64,000 nucleotides of DNA from Atriophallophorus winterbourni. Its lineage: Eukaryota > Platyhelminthes > Trematoda > Plagiorchiida > Microphallidae. Under the pieces are notes generated by a model. The model was not told where the DNA came from. It was given only the letters and a program-made list of their open reading frames with translations, and did not search any database. The stretch lies in contig JACCGJ010020363.1 of assembly GCA_013407085.1 (NCBI GenBank), positions 1 to 64,000 of the forward strand, written 5' to 3'. A program made the translations under genes and the position numbers. Numbering within the stretch: the first letter of the stretch is position 1; each line of letters opens with the position of its first letter. This document shows, in pieces, positions 1 through 64,000 of this stretch.

Positions 1-994
1 ACTGACTGAAACTTGGCTCTTTTCATCGAATCGTAAATCAGTAGCATATACAATTTGGACAGATGTGAGAGACCCAAAGCACTCAGCGGTATTGTCATGG
101 TATTCTACCCTCAGAATCGAACGTTAAGTTCAGCCCGCGTAATATCTAAATTATTTCTGGTAAAATGAGCGCTTGGCTCTAAAAGTCTTTATTGTTGATT
201 TTTTCAATTTACCACATATAACTTGGCCAACCTTGTAATGCTCTTCTTATAAGATGTCTGAGGATATAATCGGATGGTACACTTTCATGCTATGAGGCCG
301 AGTAGAAATAATTCCACAAGGTTTCGTCAGAGATGCTCGTCTTTGATTTTCGATTTCGTATTATAATCCAACGCGGAATGTTTTGAGAGCCTAAATGCTT
401 CATGCCCATATAAAAAAAATGATCGTTTTATAATCAGCTTCCAAGTTGTATTCAGATATTGTATGTCACCTCACAATATATAGCGCAATTGCGAACGCGT
501 AGATACTGATTTTGATTCGCGAATCAAGAAAAATATCTCCTGACCATGCAGACGGTGATATAGTCACAAAATGGCATCTTAAAAATAACCGTCTGTTTGC
601 GTTGATTGTGCTTCTTAAGTGATGCAAAAAGCCATTATTAAGGAAGCCTGTTATTTGTGGATGATGAAAACCCTAGACCATGCATTGTAAACGGACAAAG
701 CATCTTAGGCTCAACGGTGTCGGACGATATGGCTGTGTTTACCAACGTAATGCGAGACGTGACTTTAAAACAGTTGGCACGGATTATAAAGTTTTGACCA
801 AAAAAATTCTATAGTTATGCTCAATCGAAATTCGAAACACGAGATTGATTTGATAATTTTCAACATGATGACGGACCATCGTTACTCTCGGATTTAGAGA
901 AGGATTCGTTTTTTTCTGAAAATCTTCCGTTCTGTTCAGAGCCCGATCGTCGTGTAGACATAGTGAACGTGCCAGTTGTCATAAGGCTGAATAC
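1..994. other. Unassigned upstream sequence
   Basis: AT-rich sequence with no supported gene. The last part may be the further decayed 5' side of the LINE remnant that follows. Confidence 0.5.
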
Positions 995-1540
995 CGTCGC
1001 TTTATTCGAGGAGTTATTTTTTACCGATAATGAGGTTAAACGTGCTCTTCAGCTAATAATCACACAAGCCTGTTGGGCCTGAAGTCATTCATCCCCGAAG
1101 AGTGCCAAACTTGGCATTGATACTTGTGGAGCCCTTAATTCTTCTATTCCAGGCTTCCTCACAGCATGAATCAATTTTATGTATATCAAGATAATCTCTG
1201 ACACCATGAGGTTTAATGTTGGATGCTGAATTTTGTTCAGCGTGGTTGATTGAATGTGAGATCAGGCATACCAAAACTCTTGTGTTTTATCAAATGAATT
1301 CTGTAAGTGCTTTGATTCGGTAAACCACAGATTGCTTGCTTCCAAACATGAATTCATGGGTATTCGTGGTCCTCGGAGAAGCAGGATAATAAAATTCTTG
1401 AAAAATCCATGATATACGCAGTGTCATTCCTCAAAAAGCGGTGTGTGTTATTGAAATAAGCACTCAGTACTTAAGCCGTTACTTTTCATCCTATTCATAA
1501 ATGATTTGGAGGCAACATTTTTGCGTATGATGTCAAGTTT
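995..1540 (+). pseudogene. Decayed CR1-like LINE reverse transcriptase
   Basis: Translation in shifting + frames gives typical non-LTR reverse transcriptase blocks: KCFDSVNHRLL and FMGIRGP around 1305-1380, then PLLFILFINDLEA around 1475-1515. In the family these correspond to the (A)FDxVNH motif and the block after GVPQGSVLGP. Several stops and frameshifts show it is dead. The YADD block is not found. Confidence 0.7.
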
Positions 1541-4500
1541 TTATATGAATGAATGAACAATTTTGTATAGAGGAATTAGAAAGAGTCAGAGAGTCTTCCG
1601 CTGCATACCTATAGGATGTCACAATTCAATAATTAGCTCAATGTTTCTAGATCGAAGGGTTGTTATTTGACTACTTCGGTCAATTAAAGGGTATGCAAAA
1701 GAATATTTGGGTGACAACGTTTTATGACCCATTCAGCAGTCTTTAAATGTGTTAATAAATGTGCAATTGTTGTACAAAAACAGTGATCTGACGTGCGGTT
1801 GGATTTTTTGCCCCGAAACATTTTGACTTTTGGATATTCATCTAAAAGTTTGCTACTCTTGAATAGTTTCTGTTGTGCGGTCGCATTTTTTCTCTCTGAC
1901 AATTTTAGTCATATTTTAACCGGATTTCTCGCATTCTGAAAATTCTGTGTTACTTTCAATCATAGCTATCGGAATTTATTCGTTGTGTTGCTGTCAACCA
2001 ATCCACAGCAAAGTTACCCTCTCGACGTATATATCTCAGTTTGTTAACGCCCGCAACATTTTTCGCACCGCTAACTATTCTGTGATTTTTGCTATAATTG
2101 CAAAGATTGCGGTACGCTATGCATTTGATACCTGATTCAGTGTTCTACCTTGTGTGGTTAACGAGTTATAGTAGATTATTTGCTAAATGACGAAATCACG
2201 AGTTTCAAAGCAGCTACATAAACCAGTCGACCAAACGCCCATCTCTCATCAAAACAACCAACTTTAGGCTACTGTCATGTGTCACCGCATCACGAGATCT
2301 ATTGTGCAGACAAAAAAGTTCGTTCAACCAAGCTGTGACAGCGAGGTTTGTTCATCCGGCAGCGACGTCATTCAAACTTGACCTCTCTGCCAAGGGCTTG
2401 AATACGCGGAGCGCAACGATGGTCACGGCCATCTCAGCTGATAGGACGAATCTCAACACGCAGAATTGCGCCGAGGTGATGTGCAAAGCGTGGGAAAACC
2501 GGTAAGTCCCAATTAGAGTAAAGTCATAACGTGTTTTCTGTATATGTGTAAGGTCCATTGTAAATTTGACCGTACTTTAGCCACTGAGCCGATAGCATTA
2601 ATAAATAATGAAAAGGTTCCAGGCGCCTGCTATACCTGTGTTATTTGCAGAGCCAACTTTTTCCATGATGCCACTACTTTGAATCCAAAATAGAAAAAAG
2701 AATGGCTAGTTGAGCCTTCGATTGGAGGATATATTGTTAAATCATGTCATTACGCAATTAATCACTGATGTAATCCGTCTTATCAATACAATGATTTCGG
2801 AACCACTGCTGAAGGAATCTGAAACTAAGGCTAATAGTGTGACAAAAATAAAAACGTAGGGTTAATCCCGTTTTGGAATCGCTAAAACGACAGCCGCCGT
2901 AGGAAATTTTTACAGAGATGTGCTGCTACGGTCGACCTCAGCGTGCACTCTAAAGTTGCTGGTCCAGCACAAAATGGTTGAAATTCTAAAAAGTTCGACT
3001 TTCAAATACGCAATAAGTACTCGTGATATCTACCAACGATAGCGAGTCGCAAGAAACCCTGTTTTATAGCAAACAGTATCATGACCTCGATAAATGGTCT
3101 TAAATTTGCCACCTAATGCAAAATAAAATGTACTATCAGACGAAGTGACTCGTTTAATAGCCACTCAACTTCAGCTATATTGGTCAACCTCGCTTGTTAA
3201 ATGTCACACTGAAATGCGAGGCTGATATCGAGAACGTAGTGCTGAATGTGTACCGACTCAAGACTGATCTCGACTCGAATGCCGCATATATCCCAATGTA
3301 CAATTGTTGGAAAGGAATGGTATCAGTATCAGTATCACAGGGCAATAGTCGACCAAGTCGAAACGAGTGTCCAGATTCTTTCGTAGGTGTGCTTGAAAAC
3401 ACCCGCCACTACCAGGATTTATTTGTTTGGAGCACATGCGTGTGTACTTGTGAATGGAAGATGGAAAAGGTCTCATCACCGTAAGGTGAGAGATTTAATG
3501 CATGTTGCGTGTCCAATCGAATGAAACCAAGATGGACAGCAGTTAATTTCAAAAAAAACGCAAAAAAGGAAAAGAAACGCTTTTTGTGTTTCGAAAAGAT
3601 TTTCACAATAATTTTGTTGTTTTTGACAATAAATTAGGAAAGATTTAATCTTAGAGGTAATGCTTCGAAAGTAACACATGCCACCGTCCGTGCAGCCCAA
3701 GTTTGAACGGATTTACTGAAGTTGCCGAGAATATTTCTGAGGGGAGTGCGTGTCCATGCGTTTCACACGGAAGCTAAAGAAGTGCGTTTCTTGATTCACC
3801 CTGGTGTGCTGCTTTACTTAGGCTTAGACATTGCCCTCGTGTAACACAACTATAGAGAGAACGAAAGAAATGTCGTCGAATTAAGAACGCTTGATCCTTC
3901 TAAATCTTTAAAGAGTCTCTATAAGATCCCCCATTAAGCTCCTCTCCAGATCCTAATGCTAATAATAATTAAATGATTAAGAGATTAATAGATTAAATAG
4001 ATTAATAGCTCATTGCAAAGGGTGATTGCTGATGTTCGAGTAATAAATTGTATGTCAAATCAAATCCCCTGCGTCATAGATGATGTTGATAACCGTATAA
4101 CCTAATAAATTGTAGGTTGTATTGGCCCTATTGTATGGTTCCTTCCCGCTGAAACAACGACATTTTAACATCTCACCACTGTATTTCACTGTAAATTTTG
4201 CATAATCTTCTTTAATCTTTGGCGAACCCGTGCTTGAAGTGCTAGTACAGCGTAAGTTTCACGTAGTAATTTTACAACGGGAATTGTCTTTTTTTTGAGA
4301 ATCGCCTGAAAAGACAATTTAGAATGACAATGTCGGTGGTTTTGCTGGTGGGGGATTATGGTGTCTCGACATCCTGAGGTTTTGGCATTTCCTCCACACA
4401 CAAAGTACTTTAAAGCGGTGTTCCATAAGTGGTTGTGTACGACAAAAGAATGTAACGGAAAACTGAACTGAACTGGTAACAGGTAAGATTTGTGAATAAA

Positions 4501-5461
4501 TTGGGAAAAATTTTAAAACTGTTAATAAAATAACGAAACCATCAAATGTTTGTCGATGGAATACACTTTGGCAATAACGGTGCTGTTTTGCTTCGCAGCC
4601 CATTGTTTAAAACGAATTTTGTTTTAAATAATGTTTTTGTGCTATTTTTGATGGTACCACCTGATATCGTACTTTAGTTGGGGGTAGTGATTTTGCAATT
4701 AATTTGCAAACTGGGGTTCCTTTTTACTTTTTAACTATTTGCAACTATTTTCGCTGCGTTTATAATAATAATCGATGTGTACATGCTGTCATTATTTCTA
4801 CAACCTGTTGGGGTAATCGCCATAACCCGCTTAATTCGGTCAAATTTTCTGTTGCTGCAATGTCCTTATTCCTAAGTATTGTGAGTTGTGTCTTGTACCT
4901 CCTGAATTCTTGTTATGAATTTATTGAAATGATTTCTCTAATTATAATATGATATAACTCAATGACTTAGATTTATATATTTTTAAAATTTTGCTATCGT
5001 TCTTAACCTGTTATAAAAAATCAAAATGTAACAATTAAGTAATAGTTTCACGTTTAATGCTGTTTTTGACAATACATATGCAACTACTTGCCATCATATC
5101 GCGTGCGTAAGTAAATAACTTCAGTGATCTTCATGAGGACGTGTTTATGTTGCGAAACAAAGAAAACACCGAACAGCGTGGAAGCTAGAAACCATTCTTA
5201 TTTTATGCTCCAAATAATTTCAAAAGCTTCTTAGGTTTTTGCAGTATTGGCGGGGTGTTTATACGTTCAAGTATTTTATGGGCTTCTTATTGCTAACGTA
5301 GTCTAATACATTCGTTAAATCGATAATAAATATTCTATAATATCATTCGCCGCTCCAGACACTTCTTGTAGCTAATTCATTTGATGATTTAAGTATTTCG
5401 CATCTCGTGGCACATTTTCCCTGCCAACTGAAAAGTGATCTATGAGGTGGCCGTAATAATT
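1541..5461. other. No recognisable feature
   Basis: AT-rich intergenic sequence. Short open frames, such as one at 3194-3484, have no recognisable domain. Nothing can be supported here. Confidence 0.5.
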
Positions 5462-5590
5462 TTGTTCTGTGTATGTATGTATGAATGCATATGCCAACTC
5501 CAGGCAAAGTGCCGCACAGTCGTAGACTGCACAAAGGCGAAGATACTGTCAGGTTGCCCGAATTTAGACATAAATAAAATAGAAAATGAA
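5462..5590 (-). repeat. SINE-like repeat, partial copy
   Basis: Tail-proximal part of the dispersed ~230-270-bp repeat (GGCAAAGTGCCGCACAG and ATACTGTCAGGTTGCCC), preceded by the TGTATG microsatellite that marks its tail. Strand is set by defining the (CATAC)n side as the 3' tail. Confidence 0.75.
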
Positions 5591-5877
5591 AATGTTTTAT
5601 CAGCTCTGACATGACTTTATCTTTGTCAGGAACCTTTCCTTTTGATAAGCGGTCGATCGCTTTATTGAGCTCATCAATAGTAGGGGGCGTGCTTAAATGT
5701 TGAATGCTTGGAAAATGTTCAACGGTTCCAAATACACTCGTTTTATCAATGCTGTAATTATATTATAATAAAGAGAAGTGTTCTATTACAACTTCAATCT
5801 GTTGAAATTTGTTGACAAACGGGTTACCAGATAGTGATTTCAAGAGAAGCTGTTGAAAACTTCTAGATTTAAATAGC

Positions 5878-6108
5878 TGATGGTATGGTATAGTATGAAA
5901 GCGCAAGCCTGATCCATGCAAAGTGCCGCACAGTCCGAGACTGCACGTGGGATAAGATACTGCCAGGTTGCCCAGGCCTAGACAGATATGAGAAAGAAAC
6001 AATAGCGTGTTTTAGAATGCAGCTCACTACCTCTGGCTTATCAATTTAGCGCGGTGCTAGCCGCACAACACAAAGTACTGCACGATTACACATCCATGCA
6101 AAACAGCC
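5878..6108 (-). repeat. SINE-like repeat, near full length
   Basis: Complete copy from the TATGG tail to CACATCCATGC. The flanks AATAGCTGATG and AACAGCCGATA resemble a degraded target-site duplication. Confidence 0.8.
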
Positions 6109-6129
6109 GATATTGTAGTTTTAGAGAGA

Positions 6130-6360
6130 CCCGCGTCAGTCTTTTATCAGATATTATTGTATTTTATTTGATAAAATGAAAAATACCACAAATTCACGAA
6201 ATTGCATGCAGTGAAATTACTAAAACAAGCTGCTTTCTGTGTATTTGCTTTTGCATGTTCCGGTTGCCCGCTTTCTTTTTTAATCGTTTGCTTATCTGCT
6301 TTTACTGCCTTATGTTACTTGGCACTTTGTCTGACTACAGATGATGATGACACTGGAACA
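6130..6360 (+). mobile_element. LINE 3' untranslated fragment
   Basis: Matches the reverse complement of 27246-27430 (shared GCATGCAGTGAAA, AAACAAGCTGCTTT, then a GATGATGAT tail), which lies at the 3' end of a LINE. The open frame at 6202-6432 is a by-product of this repeat and not a gene. Confidence 0.65.
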
Positions 6361-6432
6361 TCTGATACTCAGAGCTTTAATGTCTGCCATTTGCTTGCGC
6401 ATAAGGGGTGTGAAATACGTAAGCAGCATTAG

Positions 6433-7390
6433 TGTGATTCTATCAGGAATCGAATTGTCTTTGTTATCATTTTAGAATTGATTGAGACCTTAGTGTAGTG
6501 TTTCAAATATATATGTCTGCAAACGTATAAAAGGCTACAAACTGAATAAAACGCTGATGCTAAGTCCTTTACGATGGTTGGAACACCAATTACCACATAT
6601 TCGTTTGCCAGGGTGGGGTGTAAACGATCCGACTAATAGTTGTTTGGAGATCTTATGTGATATGGCTACAAACCGTTCTTTGTGGCACTGATGTAGTTTG
6701 TTATGTATCCTATACTTTTGATCGCTTATGCGGAATGTGCCTTTTACCTTCGAAGTACAAAGTTTTGTTACAGGATACTAAGCTCCTACCATGAAGAATT
6801 TGCAACAAGATTGTTTCACATATTTGAGTCGTTGAATTACTAGTAACGCGTGTTTGTATGAAATGAATTCAGCTTGCATTTTCAGAGCAACGATTGCATT
6901 CCGTAACTTTGGTCCTTTTTGGATTCACAATCGACAGAGTTTATAAGGCAGCACATTGCAGAGTCTTGTACGAATATGAAACTAGAATACCGAGAAAACA
7001 AGAATAATGATTCTGTCGTTATTGGACAATCGCTGTCTCCGGACCGTCACTGAAGTTCTTTGGCACCATCGGATATGTTACGCAGCTGTCCACCATATAA
7101 TCCTTGATTGTGATCTAGACATCTGATTAAAACACGTATTTCCACGAAAAATCCTCTTTCTCGTAACTCATATTTGTTTACTACTTTCAGCTAAGAATGG
7201 CGTCGTTGTAATGATGGCCGGACTCTAACTTATGTCGAACAGGTGAATGCCTTTACAATTAAACTAGCAGCATATGGCAGGACCCGTCTCTCTGTTTGGG
7301 TTAGACAAAAAGAGAATTTACTGTGGCTTGTTACTCTCAGCGATATCGACTTTTTGTAGTTATCTTGCTTGCTTGCTTAATTAAACTTAT
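6433..7390. other. No recognisable feature
   Basis: AT-rich intergenic DNA without a supported gene or repeat match inside the window. Confidence 0.45.
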
Positions 7391-7396
7391 TTGTTG

Positions 7397-7660
7397 TTAT
7401 GTGGTGCGGCGAGAAAGCTTGCTATGATGCATGGCAGTGAAAGCTGTAAGGAACTTGTCGTGTTGATATCGCTCTGCTCGTTTACAAAACTTGCTTGAAT
7501 GCATGTTTGATTCAAGATGTAGGCCCCTCATCCCAATTTGTCCGTGCTTAATCTTCTGTAGTCGCGCTAGATTTTTACATCTCAACCTTTGCATCTTTTT
7601 GTATTTTTTCATGCCATGGTTTTATATCAGTTAAGTATTCGGTAATTGCTGCCTGTATAA
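7397..7660 (+). mobile_element. LINE family A, 3' end fragment
   Basis: Shares GAAAGCTGTAAGGAA and the 'TGTAGGC..CTCATCCC' block with the reverse complement of 46200-46430, the 3' untranslated region of LINE family A. It ends near ATGCCATGGTTTTATATCAG. Confidence 0.7.
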
Positions 7661-8442
7661 TGGCTCTTTCCTTTAATGTTGATGCTCAAGTATATCAGGT
7701 TCAACGCATATGCTCTATCTTGAATCTTGTGTCTTTGGTTTACTGCATTATTTGGTAATCATCCCCCAAAAGAGCGATTTTATTCGCATATTTCAGATTG
7801 GCAAACATATCATCCGATAGCAGTTCAGCTTAATCACCCCTCAGACGATTCATTTCCTTTCAGGAACCGTTGACCTCAACTTTCCATTACAATTTTTGTG
7901 TAAAAAATATGGGAACGTTTTCTGGGTTTTATTTTTCATAGTGTTGTTGTGTTATTCAAGCATCTAATCCATATGTACTGATACTGAACATTCAGATATA
8001 AATTACAAAGATAATGTGCGAATGAATTATTGTTCATTTTTGACTCAAATAATGACGTTTGATTCATTGTAAAGAGCGTTCTGTCTGCGCATCCGTTTGG
8101 TGTACTCGTGCTTGCACTGCCTAGCCTTCATAACTTTTTATGGCTCCTCATGTATCTTGGAAATATTTGGTTATTCCTAATGCATTTGAATACATCGTAA
8201 TCCAAAAGTGATAACCACTGAGCGTCTCACACAACTTTGGATCCGAAACCAATTTTTGGTGTCACTAGTCGCCAAATTTTGACGTCTTCAATGTTATCTC
8301 TATTTTACCTGCCTGCCTGCCAATCTATTTACCTATTGCAAATTGTTCTGCCTGCTGTGTGTACTGGTTGTGAATTTCGCGTGTTATTATCGCATGTCAT
8401 TGCATACACCTGATGATGATGTTCAGATTGGCAATCGGATAT
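7661..8442. other. No recognisable feature
   Basis: Intergenic sequence between a LINE tail and a SINE-like copy; no supported feature. Confidence 0.4.
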
Positions 8443-8453
8443 GATCTGATGCT

Positions 8454-8751
8454 CGTATGTATGTATGTATGTATGCGTGTATGTATGTATGTATGTATGT
8501 ATGTATGTATGTATGTATGTATGTATGAAAGCACAAGCCTGATCCAGGCAAAGTGCCGCGCAGTCAGAGACTGCACGTGGGCGATATTACTGTCAGGTTG
8601 CCCAGGCCTATACAGATATGAGAAATAGAGAATACAGATAGTAGTGAGACTCCAGCGTGTTTCAGCATGCAGCTCACTACCCATGGCCAATCAATTTAGC
8701 ACGGTGTTAGCTGCACAGCACAGAAGTACTGTACGATTGCACATCCGTGCA
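8454..8751 (-). repeat. SINE-like repeat with perfect 11-bp target-site duplication
   Basis: Full copy flanked by GATCTGATGCT at 8443-8453 and 8752-8762. Its tail has grown into a TATG microsatellite of about 70 bp on the left. The duplication shows integration by target-primed retroposition or a similar process. Confidence 0.88.
8456..8527. repeat. (ATGT)n microsatellite
   Basis: About 17 tetranucleotide units with one interruption (GCGTGT), forming the tail of the adjacent SINE-like copy. Confidence 0.95.
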
Positions 8752-8937
8752 GATCTGATGCTTGCTTGACAATATGCAAAAACCAATGATGCATGCGTGA
8801 TTCTAATACTGTAAACACTATTTGCTTCTGTATTGTGTATAAAATACTGTATTCGTGTTACTACAACGCTAGCGTGTAGTGAATCCAGTAATCTATACGT
8901 ACTAGTTTTTCCCATAACAATTTGTTTTCATTACAGG

Positions 8938-9075
8938 ATGCCGTCGTTTCTGTTATCGCAAAACAGTCGAGATTATGTACTCCCAGAAGATGGTCTAACC
9001 AAAATATGCAGCAACCATTCTATGTTCCGCTTTCTTTGCTATTCAGCTGAACTTATCCCATGTTTTTTATCGTAA
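8938..9075 (+). other. Possible upstream ORF overlapping the plexin start
   Basis: An ATG two bases after an acceptor-like TTACAG|G opens a 45-codon frame (start MPSFLLSQ). Its stop lies at 9073-9075, so it overlaps the plexin start codon at 9060 in another frame. If the 5' exon begins at 8937, this would be an overlapping uORF able to lower plexin translation. It could equally be chance; nothing shows that it is translated. Confidence 0.3.
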
Positions 9076-10124
9076 CATATATTATCTTTCGTGTTTTCGC
9101 CACTCGTATCACAATGTGCGAATCACTAAGAGCACCATTCCAATTAAATGTTCACAAGAGTTATTCAATTGCGCATCCTAGCGACGTACAACAACTCCAC
9201 GTCATGTACAGGATTTTCGAACCACATTCAGAAGAGTATGTTTTTGTCTCGGGCAAAAATCACATTTATCAACTGAGAGCCAGCGATTTGACTCCAATCA
9301 GAATACGTGTTATCGGACCTAAAAATTTCTCAATTCTATGCATTGCTGAAAATGGCCTTTGCGATGATTGCAGTCATATGGATCCATCTCTGCTTCCCAT
9401 TGGTTATAATAAAGAGCTTTGTGAACCCAGGCTGACAGATAGTTTTGTCAAAGCATGGGCAACTTCCAACGTTCCCGACTCGGAATTACAGAAATTCTCC
9501 TTATCAAAGCATTTTATTTCACCTTCAAAAGTTGTCATTAATGATGATCGAGTAGCGTGCGAGAATGCTCTGTATGTCTGCTACAGTGCTTCTCATGGTT
9601 TCTGTGAACGACTACTGTTGACGGATATCAACCAAACAGCACCATGGACCCCAACTTCTTCGCTTATGGCACAACAAGATACAGGACCAGTTCCAGTTGT
9701 TGGAAGCGACCCAACTACACTGTCAGCTCTTGCTATTGGGGCTCGTTACGTCTACGTAGCAACAGAATCTGACCGTTTGCGTGAAGTTACACTGATCGAG
9801 CAACATCCCCTGTCTGCACGGCTCAGAAACTTTCATTTGGCAGATACCCAACCTGGTCCAGAAAGTTTCTTGCGTTTAACCGTCAATTCAGATTTTCGGA
9901 TTCAATACAAACTAGCTTTCCGTTATCGAAGCCTGACGTCTTCTGAAATCCAAGAATTGCCCCCTGCGCATATCTACTTCATATTACAACAACCCGAAAC
10001 TTCTCCGTTCTTTCGATGGCAACCGAGAATGGCACGAATATGCGATGACGATCAACACTTTAATTCATACGTGGAGCTTCATTTGGCGTGCGATGATTGT
10101 TCGTCACCAGAATATTCCCATCTG
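9060..10124 (+). CDS. PLXN: Plexin exon 1: signal peptide and first part of Sema domain
   Basis: Residues 1-355. The ATG at 9060 opens a hydrophobic leader (MFFIVTYIIFRVFA) consistent with a secreted N-terminus. The Sema propeller starts at VFVSGKNHIYQL, and the cysteine pattern and the RMARICDDDQHFNSYVEL block are typical of plexin Sema domains. The exon ends phase 0 at a GTCAGT donor. An acceptor-like TTCATTACAG ends at 8936, so the mRNA may start further upstream and enter here. Confidence 0.85.
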
Positions 10125-13100
10125 GTCAGTTATGCAATTTCGGTGTATTGAATTGGCCTATTTTTATTTGCTTTTTAACGAATTATATCTCAAGCAAAAT
10201 TTTTATCGTTTTTAAAAATAGTTTTTCACAATTTTTCATTTGGACTAAACTCAGTGTTTGCGAAAGTTTCGATGTTCCGTTTTGTAAATTGCCTCAGTTT
10301 GAAGTTGAAGGCGCAGCATAACTCTGTTCATGTAATCTGCGGGTTCGCACTTTGTGCAGACCGCTCATCTGATGTGATCGGTATCTAGTGCACTTTCTAT
10401 TGATTTAACCTTTCCTACGACAATATATTGAGTGGTTATTGATCTGCGAGCGCACTAAAATTGTTCTAGGGAAACGTAATGAATTCTGTTCTAGCTTACC
10501 GTTTTATGGTTGTTTACAGCATCTGTAAAGATATCGGTCTACGTTTTTAGATATAATTTTATTTACTGGATGAACAACTTTAAGAACAGCTTGATCTACA
10601 CGTATTAATTATACTCCTTGGTACGGCTATGTAGATCACTCATAAATGACGCATTTTTATTCGTCTCCTGGCATATGATTTAACTTGTTCTGCACGAAGA
10701 TTCAGTTATTCAGAACACCACTAAAATGCACAATAGTGTCTTTACCCACGCGCTTTGGTATACAAACGCAACGCATTCGTTACACGTGTATATGTAACAC
10801 ATTTGTGGCTCATTCCGTGTGGTCCGTCGATGTACGGCACTTTCGTTTGCTCTGAACTTGTGATTTCATAGTCCTCACATCTTGCTTAATTGCGGATAGT
10901 ATTTTCTCTTTTTGTCCACCGTTTTCCCATATATTCACCTCATGTTTTCATTAATAATTTATGTCCGCTTATTGGCCAGAGATTAGTTTAAACATATTTC
11001 TGTACGGAACCCATTTTCAGTTGCCGGTTTATTCGTTCGCGCCTACCGCCACCGCATTGTGATCGATTGACCTGTGTGTGTGCATCGCTATGCCACTAGT
11101 CAACAGGTCTATTCTTGTTGAGTATCTCGGTTTAGGTATCTTGATTGGCTCCTATCTAGCGATGCAAGCCAACCGCGTGAATTGTCACGTATGCGCCATT
11201 CATCATGATCTTCACTTGTTTGCTGGGCTGTCTGTGTCGTGCATAGTAATCGTGGCCCGCTTTATCCAATATTTGCTGCTTCGTGTTACTGAATCATTTA
11301 ATGTTTACGCATTAGCTTACTTATTGTCTTTACTCACTTTCCCTTCATTCTAATTGAAATCGTGCTGTATACAGGACATTAAGTTTATGTTGGTGAACAG
11401 TGGCAGAATGGTGGTAACTGTTCAGTCCATCTCAAATCTTAAACGCAAAATGAATATAACTGTGTGGCAGATCCGTTTTCTTTCTTGACCGCTTCCGCAT
11501 CATGTTTTGCTATCGATGAAGTCTTTAGTTTGTGTGTTGTCTCACCGTTAATTTATGCCACTATGTTCTTGCTACGCTGCGTAATCAATGGTAAAATGAC
11601 ATCAAGAGGAAAATTACTGGATACAATCACCATCACGTTTGCAATAGAAATTGATCGTATTATTACTAGACTTATAGCGCACTCATGGCTCCGATATTCA
11701 TTTCTGGCAAAGCTGAAAAAAGGCATCGATGACCAAGTTATCCAAGGTCGACAAGAAGAATAAGCAAAGGAGGAAGGAGTGCTATGCTATCTACATCTAT
11801 AAATTCCGACACTGTCGTTTTATCGAATGCGATATCAATCCTGAACGATATCTTTGAACGCATTTCTTTCAAGTCGAGCCGTCTCACCCATCACGACAAA
11901 CATTCGATCTTCACAAACAATTAATTTACTATTTTATCGTTGTAAGTTTTCCTACGAATCCCACAATCATGTAGCTCCTGGAAGCAGTCTGCCAGTATAT
12001 CGCAGCCCAATTCTTCTAGCTAACGAATGTATACTTTTCTGTGAATGATGGCTTCTATCCAACTTTGACCTTGGTTCTAGGTTTTCAACGCACTACACAA
12101 AGCCGCAAGGGGTACTGCGAGTATAGCGTTATTTCAACAATCTTCTCGTGGATCATCCACTTCTGACACAGAAGTTATCGTTGTTGCTTTCGCTGGACAG
12201 TTAATTGATCCTCCCGTCTATGAATCGGACATTCTTCAGCGCGATGATCGGTCGTCGTTTTCACATTTGGCTGATAACTCGGTGCCCATCAGTTTGAATG
12301 GGTCGGCGTTGGCCATTTTTTCAGTGGAAGAGGTAGCTATTTTTCACGCTTTTCTTATTCTTTACTTCTATGTCAATCATTGCACGGTGTTCGTTCTAGG
12401 TTGCTAATCTGTTTGATCGAGTCATCTTGGATTGTTTGCGTGGCAACGGCCGCTTTGGTCCAGCGCATTTTTTAAGCACTCGCGAACGTGAAAATGATCG
12501 GTGCATGGAAGATCTCAGCTCCGTGAGTTTAAATAATTCTATTTTTTATCACTTTGTACTTCTTACCCTCAGTGATATGGCTCAAAATCGTGTTCAGTTG
12601 CGGTCTTGTTGTAGACATCGTCTTGAAGTTGGAGTGACGAGAAAAGCTTATTATGATGCATGACAATGAAAGCCGCAAGGGAGCTGTCATGCTGGTGTCG
12701 CCCTACTCGTTCACAACACTTGCTTAATTGCATGTTTCATTCGAGGTGTAGGCACCTCATTCCAGTATCTGTGCTTAATCTTCTATAGGTTCAGTATCTT
12801 TTTAGGTCCTACCTTCCACATCTGTTAGGAATATAATTTTGTCATGGTTGTATTGCAGTTAAGCACTCGATACTTGCTACCGGTGTACTACTTTCCATGA
12901 TCTTGTTGATGATGATGATGATTGGACTTTTTATATTCGTTTGCTGTTTGTTTCCCTAGGAGAACCTGCCGTACTACTGTCCTTCACGGCGTACAATGAA
13001 TCGATTTATAACCGGAGACCGACGGGAAGACACAATCAAGGCACCCGCCTTTCTTCTTTTGCCTCAAAATGTCACCGACGTCGCAGTGACCTCGGTGTCT

Positions 13101-16100
13101 GAGCAGTTCACTGTCATCCTGGTTACCACGTATGACGGTCAACTGCGAAAGGTACGTTTGCTTTACTTTTACGCGCTCGCGTTCAATTTGCTTTTACCAC
13201 TTTTTCGTTGAGCATGTTTCATGTGCTTGTTACAGTACGAGTTAGAAAGCCGAAACCGTTCCAGATATTTGGATTCAATCGATCTTTCTGGTAAGCCATT
13301 GACCGGGATCTCGCTTGACATCACGGGGTCTGTCGCTTTCGTGACTAGCTTAGAAAACGTGAGTATTCTGATAATGTTTATTGAATTGGCAATTCGTTCA
13401 TTCTCCCTCTTTCAACATCCAATCTGTTGCGCGAGCCCAATCGATTTTGATTTTATTTTGTCTTCGGTTAATGTATGACCATGTCACCGTTTGGCTGACT
13501 CAGAACTCATGCATACACACAATCGTACGGAGAAATTTGAAAGCAATCGGTTAGCGCAGGTTTTGGATAACGTTTCACTTTTGACACAAGCTTCGTCATA
13601 TCAAGGGTGATAGTCAGGACAGTCAGGCAGTCAACCCACCACCTCTTTCTCTACCTCACCGCAAACAGCCTATATTAAGCCTAGGGTGTGACGTGTCGTA
13701 GGCATGACCAAGATCAGTGGTAACTTTGCCTAATACAGTGTTCACGTCAATCTGAATCAAGTGAACACAGTCAAGGTCGGTTGACACTGTTGTTCACATG
13801 TGTAAAAGTACCTGCCTAGCGGAGTTAAGGTTAAACAATTTTTAAAAACCTAATTAATTATCAAGTGAAAGGTGAATATTGGCTGCCTACGTTGGCATCA
13901 GTGCTGAGCGCCAGATTGTGGAAATCTCCGCCCCATCCACCATATTGGCCGCACTCAAACCTACCTTTGCAATTTTGAGCGCTAATCGACAACTCATCCT
14001 TGTCATGCCTACGTGACTTGACACCCCCTAGACTTCATATAGGCTGTTTCGCGGTGAGGTAGAAACGGAGGTGGTGGGTTGACTGTTACTTAGTCATGTT
14101 CCCTTGTCCTTACTATCACCCTGGATTTGACGAAGCTTCTGTGTCAGAAGTGAAACGTTACCAAAACCTGATCTAACCGATCGCTCTCAAATTTCCTTGC
14201 ATTGAATACACAATCGGTCTCAAACATAATCAATCACAGCCGTGGTAACTGGTTCCAGGAACAGATCAGAGCTGTATTATAAATGAACATTATCGAGCTC
14301 ACAATGCGGCAGTACTAGGTAGAGTACAATTGTACTCATGCGAAGCCAAACTTTTAGTGACTACTTTCTGGAACTTCTTAGTGTTCACTTGAATTGTTTT
14401 GTAACCCGCAGAAATACTTTTAAAAAATCAGATGCCACATTCGTGCTTAGAATAGAGCTTCAATGATCTTGTATCCACTTCGAACCACTACCGGTTTCTA
14501 GCTGTTGGACGTCATCAGGGGAAGAGAGTAAGATAAGGTTCACTGAACCTTGAAACAGCGGTATAGTGGTAAACAAAGGTATACTTGTATGCCACTGTTA
14601 TATAGGGTTCTTTCAAAGAACCACGATGTTCAAATGCAGAATCACAAAGTGATTCCCGGCCAAGCGCTCGGGGCGCTTATAAAAGACCAATGTATTGTGA
14701 TGCTCACAACCCCATCTCTTACACACCACTATCGGTTTCTGGCGCATGCGGATCCTGATCCTACTGTCCCTACTTGATGAGTGCAAACAGCACGAAACCG
14801 GTCGTGGGCGTGTGTGTGTGTGATGGAAATGCATGCAAATGAGCTTTTTAGCTTCATCATTGTAACTAGCCTTCTTTGTTGGGGTGCTCTAATGTAGCTG
14901 CCGGTGCCATTATTGAATTATATGAATATATTCTAGTATTATCAAGTTGTTGAAATCAGTAAACGAATCGTAGTATATACATATATACATCTTTCCAACT
15001 TTTCTCGGCTCACCTAACTTAACCTCGCGGTCATCTTGTAAATGTTTCATCTTTTCTATCACAGGTTTTCCGTGTAGAGCTTTCAAATTGCAGCGCTCAC
15101 ACAACGTGTTCTTCCTGTCTGGAAGCGCGCGATCCCTATTGCGGGTGGTGTTTGGTTGAGGGCCGCTGTATGTTGTTGCACGAGTGTCGCTTATCCGGAG
15201 CCAAGCGGGCCGGTCACACCGCGGAAAAGCCCATTCGTTGTGAATTGTCAAAGAATCCGTCCACACAGTATCCACCCGGACCGAAATTCACATGGCTGGC
15301 GTACACGGCGTCCAAAACAAAGTGAGCTCACTTACGTTTCTTCAAGACTGATGTATATGATGATCCTTAAACGGACGCTTTCATTGCCTCGTTGTCGAAG
15401 CCGTCCTTTTCGTATCAGTTGACAGTTAATGTTGTCTTGACATTCCTTTTATTGTGAACACACGCTTATTTTACCGTATTATACATCGAACCTATTTCCG
15501 TTTGTTATAGTCCATACTCGAGTTCTCTAGTTGATTAAATCAGGCGTTATCTTCTCAACGTTCGTTTGTGTTCTGATCATCTCTGACTCTCGTTACAAGT
15601 GTTGAGCGAGCAATGCGTGCGAAAAACGGTGGTATAAAAACTAATAGGACAGGCCGGATGATTAGAGTGTTTGGCATGTTACGTATTTTCCGTTTGCTTT
15701 TTTGTCCTAACATTTTAAGCAATTAACCGTGGGTTACGAAGTATGTAATCGTCGCAAACTTTAGTTTGGTAAGGTAGCCGTTGATTAGACCCTGCATAAA
15801 TGAATCATCTTCAAAACATATTGCATTTTCTGAGCCACTGTGATATAGGGTTCTTACAAAGAACCACAATGTTCAAATACAGAATCACAAAGTGATTCCT
15901 GGCATAGCGCTGGAGGCGCATGTAAAAGACCAATGTATTATGGTGCTCACATCCCCATCCCTTACACACCACTACCGGTTTCTGGTTTCTAATAAACAAT
16001 TTAGGGATGAACACAGCATTTAGGGGGTATGATCAATTGTCTTGATCTCCCCTGTCTAGCTTAGAGAACTTAGGGTTGGTCAAGAAAATGCCATTTAAAC

Positions 16101-19100
16101 GTGTTTAAACACTGTTCGTACCGACACCCTTGGTCTGACGAAGCTTCTGTGTTCAGAAGCGACACGTTACCCAAAACTTGCTATAACCGATTCATTGCAA
16201 ACTTTATTTTCATATTGCATTTTCTGTTCACTCTCGCACCAAATTCACCTGTATACAGGACTTTCCATGTCTTGTTGGTCGAAACGACCATTGGTATTGA
16301 AGCCTAGTGGTTTTCCATACGCTACACGACACAACTTCCCTCCGGTTTTAACTTTCTATGATTTTGCTTGCATTTCTTAGATGCCCTGTGGTCTATCGCA
16401 CTGTTCCTCCCGGTATGCACAGCGTGCTTACTGCTAGCCAGGCTCAACACACCGTCCATTTGACTCTGAACGGTTCTATTGCCAGTGATTTTGATCTTTT
16501 GGCCCGGTCCACCGGTTTTGTTGAACACACCAAAACGTTTCGCAAAGACATCGGCGAGGGGAATCAATTGATCTGTACGTTCCGGTCTGCGCCCCCTTCG
16601 CTGTCCCTCACCACCGATTATTTGCTCCCGCATGTGATTCACTCGACGTTACTGCCACTCGAGCCGGGGAGTTTACTGTCATCCAGTTCCGCAACGGTTT
16701 TGTCCACCAGTCCTCATGTTGTAGAGATTGAATGCACGTGTCCGTCAGCGGAGCACCTATCTGCGATTCCGGATCAGGAAGGTATTTGTTTTTCATTTTC
16801 GTACGCATCAATGGTTGAACATTACATGTGTGATTTTACGAAGACACGACTTTGTCTAAGTACGTTTTTCAAATCAAAGTTATCTTATGTGTGATTATCT
16901 CTGTTTCATCGGCAAACAAACTATTTGTGAGACCAAAGCTATGCAAAATTGTTGTGTAGAAGTTGTCAGTAGACGTTAAACTCTGCAGTCAGCTTCATGT
17001 TGGCTTTTATTCGGGGCATTTTGTTTGGTTCTATTTTTCCTACAACGACGTTTGAAAAAGAGATTTGAAAGCTCTTGGCATTGACCCTGCGAGTTGTGAA
17101 GAACTTGCTCTTGACCGCTCACATTGGAGGCATTGTGTAAAACGTTGTTTGCAAGCTGGCGGCGTGCAACTGACGCCGTACAACCGAGTTCTGACTATCG
17201 TTGCAAGCGCTGCGAGAGATATTGTTCCTCTCGAATCGGACTGTTTAGTCATTAAAAAGCTGTAGAACATGAAAATTCATGCGATTGTGATGTACATCCA
17301 TGGTCGACATCGACCGAAGTAACCCAACAACAATTATTCCTAATTTACGCTTATGCGTAGTATGTTTGAACTCAGAATCTGGAGTCTGGAAAATTAACCG
17401 TTTGAAATATTGAGTTTACGTATAACAAGATACATGTTATTCACGGTGGTGAGAAAATCTATTATTGATTCATCGGCTTGCTTTTTCGTTTGATGCTTTC
17501 TTCTCTATTCCTCATGAAAACATCTTTCCGAGCATTCAGCCGATATCAAAACGTGTGACAACCATCTCGAAGTTACCCAACGAGCTTATTCGACTAAACG
17601 AGCCATTTGAATTCGCCAGTGCATAGCCCAACTTTCACCCGGAACCAGCCAATTATTGTGCTAAAGAAGGCATGAACGGACGTATCAAAGTATACAGGGA
17701 TTAGACTGATTTTAGCGTTTTTAATTTGCAATGTTCGTTCTTCATTTGACGTCGCTTTCGTTCCCTTCATGCATGTTTACACTTTCGGCATTTGTTTCCA
17801 AACGGATCACCTTGTTTCACGGAATAAACAAATTCACACAACTCCTGTTCTCGTGTTAAGATTGAACCCTAAACCAGTCACGTATTCTGCAATTCCATGT
17901 CTCCGTCCGATCGTTGTTGTTGTTGTTGTTGTTTCGACCGCGTTCGTTTCTTGTGCACTTTTGTAGCACACACCATGCCAGTTGCTCTATTGCTCATGTC
18001 GAAAACGGTGCTGCGAAATCGAAATCACTCGTGAGAGAGGCCACAACAACACCAAGGTCAAGTAGTGCATGTTTTCGCTGCGTCCAATTGTGTTTGTCCT
18101 CGTTGACCAGCTGAACCATACTCACTCTTGTAACTCTAGAGAGAACGTTAGTTTTCACTTAATTTGTCACCAATACCGAAATTCAATATTCGTGCCTCCT
18201 GCCTGATGTGTTCTACAGAATGGCCTGGCCTAGTCATGTGTGTATCACTATGCCAAGTTACTTTTTCAACGCTAGCGGTATCTCGCCCGTACTTCGGTTT
18301 CTTTGATTTCTGCACAAAAGCAAGCACTCCAATCAGATTTTGCTGATTGATCCTCATTTATGATTATGAGTGATCAACTCACCCGTATACCTATTTTATG
18401 GGCATAATGTTGTAGATAAAACTGAACGATTCTGTTCTCAATCGCGATTATTTTGATACCCAAGCATCTCGTGTATCGCAAGTGACTGTGTTCATTTCAA
18501 CAACAAATTCAGCATTGTGTGAAGCATTAATGGCCTGGCAAAAGTTCACGATCTACATCGGCCATTGAGCATCGTGCTTGTTTTGGGGTCACCCAAGTGA
18601 ACACCACCACATGCGCAAATAAGTACTGGAAATACGATCCAAGACCATGTTGTTTGATCAACTTGAACCTTCCGCTGCCATTGAACTTGACGATTGTGAA
18701 CACGTTTCTTTAGGCTCACTGATGACTGATTCATCGTGGCTGATTTTATTTCAATGAAATTGTGCCGCTGTTGCTTCGGGTTTGATTTTTAGTTTATTCT
18801 TTCCTTCCGGACTAGTTTCCTACCCTGTGATCGTCTGGCTCGAGTGGCTCGATGCCTCGCGTCCCTCATTTTTGGCGCCGGCGTTATTCGCCGTGTACGA
18901 TTGCTCACGTTTCACCGAGTGTCGTTCGTGTGCACGTAGTCGATTCAACTGCGCCTGGTGTATCATTGAAGACAGGTGTGTTGCACGAACGGAATCCGTG
19001 CAAATCTGCCCCTCCACGAGCCAGTATGGAGTCGATACAGCTTTTATCGCAATGGGTCAAGTATGTTGATAAAGCTACTGTCCATTTTGTTCAAAATCAT

Positions 19101-22100
19101 TCAACTCTTAGCATAGTACTTTTTAACTGATCGCAGTTGGGAAAAAACGGTCAGCCCTCCTTGACTACCTGTCCCGTTATCGTGTGCATAAAGAGTGTAA
19201 CGTCGTAGTGTGTCCTACACGTGTCAATTATATAAGTCCGAAAAGATACACGTACTGAGATCATATAATCATCATAGACGCAATACCAACGGTAGCACGT
19301 ACGAAGCTAACTGCCATTTACACAACCATGAAAAAAGTTAAAAATCCGTAAAAGATGGGAAGGGTGGGAGTAAAACGTACTGCTTCTATAGAAGAGTAAG
19401 CACAACCCAACTGCGGAAAGAGTGCCTACCAACTCGGAATGGAACATTGCATTCAAACAAAGTTTCATGAACGAGTAGAGCGACATCGCATACAGTTCCT
19501 TGCGGCTTCCCTGTCAGGCATCATAGCAAACTTTTCTCGTCACTCCGCTTGAGAAAACTACCAAGGATTAAGCAAAACACTCAAAAAATATGATTAGTGC
19601 AAGACCGCCATTGAACACGGTTTCGGGACAATCCTGAAGGCGTAAAACTACGAACTGCGGGGACACCAGCCAGGAAGACGCGCGTGGCACCCACTTTGGA
19701 AAGGTTACGTAAGGTCTTTTTAACTGCCTAGTAATGTGAACGCGTTTGGCCACCCGTAGTTTACGCCAATCAGGATGTGGCGTCGCCAAAAAGAATCTGT
19801 TTCGTATTACTGAGATGTCCGAGAAAGAATGTGCTTTCTTGTTAGTTCCATCTGTTTGGCATATGTTTGCCACTTGTACCTGATGTACCGCAGCTGCTGA
19901 ACGTAGATGACGTCGACAACTTGCAACTGTCGCTGATCAGCTGTGAGCGAAGCAGTTTCCTCCGGATCTAACTGTTCGGTCGTTTAAAACGCTGCGGATC
20001 ATGTGCTTGTAATGCACATCCATGGTCGACATTCACCGAAGGAGGCCAACGACAACAGCCTCATGTTTAGAAGCTAAAATGGCCGACAATTCTCCTAGCC
20101 ATTTTCCTGATGATAATAATAATGATAATTTGCCATTAATTGTACTGAAACGTCTCGAATACAAATATTTTTGTGCGCTGTACCGCGACATGGCTCACGT
20201 ATACTCGTCGCGGATGTGCAATCGTGCAGTACATTGTGCTGTGCGGCTAACACCGTGCCAGTGGTAGTGGGCTGCATACTGAAAGAGGCTGGAGTCTCAC
20301 TACCATTTCCTGTTCTTTTTTCTTCCTCATATCTGTCTAGGCCTGGGCAACCTGACAGTATTTTCGCCCGCGTGCAGTCTATGACTGTACGGCACTTTGC
20401 CTGGATCAGGCTTGTGCTTTCATACCATATCGTCACGTTGCTACTTTGTTTGGCCTAATGGCCAGTGTGACCAATCGGTTTTTCTTTTAACGTTGAAATT
20501 ATTCCTGGCCAGACTCGAATGTTCAAAGGAACGTGTCCAACCTCGTGTTTGTGATTCACATTCGTTAGATGTTTGCGGCGTTACAACTGACAACCACTTT
20601 TTGTGCATACTTGCTCGGAAATAGTTGACTGACCCAAGTGACGAATTCTCCGTATAAGCTAATTGCTCACCACTTTTGTCAGTCATTCACGTCGTTGTCT
20701 ACATTCTCAACCTTGTGAACTTGTCTGGGCCGGCGCCATGACCTCTTGGATGAATAGCAAAGAAACGGTCGTGTCGTTCGTGTCCAATGTTGTTGGATGT
20801 TTCCGACACTCGTTTGTTCGACGAATGTGCTCCCGTCTTGAATTTCAAGTATTTGAAACTATATAGATGATTGGCTAAAACACGATTGATTGTTTTCGCA
20901 ACCGTCTGATTGTTTTACACTTTGTTACGATTTTATCTCACCCAACTATGTAATTTAATAAACATTCCAGATTTTTTCAAGATTAGGATTAAAAATCAGC
21001 GATAAACTCGCCAAAATGACGTTTCCACTCAATTGGCTATTTGCTTCTGGAATTTTGAGTTTCGAATACTTTGCTCCTCTTGAATCAATCAGCGTGATCG
21101 TGAACAAGCTCATGTTATGTTCCACAGGATTCCAGATGTCCGCGATTTCAGGTGGATTCTGCGCCGCTCACCCTGATGAGTGGCTCCTCCATGACAGTCA
21201 AGTTTCGCGTGTTCAATCTTCACGTGAGTTGGCTCTGGTTCATGGTTTTGCCGTTGTGATACGTGCGGCACTTTGCCTGGATCCGCTTGGTGCTCTGTGA
21301 CGCAAACGTGTGCGTATGTGAACGATGCGAACACGAGCAACGGCATCGGTTACCTCTGCTCGTCTGGACTTTCCTTGATTAGCTTTAATCCTCACAGTTG
21401 GTCCGATTTCATAATTCGCATGTCCTGTTTTGTAGGCCGTTATCAGCTTCACTCATTGACTGATCTAATGCTGTACCAACTAAAACCCCGTTGAATTTTG
21501 CTTCTGAAGTTCGTGTGTGGATGACTGATTTGTCTGCTTACCCTTCGATAATATTCTTAGCTGATTCAATCGACTTATTGATAGCATCAAAACTACCCGC
21601 ATCCACCGCTCTTTCAATGTTGGCCATGATTCTCGTCTAGAAGTCATTTGGGCATGTCTGCAGATTCTAAAGCGGTCTTATTCCGAGCGTTGCATCTATT
21701 GAGTGATGAAATCAAGACGTCGACCTCTCAACTGGCGCATGTAACGCAGATATGAACGCTCTCGGCCGTCATTAAATCTATATATTGGGCGGATCTAACT
21801 TCGGGCCGATCGCTTCAGCGATGTTCATGCATGCACAGTCCAAGCAAATGATGCTGATTGACCAGGTACCGCATATCGTTGTGTACCATTTGAAAATATA
21901 GTTCTCGGACTTATGGTCTCGCAGTGTTTTTGATTGTAAAATCCTCACGTGTCTCAGATTTACCTCCATGACATGCATCCATCGATGGAAACCAACAATA
22001 ACACACTTCGGCTACACTCCGATCTCGAGTGCGTCGACATTCATTCTCAATAGTGTTTGATTTACATTTGGATTCGACAAGCTTTTCCACGCAAACATGA

Positions 22101-25100
22101 CCCGGTGCATGCAACAGAATGGTTCTTTTACAACTTATTTGCCATCATCACAAGATGATGCATCCCCATACGCAGAAACGTTCACACTGTCATTTTATTG
22201 TGAATACTCAATCGTTTCCCGAGATATACGCGCCATCTCATGGCACCTGCTTATCTCGCTCTACTCGTTTACAACACTTGCTTCAAGGTATGTTTGATTC
22301 GAGGTGTAGGCAGTTCATCCCAGTGTTTCTGCGCCTGATCTTTTATAGGTTCAGTAAATTTAAAGGCCCCACCCGTCCCCATGTTTTAGAAATTGATATT
22401 ATGTCATGGTTGTATGGTAGCTAAGAACTTGGTACTTGTTACCGGTGTTCCAAAGGTTGGCATATCCGGGGTGGCAGTGGGGATAAACTCCCACTGTTTA
22501 TAAAATGCTCCCATATGGCGCGCGTCTCAAATAGCCTCTGACAGCCAAGTCCAGCTTCTGGCCTGCACGAGTGGCTACCCGAGCCCGGAGGAACTGCTTC
22601 TACCAACAGGAGAAGGGGCGAAGTCGAGTGACTGGCGCCTCAAAACCAGTTTGCTTCGGGCAGATGTAGCTCGTTAGCCTGGGAGGGCATTTCATCTGAA
22701 GGAAGGAAAACCCTGATTTTAAAACTCCGCTGCCTTTCGGGATACCCGATCGCGGGAAAGGCTTCGGCAGAAAACCCCGAGGAAAAACCTGGAATAGAGT
22801 CTGGTCGACGGTTAGTTGGTGCACACCACCTCTTTCTGGCAACTCCCTGCTGCATTGCATGTCGAACTTGGTTGTGCAAAGGCTAGAGAAGCTGACTCGA
22901 ACAAACGCCCAGTGGTGCTGGGGACGCCGCTTTGTACCCAAATTCCCAAGACTCTTCATTGAAGCCGACTCATCCTCCAGAAGGAGATAGTTGCACACAA
23001 GTACAAGTACCGGTGTTATCAATGGTGATGATGATGACCTGAGTAAATGGGACGCTGTTGAACAGTGGTGGCAAAGCTCACTGCGGCTTCAAACCGAATT
23101 CTAAGTATGTGCGCAATTGGGATTTCACAAAGAGATTACGCTTGTCACATCAAGGTAGGAACATCATCTAATAATATAGATGTGTTAACATCGAAAGTAG
23201 TCTGAGTGAACAACCATCCATCCATCCGTCCAAAGTGCAATCACAATGAGCGAGATATCATGATGATAATATGGTAAACTAATTATTTACCCCCATAGGG
23301 CTTGTGGGGCCCTTTTTATCATTGATATGGTTTCATTCACTAGAGGCGGTGCTGAACTCCCGCGGTTTTTATCGCGACCATCACTGGTACCCCCAGGCTG
23401 CACCTGGATACCGCGGGGAATTTCGGGTCGAGCAGGTTTTCACAATTGCGAGACCGCGCTAGCCTTTGAGCCCGGATTCTCTGGCGTAAATGGGGTTTGT
23501 GCTGCCGCTGCAATGCGGAATGAGGCCCAGCCTGCTTAACGGTTCATTCTCAAGAGACTGTCGATTTTCACGATATTAGGAGAACTATGACCGTACTACA
23601 GCAGATACAGTTCTTGGCTACTGAACGCAGATCACGCCGCCGGCGTGCAACTGATGCAATACAACCGAGTTCTGACTATCGTTGCCAGCGCTGCGGGAGA
23701 GATTGTTCCTCCAAATTGGACTGTTTAATCATTCTAAAAGCTGTAGAACATGAATATTCATGCGATTGCGATGTACATCCATGGTCGACATCGACCGAAG
23801 GAGGCCAACAACAAGTACAGCTGATGGCCAACTTTGCACACCAAAAACAGAAGCAGCTATCCAGATCGTTCGCTGGCGCAGAATAATTCAACCCCACCGC
23901 ATTCCGACAATATTGTACGTGCGTTAGATCGCTAGAGAAGTCAATTTGCTGACCTGTCGTTTTCCCCATCCTTGTAATCGTTTCTCTCACCCGTAATACA
24001 ACCACTAAGTAATTTGGATCTCCTCTCTGATAGACGTTTCTCTTGTCAACATGAAACTTTTACGCGCGAATTTGCGTGTAATTCCAATTGACTAATTGTT
24101 TTCTTGGTTCGATTCCAGTATCCAGTGAAACACTTCTCGTGTATGGAAGGTTGTAGTGGACAGCGCATCACGGCTGCTTACAATGCCAAGGAATCGTCGG
24201 TTCTGTGCCACCTGGACAAAGTTAGTGTTTCATTTTTGCTCCACGTCAACCTTGCATGCCCTATTCATTCATTCGTCTATCATTCATTGTTTTAGATTGA
24301 GCTGCAAAGTGACCTGGACAAACTAAAGAGAAACCAATCGGCCGTATTAGCCAGCGTTTTCAATTGCAGCTTGGATTTATTCTGGCACGGACAAGATAGC
24401 CGTTCGGTAGAAGGCCACAAAATGGTTAATGAAGGCGATGTCAAAAGTAGGTTAACTCCTTTCTTGTATTTGCTATCTTTGTCGTTGCTGCATCAGCATG
24501 GATGTACAATCGTGCAGTACTGGGAAGCTAACGCTGTGCTCAATTGCTTTGCCAACGGCACTGAGCAGCAGTCTTATTATAATTTTCTCCTTCTTATATC
24601 TGTCTAGGCCTGGGCAACCTGGCAGTATCTTTGCTCGCGTGTAGTCAGTGATTGTGTGGCACTTTGCCTAGATCAGGCTTGTGATTTGTTGCATACCTAC
24701 ATACATCGTTGCCTCATGCGCCATAGTGTTTTTCACTAAGCACATCCTTACGATTTCACTTTGCATTGCATCGTCTTTATTTTATGAACGTCGATGCAAC
24801 ATGATTCGTTTCTAGTCGAGGTCTACACCTGTGGCTGGCTCGCCGATCATTGCGACTCGTGTTTGGACCTCCCACCGCGTTTCGGATGTGGATGGTGTTC
24901 CGAGGATGAAACGGTTACCGGTCATTCGCAGCCAGTCAGCAACACGTGTTCAACCAAACACCAATGTCTCAATGGTAGTGCAAACGACGCCACGACAAAA
25001 TCCGTGAAATGGCTCCAGAACGACAGCTTGTGTCCCGATCCGAAAATCAATTTGGTGAGTATGCCGTGTGTCTGGTGATCATGCGTTTTCTCACGACCCT

Positions 25101-28100
25101 GGTTTCCCCCGCGTTAAAGAGATCCACAAGTTGTTTTTTTTACTATCGGTATGTGGCCATTAAATCAATCATCTTTCTGACATATAACGTAAAAGTGTTA
25201 CAAACTGTTTAAACGATATATCCTTCATAGATTCGTTTTGGTTGACCTTTAAGTTGAAAACTAGCGATATTTTGATGTCGTTTGCCGTGTGGCTCTGTTC
25301 GTTACGCCTTCCACTAACGATGGATTGTGTCGTTATTTATGGATTTCGCTTCAACTTGGCAAGTAAACTGGCCCAAAACGGGTGATTTGTTGCTCAGGGT
25401 TTATTTAAATATTCCTTTGGTGAATCTAAATCTAAAATCCGTTTATAATAAATCTCTTCTCACGACTACAAGACTACAGCTAAAGACATGCGATGGGAGA
25501 CACTTCACCTTTCAATTTCTATCAACTTACTTCGTTCTGTGTGGTTGGTTCCGCGAGTAGATTAAACAGCTTCATTGGTGTCTCAAATTACGACAATCTA
25601 GGCGCGTCGATCGGAGGCGACCTCATTACAGATCGTGATCCAGTCACCTTCGAACACCGTAAATCGTACGCAGTCCAAGAACATCTACATCCTACTTTAC
25701 AGTTGATAGCCAGGTCTTCTACCGACCCCCTTGTCGGCAACGCTAATTACAAACGGGTTTAAGGTTCAGGAAAAAATTTCGCGACCGCTGAGTCTGTCTT
25801 TCAGAAATATTCCGCTTTAGATACCCGGTCAGTATATCGGACGCCCGATATTATCATAAGGCAACAATGGTTGAACGCTTCCGAAGATCGTATATCCTGT
25901 TATCTCAGCGGCCACTCTGGTAATGATGTATTTCAGTTTCCAGACTGACCATAGGACTGTGCCACAGGGTGCATTTCGTTTGCAAAAACGCATTACACGC
26001 ACTATCATCCCCTGATTTCACATCATATTTCGCTTGACCGCTGGCTAACATACTAAAGCTGAGGTACTTGAAGACTAGACACTGAATTTTGTCAACACTT
26101 TTAACAGAACGCTTTTCAATTTCGCTTCATAAAACCGAGCAACTCACTGTACCCGTCAGTTTGACAAACGCATCAGGTCCTCGAAGTAATGATTGCTTGT
26201 CCCGCAATTTGTTATTGAAAAACCCGGTAACTTGGATAGTTGAGCAGTCTACTTGTTCGCTTAACGTTGTGCTACAAACCAGGTCTTTATGCGTTACTTA
26301 GACATGTTAATACAATGTCAGTTCGTGGAGTATTCATTGAACTGACTTATGATGTAACGAGATACGATTAGCAGCCTCAAATTGAGGTTATTCATTCTCG
26401 GGAATCTCACCGCCATTATACCATTCGTATATCCGTCTAGGCCTGGGCACTCGGTGGTTATTTAAGGGCGTCTAACCTAAAGCTGTGCGGCAGTTAGCCT
26501 ACATAATGTCTTGTGATTCCATGCACTTTTTGAGACCGTGCTTCAGAAAGAATGGCTTAAATATTGGGCTTGAAAAACTAGCCGCTATACAACAGCGTCT
26601 TTTTCGTCGCGACTAGGCCACCTAGCACTAAATGTTGCTTCGTCGTCGATTCTCTTGACGACGAGTTCGTTACAGGCCAAGAAGCTGCACTGCACGTGGA
26701 AATCGCAGCTGCCAAATGCGAGTCAAATTGAGTGTCACGGGATATCGATCCGTCGAGACTACCCTTGCAATCACGTGATGTTAGCCAGTGCACACGTCTT
26801 GTGCTTCACATGAGAATGTGTGTGCGTGGCTTGAGCCGTGAACTGATTGAACGGCGGACATCTCGGCCTACCTGTGCACGTGACACGTAGTTTGGCTGTC
26901 GTTGATGCTCTTTATATTCCTTCGAAAAATGCTGTCTTGTCCACTCTTGTTTCCGTTATCGAAATAAGGTGTCGTGTCAGCTCCTTCAGGTTGCAGATGT
27001 GTAGTTCATCCTTAAAGGGGATTTCTTTCCTTTAGTGCTCAAGTATGCCATCAAAATTATCAGCAATTGGTATCACGTTATCCGGCTATTATAGCTATTG
27101 CCACCACTGCATTCGCTTCCCATTTCCTCTGGCAGCTCGTCTAGACGGCGCAGCACATTCTATCTACATGATCTCTTAGGTTTTAGCACTAACCTTATTG
27201 ATAAATATTCTCACTATATTCGTCATTCGACTTGGTGAGGGTTAGGTCATCATCATCATCATCATCATCATGAAGCACAAGTCTAAAGCCAGACAATGTG
27301 CCAAGCAATATGAAGCAGGAAAGGCGGATAAGCAAGCGCTTGAAAAAGGAAAAGCAGGCAAGCGGAATATGCAAAAGCAAATGCGCAAAAAGCAGCTTGT
27401 TTTTGTAGTTTCACTGCATGCGATTTTGTGATTTTTTATAAAATAATCCCGGATTAAAAATTATGACACAATAAAATACACTGCCACCACTGAATTCGGT
27501 TTGCAGCCATATCGCTTAAGGTTTCCAGCCAACTATTAGGTGGTGCTTTTGGTCCCCACCCACGCAAACGAATACGTCCAACCGAGCCTAGCGCTACGGT
27601 GAATTTCTTCATCCCAACGCGCCACGTCATGGACTGGCCACCCGGTTGTTTCTCCCAGGTTCTGCAAATAAGGCGCGGTATGGTAAACGGCGAGGAGGCA
27701 TTCTTAAAACATGTCCCAACCATCGCAAGCGAGCAAACGAGGGTTAGGTAGTACCCAAAAAGCATGCTGTCACCTTCACGTTCGAATACCACTGTTCTTT
27801 GAGTTCATTTCGGTTTTATGATGACGTTTCTGTTTTCGTAGGTGAAACATTGACAGCGTGACTAACATCGTGCTAAATTAATCTGTCATCGTTAGTAAGC
27901 TGCATGCGAAAACACCTGGCCTCACCACCATTTGCTCTTTCTATATTGTCTAGGCCTTGGCAACTGTAGTATCTTAGCCCATGTGCGGTCTATGGCTGTG
28001 CTGGGATCAGGCTTGTGATTTCATGCATACACATATGAATTGGTTACCTGTATCACGTAGATTTGTAAGCATCTCTTTTCGGGTGTGAATATATTTGGTC

Positions 28101-31100
28101 TAACAAAGAACAGAGTGTATGGTAATGCGACAAACATTCGACCTTCCTAGACTCGGATCAGTTTATGCTTCTGTTTTTGTATCCTTTTTTTTACACAAAT
28201 CTCGTAAAAATGTGGTTTCATAATGCATGCCAAGCAGTTAATTCTCAATCATTGTGCTGTGGCGAATATCAAACGAATATGAAGGGTATGACACTGGCTC
28301 GTGTAGACTGTTAACCACAATGGCTGAGATTGCCAACCTCGCGTTGTTTTAATTCTCAATCATTGTGCTTGGCGAATATCAAACGTATGAAGGGTACACT
28401 GGCTCGTGTAGACTGTTAACCACAATGGCTGAGATTGCCAACCTCGTCCGCAATTGGCTGAACATTCAAACGTTGTTCATCGTCAATCCACTGCTCATTG
28501 AACGTTGCTTTCTCCATCTCAAACAACTCAAAACTGGTGATCTAGTGTAAGTGGCATTTGTCTTTCATGAACATGACGAGAATTTGTTTTTCGAACACTG
28601 GTTTGATCCGAAACGATTTGTTTCCGACTCACCCGTCGATCCCTATACGGTGAGAAGTCACCATTGTAAATGACCATGTACACAATGAACGGATTTAAGC
28701 AGTTCACCGACAACCAAGCACATTTCGCAAAGTTTCGTTTCCGAGTCTCTGAAGGATGATGCTTTCCAAAAACATGCTATTGATCTTCAAAACTGCCTAG
28801 ACCTGAAACCCTAAAAGTATATTGGATCCCAGTTCGTACACAGTCTTCGTCAATATGCTGATCTTGACGTGGTTCATCTAATGCCATTGTTGTTGTTGTT
28901 GGACTCCTTCGGTCCATGTCGACCATGGATGTACATCACAATCGCACGAATTTTCATGTTCTACAGCTTTTTGAATGACTAAACAGTCCGATTCGGAATG
29001 AACCGTCTCTCTCAGCGATAGGGAGTACTCGAACGAACTATGACAAATGCACACTGACGGTGTGAACTACGATTAGCAGCTGATAGTAGTATCTGCTCCT
29101 CCCCGGTTAGTAGACAACGCTCTACACAGTGCATCCAAAGTGAATGGCCAAGTGCATGTTCTAGCCAATTCGTTGTGTCAATGCCAAAAGCCTTCGTATC
29201 TTTTATGCAAACGTATTCGTGCCGCAAGTGCGGTTTGTCCAATGGTCGACTTCCTAATTACAACTCATCATAGAGTAGACCTTTTGGAATACGACTATTT
29301 TCCATACTGTACACATGACCCATGCAGCGTACGCGGCGCTGTCGTAGTACGGTGAACATGCTCTGTAGACCAGCTTTTGAATGCACTTCAACATTCGTTA
29401 CTCTATCCATCCATGATATGGTCAAGATACGACGGATGTTTCGTAAATGGAAAGCATTCAGCCAATACAATTGTTAAATATTCGCCTCTCTTTCAAACCG
29501 AATAACGTATACCCGTTGAGGTATTCGAGTAGCGAGGCATAATCCTTTTGGAATCGAGTCTGCTTTTCCGAACTTCATCGATGATGAAAAGCAATTTGAT
29601 CTCCTCGCATATTTCTCTGAATGAGATTGATGATTCGCGATTCGTGTGTTTTACCTAGTCACGTGATTGCTTGAGTTGAAACAATCAATATCATGTGGCA
29701 AGCACTCCAGCACTCATTAGTCATCTATGGACAGGAATGTTTCACTTCACGATTTATACAACGCAAAATTAACAGCGGTTCTGTAGGCAAGGTTTCCTTT
29801 AACCTGGATTTTCTCTCAAACGTCACTCTGTATTTCTGATTATGACACGACTGCAATCTCTGTGAATTATTTTGCATTACATTGTGTATGGGCTCTTCTT
29901 CAGTGATTCACCATATACTGGTGGTATACGATTCATTTCTCTCGGGGTTACATTATGTTTTAAGCTTTCCCACTTTATGCTGCCGACCGTCTAGGGTTTA
30001 TATCCCTCGAAATCGTTTCGATCAAACCAGTTGTCATTTTTTATTATCGCCTTCATTTGTCATATCCCTGCTTTCGATGATGTCAAGAATGATTATACAG
30101 TTTTTTTAATCAAAATAATCGAAGCTTCAAGTTCATTGTTTTGCTCACAACCCAATGAAAATTGTCCAACTTGTGGGATTTGTCGGTTTTGCTGCGCTCT
30201 TTGGCGTGTGTCAACAAATGTCTGTGTTAATATTTTACCGTGGTCCTAATCCATCGCTTGCTGGTTTTTGTTGTCTCGTCGCTGCAATGTTGTTGTATTC
30301 GTCTCTTATTGTCCCCGTCATGTGTTCACATTTCAATTGTGATTTTTATTCGGACGCACAGATTGCCCCTTTGAATGGTACGTTTGACGGCCAAACGAGG
30401 CTGCATGTGGTCGGTCGAAACTTGGGTTGGAGTGTCCAGGATATTTTGGGCAACGTGCTGCTTGACCTGGCGGAACCTTTACCGTGCACGGTGATCCCCG
30501 ATTCGTACGTACGAGCGCGGTCATTCGATTGCGTTCTGTCTCCGTTAACGCGACGATCTCACTCGGTCAGTGGGCGCTTGAGAGTTCGCGTGGGTCGTTT
30601 GCAGTATCAGGTGTGTTTCGTGGCATACTTTTATTCCCGGCTCTCCTTTTAACGGTTCCAGTTCCTCATTGTTTGTTTCATTTGTTTTCGCGGATGAAAC
30701 ACGCTGGAGTCTCACTACCATTTCTATTTTTATTTACCCCCTCATATCTGTCTAGGCCTGGGCAACCTGACAGTCATATCGCCCACGTGCCGTCTCTGAC
30801 TGTGCGGCACTTTGCCTGGATCAGGCTTGTGCTTTCATACATACATACATACATACATTGTACGGATATGTAATCGTGCAGTACATTGTGCTGTGCGGCT
30901 AACACCATGCTAAATTGATTGGCCAACGGTAGTGAGCTACATGCTGAAACATGCTGAAGTCTCACTACCATTTCTATTTCCCCCCTCATATCTGTCTAGG
31001 CTTCGGCAACCTGACAATATCTTAGCCCACGTGCACTCTCTGACTGTGCGGCACTTTCCTTGAATCAGGCTTGTGCTTTCATACCATACAATACACACAT

Positions 31101-34100
31101 TGCTTATAAGATAGCAGTAATTTTTTTCTTAAATTGGTTGAAACAATACGCATCTAGAACCTGATTATTCTAGACACTTACGCTTTCCCAGCGATTTTTG
31201 TTCATGAAGGTTCCTCCGTGTTAATGATGCGTGTTAGTGAAAGCTGTAAGGAAGCCGTAAGGCTGAGGTGACTCTACTCATTTACAACGCCTGATGGATT
31301 GCATTTTCCATTCGAGGTGTGGCACCTCATCCTCGTGTGTCTATGCCTAACCTTCTACAGGTTCAATAGATTTTAGGTCCCACCCTTACCCATTTTTTCA
31401 GGATTTTAACGCGTCATGGTTGTGTATCAGTTAAGCACTCAGTACGTTTTACCCATGCAATGCTGTCCATCATGCTGATAATTGACCTGTTTCCAATCCA
31501 GTGACTGACCAATGTCCACAAAGTACATCCTGCTTTTCAAGAGTTTCAGCGCACACTTCAATTCGTGTTTGCATGCATTTCCATCACACACACTCCACGA
31601 CCGGTTTCGTGCTTTTCGCACTCATCAGATAAGGACAGGACGATCATGATTCGCATGAATTGAAACCGTGGGTGCATGGCTTTGAAAATACTGTTAGATA
31701 GGGCTGGCAGAACTAGCCTGTTCAATCGCATGTGCGCACACACACTAAACCTGATCTGCCTATGTCCACATGACGAGGGCATACACTGTATGTACAGTGA
31801 GCAACAATAAAATTGAAAATATATTATTTTTGAACCAATTGTACATATTCTATTTCATCAAAAGCACTTGCTTGTGTCTGGAATTTATACAATCTGAGCC
31901 AGCAAAGGTTGTTCGGCATAAATCTTTCAACCGAACCAATCTTAAATTGCTAGTGTACCTCATTCGGTTAGCTGTCTTATTTGTGCGACAGATGAGGAAA
32001 ATTTTATGATTATTTACACGAAACCTTGGAATTGGTGGACTTGGCGTGTTGCTTTGATCTCCGTGTCTTTGGTTATCTTATACCTTGTGAATGCACGGAT
32101 GTACAATCGCGCAACATTGCGGTACTGCGCAGGTAACACCGTGCTAAATTAATTTGCCACTTACCTGCATGCGGAAACACGTTGGAGTCTCACTGCCATT
32201 TCCTTTTTCTCATATCTGCCGATGCCTGGGCAACCTGACGGCATGTTAGCCCACGTACACACTAAGATTGTGCGGCACTTTGCCTGTGTCATACATAAAT
32301 ATCCTGTAAATTTACTTAGTCGGAAGCTAGTTGCAATCCAAGACGACACGTTACGTCACTTTGTTTCAAAAATCGGTTTTCAAACCGCTTTTCGCCAGGC
32401 CAGCCTAACATTTTGCGACAGATACTTCAAACGTAAACCGTCCACTCCGCGGTGAAATGATGGATGCTAAGTCATTCGAGCTAAGTGTGCAGTGGTTCTT
32501 TCAAGAACGCCCAAACCTGGAATAAGAAAGAACGTTCGCCTACGTCCGTTCTGTTTTGCCAAACAAAAAACCTATCTCACAACAAATGATATTTACCTTG
32601 ACAGTGACAGTAATAAACCAATTCGTTGTTCCATGTGTTGAATTTACCCAGCATATGAGTTGTATTTTTCAATGACTTTATAGCCACCGAACCCTAAAAT
32701 AAGATTTGGTAAATTGCCATCACTTCGACGTATTCGTTTATTTACTGTGCGAATGGGGTAATGTTTTTTTCCACATAACTCAAGTTGCCCTCACAGAATG
32801 CTCCGTCACTTTCACTCCCCAAACAGGCTTTTTCCCCTCCATTCGAATTCATGATCCCACAACTCACAAAGGTTGCACCAGAAAGAGGGCCCGTCTCAGG
32901 TGGTACGCTGTTACGATTGTTCGGTTCCAACTTGAATATCGGCACCGCACGATCCGTCATTCTCTCGTGGTCTCCCGAGAACACAGTCGATGTGATCCGG
33001 CCAAATGCCCCCGACTCTTCGATTGCTTGTGATATCGAAAGGTCAGTGTTTCACGTATCTTTCATTTTCGTGATGGGATCCAGTTGATATTGATTTAAAC
33101 AGCTTTTGACTTTGAATCCACTTGTTTGATGTCCGTAAGTTGTACCTTTGTTATACTTTCGAGGACGAAACCGGTCATTCACGGGTGTGCCACTATTTGA
33201 CCCGGAATCACTTCATGATTCGATTTTTGAAACCCTTGTTTGTAACACTGGTTTCAAAGTCCATCTTTGTTTACCCCGGGTTCAATACTCACTGAATGTG
33301 ACCTTGTTTTTCCACTCGATGAGGACAAACAACCGGAAGTTGTATGTACATTTTTCAACGCACAAAGGATGGAAAATGTATCTATTTATGCTAGTCTAAT
33401 GGTTGTGGGTACCGCGGCATTTCCAGCCCTCAATTTTGTCTTGTATGTTTGATAGGATATTTGGTCTACTTACTCAAGTCATACCCTGCAGCCGATGGCG
33501 CACTATCGTCGATTGTCTCAGCGGTCCGTGCAATCTGCGGCGTTTTACATGATTCCAAGAAAATGGACACTTGATATCCTACTTTGCGAATCACCATTTC
33601 GAGATTGATCTGGTTATACTGATGGTCTGTGTTACCTTTTCCTTTCAATTCTATTTCATAGGTAAATTTTGTTTTATACATTTAGACCTTGTTCGTCTAT
33701 AAACCTACGGATTAATCTTGAAATCAGTAAAAATGACTCGAGCTTCTCGAAATCTCCTTCTTATACGCATAGGGGTGACCTTTTGTACGTGCTAATTTTC
33801 GCATCCCTTCTATTAACAACGCAACATGATCTATATCGTTTTGCATGTGGTGAGCGCGTTTTGCTTATTCTATTCAACTTTGATGTGTCGTTATATAAAT
33901 TCGCTGGGCAAAGTGCCATACAGTCAAAGACTGTGCGTGGGCAAAGATTCTCTCAGGTTGCTCAGGTCTAGACGGATTAGAAAAATGGCAGTGAGACTCC
34001 AGTATGTTTACGCTTGCAGCGTGCAATACCTTTGGCAAATCATATTATCACGATATTATTTTCTTTTATTCCATCTCTTTGCCGTTTTCCTTTTCACAGT

Positions 34101-37100
34101 GAGTCTGTAAACCTGATCGTGTGTCGCACTCGTCTTCTACCACCGAGTCTCGCGAATTCACTCACCTCCACCAGAACGTCTGTGCCAGCGCCAATTTCGA
34201 ATGCCCAGGCAACATCAAAGTCCAATCATCTGGAGATGTTGGTTTCGCTTTGGAACGACAAAACGCTAACGAAACCGAAAATTCCATTCACTTTCTTCTA
34301 CTCACCCGATCCACAAATTCACGCGATTGACGGCAGCGGCGTTTTGGCCGGGTAGGTTCAATTCACACCGCTCCCCCCACCACTTTTATTGAAAATAGCG
34401 CATCTTATTCTTCTGGGAAATCGGCCCAGCCATGCCAATTAAATCATTTCCCCGTAACTGCGCAATATTGTCTGTTTGCCAACTGGATTTGTCTTTGTCT
34501 TGCTGTTTTCACCTTATCGGACTGGAATGTGTGATAAGGAGATTGAGAAACAAAATACTGGTTCATTTTCTTGATTGCGTATATGAATGAAGCTCAGATT
34601 TGTCGTAGACGACTGTGGCAGCATACTCTGACGTTTACTCTTAGCATACATTCTTATCGGTCAACCGTTATTATCATCTTCAAATGACTTCCGTGATCCC
34701 AACACATGGTCTTGTGCTTAATCGAATAGTTCCTTTTGTCTTCAAACGGTTTACTCTCGTAAATAAAGACTGCGACCCAGATAAGAAGTAAAATTCTCAC
34801 TCAAATTCAGTGTAGCGTTTTGGAAGCTTCCGGAAGAAAACAATTTGGAAATCTGAGATGGACTCTGATGTGTTAATACAATGTACATTTTTTTCAATAA
34901 ACACTCCTTTTCTAAATCGCTGTGTGTTATGTGCAATCGTGCAGCATTTCTGTGCTGTGCGGCTAATATCGTGCTAAATTGATTGGCCACCGGTAATGAG
35001 CTGCATGCTGAAACACACTTGAGTCTCACTACCATTTCTATCTCCCCCCTCATATCTGTCTAGGCCTGGGCAACCTGACAGGATCTTAGTCCACGTGCAG
35101 TCTCTGACTGTGTGGCACTTTGCCTGGATCAGGCTTGTGCTTTCATACCATACCATACCATGTTCAAACGCTGAAAGGATGCGGGGATATCACTTTAGCC
35201 GTTATCCGTGACAGCATTTCCCTTTCTTTTCGTACTGGAGTTATTGTTTCGCTATACCGGAGGATAAAAATATCAATGAACCAGCTATTCCGTACCACAG
35301 GAACCTGATTGAAGGTAGAAAATCGGAACTTGGCATAATACCACGTGTTCATATTACCATATGAATATTATCTGGTGGCATACAATCTGCAATAATTTTA
35401 CCGCGTTCATTCAATTTGTTGTGACATTCTAGTTTATTTTATTCCTGGATTATCCATTTCGTGTTAAGGAGCGCGCCATTTCGTTTCCTTTGATTCGCTA
35501 GCATGTCTAAACATATGTCGTCCGTTTTATTGCCCAGTTTTACTCCCTGTAGATATGTGGACGATGTATACTATGCCTGAGTACTCTGTTCTCTTCATCA
35601 TGCTTTCGCGGCACTTTATCGAATGTGAACGTGTTTTGTAAACCATATTAGAATTATGCATCGAGTTCTCTCGGTTATAAACCTTTCTGTAGTCTGAACG
35701 CATTACAATGTGTGTCGCCAGTATTTGGATTACCATTATGTATGTATGAAATTACAAATCTGGATCCGGGCATAGTTGTGCACAGTCGGAGACTGCGCGT
35801 GGGCTAAAATACTGTCAGGTTGTCCAGTTCTAGACCGATATGAGAAAGAAAAATATATGACCTGTATAGCGATCAATAAAGAGACCAAATTCGAGAAGTC
35901 ATACAAGTTTATTTTCATGGCCACTACCATCGCCAAATCCTCCGTTTGCGGTGTTCGTGTTATCCTTTTCTAGCTTGCGAAACCGGTAAGCAACATCTTT
36001 ATTACACTGGATTGAATGCTTGTTTGTATGCACGTCATTCATCTCTGCTTGTGTCTAATCTTCCACAGGTTCAGACGCATTTAAGTCGCACCTTTCTCAT
36101 ATTTTTCATGATTTTAGTGTGCCATGCTTGTACGGTAGTTAAGCACTCGATACTTGATGTCAGTACAATGCTGTTCGTGACGACGATTGCTTCCTGGAAC
36201 TCACTGCAACCTCTCAACCATGATTCTATACTACTTTTCTACACAGACCTAGACAACCTGTGATAGTGCTTCGGTCCGTGTATTGTCTACCCACTCTGCA
36301 TGATACGTAGGTAGACGCAGGTTGTGATTTTATCACGAAAGACACCCTTTCCTCCACCCGGTGCTCACATTCATTACGATTGCAACAAACAAGTTTCGCC
36401 TATCTTGTACATCAAAGCCGTAATTATGCACAATTTGTTTCAAACTTTTTTCTCAAATTTGCCATATACCCGAGAGCACCTGGGCTGTGTTGATAACCTC
36501 TCAAATATGATGTGGAGTTTGTTGAGCATATGCTCATGCATTTCATTTGCATATTCTTTTTTGCACAGAGGTGGCACAACTATTCGCGTCCATGGAGAAT
36601 TCCTGTTCGTCGTAGAGGAACCACGTTTAGTGTTCTATTTCAATCATTCCATGGTTTCCTCAGTAAGTTCGTGTTTCTTTACGAAGTTTTGAGTCTATGC
36701 ACGTAACACATCATACTCTGTTAATCGTCATCAATACGGTACCGAGCCTAGCAATACGAATCTTTCTATACAATAAAGTCGTTTCCTTTTTCTTTATTGA
36801 CTACTATTACTCTTGTCTATATTTTTGTTAAAACTAGGACCTATGACGGTGTAACGGTCAGTGTGAGATCTGTGAATGTTTGCATCGCCATACACTGTTT
36901 CGTGGCATATGCGAATGATGCTATTCTCTCAGAACTCAGACAGTTTTATGGTAGATAAAGCAGTAAGCTTAACAATAACCATAAGATGACAAGGTATATG
37001 GTTCGTCATAAACTCATCGAGTTTGGAAGCGAAAACCTCAACAGATTCCGAGCGTGTGATTTCTTCAGGCAAAAAAGTTCCAAGTGAAACAAATTCTTAC

Positions 37101-40100
37101 CGAGAAAAAATCACGACGAATATTCAATCGAGAATGCGGAATGCTTAAAGCCTTTGAATGTGTTCGTGTTCGAGTAAGGCCATTGGGTTTTAGCAAGTGT
37201 TTAAGGGGATGGTTTACAGAATGCAGGGATTTTGAATGTCAACATGAGGTCACTACGTATCCATCGTTGGGTAAAATCGTGCAGATTCAGCTGTGCTTTT
37301 ATTTGTTAACGTGAGCGCGTGGTTATTCTACGTCCAATGTTGCTTGAAGGTAAATTCTATCGAGTAACCTTACTCCTCGGCCGAAATCTCATTCTTATCA
37401 AAGACGGAATTCGTTCGATCATACCCGCATCGTAGTCAGTTCGTAGAACAATTAATGCAGCTTGAAGCTGTTTCGCATTTTCATCGCACGAATAAGGCGG
37501 GAAAATGAGTTCTCTCATTCGTGGTAATCTCGATGCGGTTGTTGTACTCCCCGCTTTGTCCACACCGAACCGTCGTTCGTGGGCGTGGAACGTTTCGTTG
37601 CGATTTGTGCAGGTTCGTTGGTAGTCACGTTTGACCCGCATGTGGACTTTAGATCAATATTCCAAAAGCTTCAACCTACTCCAGTTGAATCATGTCGATG
37701 CACGCGGTATGTGCTGGGAGTGCCTGCAATTAGGGATTTTTAGTTAAATAAATCATGTTGAGGTTGAACAACAAATCGCTGTCCATTGCAAACGACTGAT
37801 CCGATGCAGTTGAATTTGCAGACGACTTTTTACCCACTGATTGAGTCCATTCGAACATCATCTACTTTCAACTGATTTTTTTCGAAATTATTCCCGCTTC
37901 TGATTCAACATTTTGTAATTTCACATGTTAGCCTTGCTTGTACCTGGTGGCGACTTTGGAGTGTTTTAGCCCCACCCTGGTCCCTAACGTGCTTGCCGCT
38001 TCACCGCAATCCGATGATGGTGATCACTTCGACTCCGGCCGCATCGAATCGTTCCCCACAAACGAACCGACAGCTGCCCACTTCGCGTCTACACCACACG
38101 CTCGACATATTCTTTCCAGTTCCCTGTCTTTAACATCGACCGAGTTCCCTTTCAAAGTTGCCTATGGCTTCATGATGGACGGTGTCACTGACTCGAGGGT
38201 GTATGGACTAATCAATGTAAGTGATTCGTCGGTTTTTCTCTTGTCGTTTTACATTCTTTGGCCTCGCGCTACGCCGTTTTCTTTATTCCAGGTTCACAGA
38301 GACCCAGAAGTGATTCCTTTCCCAGACGGTGTGCGGGAAGAGGAGTTTGACAATTTCGATCCGTCCAATTTGTCCAAGAGCCTCGATGCGTCCCGTGTGC
38401 CACGTGATCTGCATGTCATCACGACGCGATCCGCAACCAAAGCGAGTCAATTGTTGCGGCTGAAAGGTCAATTCGATGCATTGGTCGCGGACCCGTACTT
38501 GGCTGGTGCGGATCAATTTCAAGTTCTTCTCGGGGAGATGCATCATTGTGTGTTGATTGATGTTCACCCGAATGAGATACGCTGTGATTTGGACCAGTCG
38601 GTGCTTGTAACTGAAAAGCTGTATCCTGTTACCGTGCAGGTACGGGGTTATTTCTGTGCTTTACTTATAATTATGTAGTGAACTCGGTTTTCGCAAAGGA
38701 CAACATATGACTCATTGGTGACCAATGTAATGTGTTTCTGACCGTAGAGGCAGTAAGATTCGCCTCAGTGAGGCTTGTAACGGTGGAAAAGCAGTAAACA
38801 ATGTTTTTGACTTTGAAGCCACTGTTTAACACAGTTCATACAACGAACCACAATGTTCAAACACAGAAGCACTCATTCCTTGTCAAGCGCTCTAGGCGCC
38901 TATGGGTGACCAAAGTAATGTGTTGCTAACATGCTTCGCTCTTACAGACCACAACCGGTTTCTGGCTATTTGCCGTGAAGACAGTAAGATTAGTTTCAGT
39001 GAGTCTTGTAACAGTGGGACAGTGGTAAACAAACGTCGGCTGTGAAGCCACTTTGGTGGCCTTGTCTCCAGTTCTTCGGCTATTTCATCACTGTTCCAAT
39101 GTTCAATGAATTAGATCACTTATGGTACCCTCAACGGTAGGAATTAAGTTTCAGAGAAATTAAGCTGATAACTGAGAAACTACAGTTATTTTAGTGGATT
39201 CGCTTACAAGTTTATCTAGCAATTGTTTATAACGGCATAGTAGATGTTATCGATTGGAATATGTTTGGGACCGATCGTGTATTCATAATACAAAGAAATT
39301 TGAGTGCAATCGAATATTGCGAGTTTTGGGTAACGATAACCTGTCGATACAGATGCTGTACTACGATAAACTTCCGTTCATCCAAGACAGGTCTTTAGAT
39401 CCTTAGCTTGGTCAATGTTTTATAAGGTAGAACACCTGTAGAGCGACGAAAGAGATCGAAAACAGGCGCACCGTGAAGCAAGCCAAAGGTTCATAGTCCA
39501 CAGCTATCAAAAAAAAATATAAACCGCCAATTAATGAAGGTAAAATACCACTCAGAAAAATTGGCGAGATGCAGTTTGTATAGCGTATGTAAAATGTACA
39601 TCTGAAGCGATACGTAGAATTTTGAATCAGGCGGCCATACGCGTAACTAATAAGAAATAGAAAACCATCATTTCGGTTATGATGTGCCTCAAGGATAAGA
39701 CACTTTTATCTAGCGTCACGAACAGCATCTACAGAATCAACTGTAAGGACTGTACGGGTGTTTACATAGCGCAGACTTCCAGGGAAATTCATATTAGAAT
39801 CGAAGAACACCGAAAGCGTGCCCAGAGACAGCCCCGGGGTGCGAGCGAATATCAATCCCTTATTCGTGATTCCGCCTTGGCAGGGCACGTTTTAGATACC
39901 AGCCATAGTGTCGCTCTAGACAATGTGGAAAAATTGAGACTCGGTATTAAACCGTATATCGAACGCCTACATGCGTAGGCGGTCGAAATTGCCAATGCAG
40001 GTCGACTGGCGGTCCATAAGGTAGATGGGGCAGAAATATCTTAAATCTGGCGCTCGGCACTGCTGCGAATGCAAATAGTTGTTGTTCACCTTATACCTAC

Positions 40101-43100
40101 CTGATAATTAGATTTTTGTTTTTCTTCAAAAATAGCGTCACCTTAGCCCCGTTAGTTATGTACTTTTTCTCATGTGGGTCGCTGTGTCAAACGACCTTGA
40201 CCGTGTTCACTTGTTGTAGATTGACGTGGATACTAGAAGGAAAATCGACCACTGATCCTGGTCATTCCCACGAGACGTGACACACTGTAGGCATACAATA
40301 GGCTGTTTAGCGGTAAGGTCAAATCAGTGAGGGGGGTTGACTACTACTTAATCATGTTCCCTGTCCTGACTATCGCCCCTGTCGGAAGTGAAACGTTACC
40401 CAAAACCTGCTCTAACCGATTGCATTTAATCTCTTGACTTAATAGATGTTCCATTTTAGAGTTCCTCCATCTTCCGATTCTAGGGCAAATGTCTATATTG
40501 TTTGGCTTTAATCTTCTGTCCATCTATTTCAACGTTATTTCTTGAGCGGGAAATTTACTAACGGATCCTATTTGAAGGAAACCCGGCTTCACTATCGCCT
40601 TATACGTTAGCCGAAACTTCTTGACCTTTCGGTTTTATTATCAGTATTAATCAGCGATTCTTACCGTACCTTACGAAAACTCCATTTTCGATTCCTCGTC
40701 ATATTAAACGATTTACGCGGGAGAGACTGTTCCTCCTGAATCGGACCGCTTAGCTATTCGAAACCCTGTGAAGCACGACACCAGCGTGCTTTTGTAATGT
40801 CCCTTCGTGGTCGACATCTACCGATGGAGGCCAATAAAAACTGAATAGCAATTCAGCATCACTTTCTCCGCTAATCACTTGCATCGACACTTTATTGTAG
40901 GCTGGCGTTGTCTATTACATATGCTACCTAACACCTTTTAAATTTACTTATTTTACCACAAGCGCAACACTTTTCTGCATTGCTTTTTCGCCAACATATG
41001 TAGTGTGCCAGCGATACCAAATCTGTACACTGGACGGTAATTTGCCCCTGTCCTGCTCCATGTTCTGTAAACTAAAATATAGTACCGAGATTTCAGCTTT
41101 GTAATTTACGTACAAGAATGACTGATCGTCCTACACAATTGTTTTTCTCCATGACTTCTAGTTTGGTCGGTCGCTTATCTACCATCCGGGCTCGGTTCGC
41201 TTCGTGAAAATCAGCCAGATCACGCTACGAAATCAAATCATCATTGCCGTCGTAGTCCTGATTGTCTTTGTCGTGGTTCTCGCGCTGATCGCCTTTGTGA
41301 TTTGGAGGCAGTTCGCTTGGCGGCAACGGGACTACCAAACTCGATTGGATCAGAAATATGCGCAGCACGAGAATCGTGTGATAAGGATTTTCAAAGAAGG
41401 TTGGTCATTTGAGTCCGCGTGGTTTGTTTATTTATGAATGTTTTCAAGGTCGCTTAACGTGACAAATTTATTGGATTATGTTCCAAGGTCAGTGGTATGG
41501 TATGGTATGAAAGCACAACCCTGAACCAGGCAATGTGCCGCACAGTCAGAGACTGCACGTGGGCGAAGATACTGTCAGGTTGCCCGTGTCTAGACAAATA
41601 TGAGAAAGAAGAAAGAACAGGAAATGGTAGGGAGACTAGAGCTTGTTTCAGCGTGCAGCTCACTACCGTTGGCGGATCAATTTAGCATGACGTTAGCCGC
41701 ACCCCACAGAAGTGCTGCACGATTGCTCATCCGTGCACGAGGTCAGTGGTAGTGATGGAAGTAATTATCCCTGGCACGTAGTTGCCATTTTGTAGTGCTT
41801 GTGAGCTCTGAGCTGCATGTGGAGACTCGCTGCAGTCTCACTGCCATTTAGATTGTTATTCATTGTCATATCTGTCTAGTTCTGGGCAACCTGACAGTTA
41901 GTTTGATCACGTGCAGTCTATGAATGTGCGACACTGCTCGGATCAGACTTATGATTTCACATTTGCTTTCAATCCGTATTTGGTAGCACGAATGAGTTTC
42001 AGGTACCCGGTATAACCGCTTACAAGAATGGTAATTGAGAGAATGATAGGCCACTCTGCTTAGATTAGATTAGTTGGTCAAATGCGACAATGCTAAAGCT
42101 TTGGGTCAAATGTGAGCTGCCCTCATTCACACAACAGGGCAGCATCATTTCTGTGCTGTGGGCTAACATCGCTGCTAAATGATTGGCCGAACCGGTAGTG
42201 AGCTGCATGCGAGACACGATGGAGTCTCACAACCATTTTATTTTCGGTTCCCCCACTCATATCATGTCTAGGCCTGGGTAACCTGACAGTATCTCAGCCC
42301 ATGTGCGTCTCTGACTGTGCGGCACTTTGCCTGGTCAGGCTGTGCTTCATACTACAACATAACATACATAAATACCATACAACATACATACACAACAGGC
42401 AGTAAGCCGTTGCATCAACTTTCACATAATCCCGAAACCGGGAACTTGTATAAAGAAGATATTAATCATGAGCGCATTTTGACTGACATTTTTGATTACA
42501 TTTCGGTTGAATTCAGCTGTCTTGCTCGCCACCAAAAACAGTAAACTATCACCGGAAAAGCCATTAACCCTTTACTGCCCTCAGTACCGAATTCGGTACG
42601 CTAATTAAAAGTTGTATAAATAAACAGTGATCGGTTCAAATCGTTTTCTTTATGTTTTTACTTGTTCAATACAAGTCTAGTACCAGTTTGATACAGAGAT
42701 ACAACAGTCATCCGGCATATAACGCCAGTGTGCATCGAGACTTTGCAAGAGATGGACGTGTAGCGTATTCAGCCTAGAAATTAAATTGGGCAGTTAAGGG
42801 TTAAAACTGCCCTCGTCTAAACGTTCTGCATGATAGATTCGCTTAAACACCTTCTACGAGAAGACTATTGTATATGTATGAAAGCACAAGCCTGATCCAG
42901 GCAAGGTGCCGCACAGGGATAGACTGTACGTGAGCTAAGATACTGTCAGGTTGCCTAGGCCTAGACAGATATGAGAAACAAAATATAAATTGAAATAAGA
43001 GTGAAACCACAGCGTATTTCAGTATACAGTTCACTACCGGTGGATTTTCTATTGATTTTTCATGTTTCGAAACCTCTTGCGAACCGTTACTTGCCTTGCT

Positions 43101-46100
43101 CTTAAGTCTTCAATTTTCCACCGTTTACTATTCCTTGTTGGTATATTCTTCACATTGAGTTGAGGACTTAATTTTGATCCGTAATCGTGCACCTCACTGC
43201 GATGTGTTCAACTCTTTGTGCTCGACTGACATTTTCCCTCTGGCGTATTCAACGCTGATTGTTCATTTCACATGCGCATGACATTTTCACACCCCTTCTG
43301 CCTCGCTAGATTTCATTGAACTACAAACGAGCATGCTGGAGTTCTCACAGATGGTCAAGAAGCACAATCTTCCGTATCGCGATTACCGAACGTTTTGCTT
43401 GTTCACTCTGTTCCCCGAGTACCATAGCCAGTTGGTCGTTCCGTTGGACCCTCATTCGTGTTCTGGAAATGCGCCCATCGGCAACGCGTCTCACAAGTTC
43501 CCCGCGCCCTCTAACAACTCATTCGTCCCACCACATCCGCTCTTATCCCCGTTTTCGGTTAGTGATTACCGTACCCATGTTTCGTTTACTACCGCACCAA
43601 ATGTGATTCGTACTACTGATTTTCCCTTGTCAATTCCATTCTCTCAAGGTACCAGTGGAGGCGTTGGATCTTACTTCAAAAGGAATATCGCTTTTTCACG
43701 CTTTGATTTCCAATCGAACTTTCTTGTGCCTGTTGGTTCGTGTCATCGACGAAAATACGCAAGTCACCGCTCAAGATAAATCACGTGTCGCTTCGTTGCT
43801 TTCCGCTATTTTGCAACCCAGAATGGACTACATGACACGGTGAGTTTCTTGTGGGTTTTGTGTTTGATTCCTGTGCGTGCCGACTCAAATTCAACTCAGC
43901 TAACACCGTGCTAAATTGATTGGCCAGATGTAGTGAGCTGCATGCTGAAACACGCTGGAGTCTCACTACCATTTCCTGATCTTTTTTCTTCCTCATATCT
44001 GTCTAGGCCTGGGCAACCTGACAGTATATTAGCCCACGTACAGTCTCTGGCTGTGCGGCACTTTGCCTGCATCAGGCTTGTGCTTTCATACCATACCATA
44101 CCTTATTGTTTCACAAGATATCTATTTACTCAAGCTACTCGTGTATTACTCTCATGCTACACACTTCACAATGAGTTTGTGCATTCTTTGCGTGCCTCTG
44201 CTGCTCAACTCGTTTTGTGAGATCAAGACAATTAACTCTGCATGACTACGTGAAAATATTTTACATGCGATGCAACTCCGACAAAGCGAGCTTTTTTCAC
44301 AACAGCATTACTCAAGTGCAGCATGAAACTCGGCACGTGCTTTTACGGCTACCCCACGTAGACCAGAGTTTTCTGATCCGGTGTTTCGTGGCTCTTGGAC
44401 TAAAGTTTATTTGAAGGACAACTCACTTGTTTATTAGTAGTCGATTAAAATCATATCGGCATTTTAGTGTATTTGCTTCATAAAACGTTCCTAAGGGTGT
44501 TTGACTCCAATGTGGTTTTTCCAAGATCCATTTAAAATGTGAATCGCTAGTTTTCTCCGTGTGTGATGACGATTTATTCAACTAACTTCTCACTTTTCTG
44601 ATTACGATGTATCTTGCGAATGTGATATAATATCAGATTTTCTTGTTTCTATCTAAATAGCACAGTGTTTAGCAAAGTACTAGCCAACGATTAAAATAAG
44701 GCCATTAAATTCAAAACGGATTGTTCAATTTGTACGAGCACGGGTGTACTGAGTAGGATCAAAATCGTCTCTGTACTGACTAAAGCGGCAAAAAAGCAGG
44801 ACTGATTCGATATTTAACCAATGGCATTTTTCTTAAAGAGGAACACGCGTATGTCTAAATCTCTATTATTCATAGCGTACGTTTTCGATACGATTTTCGT
44901 ATTGGGCTTACCTTTGTATCGATCTTCTGACCCCTCACTCTTTTCCCAGTCTAGTTTGTGCTCATTCACTCTCTTTTCCCCCTATTCTCAGTGTCATGTG
45001 TGACCTGATCAGCGAATCACTTCAAAGACTACACAAGCAAGGTGATAACCGCCTCCCGACGGCTTTCCGTCGAAGTGAGACCATTGCAGACAAGTTTGTG
45101 TCCAATTGGTTGACCTTTCTACTTCACAGTTTCATCTTGGTGAGTTCAGATTATATCCCGACATCGTCTGAAGCCTAACGGCCAGTGTTAGATATAAGAA
45201 TTTCAATTTGACCGTTTTATATATTTTTAATTGAACAATCGTTCTAGTTACCGTAATTTATGCAGACTGTTGATAAGCTCCATCCTTCATCTATCCAACA
45301 CAATCGTTATTGTCACGCTTTGTATTCCGAATCCGTTGTAATCGGGTTTTAATCTTTAAACTACTTGTGAGTAGTTAATTGTTTAATTTTAGAGTTTGTC
45401 GTTGGCTGAAGCTGTGCAGTATTTGACCTCAGGTATTTCGTGAGACAATTTCACCGTTATTCGCCATCTTTTGTTTTGGCTCGATTGGACATGGCTATTT
45501 GAACCCGATACTCTTACACGGTTCCCTTTTCTTAGAACAACGTCGGGGAAAACTTGTTTTATCTTTATCGAGCGCTTCTGCAACAAATCAATATGGGTCC
45601 CAGAGACGCAGTCACCGGCAAGGCTCGTTATACTCTGGACAGCTCCACGTTGCTGCAAAGTGAATTGACGGGTCTTCCCGTGGTATGTTTCGTGGCTTTA
45701 GCTAGTTTTGTTTATTTTAATGAAATACATTCACCGAAAATATTGAAAATTTCATCTTCAGATTCGTTTTTAATACATCAGTACATATTTATAAAAAAAT
45801 ACACGAGCAGAATATGATCATGATAAACAATTGGTTAAGTTTTTCGTATGTGATTATTGTGTCGATACGGCTTGAGCAGCATTACATATGCGAACATATC
45901 GAAACGTAAAACGTTGTAAACCAGACTTTTTTCTACTTTTGTTTCGCCACTTTCAATTATCCATTGCCGCAATCCAAACTTATATAACCTATATAAAGAG
46001 CTACGCAGGTGCCACTTTAAGAAGCAAGAAAGGAAAAATTGAACATGCAAAATGATTTATTCGAGACCGGTTGAAGTTTACTTAGAATCCTGTAATCTAC

Positions 46101-49100
46101 GATACGAGTTACATAGGCTTGTTCAGTTAACAAGTTCGACTTCTTTTGCACTAATCATCATCAAAGACACCATTACACCGGTAGCACGTACCGAATGCTT
46201 AACTGCCATACAACCATGAAAAAGTAAAATTCTAAGAGATGGGGAAGGGTGGGACATAAATATCTACGGATTCTATAGAAGAGTAAGCACAAACAAACTG
46301 GGATGAGGTGCCTACACCTCGAATGGAACATACATTCAAACAAATTTCGTGAACGAGGAGAGCGACATCAGCACGGCAGCTTCCTTGCGGCTTTCACTGT
46401 CATACCTCATAATAAGCTTTTCTCGTCAATCCGCTTGACAACATACAAGGTTAAGCAAACACTCCAAGAAGATGCTTAGCGCAAGACCGCCATTGAACAC
46501 GGTTTCGGGACATATCCTGAAGCGTAACTAACCATTGCGATATCTGATCGCGGTACACCAGCCTGGAAGGCGTGCTGCGCCGACTTTGAAAAGGTTACTA
46601 GTAAGGGTTTTTAACTGCCTATGCCATGTGATGGTTTGGCCACCCCGAGTTTTGCGCCAATCAGGATGTGGCGTCGCAAAAAGAATCCGTTTCGGAAGTC
46701 GCTGGTCCGGCATCCGTAAAACGTGACCCAACCAGCGTAACCTATGCAGGTTGATCTGCTTCTCTATATCAACATTACTACCGAAAAATTTTTCTCGGAG
46801 AGCATCGGTGCGTATGCGATTGTAACAGCTAACTCCTAGAATGCTGCAGAGACACCGGTTGTCAAATACTTGGAGACGCTGAATGTGTTCTTTACGTAAG
46901 GTCCAAGTTTCGCACCCATATAGTAACACAGCCCGAACTGTCGCTTCATAGACTCTACCCTTAAGTAACAGAGATAGTCCTTTCTGACGCCAGAGGTGAC
47001 CTAGGTCGCTTTAGAAATACGTGCCGAGACCTCGTCATCTATCGATGCAGAATTATTGATACAACTGCCGAGATACGTAAAACGATCTACAATTTCAAGC
47101 GCCTGATTGTCAATTAATAAAGTGTTGTTCGATATGTTGATGTCCTGCACTGAGAGTGTGCAAAACGCATTCCAAAAGCTGGGGCGATTTCTCAACTTGT
47201 TCTGAGATTGTTATGCCACAGTGAGTATACATTCAAAATGCGCTCGTTAAACGTCTATATTGGATTAGTACCCTAAGGTTTTTACTTCTCCTTAGCTTGT
47301 TCATTTTTATTACCCCTTGACCAACCATTACCACCCACCATAAAGCAAGCGAATTCCGAGCTGTCGTCAGTTCGTTTTTACTCCTCAATTTCACAGTCCT
47401 TAACGGTCGAAGATCCTCAAAAGCTGTTCAATATTCCCGGTGACAGTCTCTCGGTTAAGGTATTGACCTGTGACACCATCACCCAAGCGAAGGAGAAAAT
47501 TTTGGACGCCTTGTATCGAAACATACCTTACTCGGCTCAACTGAAGCCGATAGAGCTTGATCTCGGTAAGCGATTTATTTATAAATGTCATCTGTTTTGG
47601 TCCTTTTCACGAGGAGGTTAAATAATCTTATTTTGACAAAATCCAGTTCGATGCATCCGTGTCTTCCCAATTTGTTTATGCTTTTATTCGATATGCTCTG
47701 GCGATTTTGACGGTAAAATTGCCGCTTATACTGTGTTCAACAACATACTTAGAGTGAGATTGCTTCTTACCCCATGTTTGTTATACCAAGCAACCTCTTG
47801 CGTTTACGATAGCATGGGTCAGGGCCCACTCTTGCTACTTTCATTTCTCTCGTAAATGTTAGAATCGTTGTTTTTCCTGCACCAATGTGCACACCGCAGT
47901 GAAATATTTAACCAACTCAACAGTGTTGCTCTTCACGTACGTCACTTCTATTAAGCAATCGAAGCATGTGGTTGGGTCGCTCTGTGATTCCTTAATTGAT
48001 ATTGGAACCCAGCAGAGACCTCGATTGATCATTTAAATGTTGTTGTGAATAATGAAAAGGCATCAATCACAATGATGGCTTCGTTTACTTGGCTCCGGTT
48101 AGTGCCACTCTATATTGATCATCTGGCTAATGAAGTGCGACAAATAACTCACTTTTTGTCGGTTTCTCAAATCTCTTCCCTGTTGTAGCGAATCCTACAG
48201 TGCCTCAACCCATGTTTCCTATCTTTTTACCCTCATATGGCAAACCGCTTTGCTTCTTACCACCACCACCCGGGAACTTCACACGATAAGTCAAATCAAC
48301 TAGAACTTTATTGTAGTACCTGGTCGCTTGAATATAACTTTTTTTGTTTTCCCTCAATGTGTGCGAATCTCACCTTCGTTTTCTTTTAAGTTGATCTGAG
48401 CAAACCGGGCCGGTTCATCATGAGTGACTGGGACGCTTCTTGTCAACCGCTCGCCTGTACCGAAAATTCACCAGCTAAACTGAATTGCGTCAAAGACTAC
48501 GGTGTAAGTTTACAGATTTCCTTGTATCATGCAAACTTCCGGACAGTTGACGTTATTCTAATCGCATCGAATGCTGTATTCTAAATATCATCTCCGATTG
48601 GTGGCTTCATAAACTGATCTAAAGTTTTGGTAGTTTCTAGCATCCAAGATTGAGAACCATAGTGGCTTATAAAAAACACGAATGAATATTCGGGAATTTC
48701 CCAAAAACCAGGAATGTCGTTCGTCACCATAAGGGTTCGACGATTTTATTTTCCCCGAAAAACGGTTCAAGACTCTCGTCAATTCCTTTCCCGTCGTTCC
48801 GTCAGTGAACGCGACAACTTCGACTCGAAATAGCTGCCGTGGCAAACCCTATGAACTTGAAACTTTGCATTCGCTGTTAAGGTTCCATCATGTTGGCCTC
48901 CTTCGGTCGATGTCGACCATGAATGTACATAACAATCGCATGATTTTTTCATCTTCCACAGCTTTTCGAGTGACTAAACAGTCCGGTTCCGTAGGAACAA
49001 TCTCTCCCGCAGCGCGTGTCACGTGTCTTTCTTTGGCACTCATGTCTTTCTTTTCTCATGTAGTACATTTCACTTCACGTAAATCACTGCTCGATTTAGT

Positions 49101-52100
49101 GGTGCTCGCAATGTCACTGCTCTTTTTAACTTCCAGCTCGCCGACAACAGTCGCGTGGCTTTACTCTCGCGACAATCGTCTACTCTTAAATCTATTCAGC
49201 CTCCCTCTGCTTGTAAGTCCACTGGATTTATTTTCTGGAATCTATCCACTTCTGTCCATTGCGTTACAAAACTTATTTCGCCTCTTACAGCACTACATCA
49301 TCCATCAAGTACGGAAAAAAATAAATCCTTTGGTGATGCGTGTACCGATTGCGAGGATACTGCCACGCTCGTGGCTCGTTGCAACACTGAGTTGAATCGC
49401 TCCACGCTTCAACCACAAGCTTACTCAGACGTGAATTCTGTGTATTGTTTAAGGCCTATCGGCTCGCCCGATCCGAGTGTATGGTACCATCTAGAACTGC
49501 CGATAAATCCCAACATCACGTCGGCAATCGGAGATGCCCAGGGACTCAATCCTTGTGCCCAAATGGTCACTTCTGGGTTTTTCGCCGAACACACCAACCG
49601 ATTACGTCCATCGTTCCGTGGGATTTGGGCGCGGTGGCGTAAACGAAGGTTTGATTCACGCCATGTTCCGGATGACGCTTCAACCTCAAACCGTCCATTA
49701 CTCTGCTCGTCTCCAAATTCCGTTCACACGGTTAACACGTCATCCCGTTCTGCGCGATTACGGAAGGGTGTCAAGCATAAGGCCAGAAGGTCTTTTACCA
49801 ACGGGATCAAGGGAAAGCAAGATATGATCAATATGAATCGGTTGACTAACAATCTTCCCAAGGAAGTGTTTTTCAACCGTCTCATGGTGACTCGAGTAGG
49901 TGTTTTTTTTCGTGGTACATTTTCAAATTAAATTTTCATTACACTTTGGTGACTTTTCACAGGTTTACGATAGAGACGGTTTCCCAATTTGTTGCTAATA
50001 TCACCCTAATGTCGAAAGCATTGGTACGATGGCTGGTGTCTTTTTGCTTCTGTTTCTTAGTTATGGTTTTGTGAACTTGTGGGCTGCACGACTGGCTCCC
50101 TGAGCCCGGGGGAACTGCTTCTATCAACAGGAGAGGGGGTGAGGGCGAGTGACTGGCGCCTGAAAACCTGTTTGCTTCGAGCAGATGAAGCTCGTTAGCC
50201 TGGGAGGGCATTTCATCTAAGGGAAGGAAAACCCTGATTTTAAACCTCTGCTGCCTTGCGGGATACCCGATCGCGGGAAAGGCTTCGGGAGAAAACCCAG
50301 AGGAAAAATCTGGAGCAGAGTCTCGCAAACGGTTATTTGGTGCACACCACCTCTTTCTGGCAACTCCCTGCTGCCTTGCACTTGGTTGTGCAAAGGCTAG
50401 AGAAGCTGACTCGAACAAACGCCGAATGGTGCTGGGGACGCCGCTTGGTACCCAAATCCCCAAGAATCTTCATTGAAGCCGACTCATCCTCCAGGAGGAG
50501 ATAGTTGCACAAAAGTAAAGTATATCGTGACGACTTCCGACGAAAATTTCGCATACACAGACGCAAAATCGGGTACTGTATGAAACCATAAGCCTGAATC
50601 CAGGCAAAGTGCCGCACAGTTAGAAACTCTTTTGGGGCTAAGATACTGTCAGGTTGCCGAGACCTGAACTGATATAAGGGATGATGGTGTTTCCGCATGC
50701 AGTCCAGTACCTTGGGCAAATCAATTTTGCACGATATGACCCGCACAACACAGGATAAAACATTTTAATAACCCGAGGCTTTTATCACCCCCCACTTCTT
50801 ACTTCACTTTATTGCTAGTGCCATCAAGGCTTCACCAAGTTGCTCAGGCTTTGCTAATACCCTCGTTTTATTTGGTGGTAAAATCTTTTTGTTGCCATCT
50901 TTTTTTTACTGACCTATTTGGACGAATTACCAACTTATTAATTAAAAAAATACTCAGGGGACGATGTTTTATATGTCTCGTATACGCCTCTTCTATGTTT
51001 CGTTATGCGTCATTTCGTCTTCTTTTCAATCCTTTTTCGCTCTTTGCAAGCTTTCGGTGGCCGCTTATGTGGACAAACTGTTCGAAGTCATCTTCAGTAG
51101 TGTGATCCAATCGAAGAGTCTACCGTTCCCGATCAAGTATTTGTTCGACTTTTTGGACACACAAGCCTTGAGTCTTGGCGTCCAAGACCCCAAAATTGTA
51201 CACACGTGGAAATCCAATTGGTGAGGATTGCTGTGCGTTCTTGTTTTATCCCTGTTTGTAGGCACTGCTCCTAATCAATAAAACACCCGGAATCATTGGT
51301 TGTTTGAAACTTAAAACTACTCTTAACCAATAAAAAAGCCTGATTCGTTAATTGGATGTACTTATAACCATGTTTAGTATCCTTATCGATTTCTGACATT
51401 CTAGCAGTGCTCGCTCTCATGTAAAAACTCGCTGACATTTGGGTTCAAATAATTTATCATTTTACCTTTTCTACGTTCGTTTTTCGTTCAAGTTGGTTCA
51501 AAAGGTTTCAAACAAACCGGATTGCAACAATTCCCTTCGGTTAATTTTTGTTTTCTTTATTTGACCTTCAACTTGCGATCACCTTTACGAGATCAGTATT
51601 GGTGACTTTTCAAATAAAGTTCACGCATTTCGTGGGGTTATTTGCACAACAGCTGACGAGTACCGATCTAATTCAGCTGCCGCGCGATTACTTTCCAATG
51701 CGGTGAGAGATTACTCATCGTTTCTATGAACACGGTTAGCTCTTTTCTCCTAGTGTGTTCAACTTTGCCATATTTGATGTTTTGTTCACAATGTGATTTT
51801 CTCGCCGTTTTGCGTAATCAATGTTGTCGCGTTGTGTTACCCCCGCCTGGCTCAAGGCTTGTATTTCCGTAAATTTATACCTACGTTCATTCTCAATACT
51901 CGGAACAGCAATTGACTAATTTCACTGCACACGTTTCTTACGCAATGACGCCCAACTGGCCTCACCTTAATAACAACAACCCTTTCCACATGTTCACGGT
52001 TGATTAGAAAATTTCATTTTTATCATCAGTATTTAACTTGGCGATTCCCCAGGCTCATCGGAGTTGTGCATTCTCACTGCCCCATTTCGAAGTGTTATCC

Positions 52101-55100
52101 AATTTGTCCTCAATCGTTTTCCAAACTATCCACATTTTCAAAATAATTATTTAGTCCATTCCTGTCCTTGCTACCGTGCAACATTCTTTTTTTTCCACAT
52201 GGATCCCCTTACGCCTTTTCCTGTGTCCTTAAAAAGCTTGCAGATGCGCTTCTGGAATCAAATAATCACGAATTTAGACTACGTGTTCGACATCCCACTG
52301 GTGCGAAATACCGCGTTTGAGCGATCGTTTCACGCGCTCAGTCAGGCGATGACCCACGCCTGCGCTCCGACGAAGGAACAACTTACACCGGATTCGTCGT
52401 CTGTGAAAGTCCTGTTTGCCAGAGAAATCGCGGTAAGTAGATTCGTGGTGGTTGTTTGGTCTATGTCGGCCATGAATATACACACCACAAGCGCACCCAT
52501 CATTCTGTTTTCCTCGAAAGCTTCACCATGCGATGTCTAATGGTCACTGTTGTTGTTGGCCTCATTCGGTCGATGTCGATCATGAATGGACATCACAATC
52601 GCAAGAATTTTCATGTTCTACAGCTTTTTAAATGACTAAACAGTCCGATTCGGGAGGAACATTCTCTTTATCACCGCAATCACAGAGATAGGCAGTACTC
52701 GAACGAACTATGTCAAATGCACACTGACGGCGTGAACTACGATTAGCAGCTGAGAGTAGTATTTGCTCCTCCCCAGCTTCCAGACGACGCTTTGCACAAT
52801 GCCTCCAATGTCAGCGGTCAAGAGCAAATTCTTCCCAACTCGCGGGGTCAATGCCAAGATCTTTCATATCTCTTTTGCAAACATCTTTGTACCGCAAGTG
52901 CGGTCTGCCCAATGGTCGACTTCCTAATTGCAACTCACCATAGAGTAGATCGGGGGGGGGGATTAAGGAATACTACCCTTTTCCATTCTGTAGACATGAC
53001 CAAATCCACCGCAGGCGCGCTGGTCGCAATAGGGTGAACATGCTCTGTAGACCCAGCGTTTTGAAAGGTCACTTCAGCATTAGCCTTTGGGTCTATCACG
53101 ATATGTCAAGATGACGACGTGATTCTTCGTAGGTGGAAACATTCACTTCGTTTGTGTCTTCGTGGATGGTTTGCAGGTTTCACTGCCCCGTACATTAAAG
53201 CATTTGTACGCACGCGCTGTATATCATCGCATCTTTGTATTTAGAGTCACTTCGGTTACCCCAACACAAGAGTCCCAACCGTAGGAGCACGTTATATCTT
53301 GCTCGAGGAGTTGGTTGATTTAAACCAATCATGGTGTACCACTCATTTAATGGTCTCTATACCTTTTCCCAGTCTTCAAATACCTCGGCTCAAGTATATT
53401 GCCCAATGGTCAGGCGAAAGATGAAGTGAAGTTAAGGTCGATCGTGCTCGTAATGCGTTTTTGCAGTTGAAGGGCACCCTTTGGCGCAAGCCCGGGATCA
53501 GCCTAAAAACTAAGACGCGTGTTTATCAAGCAGCGATCCGCCCTGTACTGCTTTATGGATGCGAGACATGGCCTTTAAGGTCACAGGATGTACGCACATT
53601 AGAAGTGTTCGACCATTGGTGCCTCAGGGTAATCTTGGGCATCCGATATACTGACCGAGTATCTAACGCAGCCGTACGAGAGCGTTGCAGCGGACTATCT
53701 CCACTTTCCGCTCACATACAACGGCGAAGGCTGCAATGGTTTGGCCACGTCCTCCGAAAGACAGACACAGCACTTCCAAAACTCGTCCTCGACCCCAAAC
53801 CCGTTCGCACCTGGCGTCGGCGGCAAGGTGGTCAAGTGAAAACCTGGCTGTCAACTGTGAAAGAGGATGTAGACACCCTGGGTCTGCGTACCGTCTACGG
53901 AGTTTGCAGGTGGGAACGAGACTGGATCACGATCTGCAACGATCTCGCCTCCGATCGACGTGCGTGGGCTGGTGCGATCCGAGACATCAATGAAGCCGGC
54001 TAATCCACCCGTGGAGCCAGCCGCACAAAAGTAAAGTAAAGTAAGTACATTTCGTCTTTCTTCATATCCTCTATTGGAATGGCGGGAAAAGCTTCTCTTG
54101 ATTTTCCTGGGTGTAGATGCCACAAAGAAGTTGACTTGCTGATGTTGTTCACAAAACATGATGAAATTCGTTTCAAAATATGTTCTGTTTCTAAAGTCTC
54201 CCCCTCAGCCTTGTGCATTTGGGACTTTATTGCGTTGTGGCTGTATGACGATTAAATATTCGGTACGTGCTGCTACTGTGTTGCAGATGATGACTGGCCA
54301 TGGATTTGCTGCTAAAATCGGAAGACTATGTGTGTATATGTGAGGGAATAGGAATATTGAAATCCAAGCGATGCGTGTTCACGTGCACCTTTTTATTCCG
54401 ATCGATCTTGGACTGGCCATGTCGCAGCAATCAATAGTTTGAGCCGTTCGATGTTGACTGATCCCAGTTTTCTTGTTTCCACCGCTAGATCGTTTCCATG
54501 GCTGCCTGGATTTTACATGACATTGCATGTGGTATGGGCTTGAGACCAGTGCCATGAAACATCTTTGGAGATTTTCGATGCACTTTTATTTTCTAATCTA
54601 TTCGTTTTGTTTTATAATCTTTGTATTTCCATCCTGCTGACACGTGGCATTCCCTATGAATGCTTTGTTTGAATTCTCTATGAATCTACGTTCTCTTCTT
54701 ACCCTTCAATCAGCAACAATGGACACGAGTAAATAGCTACTATCGCGAGATCAAAGCGATACCGGCAATAAAGCGCGAGGAAGTTCAGGAAATGCTACAA
54801 CAGCATTCCACCGCACACTTTAACGATTTCAACATCTCATGGGCTCTGTTCGAGTTGTATACCAAATATGTGACGCCTTGCTACGAGTCGGTAAGCAGCT
54901 GCACATTCTCTACATTTCCCCGCAACCGTTTTGTCTAAACTCACCCGACTGCCTCCCTTTCCTGTAGCTGGTCGGTCAATTGCAGGAGCTCGCGTTTACC
55001 AACGCGCAGTCGTACAAGACCGACACAATCGCATGTTCGCTCTCCACTCGCAAGACCTCATCCAGTGCGTTTGAATTGTCCGATGCTACCAATCCTATTC

Positions 55101-55501
55101 AACTTCTTCACATTCTCTCCGAGGTGAACCACTGTTTGGGTAACCCAACCTCGCTGTCAATCCGAACATCCATTTACTCCAGTCACCCATCCGAAACTGT
55201 CCGATCGTACCGGTTACCAACTGATTCTTGCCCACCGTTACCTGAAACCATGGCCGATCCCATCGAAGTGTTGCCCCAGCATTCGTTCTTTCCCAGTGGA
55301 GACACCACCGAATATCCCGATACGCTGCGTTCATTACGAACGTTGACCACAGAATTCGCATTTGACGAGCTCGGCCAGCCCCAAGCGCATTGCTACAATC
55401 TGTATGGTCCCAACGGAACTGCGTCGCGAGACTCCGATCCGAGGCATTCAGGCATGACAAACGCTGCTCCGAGCAGTTCCTTTCCTCCCGCGGAGGCTTG
55501 A
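9060..55501 (+). CDS. PLXN: Plexin, semaphorin receptor (30 spliced exons, ~2602 aa)
   Basis: Plexins are single-pass receptors for semaphorins; ligand binding at the Sema domain controls a cytoplasmic GAP for Rap/Ras-type GTPases, which steers axons and cell shape. Thirty exons bounded by AG and GT join with matching phases into 7809 nt, including a TGA stop at 55499-55501. Order by residue: signal peptide 1-20, Sema to ~585, PSI1 ~592-640, IPT-like ~672-804, PSI2 ~830-880, IPT 887-1002, PSI3 ~1005-1060, IPT domains ~1080-1570, transmembrane helix ~1599-1621, split GAP ~1653-2425 with the GTPase-binding domain at ~1900-1990, then a ~150-residue tail. Both arginines of the GAP motif are kept (FRRSETIADKF), as is the second GAP block (MRFWNQIITN). 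Family members are usually ~1900-2000 residues, so this one is long. The C-terminus lacks the PDZ-binding end of B-type plexins, which makes an A-type more likely, but the paralogue is not resolved. The start choice rests on the hydrophobic leader. Confidence 0.93.
10125..12080 (+). other. Plexin intron 1
   Basis: Roughly 2 kb, AT-rich. Open frames at 11078-11353 and 11464-11763 have no domain or exon support. No repeat from elsewhere in the window is recognised here. Confidence 0.7.
12081..12332 (+). CDS. PLXN: Plexin exon 2: Sema domain
   Basis: Residues 356-439, phase 0 at both ends. Starts VFNALHKAARG and ends GSALAIFSVEE, both conserved Sema blade motifs that continue exon 1 directly. 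Acceptor TTCTAG and donor GTAGCT flank it. The intron after it is only 67 bp. Confidence 0.9.
12400..12522 (+). CDS. PLXN: Plexin exon 3: Sema domain
   Basis: Residues 440-480, phase 0 at both ends. Contains CLRGNGRFG followed by an RERENDRC segment, the cysteine-bracketed strand found in the last third of plexin Sema domains. Acceptor TTCTAG, donor GTGAGT. Confidence 0.9.
12560..12925 (+). mobile_element. LINE family A, ORF2 end plus 3' UTR, in intron 3
   Basis: Begins with the coding end LSDMAQNRVQLRSCC, matching the (L)xDMAxNRxQW terminus of this LINE. Continues with the family 3' UTR and ends in a GATGATGATGAT tail at 12908-12925. It lies in the plexin sense orientation, just upstream of exon 4. 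Confidence 0.82.
12960..13151 (+). CDS. PLXN: Plexin exon 4: Sema domain
   Basis: Residues 481-544, phase 0. Begins ENLPYYCPSRR and ends VTTYDGQLRK, the strand pair near the end of the Sema propeller. Acceptor CCCTAG, donor GTACGT. Confidence 0.9.
13236..13358 (+). CDS. PLXN: Plexin exon 5: end of Sema domain
   Basis: Residues 545-585, phase 0. Carries the last Sema blade (GISLDITGSVAFVTSLEN). Flanked by TTACAG and GTGAGT. Confidence 0.9.
13532..14195 (-). mobile_element. Truncated Penelope-like element with inverted termini (foldback), intron 5
   Basis: 13532-13990 is the reverse complement of the 3' part of the Penelope-like element at ~39985-40433 (shared CAAGTGAACAC, GAGCGCCAGATT, GCCCCATC blocks). 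14030-14195 is an inverted copy of its first ~155 bases (GGTGGTGGGTTGACTG against CAACCCACCACC). The unit therefore starts GAAATTTG and ends CAAATTTC. Both arms keep a hammerhead-like core. The flanks ATACACACAATCG and ATACACAATCG may be a target duplication. Confidence 0.8.
14127..14170 (+). ncRNA. Hammerhead-like motif in Penelope terminus (right arm)
   Basis: TTGACGA at 14127, then a hairpin AGCTTCT.TGT.CAGAAGT, then GAAACGTTACC: the order of a type I hammerhead core with a two-base ACGT stem III. C3 of the consensus CUGANGA is T, so this copy is probably weak or dead. Confidence 0.6.
14462..14745 (-). repeat. Hammerhead-bearing ~241-bp tandem repeat
   Basis: CCACTACCGG at 14485 recurs as CCACTATCGG at 14726, a 241-bp period. 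The same unit occurs at 15826, 38730 and 61150. Read on the minus strand, the 14485 copy has an intact CTGATGA, then a degraded stem II, GAAAC, CGGTA and GTGG. Unit markers are GGTAAACAAAGGTATACTTG and GAACCACGATGTTCAAA. Confidence 0.75.
14769..14808 (+). ncRNA. Hammerhead ribozyme-like motif, almost complete
   Basis: Stem I 5' CCTAC pairs with 3' GTGGG (one G-T wobble). Then TTGATGA (consensus CUGAUGA, C3 changed to T), stem II GTGC/GCAC with loop AAACA, GAA, and the palindromic ACCGGT as minimal stem III, followed by C, the expected cleavage position (after 14803). This is the layout of the minimal type I hammerheads found in retroelements. Confidence 0.75.
15065..15321 (+). CDS. PLXN: Plexin exon 6: PSI domain 1
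   Basis: Residues 586-671. A classic cysteine-rich PSI module: CSSCLEARDPYCGWC followed by EGRC and HEC. Begins phase 0 and leaves two bases of a lysine codon that exon 7 completes. Confidence 0.93.
15322..15825 (+). other. Plexin intron 6, first part
   Basis: No repeat or gene recognised before the hammerhead-type repeat that follows. Confidence 0.4.
15826..15995 (-). repeat. Hammerhead-bearing repeat, partial unit
   Basis: Carries the unit markers ATAGGGTTCTTAC, GAACCACAATGTTCAAA and CCACTACCGGTTTCTGG. On the minus strand the GAAACCGGTA half of the hammerhead is intact, but the CTGATGA half is lost at 15986-15995. Confidence 0.7.
16115..16210 (+). mobile_element. Penelope terminus fragment with hammerhead-like core
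   Basis: Matches the terminal repeat of the element at 13532-14195. TTGGT 5' of CTGACGA (16135-16141), a perfect 7-bp stem II GCTTCTG/CAGAAGC with loop TGTT, then GACACGTT and ACCCAA. The consensus GAAAC is altered to GACAC, which should reduce activity; the rest of the fold is intact. Confidence 0.72.
16381..16781 (+). CDS. PLXN: Plexin exon 7: IPT-like region between PSI1 and PSI2
   Basis: Residues ~671-804. The first base completes the lysine codon from exon 6, then CPVVYRTVPPG. The body is a divergent beta-rich stretch as found between PSI1 and PSI2 of plexins. One base (G) is left for exon 8. The donor is GGTATTT. Confidence 0.85.
17050..17345 (+). mobile_element. LINE family B, C-terminal ORF2 and (CAA)n tail, intron 7
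   Basis: Encodes the usual C-terminal stretch KALGIDPASCEELALDRSHW, then a decayed zinc-finger segment, then the family 3' tail CATGGTCGACATCGACCGAA and ACAACAA. 5'-truncated. Same orientation as plexin. Confidence 0.78.
17346..18815 (+). other. Remainder of plexin intron 7
   Basis: Mostly unassigned. A GTT/TTG microsatellite lies at 17912-17933, but no LINE body was found beside it. No exon is needed here because exons 7 and 8 join in phase. Confidence 0.45.
18816..19060 (+). CDS. PLXN: Plexin exon 8: PSI domain 2
   Basis: Residues ~805-886. The phase needs two bases here, which fits the AG at 18814-18815 rather than the earlier AG at 18791-18792. The sequence YPVIVWLEW leads into the PSI2 cysteine pattern DCSRFTECRSC and CAWC. 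Ends phase 0 at GTATGT. Confidence 0.88.
19260..19885 (-). mobile_element. LINE family A, decayed 3' copy, intron 8
   Basis: Parallel to 46150-46720: CATGAAAAAAGTTAAAAATC, the 3' UTR, then antisense coding with FLATPHPDWRK, the same motif as RILFATPHPDWRK in the better copy. Frameshifted and truncated. Confidence 0.75.
19886..20070 (+). mobile_element. LINE family B tail fragment
   Basis: Matches 62171-62390 in order (GCTGCTGAACGTAGATGACG, then ATCCATGGTCGACATTCACC and GGAGGCCAACGACAACA). Heavily decayed. Confidence 0.6.
20202..20440 (+). repeat. SINE-like repeat, full length
   Basis: Runs from CGGATGTGCAATCGTGCAG to GCTTGTGCTTTCATACC. All internal blocks are present, including CTGTCTAGGCCTGGGCAACC. 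Confidence 0.85.
21129..21224 (+). CDS. PLXN: Plexin exon 9: start of IPT after PSI2
   Basis: Residues 887-918, phase 0. Begins DSRCPRF; the CPR motif follows PSI2 in plexins and leads into VKFRVFNLH. Acceptor TTCCACAG. An alternative AG at 21151-21152 would drop eight residues in frame and lose the cysteine, so the longer form is preferred. Confidence 0.8.
21258..21300 (+). repeat. SINE-like repeat, tail fragment
   Basis: GTGCGGCACTTTGCCTGGAT followed by CCGCTTGGTGCTCTG, a decayed piece of the tail half of the dispersed repeat. Confidence 0.5.
22245..22460 (+). mobile_element. LINE family A 3' UTR fragment, intron 9
   Basis: CTACTCGTTTACAACACTTG, GATTCGAGGTGTAGGC, then TCATGGTTGTATGGTAGCTA match the family A tail at 12690-12900. 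Confidence 0.7.
22556..23004 (+). repeat. ~440-bp dispersed repeat, copy 1
   Basis: Over 85% similar by eye to 50085-50520 in the same orientation, from CCTGCACGAGTGGCT through AGCCTGGGAGGGCATTTCAT and CACACCACCTCTTTCTGGCA to GGAGATAGTTGCACACAAGT. The ~140-residue minus-strand open frame in it is not recognised as a known protein. Its tail resembles the 3' end of LINE family C. Confidence 0.78.
23290..23540. other. GC-richer unassigned block
   Basis: Distinctly GC-richer than its surroundings (GGTACCCCCAGGCTGCACC, CCGCGGGGAATTTCGGGTCG). No second copy in the window, and not recognised as rRNA, tRNA or an exon. Confidence 0.4.
23600..23825 (+). mobile_element. LINE family B C-terminal zinc finger and tail, intron 9
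   Basis: Encodes RCQRCGRDCSSKLDCL, the CxxC part of the zinc finger that ends many LINE ORF2 proteins, then EYSCDCDVHPWSTSTEGGQQ and the (CAA) tail. Confidence 0.75.
24119..24220 (+). CDS. PLXN: Plexin exon 10: IPT domain
   Basis: Residues 919-952, phase 0. The cysteine-spaced IPT strands (HFSCMEGC, SSVLCHLDK) continue exon 9. Acceptor TTCCAG, donor GTTAGT. Confidence 0.85.
24296..24446 (+). CDS. PLXN: Plexin exon 11: IPT domain
   Basis: Residues 953-1002. Contains SVFNCSLDLFWHG and GHKMVNEGDVK, the last strands before PSI3. Ends with one base left over at GTAGGT. Confidence 0.85.
24498..24706 (+). repeat. SINE-like repeat with degraded target-site duplication, intron 11
   Basis: Flanked by CGTTGCTGCATCAGC (24483-24497) and CGTTGCCTCATGCGC (24707-24721). 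Internal blocks GCCTGGGCAACCTGGCAG and ACTTTGCCTAGATCAGGCTT identify the family. Confidence 0.82.
24816..25054 (+). CDS. PLXN: Plexin exon 12: PSI domain 3
   Basis: Residues ~1003-1082. Two bases complete an isoleucine, then EVYTCGWLADHCDSC and RFGCGWC, the third PSI module. Ends phase 0 after CPDPKINL, which runs directly into the IPT start of exon 13. Confidence 0.9.
25535..25745 (-). mobile_element. LINE family C C-terminal fragment, intron 12
   Basis: The plus-strand reading gives an antisense frame GASIGGDLITDRDPVTFE that parallels the antisense of the LINE at 53851-54000 (SIGGEIVADRDPVSFP). On the minus strand it is the family C end (WERDWI...NDLASDRRAW type). Confidence 0.7.
25746..26427 (+). 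other. Unassigned part of plexin intron 12
   Basis: No recognisable feature. Confidence 0.4.
26428..26520 (+). repeat. SINE-like repeat, tail half, decayed
   Basis: ATCCGTCTAGGCCTGGGCA, then GTGCGGCAGTTAGCCTAC and CTTGTGATTCCATGC, with an internal deletion or replacement. Confidence 0.6.
26521..27244 (+). other. Unassigned part of plexin intron 12
   Basis: No gene or repeat supported. Confidence 0.4.
27246..27792 (-). mobile_element. LINE family A-related, ORF2 end and 3' UTR with (GAT)n tail
   Basis: The minus strand encodes RLRGWGPKAPPNSWLETLSD and MAANRIQWW, the C-terminus of a trematode-type LINE ORF2. Then comes a ~200-bp 3' UTR that also occurs at 6130-6360, ending in ATGATGATGATGATG at 27246-27272. 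The 5' end is truncated. Confidence 0.82.
27865..28036 (+). repeat. SINE-like repeat, intron 12
   Basis: CATCGTGCTAAATTAAT, GAGCTGCATGC-like block, TTGTCTAGGCCTTGGCAAC, then GGGATCAGGCTTGTGATTTC with several deletions. Confidence 0.75.
28238..28447. repeat. ~110-bp direct tandem duplication
   Basis: AATTCTCAATCATTGTGCT and its following ~110 bases occur twice, at 28238-28348 and 28351-28447. The copies differ mostly by one- and two-base indels, a pattern more like sequencing or assembly error than age. Confidence 0.85.
28885..29475 (-). mobile_element. LINE family B, C-terminal ORF2 and (CAA)n tail, antisense in intron 12
   Basis: The minus strand encodes NAFHLRNIRRILTISWMDRV, LRQRRVRCMGHV, LRHEYVCIKDTKAFGIDT, a zinc-finger remnant, and the tail TCGACATGGACCGAAGGAG before (CAA)n at 28887-28900. 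Frameshifted, 5'-truncated. Confidence 0.8.
29476..30361 (+). other. End of plexin intron 12
   Basis: AT-rich, no supported feature. Open frames at 30031-30249 run up to exon 13, but the splice junctions exclude them. Confidence 0.45.
30362..30610 (+). CDS. PLXN: Plexin exon 13: IPT domain
   Basis: Residues 1083-1165, phase 0. Opens IAPLNGTFDGQTRL, then VVGRNLG, the signature start of an IPT/TIG fold. It follows a 5.3-kb intron full of repeats. Confidence 0.9.
30688..30858 (+). repeat. SINE-like repeat (first of a tandem pair)
   Basis: 5'-truncated copy ending in a CATACATACATACATACATAC tail, directly followed by a second copy in the same orientation. Confidence 0.85.
30859..31092 (+). repeat. 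SINE-like repeat (second of a tandem pair)
   Basis: Begins ACGGATATGTAATCGTGCAG at the end of the previous copy's tail, suggesting insertion into that tail. Complete, ending CTTGTGCTTTCATACC. Confidence 0.85.
31200..31485 (+). mobile_element. LINE family A 3' UTR fragment, intron 13
   Basis: GAAAGCTGTAAGGAAGCC, CATTCGAGGTGTGGCACCTC and GTCATGGTTGTGTATCAGTT match the family tail. Confidence 0.75.
31594..31636 (-). ncRNA. Hammerhead ribozyme-like motif with intact core
   Basis: The minus strand reads CTGATGA, stem II GTGC/GCAC with loop GAAAA, GAA, the palindromic ACCGGT, then C and GTGG. All core positions of the consensus are kept. Stem I next to the core is weak (mostly G-T pairs). Flanks (CACACACACTCC, ATTTCCATCAC) match those of the motif at 14769-14808, so both belong to one repeat family. 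Confidence 0.75.
32094..32290 (+). repeat. SINE-like repeat, intron 13
   Basis: GGATGTACAATCGCGCAAC, CACCGTGCTAAATTAATTTG, GCCTGGGCAACCTGACGG, TTGTGCGGCACTTTGCCTG. The tail is truncated. Confidence 0.8.
32291..32796 (+). other. End of plexin intron 13
   Basis: No recognisable feature besides the splice acceptor region. Confidence 0.4.
32797..33041 (+). CDS. PLXN: Plexin exon 14: IPT domain
   Basis: Residues ~1166-1247. Contains the IPT opening VAPERGPVSGGTLLRLFGS. Two acceptors lie in the same frame, CTCACAG ending at 32796 and CCAAACAG ending at 32826; the second would remove ten residues (NAPSLSLPKQ). Two bases of a serine codon are left at the donor. Confidence 0.87.
33905..34036 (-). 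repeat. SINE-like repeat, partial, intron 14
   Basis: GGGCAAAGTGCCATACAGTC, then CTCTCAGGTTGCTCAGGTC and GCAGTGAGACTCCAGTATG. It ends about 60 bp before exon 15. Confidence 0.7.
34100..34351 (+). CDS. PLXN: Plexin exon 15: IPT domain
   Basis: Residues ~1247-1330. One base completes a serine, then ESVNLIVCRT; ends with FFYSPDPQIHAIDG, the YxxDP strand that joins consecutive IPT domains. Two bases left over at GTAGGT. Confidence 0.9.
34928..35163 (+). repeat. SINE-like repeat, full length, intron 15
   Basis: From ATGTGCAATCGTGCAG to CTTTCATACCATACCATACC, all blocks present. Confidence 0.87.
35164..35737 (+). other. Unassigned part of plexin intron 15
   Basis: No supported feature. Confidence 0.4.
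35738..35860 (-). repeat. SINE-like repeat, tail half, intron 15
   Basis: TATGTATGTATGAAATTAC, GGAGACTGCGCGTGGGC, AATACTGTCAGGTTGTCCAG. Confidence 0.75.
36010..36190 (+). mobile_element. LINE family A 3' UTR fragment, intron 15
   Basis: CTAATCTTCCACAGGTTCAG, GTCGCACCTTTCTCATATT and GTAGTTAAGCACTCGATAC match the family tail. Confidence 0.65.
36569..36662 (+). CDS. PLXN: Plexin exon 16: IPT domain
   Basis: Residues ~1331-1362. Codes GGTTIRVHGEFL then VEEPRLVFYF, the start of another IPT domain. Acceptor TTGCACAG, donor GTAAGT, phase 0 at its end. Confidence 0.87.
36663..37931 (+). other. Plexin intron 16
   Basis: Contains an acceptor-like site at 37068 and an open frame at 37069-37314, but exons 16 and 17 already join in phase and complete an IPT domain. 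No repeat recognised. Confidence 0.55.
37932..38216 (+). CDS. PLXN: Plexin exon 17: IPT domain
   Basis: Residues 1363-1457, phase 0. Begins PCLYLVATLECFSPTL, which completes the cysteine strand begun in exon 16, and ends FPFKVAYGFMMDGV, a strand conserved in the last plexin IPT region. Confidence 0.9.
38292..38639 (+). CDS. PLXN: Plexin exon 18: last IPT domain
   Basis: Residues 1458-1573, phase 0. Starts VHRDPEVIPF and carries the final extracellular beta strands (QFQVLLGEMHHC, NEIRC). The intron before it is 75 bp. Donor GTACGG. Confidence 0.9.
38700..39070 (-). repeat. Hammerhead-bearing tandem repeat, ~1.5 units, intron 18
   Basis: Unit markers repeat at about 225-bp spacing: GAGGCAGTAAGATTCGCCTC (38748) and GACAGTAAGATTAGTTTCAG (38980); GTTTCTGACC (38734) and GGTTTCTGGC (38957). 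The GAAACCGGTT half of the hammerhead is present on the minus strand, but the CTGATGA core is lost in both. Confidence 0.7.
39295..40433 (+). mobile_element. Penelope-like element with GIY-YIG domain and inverted termini
   Basis: 5'-truncated. Begins with an inverted fragment of its own terminus (GAAATTTGAGTGCAATCG, CGAGTTTTGGGTAACG). A frame from ~39560 to 39978 encodes IYRINCKDCTGVYIAQTSRE and IRIEEHRKRA, a GIY-YIG endonuclease domain as in Penelope-like elements. The frame has a stop near 39660 and no RT domain remains. The 3' tail 39985-40433 is shared in antisense with 13532-13990 and keeps GTGAAACGTTACCCAAAAC, but the front half of the hammerhead core is deleted. Confidence 0.8.
39679..39978 (+). 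pseudogene. GIY-YIG endonuclease fragment of Penelope-like element
   Basis: About 100 codons. The GIY-YIG core reads NSIYRINCKDCTGVYIAQTS with the downstream R and EH (IRIEEHRK). In Penelope-like elements this domain cuts the target DNA and is fused C-terminal to an RT, which is missing here. Truncated, so not functional alone. Confidence 0.82.
40705..40850 (+). mobile_element. LINE family B tail fragment, intron 18
   Basis: GCGGGAGAGACTGTTCCTCC, GAATCGGACCGCTTAG, then TCGTGGTCGACATCTACCGA and GGAGGCCAA. Confidence 0.65.
41162..41399 (+). CDS. PLXN: Plexin exon 19: transmembrane helix and juxtamembrane segment
   Basis: Residues 1574-1652. About 23 hydrophobic residues (from IIIAVVVLIV) form the single membrane span, followed by basic WRQFAWRQR and a charged helical juxtamembrane segment. 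One base is left for exon 20. Donor GGTTGGT. Confidence 0.93.
41498..41739 (-). repeat. SINE-like repeat with 10-12-bp target-site duplication, intron 19
   Basis: Full copy flanked by AGGTCAGTGGTA at 41486-41497 and 41740-41751. The tail side is TATGGTATGGTATG and the far end is CATCCGTGC. This copy defines both element ends. Confidence 0.9.
41806..41962 (+). repeat. SINE-like repeat, partial, intron 19
   Basis: GCAGTCTCACTGCCATTTAG, TCTAGTTCTGGGCAACCTG, GGATCAGACTTATGATTTC. Opposite orientation to the copy just before it. Confidence 0.7.
42125..42390 (+). repeat. SINE-like repeat rich in one-base indels, intron 19
   Basis: All blocks present but with many single-base gains and losses (GCCTGGTCAGGCTGTGCTTC for the usual GCCTGGATCAGGCTTGTGC). 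This may be local sequence error. The tail runs into CATACA repeats. Confidence 0.75.
42871..43042 (-). repeat. SINE-like repeat, partial, intron 19
   Basis: TATGTATGAAAGCACAAGCC, GGCAAGGTGCCGCACAGG, TACTGTCAGGTTGCCTAGGC. The far end is lost after TTCACTACCGGTGG. Confidence 0.8.
43310..43557 (+). CDS. PLXN: Plexin exon 20: start of cytoplasmic GAP domain
   Basis: Residues ~1653-1735. DFIELQTSMLEF and LPYRDYRTF are the opening helices of plexin GAP domains. A Pro/Ser/Asn-rich insert of about 30 residues precedes the donor CGGTTAGT. The phase matches exon 21. Confidence 0.9.
43649..43839 (+). CDS. PLXN: Plexin exon 21: GAP domain
   Basis: Residues 1736-1799. KGISLFHALISNRTFL and DKSRVASLLSAILQ match conserved GAP helices. 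Separated from exon 20 by a 91-bp intron. Two bases of an arginine codon remain. Confidence 0.92.
43893..44103 (+). repeat. SINE-like repeat just after exon 21
   Basis: 5'-truncated at CAGCTAACACCGTGCTAAAT, tail CTTTCATACCATACCATACC. It starts only ~50 bp after the exon 21 donor. Confidence 0.85.
44104..44991 (+). other. Remainder of plexin intron 21
   Basis: AT-rich, no feature supported. Confidence 0.45.
44992..45139 (+). CDS. PLXN: Plexin exon 22: GAP domain with the two-arginine motif
   Basis: Residues ~1799-1848. Contains FRRSETIADKFVSNW, the counterpart of the plexin LRRTES motif whose arginines are needed for GAP activity. Acceptor TTCTCAG, donor GTGAGT. Confidence 0.93.
45536..45682 (+). 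CDS. PLXN: Plexin exon 23: GAP to RBD linker
   Basis: Residues 1849-1897, phase 0. GENLFYLYRALLQQI and KARYTLDSSTLLQ are conserved just before the Rho-GTPase-binding domain. Donor GTATGT. Confidence 0.92.
46150..47215 (-). mobile_element. LINE family A, 3' third of ORF2 and 3' UTR, antisense in intron 23
   Basis: The minus strand encodes FTYLGSCINNSASIDDEVSA, then VLLYGCETWTLRKEHIQRLQ, INLHRLRWLGHVLRMPDQRL and RGGQTITWHRQLKTLTSNLF, the standard C-terminal run of this LINE type. The 3' UTR follows to ~46150. A frameshift separates the two coding parts. The RT domain is missing. Confidence 0.85.
47397..47565 (+). CDS. PLXN: Plexin exon 24: Rho-GTPase-binding domain
   Basis: Residues ~1898-1954. 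VKVLTCDTITQAKEKILDAL is a near-diagnostic plexin RBD sequence, a ubiquitin-like fold that binds Rac/Rnd GTPases. One base is left at GTAAGC. Confidence 0.95.
47566..48390 (+). other. Plexin intron 24
   Basis: No recognisable repeat or gene. Confidence 0.45.
48391..48503 (+). CDS. PLXN: Plexin exon 25: end of RBD
   Basis: Residues ~1954-1991. VDLSKPGRFIMSDWD and KLNCVKDYG continue the RBD. Acceptor TTTTAAG, donor GTAAGT, phase 0 end. Confidence 0.88.
48885..49030 (-). mobile_element. LINE family B tail fragment, just before exon 26
   Basis: On + it reads GTTGGCCTCCTTCGGTCGAT, GTCGACCATGAATGTACAT and GACTAAACAGTCCGGTTCC, the antisense of the family 3' end. It ends about 105 bp before the exon 26 acceptor. 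Confidence 0.75.
49137..49895 (+). CDS. PLXN: Plexin exon 26: second GAP half with large insert
   Basis: Residues 1992-2244, phase 0 at both ends. LADNSRVALLSRQ at the start and WYHLELP and KEVFFNRLM later are plexin landmarks. Between them, and after YHLELP, lie about 200 Ser/Pro/Asn-rich residues, a longer insertion than usual. A perfect donor (GTAAGT at 49213) and an acceptor (TTACTCAG ending 49428) enclose 216 nt, exactly 72 codons without a stop, so part of the insert may be a skippable or real intron. Confidence 0.85.
50085..50522 (+). repeat. ~440-bp dispersed repeat, copy 2, intron 26
   Basis: Same orientation and length as 22556-23004, from CTGCACGACTGGCTCCC to GTTGCACAAAAGTAAAGTA. 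Its tail shares GCACAAAAGTAAAGTA with the 3' end of LINE family C at 54023-54042. Confidence 0.8.
50575..50755 (-). repeat. SINE-like repeat, intron 26
   Basis: TGAAACCATAAGCCTGAATC, GGCAAAGTGCCGCACAG, GATACTGTCAGGTTGCC, ending GACCCGCACAACACAGG. Confidence 0.8.
51051..51220 (+). CDS. PLXN: Plexin exon 27: GAP domain
   Basis: Residues ~2245-2301. VDKLFEVIFSSV, LPFPIKYLFDFLD and VHTWKSN are strongly conserved in the C-terminal GAP half. Two bases are left over at GTGAGG. Confidence 0.95.
51221..52236 (+). other. Plexin intron 27
   Basis: No repeat or gene recognised. Ends in a weak acceptor, AAAAAG. Confidence 0.5.
52237..52432 (+). CDS. PLXN: Plexin exon 28: GAP domain, RFW motif
   Basis: Residues ~2301-2366. 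One base completes a cysteine, then LQMRFWNQIITNLDYVFDI, with the arginine of the second GAP block kept. The acceptor AAAAAG is weak, but phase and protein sequence require it. A LINE tail begins about 10 bases beyond the donor GTAAGT. Confidence 0.9.
52442..52525 (-). mobile_element. LINE family B tail sliver next to exon 28 donor
   Basis: TTGTTTGGTCTATGTCGGCC then ATGAATATACACACCACAAG resembles the antisense family tail seen at 52550. It starts about 10 bp beyond the exon 28 donor. Confidence 0.55.
52545..53190 (-). mobile_element. LINE family B, C-terminal ORF2, antisense in intron 28
   Basis: Parallels 28885-29475: GTCGATGTCGATCATGAATG, GACTAAACAGTCCGATTCGG, GCAAGTGCGGTCTGCCCAAT and CATGACCAAATCCACCGCAG. 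Contains a run of nine G at 52952-52960. 5'-truncated and frameshifted. Confidence 0.78.
53365..54050 (+). mobile_element. LINE family C, C-terminal ORF2 and AAAGT tail, intron 28
   Basis: A frame at 53461-54003 encodes VLLYGCETWPLRSQDVRTLE, RRRLQWFGHVLRKTDTALP, GGQVKTWLSTVKEDVDTLG and NDLASDRRAWAGAIRDINEA. A frameshifted part upstream (FKYLGSSILPNGQAKDEVK) starts near 53373. It ends with CAAAAGTAAAGTAAAGTAAG. 5'-truncated, so not autonomous. Confidence 0.85.
54051..54713 (+). other. End of plexin intron 28
   Basis: No supported feature besides the acceptor at 54712-54713. Confidence 0.45.
54714..54890 (+). CDS. PLXN: Plexin exon 29: C-terminal GAP helices
   Basis: Residues 2367-2425, phase 0. 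WTRVNSYYREIKAIP and ALFELYTKYVTPCYES match the last helices of plexins. Flanked by ATCAG and GTAAGC. Confidence 0.92.
54968..55501 (+). CDS. PLXN: Plexin exon 30: C-terminal tail and stop
   Basis: Residues 2426-2602 and TGA. The first ~25 residues (LVGQLQELAF) fit the usual plexin end. The rest is a Ser/Thr/Pro-rich extension with no recognised domain and no C-terminal PDZ-binding motif. The untranslated sequence after it shows no obvious AATAAA signal close by. Confidence 0.88.
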   Translation: MVGQLQELAFTNAQSYKTDTIACSLSTRKTSSSAFELSDATNPIQLLHILSEVNHCLGNPTSLSIRTSIYSSHPSETVRSYRLPTDSCPPLPETMADPIEVLPQHSFFPSGDTTEYPDTLRSLRTLTTEFAFDELGQPQAHCYNLYGPNGTASRDSDPRHSGMTNAAPSSSFPPAEA

Positions 55502-55995
55502 AATGGCGATCTTCATTAGAGGGCGAATTCGTGTGTAGATGCATTTAGATTTCCACTGCTTGTCCCCAACGTCTACCTCGTTTTGTGTGGCTTTTCGTGT
55601 GTTATCTTGCGGGAAAGACTTGTGAAATTGAATTCCTGGTTGGCGAGTTGTATTTCTCCTCGTGACAAGTGCTCAATTCAATGTTGTAAGTACTTTCTAG
55701 ATGACCATATGCTGTACACGTTCGTCGCAGTGTTTTACTTTACCGATTGTGGTTGTTTATTTGGTTGACGGTTTTCGGATTCCCATCAGATCAATGTTTC
55801 CGATACGAACGAGTGTGACCATCTTTTGTATAACTCGTGAATCATTCCGTGAAAACCATGTTTCGTTCACATTTTAACAATCATCCATTTATGCACTCTT
55901 GTTCTGTTTGTTTTTACGGGCATCCATGTCAAAATTCAAGATTTATGGTGGAAAAAGCAAATAGCTGTACAATACCATAAGATATGGTGGCCGGT

Positions 55996-56772
55996 CACTT
56001 AATCCCCAGGGAAGGTATTTAAGATAAGAAGTTATTTAAATGTGTGCAAAGACTCTCGAATATGGTACAAGTAGCAAAGGTCGAAGGACATTAATTTACA
56101 TGGGAAACGAGTTTTGGTTCTAGAAGCAATCAAATAATGGCAATATTAATTGGAGATGTAGTAAGTTTGTCACACACAAGTGTAGATCGATTATGAGGCA
56201 GACGATGATTTACGCCTCATGATTAGAGGCCTACCAGCGTTGGCTTTTGTGCCGTTGAATGATGTAGTCGACACATTTGAGATTTGAGCCGAATCTATGC
56301 CTCAAAGTGAGAGGATGAATGAACTGTTATCTTATTTTAAACATACCTTTGTTTGAGGTAGAAGAGAAAACTTTGTACCAGCTATATTTCCACCTGAAAC
56401 TTGGAATAAGTATGAAGACGCTCGAACGAATAATGCTGTAGAAGGCTGGCATCATGCATTGCAGTCACTCTTTTCTTGTCAACATTTCACCATGTGGACA
56501 TTTCTTAACGGTTTGCGAAAGGATTACCGACAGCAGACGGCCACTCTTCATATCAAACACAAGACAAAGTATGCTGAGATATGCGCCAGGACATCTCGAG
56601 CAATTCAGCGTTACTCAACTACGGAAAGATTGACGTTTTTAAAATCAATTGCATATCTCCCTGCTAAATAAATTCATTTGAACGAATTCTGCATTCTTCA
56701 GAAGTTATCAAACTGGGGATTAAGTGACTGGGGATGAAGTGCCTTGGTGATTAAATGTCTGGGGATTGAGTG
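55996..56772 (+). mobile_element. MULE-like DNA transposon remnant with inverted repeats
   Basis: The left end CACTTAATCCCCAG (55996-56009) is the exact inverse of CTGGGGATTAAGTG at 56713-56726. The right side carries two more close copies (56728-56741 and 56759-56772). Inside, a transposase C-terminus remains. About 780 bp overall, so internally deleted. Confidence 0.75.
56185..56671 (+). pseudogene. MULE-type transposase C-terminal fragment
   Basis: Translation gives IRGLPALAFVPLNDVVDTF, two in-frame stops (near 56285 and 56355), ENFVPAIFPPETWNKYEDA, and TNNAVEGWHHALQSLF, the TNNxVEGWH block of MULE/FLYWCH-linked transposases. It then runs open to 56671. The catalytic DDE region is missing. 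Confidence 0.72.
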
Positions 56773-57004
56773 TCAGTAAACCTAAGATATACGTATAAAA
56801 GTTAAACGAATTGTACTTTAATGTCCATGTACAGTGACTGTGCTCTTTAGGCATAAATGCTGCATTATCTTTGAGCTGTGCATGCTGATCAATCTAAGCT
56901 TTAGAGTTCGCCGTGGACAGTAAGTTCACCGTTGTCCGTGACCCGTGATCGCCAGGGCTGCGCAGTGTCGTTTGTTTGTCATCTAACTGAATCCAATCTT
57001 ACAT

Positions 57005-57227
57005 CATCATCATGGGGAGCACTACACCGGTAACAAGTAACAAGTACTTAACTGCCATATAACCATGACACGGTAAACATTCCAGATAGATGGGGAAGAG
57101 TAGGACCTAAAATACTACTGAACCTGTACAGTTTGCACAGCCACGCTGGGATGAGGTGCCTACACCTCGAACCAAACATGCATCCAAACAAGTTTCGTGA
57201 ACGAGTAGAGCGACATCATCACAACAG
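57005..57227 (-). mobile_element. LINE family A 3' UTR fragment beside the assembly gap
   Basis: ACCGGTAACAAGTACTTAAC-type start, GATGGGGAAGAGTAGGACC, GGGATGAGGTGCCTACACCT and GTTTCGTGAACGAGTAGAGC match 46170-46370. It runs into the N block. Confidence 0.75.
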
Positions 57228-57247
57228 NNNNNNNNNNNNNNNNNNNN
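57228..57247. other. Assembly gap (20 N)
   Basis: Twenty N bases at the junction between a family A LINE tail and an RTE-like LINE. True size unknown. Confidence 1.
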
Positions 57248-57790
57248 TGCGGATTTCCTCTTCACACGAGCGCTTCCAAGATAGCCTTCGGCGTCCGCCC
57301 GTCTCTTCACGATTGGGTTCCATACCAGAGTATGACGCGTGATGTCATCATAAGGTTTCCGCAAGGTGTGCTCAACCCATCTCCACTTTCTTCTACTGAT
57401 CTGCTGGGCGATCGGGTCCTCAGCAGCAATCTGCCACAGGTCTTGATTCCTGATCTTTTCTGGCCATTTTACCCCAATAATTCGGCGAAGGCGATTATTG
57501 TGGAATGATTGCAAGCGGCCAGAAGACTTTGCGGTCACTCGCCAGGTTTCCGATCCATATAGTAGCACGGATTTGACGTTGCTTCTGAATATACGGAGTG
57601 TCGTGCGTTTGGGACAGAACCTCGACTCCCAATGGGTTTCAACGCTATGACGCGTATCTGGCTTTGCCGATTCTGGCGACTATGTCTTACGTCAGTGACA
57701 CCACTTATTGAAAACAATGCTTTGCCGAGGTAGACAAAATTGCGTGACGTCTTTGACTGCTTTTACCAATTGATGGTGATTGACGGGTGC

Positions 57791-58567
57791 TCATAAGTTA
57801 GCACACGCGGACTCTGTTGTTGCGGTATTCACGCGTAGTCCTGCATATGAAGCAAAGTGTGCTAGTCTATCGGTCTTTCTCTGAAGAAGTTGGGGGTCAC
57901 GTGATATCAAGCAGACATCATCAGCGTATTCCAGATCCTCCAAATGCTCGGATTCCTTCCAATCGATACCATTCCTCTCAACTTTTACTGTCTGTTTCAT
58001 TATCCAGTCTATTACCAACAGAAAAATCATTGGGGAAAACAGGCATCCATGGCGAACGCCAGTCTCAACTCCAAATGGATCGGTCAGTCTTCCGTTGTGA
58101 ATTACCTGACAGGAGGCACCGTCATACAGCTGCTTTATGAGGTCCATGTACAGCGGTGGGACCCCATAGTGTGGCAAAAGCTTCCATATGAATTCGCGGT
58201 CCACACTGTCGAAGGCTTTCTCAAAATCTATGAAGTTGAGGCAAAGAGGCGATTGCCATTCAATGCTTTGTTCAATTATTATGCGGAGGGTCGCAATTTG
58301 GTCGATGCCAGACTTTTGTTTTCTGAAGCCTGATTGCTCTGGCCGTAACACTTGGTCGATAGCGTCGCGCAAACCCATAAGGATGATGCGTGTAAGTACT
58401 TTACTAGGGACTGAGAGCAGAATGATACCTCGCCAGTTTTTGCATAGCCTCAGATCCCCTTTCTTAGGAAGTTTGACCAAATGACCTCTTTTCCAATCAT
58501 TTGGGACCCGTCTTTCTGACCAGATTTTCTGCAGCAGAGGAAGTAACATATCAGCCGAGGTGTCCAA
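57791..58567 (-). pseudogene. RTE-like reverse transcriptase domain
   Basis: 258 codons. Catalytic blocks FEKAFDSVDR and YADD keep the metal-binding aspartates. GVRHGCLFSPMIFLLV replaces the usual GVRQGC. The upstream block KNGKAPGPDGIPPEAL lies in another frame because of a ~1-base shift near 58640. Confidence 0.88.
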
Positions 58568-58632
58568 ATCAGCCTTCAGAGCTTCTGGTGGAATCCCATC
58601 TGGACCTGGTGCTTTGCCATTCTTTAGCGATT

Positions 58633-59340
58633 TTAAGGCAAAAAGGATTTCATTTCGACCGGGGGGTCGGTGTTTACGTCTAGCAAATTTGTTGCTGGTG
58701 GGATGTCAGTGACTGAAGTAGGTGCTGGTCGATTTAGGAGTTCCTTGAAGTGCTCCATCCATCGCTTTCTTTGCACCGATTCCTGACTGATAAGGTTACC
58801 TTCACCGTCCTTTATTATTTTGCCGTAAGGTATTTTCCTTCCTGATAAGGTTCTGGTAATGTTGTAGCCGGTGTTCAGGTCTCTCTTTTCTGCTGCATTT
58901 TCCGCCTCCGTTGCCAGCATTTCATAGAACCGCCTCTTGTCACTTCTGGCACTTCGTTTCACGTCTTTATTTAGGGAGCCGTATTGTTTGATCAGTTGGT
59001 TTTTCTGCTTGGTGTCCTTACACCGGAGGATCTGTTGTTTCAGCTGCCTTCTCGAGTTGATCAGTGTCCAAGTCTCACTCGAGATCCACTCTTTGTCTTT
59101 CTTTACCCGTCTGCCAATTACGTGCTTACAAGTGTCTTGCCAACAGTCTTTCAGAGCGGTCCAGTGTTCATTTATTGGGAGTTCAGGGGTTAAGTTGTTG
59201 AGCGATTCGAATCTGTTTTTCAGTGAGATTGAGAAAATCTCTCTTGTACGCTCTTCCCTTAGTTTCTGCGTGTGATACTTTATACTAGGCCGACTGCCGG
59301 TTTCGTAGAAAGCTCTCAACTTGATTTTAATTTTGGCCAT
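58633..59340 (-). pseudogene. RTE-like ORF2 linker between endonuclease and RT
   Basis: 235 codons starting MAKIKIKLRAFYETGSR, with the basic, helical HWTALKDCWQDTCKHVIGRR and RKRWMEHFKELLNR stretches typical of RTE linkers. Ends at the frameshift before the RT. Confidence 0.85.
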
Positions 59341-59600
59341 TAGAAGGTAGTGATCTGAAGCAACATTCGCACCTCACATTACGCGTGTATCAAGGAGACT
59401 ATGTCTCCACTTTCGTGAAATCGATAGGTGATCGATTTGATTGGCAGTAACGCCATCAGGCGATGTCCAGGTGGCCTTGTGGATGTTTCGGTGTTGAAAG
59501 ATGCTGCCTCCGATGACCAGATCGTTGAGCGAAAATCTGCGAAAACTTCACCGTTCTCATTCATTTCACCTAGGACATGCGTACCCATCACAGATTCTCA

Positions 59601-61149
59601 AAACCTAGCAAGTCTGCATTTACCGCTCCCACTTTCAATCGTATCGCTTATTCCATTAAATGACCCAATTTTCTCCATCAGCGACAGCCTTCGTCATTCA
59701 AGTTTTAGATTTTTAAACGTTTTGTTTTGCCACGCTTTTCTGTTTTATGGGGTGGCATACGGTATTGCATGCGCTTTGCAGAGTTCGACTGTACAAGGAT
59801 GTGTAAATTGGATCATGTGCTTTGATTCGTACTTCCGTCCAGTATCAGGGGCGTAAATCTTACTGAGGTTTTCTGAGTACCATATTTCAGAGGACGCTAT
59901 CTAATGTGATATTGTGAGCAGTAGACTTTTTGTTAAGGTGGTTGACGGCAACTTTTACTGTAGTAATTGTGGCGTTGAATCAAGCGTTGGTCCTACAAAC
60001 ATAGAAGCTCCACTTATAATTACTTCTTTGCTTACTCAAATGATCATTTTTTCAGGTTAAATGTTTGTGTTATATTATACCAGAGCTGAACCCAAATAAT
60101 AATTACTCAAAACACTGAAAATCTTTATAAACTATTGGTCACAATTACCTAACTAGACCCAACACTACTCGCAGCTAGAACAGAGGCGGTCCTTTTGGGT
60201 GAAAAGCCATTACCGTCTCTAACCAAAAGGCAAATTAGGTTGCGCAAGTAAAATAGACCAATCAAAATCGAGAATCAGAGTTTCGAAGGAGAAAGCTTTC
60301 CCAAACAGTTTGCCTGTAACGGAACATTACTGTGCTCATGGCAACCTTATAGAAATCCTCTGAGTGATGTGGAATTCACCAGAGATTCTCGCCGCAAAGC
60401 AGTGTGCTATCGAAATCAAACAATTCAAGAGTAAGGAAGGTATGTGACTGGAAGAGTCGGAATGGCATTGAAATGTTTGTTAATGTTTAGATGCGGTTTC
60501 GAGAATCACCCGGAACGTGTATCGACATGTCTTCCGGATGAAAGTGCCATCATCGGCAATATATTCCTTGAGAACTAATGTGACTATAGTGATGTTGTAC
60601 GCCTTCTTGATTAATATAATGTAGTCTTCTGGCTTCACTATCGGCGGATTTTTAAAATGCCTTTCAGATTGTTGAAGCAATTTTGGTCCTTTCAATACAT
60701 CATAAAAGATTTCATGCCACATTCTGGAAGCCTTTTGAACGCCGAAGAAACAAACGAGCTTGACCTCACAAGTGTACATCGTACCAATTGCGTAGAGTAC
60801 TTGTGGGACTCCCCTCGTGGGTTAAATAATTCGGGAAATTCCGCGATTTATTTTGATTTTTCCTTTGTGGTCAGATAGATAACTCGTGAACCTAGTAAAC
60901 ACATTTCCGTCCTGACAGTATCTCAGCCCCTCTGTGTCAGGTGACTGCAGCATTTTTCTTCACTCGAAGAGAGTAATTTCATGTGTACAGTAAAGCGAAC
61001 ATCCTTTGACTGGCGTTGGTTACATTGTCTGTATATACCACTCACACACATCAATCTTACTTCACAGTGTTTTTAATGTTTCAATTCTATTTGCATTAAC
61101 TCACTGTTTCCATCTGATGAATACAATTATGTGATACTGTGGTATGCGT
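59601..61149. other. Unassigned downstream DNA
   Basis: AT-rich. An antisense open frame at 60480-60779 has no recognised domain. A short GTCCTGACAGTATCTCAGCC at 60911 resembles the SINE-like repeat but is too short to call. Confidence 0.45.
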
Positions 61150-61520
61150 TGAATCAAATAAACTACACAGTGATGTGTTGCTCACATCCCCCGAACTTAC
61201 ATTCCGCTACCGGTTTCTGGCTGTTTGCCATCATCAAATGGAGACAGTAAGATTAGGTTCAGTGAGTCTTGAAACAGTGGATAAGTGGTAAACAAGGTTA
61301 TACTTGAATGCCTCTGTTGCATAGGGTTCGTACAACGAACCACGATGTTCAAACAGAATCACAAAGCGATTCGTGGTCAAGCACTCAAGGCGCTTATGGT
61401 TGACTAAAGTGATGTGTTGAACACATCCCCCGAACGTGCACTCCACTACCGGTTTCTGGCCGTTTGCCATCAGCAGGTGGAGACAGATTAGGTTCATTGA
61501 GCCTTGAAACACAGGTTGTG
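61150..61520 (-). repeat. Hammerhead-bearing tandem repeat, ~1.5 units of 239 bp
   Basis: CCGCTACCGG at 61204 recurs as CCACTACCGG at 61443. On the minus strand the 61443 copy has stem I CTCCAC/GTGGAG (6 bp), core CTGCTGA (A6 changed to C), stem II TGGC/GCCA, GAAAC, CGGTA. The 61204 copy has TTGATGA (C3 changed to T), stem II TGGC/GCCA with loop AAACA, GAAAC, CGGTA. Together they reconstruct a full hammerhead layout. Confidence 0.8.
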
Positions 61521-62164
61521 TGCTTTTTGTTGCCTTTATGGTCCTCTGCCGCCACCAGAATAGAAATTAGCTGTTATAATCGTCTTACGCTTGAGACCAA
61601 AAATGCACGAAATTGCATCAAATGCACAATAGGCTTTGCACAGCCAGAATATGTAGGATTCGTGATTCTCCGATTGGACAAACCTTTGGCGCTTACTTTA
61701 TCCAATATTTGCCAGTATGCTGGGCTTCTGTACCGAGCTACCGGTACTGGTCATTTGCCCGTGAATTTTGCCAGCTGGCAACGAGAACCGTTTACTTTAA
61801 GGATGTGAGATTGTTTTACCGCAATTCTCCGTAATGTTAACGGAATGGCATTAGCACTAAACACCTGGATATTGAGAGAGAGTTATCGGGAATTTGGCTG
61901 ACCTGGAAATTGCTTTCTGTGCACCGGCATTTAAGGCAGTCGCCATACCAATCTGGAGGACTGATTGCAGTCGTGTGAACATTTAACAGGTCGATTCCGT
62001 TCGCATTGATTGTATCGATCTGCTGGCGGTATTTTGTGTTTCTTATTGAAGAACCAAGTTTTGTAAAAGACCGTCGATTCTAAATATCAAACGCAGTAAG
62101 CAAACCAAGTGAAGTTTTCGCATTCGCTCGATTCAGAAATAGAGAGGCCATAAAAACATTACAG
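61521..62164. other. Unassigned downstream DNA
   Basis: An open frame at 61464-61808 overlaps the repeat and has no recognised domain. Confidence 0.4.
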
Positions 62165-62390
62165 TACAGCATATGCAGTTCTTGGCTGCTGAACATGGAT
62201 CACGCCGCCGGCGTGCAACTGACGTCCTACAACGAAGTTCTGACTATCATTGCCAGCGCTGCGGGAGAGATTGTTCCTCCCGAATCTGACTGCTTAGTCA
62301 TTCAAAAAGCTGTAGAACATGAATATTCATGCGATTGTGATGTACATTCATGGTCGACATCGACCGAACAACAACAACAACATTGGGAAG
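62165..62390 (+). mobile_element. LINE family B C-terminal zinc finger and (CAA)n tail
   Basis: In a shifting frame, encodes HCQRCGRDCSS, then GACATCGACCGAACAACAAC with a (CAA) tail at 62368-62381. Starts GCAGTTCTTGGCTGCTGAAC as at 23610. Confidence 0.78.
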
Positions 62391-63679
62391 AGACGTGTTT
62401 GAGGGCAACAGAGATTTGTTCATTACACCCATATAAATGAAAAAGCAAGGAATATGAGCACTCCGGAAACGGGTCAATTTCGTAGACTGCCGGTTGACCC
62501 AGATCCAGTGACTTCGAGTTGTTTGTATGTGAAGGTCGTCTGATCACGTGGGTCTATTGTCTCAACCGTCTGAGGTCCAAATTACCGATTAGTTTTCTGT
62601 CAGTTGCAGATAGATTTGGCTTTTAATATTGTACTTTTAAAATCTACAGGCTACTTTCAGTTGTTTCGTACATACGCTGACCTGATGAGCCAGACGATAT
62701 TTAGTGCATAAGCGTAAGGGCTGTGAACAAAACAGAACCTCGACAGTAAACAAACTTTGGATTTGAATCTGATGAGTGCAATTAACCCTAAACCGCTACA
62801 TTTCTGGAGTATTTGAAGAACGACAAAACTGGTGATTCACGAGTGTCCACAGCTTAACCCAAAATCACTATTATTCTATTTTGAACACCGTGGTTCGTTC
62901 CAAGAAACCTATCCAATTTGCTGATGGAATACATCTTTGGTGCATTATCTTCAAAATATGTTATGTTCGATCTACGTGGACACAGTTTTTAAATGTCGTG
63001 TCCCCTTTCACGATACGTCTTCTATATGGGCTCTTACTGCATTCCTATGAGATACGTGGGTGTGAAAAGGATTTTCGATATCGTATGTTATTGCCTAAAT
63101 CCTCGGTTTCTATTTATCATCGTCTTGCTATTTGGCCTAGAATCACTTTGCTTTTGAACGCTGTGGTTCGTTGTAAGAACATTGTTTAAAAGTGCATCCA
63201 GAATCATGTTGTACTTGGCCTCATAATGTTCAGGCACATTGTGTGCCGTCTGATTGATCAGGACGAAAATCGATACATACAATGCCTTTTCAAATCATGT
63301 GACTGACTGTTCACGCGTATAGACAACAGTTTTGATCGCTGACCTTGCAGCCTGAACGATCATACGTTACAGCTAATTTTTCATCGTGCCAGCAGAACGA
63401 AGTTTATGTGCTGATACACTCAACAAATTTCTATTTTTCGCAATTTTTAGCTGAGCTGATTTAAGCGTCAAGCTCATGTCGGTTGCGCATCTCCCGGTAG
63501 GCCTCCTGTAATTCTGATGCTCTCAGTTAGATACCCTGAAGTCATAAACTAGTCAACCTATGTGCGCTCATCTTTAAGGAAACATTTTATGTGTAGATTG
63601 AAAATGATAAAAACGGTGTTTCACAAAGCATAATCGGAAAATATTCGAGACCAATCCATCAAACATTGGAATGAAAATG
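62391..63679. other. Unassigned downstream DNA
   Basis: Mostly unrecognised. Short antisense pieces of the hammerhead-bearing unit occur at 62881-62905 (TTGAACACCGTGGTTCGTTC) and 63157-63180 (TTGAACGCTGTGGTTCGTTG). Confidence 0.4.
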
Positions 63680-63725
63680 AACTTTGAAACCTTTCGTTGC
63701 TAACACAGAAGCTTCATCAGACTGC
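63680..63725 (-). ncRNA. Possible degraded hammerhead-like motif
   Basis: The minus strand reads CTGATGA (63714-63720), AGCTTCTGTGTT as in the Penelope terminus, then AGCAACGAAAGG. The core is intact, but a stem II of only 3 bp (GCT/AGC) can be drawn and GAAA is shifted. Related to the Penelope-terminus motif at 16135. Confidence 0.4.
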
Positions 63726-63730
63726 CTTAC

Positions 63731-64000
63731 CAATTACTTTCGTGATAGGTATGAACGTGTTCTTGAAATATTAGCATGCAGGAAATATTTCACTGTGAAA
63801 CCACAAATCCAAATGCGATATTAATGAAACTTCAATGTGTGACACAAGTTAATGTTTTTTTTAAAATGGTCGCTCTCATTTTTCAGTAAAACTCAAGCCC
63901 CAAATTTCGGGATTCATTTTAGCTCCTTAATGGCACCTCACCATGGAGCGTCACTATATCATTTTAACTAAATTATAAATTTCTGGGGTTTGAAGCGAAA
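63731..64000. other. Unassigned window end
   Basis: No supported feature. Confidence 0.4.

Follow-up and report, generated by a model that had tools for sequence, protein, structure and literature searches.

A decayed hammerhead motif in a presumed plexin intron of the fluke Atriophallophorus winterbourni and the probable retroelement family to which it belongs

Introduction

The closest described systems are the metazoan non-LTR retrozymes of Acropora, Mytilus and axolotl, which form tandem units of 150–450 bp, carry a type I hammerhead and have a GC content below 50% (PMC7229834). When target duplications are present they are longer than 4 bp, dimer cleavage is described for those with a weak helix III, and the hammerhead motifs reported number about 5,000 in the mussel and 126,247 in axolotl (PMC7229834). 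The known trematode elements that come closest are SMalpha and the hammerhead-bearing W-elements of Schistosoma (PMC8490949). Hammerheads of the SMalpha type have also been found in Schistosoma introns (PMC2576457). A role in pre-mRNA processing has been proposed for intronic hammerheads in amniotes and in the mucin genes of Schistosoma.

The sequence analysed here, called the window, is a 64,000-nt stretch of the trematode Atriophallophorus winterbourni (contig C12497:1-64000), set within a searched genome of 537 Mb in 15,840 contigs. It contains a hammerhead motif which, judging from its sequence and that of its relatives, is very probably a solo copy, now decayed, of a hammerhead retroelement that is non-autonomous and of the metazoan retrozyme or SMalpha-like kind. 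The family of this motif, characterized by stem II GUGC/GCAC and C17, is designated family ii; no paper on it appeared among the literature matches listed.

The hammerhead motif and its setting

The motif is composed of the following parts.

14768–14809, plus strand: type I hammerhead motif, RF00163 27.1 bits, T at C3 (14774), predicted cleavage after 14803
14769–14773 (CCTAC) with 14804–14808 (GTGGG), plus strand: stem I, with one U-G pair
14774–14780, plus strand: core TTGATGA
14781–14784 (GTGC) with 14790–14793 (GCAC), plus strand: stem II, enclosing AAACA
14794–14796, plus strand: GAA; the cleavage base C is 14803
14797–14802, plus strand: stem III ACCGGT, a loopless palindrome suited to pairing between two copies

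On inspection of the sequence, every hammerhead piece named in the earlier note lies where that note had put it within 14769–14808 of the plus strand, and T at 14774 (position 3) is indeed the sole departure from the core. The covariance-model check went the other way: the motif, aligned over its full length at 14768–14809 (E=0.00033 in a 1-kb search, 0.021 over all 64 kb of the window), falls short of the RF00163 threshold, a gathering score of 34 bits, and this was one of two outcomes that the note had jointly set against its own reading. The Rfam scan of the window likewise returned no family at or above its gathering score. The threshold is, however, a poor yardstick for family ii, because canonical copies of the family miss it too: among 13 hammerhead matches at five loci the best score is 32.9 against 34 bits, in 7 canonical copies.

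A profile made without the window or any duplicate of it recovers the motif at E=1.3e-27. A tolerant hammerhead descriptor, allowing one core mismatch, finds two places in the window, the 14768 motif and 61441–61482, and misses the copy at 31593; on 60 first-order Markov sequences of 64 kb it finds none. By the Rfam match, the descriptor set against its Markov control and the presence of a second copy in the window, the hammerhead is more than a chance resemblance.

The motif lies within a longer repeat, which is flanked by parts of a plexin-like gene.

14743–14849, plus strand: solo hammerhead-bearing repeat copy of ~107 nt, ending in the T-run GAGCTTTTT; 5' edge approximate
14744–14749, plus strand: outer stem I, 5' strand GCATGC, complementary to 14831–14836
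14831–14836, plus strand: outer stem I, 3' strand GCATGC; the natural L010 tandem is predicted to form the same helix
9051–10151, plus strand: plexin-like ORF, matching a putative Fasciola gigantica plexin at 48%
15065–15198, plus strand: first part of the plexin exon downstream of the motif, with the PSI domain / plexin repeat, end approximate; Pfam PF01437, 52 bits on 15065–15280

The copy aligns to a unit of locus L051 and ends at the T-run of that unit, the alignment starting ~17 nt further 5', inside an adjoining copy of a second family (family iii). Because the plexin-like ORF and the PSI exon flank the motif and are both on the plus strand, it is placed in a presumed plexin intron, in sense orientation and ~256 nt upstream of the PSI exon, in agreement with the intronic setting that had been claimed for it. 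The extent of the ~107-nt repeat, the outer stem I, the loopless nature of stem III and the adjoining minus-strand family of ~240 nt go beyond the earlier note. A stretch of 1,167 bp around the copy (14228–15392) is 99.5% identical to L040 (C5674:56500-57700), the same copy included, and would represent an uncollapsed haplotype or a recent duplication.

Families ii and iii within the window

Further hammerhead-bearing copies in the window belong to family ii itself or to the related family iii, which has stem II GGC/GCC and units of about 239–240 nt and lies on the minus strand here.

31568–31657, minus strand: second family ii copy; hammerhead 31593–31634, core intact by strict criteria; only 18.8 bits in Rfam, E=7.3
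14485–14743, minus strand: family iii, ~1.07 units, head to head with the window copy; 5' hammerhead cut at CCAGAAACC
61166–61511, minus strand: ~1.45 units of family iii; its two hammerhead-like motifs are spaced by 239 nt and have A at the cleavage position
38745–39032, minus strand: family iii, ~1.25 units, degraded
15834–15985, minus strand: family iii fragment, 0.62 unit

The two family ii copies match at 84% over 95 bp (14745–14839 with 31657–31568). With the profile that leaves out the window, E is 4.4e-23 for the second ii copy and lies between 1e-10 and 1.5e-4 for five places of family iii. At position 17, the 29 family iii rows have A in 18, T in 9 and G in 2, and the first pair of stem II is usually C opposite A. 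Even with these two features, family iii motifs recur across many loci; they probably spread in spite of weak or absent ribozyme activity.

Abundance, arrays and young copies

Genome-wide, there are 1,959 exact matches to the canonical 43-nt hammerhead of family ii, and 4,139 when one mismatch is allowed (backwards controls 0). For this one motif under strict counting, the density is 3.6 per Mb for exact and 7.7 per Mb for near-exact copies. On 304 kb of sampled sequence, the profile detects 46 copies of at least 22 bits, both families and degraded copies included, and none on the reversed sequence. Its densities in four samples are 94, 333, 153 and 100 per Mb, the last sample being 40 kb of contig starts picked regardless of ribozymes and holding 4 copies only. 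These values suggest that the two families together have on the order of 10^4 to 10^5 copies, mostly degraded; the whole-genome pattern counts are firmer than this extrapolation from profile densities. The density of family ii is high, about the mussel and axolotl level when commonly quoted genome sizes are used for those animals, and not exceptional on the strict count.

Family ii carries the conserved hammerhead core CUGANGA...GAA with H17, together with pairing in stems I and II, as in its 1,959 exact canonical copies and in the copy at 31593–31634; the window copy at 14768 departs from it at C3. Strict criteria for intactness are passed by 4 of 36 sampled copies of both families, and all 4 are of family ii.

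Part of the family is organized in tandem. Steps between units are 232–233 nt at L083, 233 nt at L010, and 231 and 237 nt at L059 and L051, each unit containing one type I hammerhead. L083 has six units, four of them fully canonical, and C129:5679-11339 has 15 exact motifs, mostly at 233-nt steps or multiples, over a span of ~24 units by position; the spacing in both arrays would permit dimer cleavage. Hammerhead satellite arrays also exist in Dolichopoda (pDo500), with a unit of ~500 nt compared with 231–237 nt here. The newt satellite, with a unit of ~330 bp, likewise forms hammerhead arrays and is described as cleaving better as a dimer, and the family ii unit falls inside the 150–450 bp of tandem metazoan retrozymes, as its GC content of 45–46% in four samples falls below 50% (PMC7229834). 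The earlier note had placed the motif, as a divergent copy, in a family of self-cleaving repeats; as far as sequence can tell, this is borne out by a family of thousands of near-canonical copies, some in arrays, for which self-cleavage is predicted.

Other copies are dispersed, and 73 of 100 listed exact places have no other listed exact place inside 1 kb. Some are very similar to each other: with the ~110-nt query L010:1851-1960, 40 places on 36 contigs, the best 40 of 977 candidates scored and the query included, are 99–100% identical, and 11 of them, again with the query, are perfect over the full length. With the 126-nt stretch between two L010 hammerhead repeats as query, 40 of 70 candidates were scored, of which 5 (query included) are identical and 9 are at 97%. 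This suggests that most dispersed copies of the L010 subfamily are devoid of the 126-nt inter-hammerhead stretch.

The change at C3

The exact T3 variant of the window has 44 copies in the genome and an arbitrary C-to-T variant in the loop has 52 (backwards controls 0). Because these counts are close to each other, the C3-to-T change looks like ordinary transition and decay; both exceed the mean of ~17 over 129 single-letter variants of the canonical motif, and no purifying selection at C3 is visible in the genome-wide variant counts. A propagated C3-to-T subfamily was considered and rejected, given 44 exact T3 copies genome-wide against 1,959 exact C3 copies and 52 of the loop variant. In the set gathered with the window copy as query, T3 is present in 17 of 45 close copies, compared with 0–7 at other C columns, an excess attributed to the choice of the window copy as query (duplicate loci L040, L044-L046, L049, L056, L068 and L078 were left out of this count). 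A rule that solo copies carry T3 and tandem copies C3 was also dropped, as the T3 copies L074, L060 and L077 run into a next unit; one array on C2638 holds five T3 copies.

The window copy is probably an inactive ribozyme, and cleavage is probably absent because the copy is solo and its core is mutated. It is unlikely to cleave or to influence plexin splicing.

Predicted structure and covariation

Within one copy, the ACC/GGU stem III forms at most one A-U pair capped by CCGG, whereas two adjacent copies can pair through six bases of ACCGGT. Because stem III is a loopless palindrome, cleavage should require two copies in one RNA. Helix III of axolotl Amex1, with one base pair and a palindromic tetraloop, has the same architecture as A[CCGG]U of family ii (PMC7229834). 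For the natural L010 tandem, the nested double hammerhead has a predicted energy of -99.2 kcal/mol against -100.2 kcal/mol for the unconstrained fold, a cost of 1.0 kcal/mol. Circular folds predicted for four units are 58–64% paired, and their stability does not surpass that of shuffles (z -0.06 to -1.02). No unusual stability is seen in the predicted folds of these four units, whereas known retrozymes are described as strongly self-paired (PMC7229834).

An alignment of 57 motifs has 78.9% of the cells of stems I and II paired, compared with 71.9 +/- 0.9 in shuffles and at most 53.2 in slid frames, and 35 cells have a two-sided change, compared with 18.9 +/- 3.8. In the same 57 motifs, pairs with a two-sided change (5 against 5.1) and pair types (17 against 16.0) are not above shuffles. 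Most of the two-sided cells trace to one difference between families ii and iii; the stem II pair 10.2-11.2 is compensatory between them (UA 30, GC 18, AU 2). These values come from 57 of 66 sequences, and the omissions favour the structure: the near-duplicates L044 and L056, the 44-nt L008:2018, and the very diverged rows L013:6888, L014:9910, L017, L018:5749, L025:8056 and L021:8441.

Insertion anatomy

The family ii repeat has a tail, GCAAATGAGCTTTTT. The T-run motif AATGA(G/A)..TTT is found in 40 of 61 family ii copies, a set from which the duplicates L040, L044-L047, L049, L068 and L078 were left out, and 29 of the 40 stop there and do not enter a next unit; in the window copy the T-run end lies 46 nt past the cleavage position. 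Insertions of 0.39, 0.46, 1.47 (L010) and 2.45 (L059) units end at one common T-run, and the multi-unit ones have edge repeats of 9 nt (L010) and 7 nt (L059). The 5' ends recur at AAGCGCATGC in L048, L050, L054, L055, L059 and L010 and differ in L041, L043 and L057.

Edge direct repeats of at least 7 nt (7–11 nt) are present in 6 of 14 solo copies, compared with 6 of 182 mismatched pairs, and these dispersed copies resemble metazoan retrozymes in having edge repeats longer than 4 bp (PMC7229834). The remaining 8 of the 14, the window copy with 4 nt among them, have repeats of 3–5 nt. These 14 are left from the 61-copy set after removal of 21 copies without the T-run and of 26 of the 40 that run on at one side or both. 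An earlier, overlapping set had repeats of at least 7 nt in 9 of 20 copies, compared with 19 of 380 mismatched pairs, two of the nine (L015 and W31) looking internal to the element by eye. It consisted of 20 of 29 alignments, with the duplicates L040, L044-L046 and L049, the locus L047 (same insertion as L056) and the multi-copy or inverted loci L051-L053 dropped.

The insertion ends point to target-primed reverse transcription from an RNA with the whole cleavage junction. Because insertions of more than one unit reach the common T-run end and have edge repeats, the copied RNA would have had an intact or re-ligated junction. The combination of a fixed T-run 3' end and a recurrent 5' end, seen in family ii, is without counterpart in the portion of PMC7229834 consulted.

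Other elements in the window and the genome

A third hammerhead family, SMalpha-like and distinct from family ii, is present in the same genome (for example, L001-L008 and C12497:90300-90344). In the Rfam search it gives at least 32 matches at E<=1e-3, at least 27 of them over the cutoff, among the best 74 of 96,317 candidates scored. Its stem III is the palindromic ACTCGAGT in all 8 loci inspected, and L003, L004 and L008 carry GGTTCGAATC(C/T), which resembles a tRNA B box, ahead of the hammerhead. In a difference from SMalpha, no tRNA-type box is seen by eye beside the hammerhead of family ii, whose unit shows partial resemblances at most.

On the minus strand of L080, L081 and L082, a GIY-YIG domain (Pfam PF01541, 26.6 bits on L080) precedes stretches that look by eye protease-like and Gypsy-like reverse transcriptase-like. 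In L080 and L081 it shares one open frame with the protease-like stretch, and the three loci are possibly a chimeric LTR retroelement.

Within the window, a dispersed repeat of ~90–210 nt is scattered between 5497 and 50685, one strand having at least 9 copies and the opposite strand at least 8 (part of one copy is TGTCTAGGCCTGGGCAACCTGACAGGATCTTAGTCCACGTGC). A reverse transcriptase remnant at 57794–58705 on the minus strand matches Pfam RVT_1 and is 68% to Trichobilharzia szidati, its nearest named relatives being Trichobilharzia and Heterobilharzia; the frame 58633–59373, also on the minus strand, adjoins it. A GTAT microsatellite of 18 copies lies at 8455–8527, where sub-threshold Rfam miRNA matches are most likely spurious. 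A bacterial promoter and terminator scan of the window, which is not meaningful for a fluke genome, returned nothing.

Origin and spread of the family

By these features of its sequence, family ii is very probably a further member of an already known kind of element. It also resembles SMalpha and Sjalpha of Schistosoma, which are trematode elements, short interspersed and satellite-like, with a type I hammerhead (PMC8490949). In the retroelement reading favoured here, tandem arrays would be transcribed, and neighbouring hammerheads in the RNA would pair through ACCGGT into a double hammerhead that cuts it into units, and these units may then become circular by ligation. The RNA would be copied by target-primed synthesis from the T-run, with a reverse transcriptase from another element, and the resulting copies would have a fixed 3' end, direct repeats and a 5' end that varies. 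Such an insertion would have brought in the window copy, which would later have decayed at C3. Growth of the arrays could also proceed by DNA-level unequal exchange alone. A more tentative proposal, on the doubtful side, is that priming occurs at the internal T-run on circular (or uncleaved multimeric) RNA, in a genome with at least three hammerhead families, of which one has young, identical copies.

Alternatively, the repeat might derive from a Penelope-like element that is autonomous and has minimal hammerheads cleaving as dimers, either as its pseudo-LTR or as a solo remnant of that pseudo-LTR. Family ii shares with the hammerheads of Penelope-like elements and Terminons a minimal type I form without helix III nucleotides, a tandem arrangement and predicted dimer cleavage, as described for those elements (PMC7761336), and the genome has GIY-YIG domains (at least 17 matches, among the best 150 of 1,370 candidates scored). 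Unlike in those elements, no reverse transcriptase or GIY-YIG body was seen beside the repeat in the few places inspected; no repeat copy was found on the 3' side of 4 of the 17 GIY-YIG places (1.3–1.5 kb each, best 5.1 bits), three of which are in Gypsy-like sequence and one beside an integrase-like frame, as labelled by eye. One stretch between two repeats 1,162 bp apart consists of further units and holds no coding body. An origin of this kind is considered unlikely.

Family ii could instead be plain satellite DNA that expanded through unequal exchange, the hammerhead being an ancient passenger with no role in spreading. The homogeneous arrays, the near-equal frequencies of the T3 (44) and loop (52) variants and the five T3 copies in the C2638 array are in keeping with it. 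It is opposed by the isolation within 1 kb of 73 of the 100 listed exact places, by single copies with edge repeats and a common 3' end and by the 1,959 complete canonical motifs, which leave it slightly less probable still than a Penelope-like origin.

The insertion ends also bear on a non-autonomous DNA transposon (MITE), for which the outer stem I halves, AAGCGCATGC and GCATGC...GCTT, would be terminal inverted repeats. Solo copies often start at AAGCGCATGC and end at GAGCTTTTT, with edge repeats of 7–11 nt, as a MITE would have it; however, these repeats differ in length within that range and, by eye, come to 14 nt in L057, the 5' ends are not fixed (alignment phases 72–199) and multi-unit insertions have a common 3' end, so that a MITE is very improbable. 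Recruitment of the intronic copy for plexin pre-mRNA processing, despite its sense orientation just upstream of the PSI exon and a similar proposal for an intronic hammerhead in S. mansoni (PMC2576457), is the least credible of all, as the copy is solo, with a loopless stem III, a changed C3 and related repeats on its flank, and the 99.5% identity of the 1,167-bp stretch to another contig says nothing on conservation.

Significance

A single decayed copy in the window teaches little, and the interest lies in the family, whose near-canonical hammerheads number in the thousands within a single fluke genome. Annotation at the Rfam gathering score misses family ii because even canonical copies do not exceed 32.9 of the 34 bits. 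Young copies with readable ends make the integration mode of hammerhead retroelements testable. If priming at an internal T-run is true, the anatomy of these insertions would provide a genomic test of how hammerhead retroelements spread.
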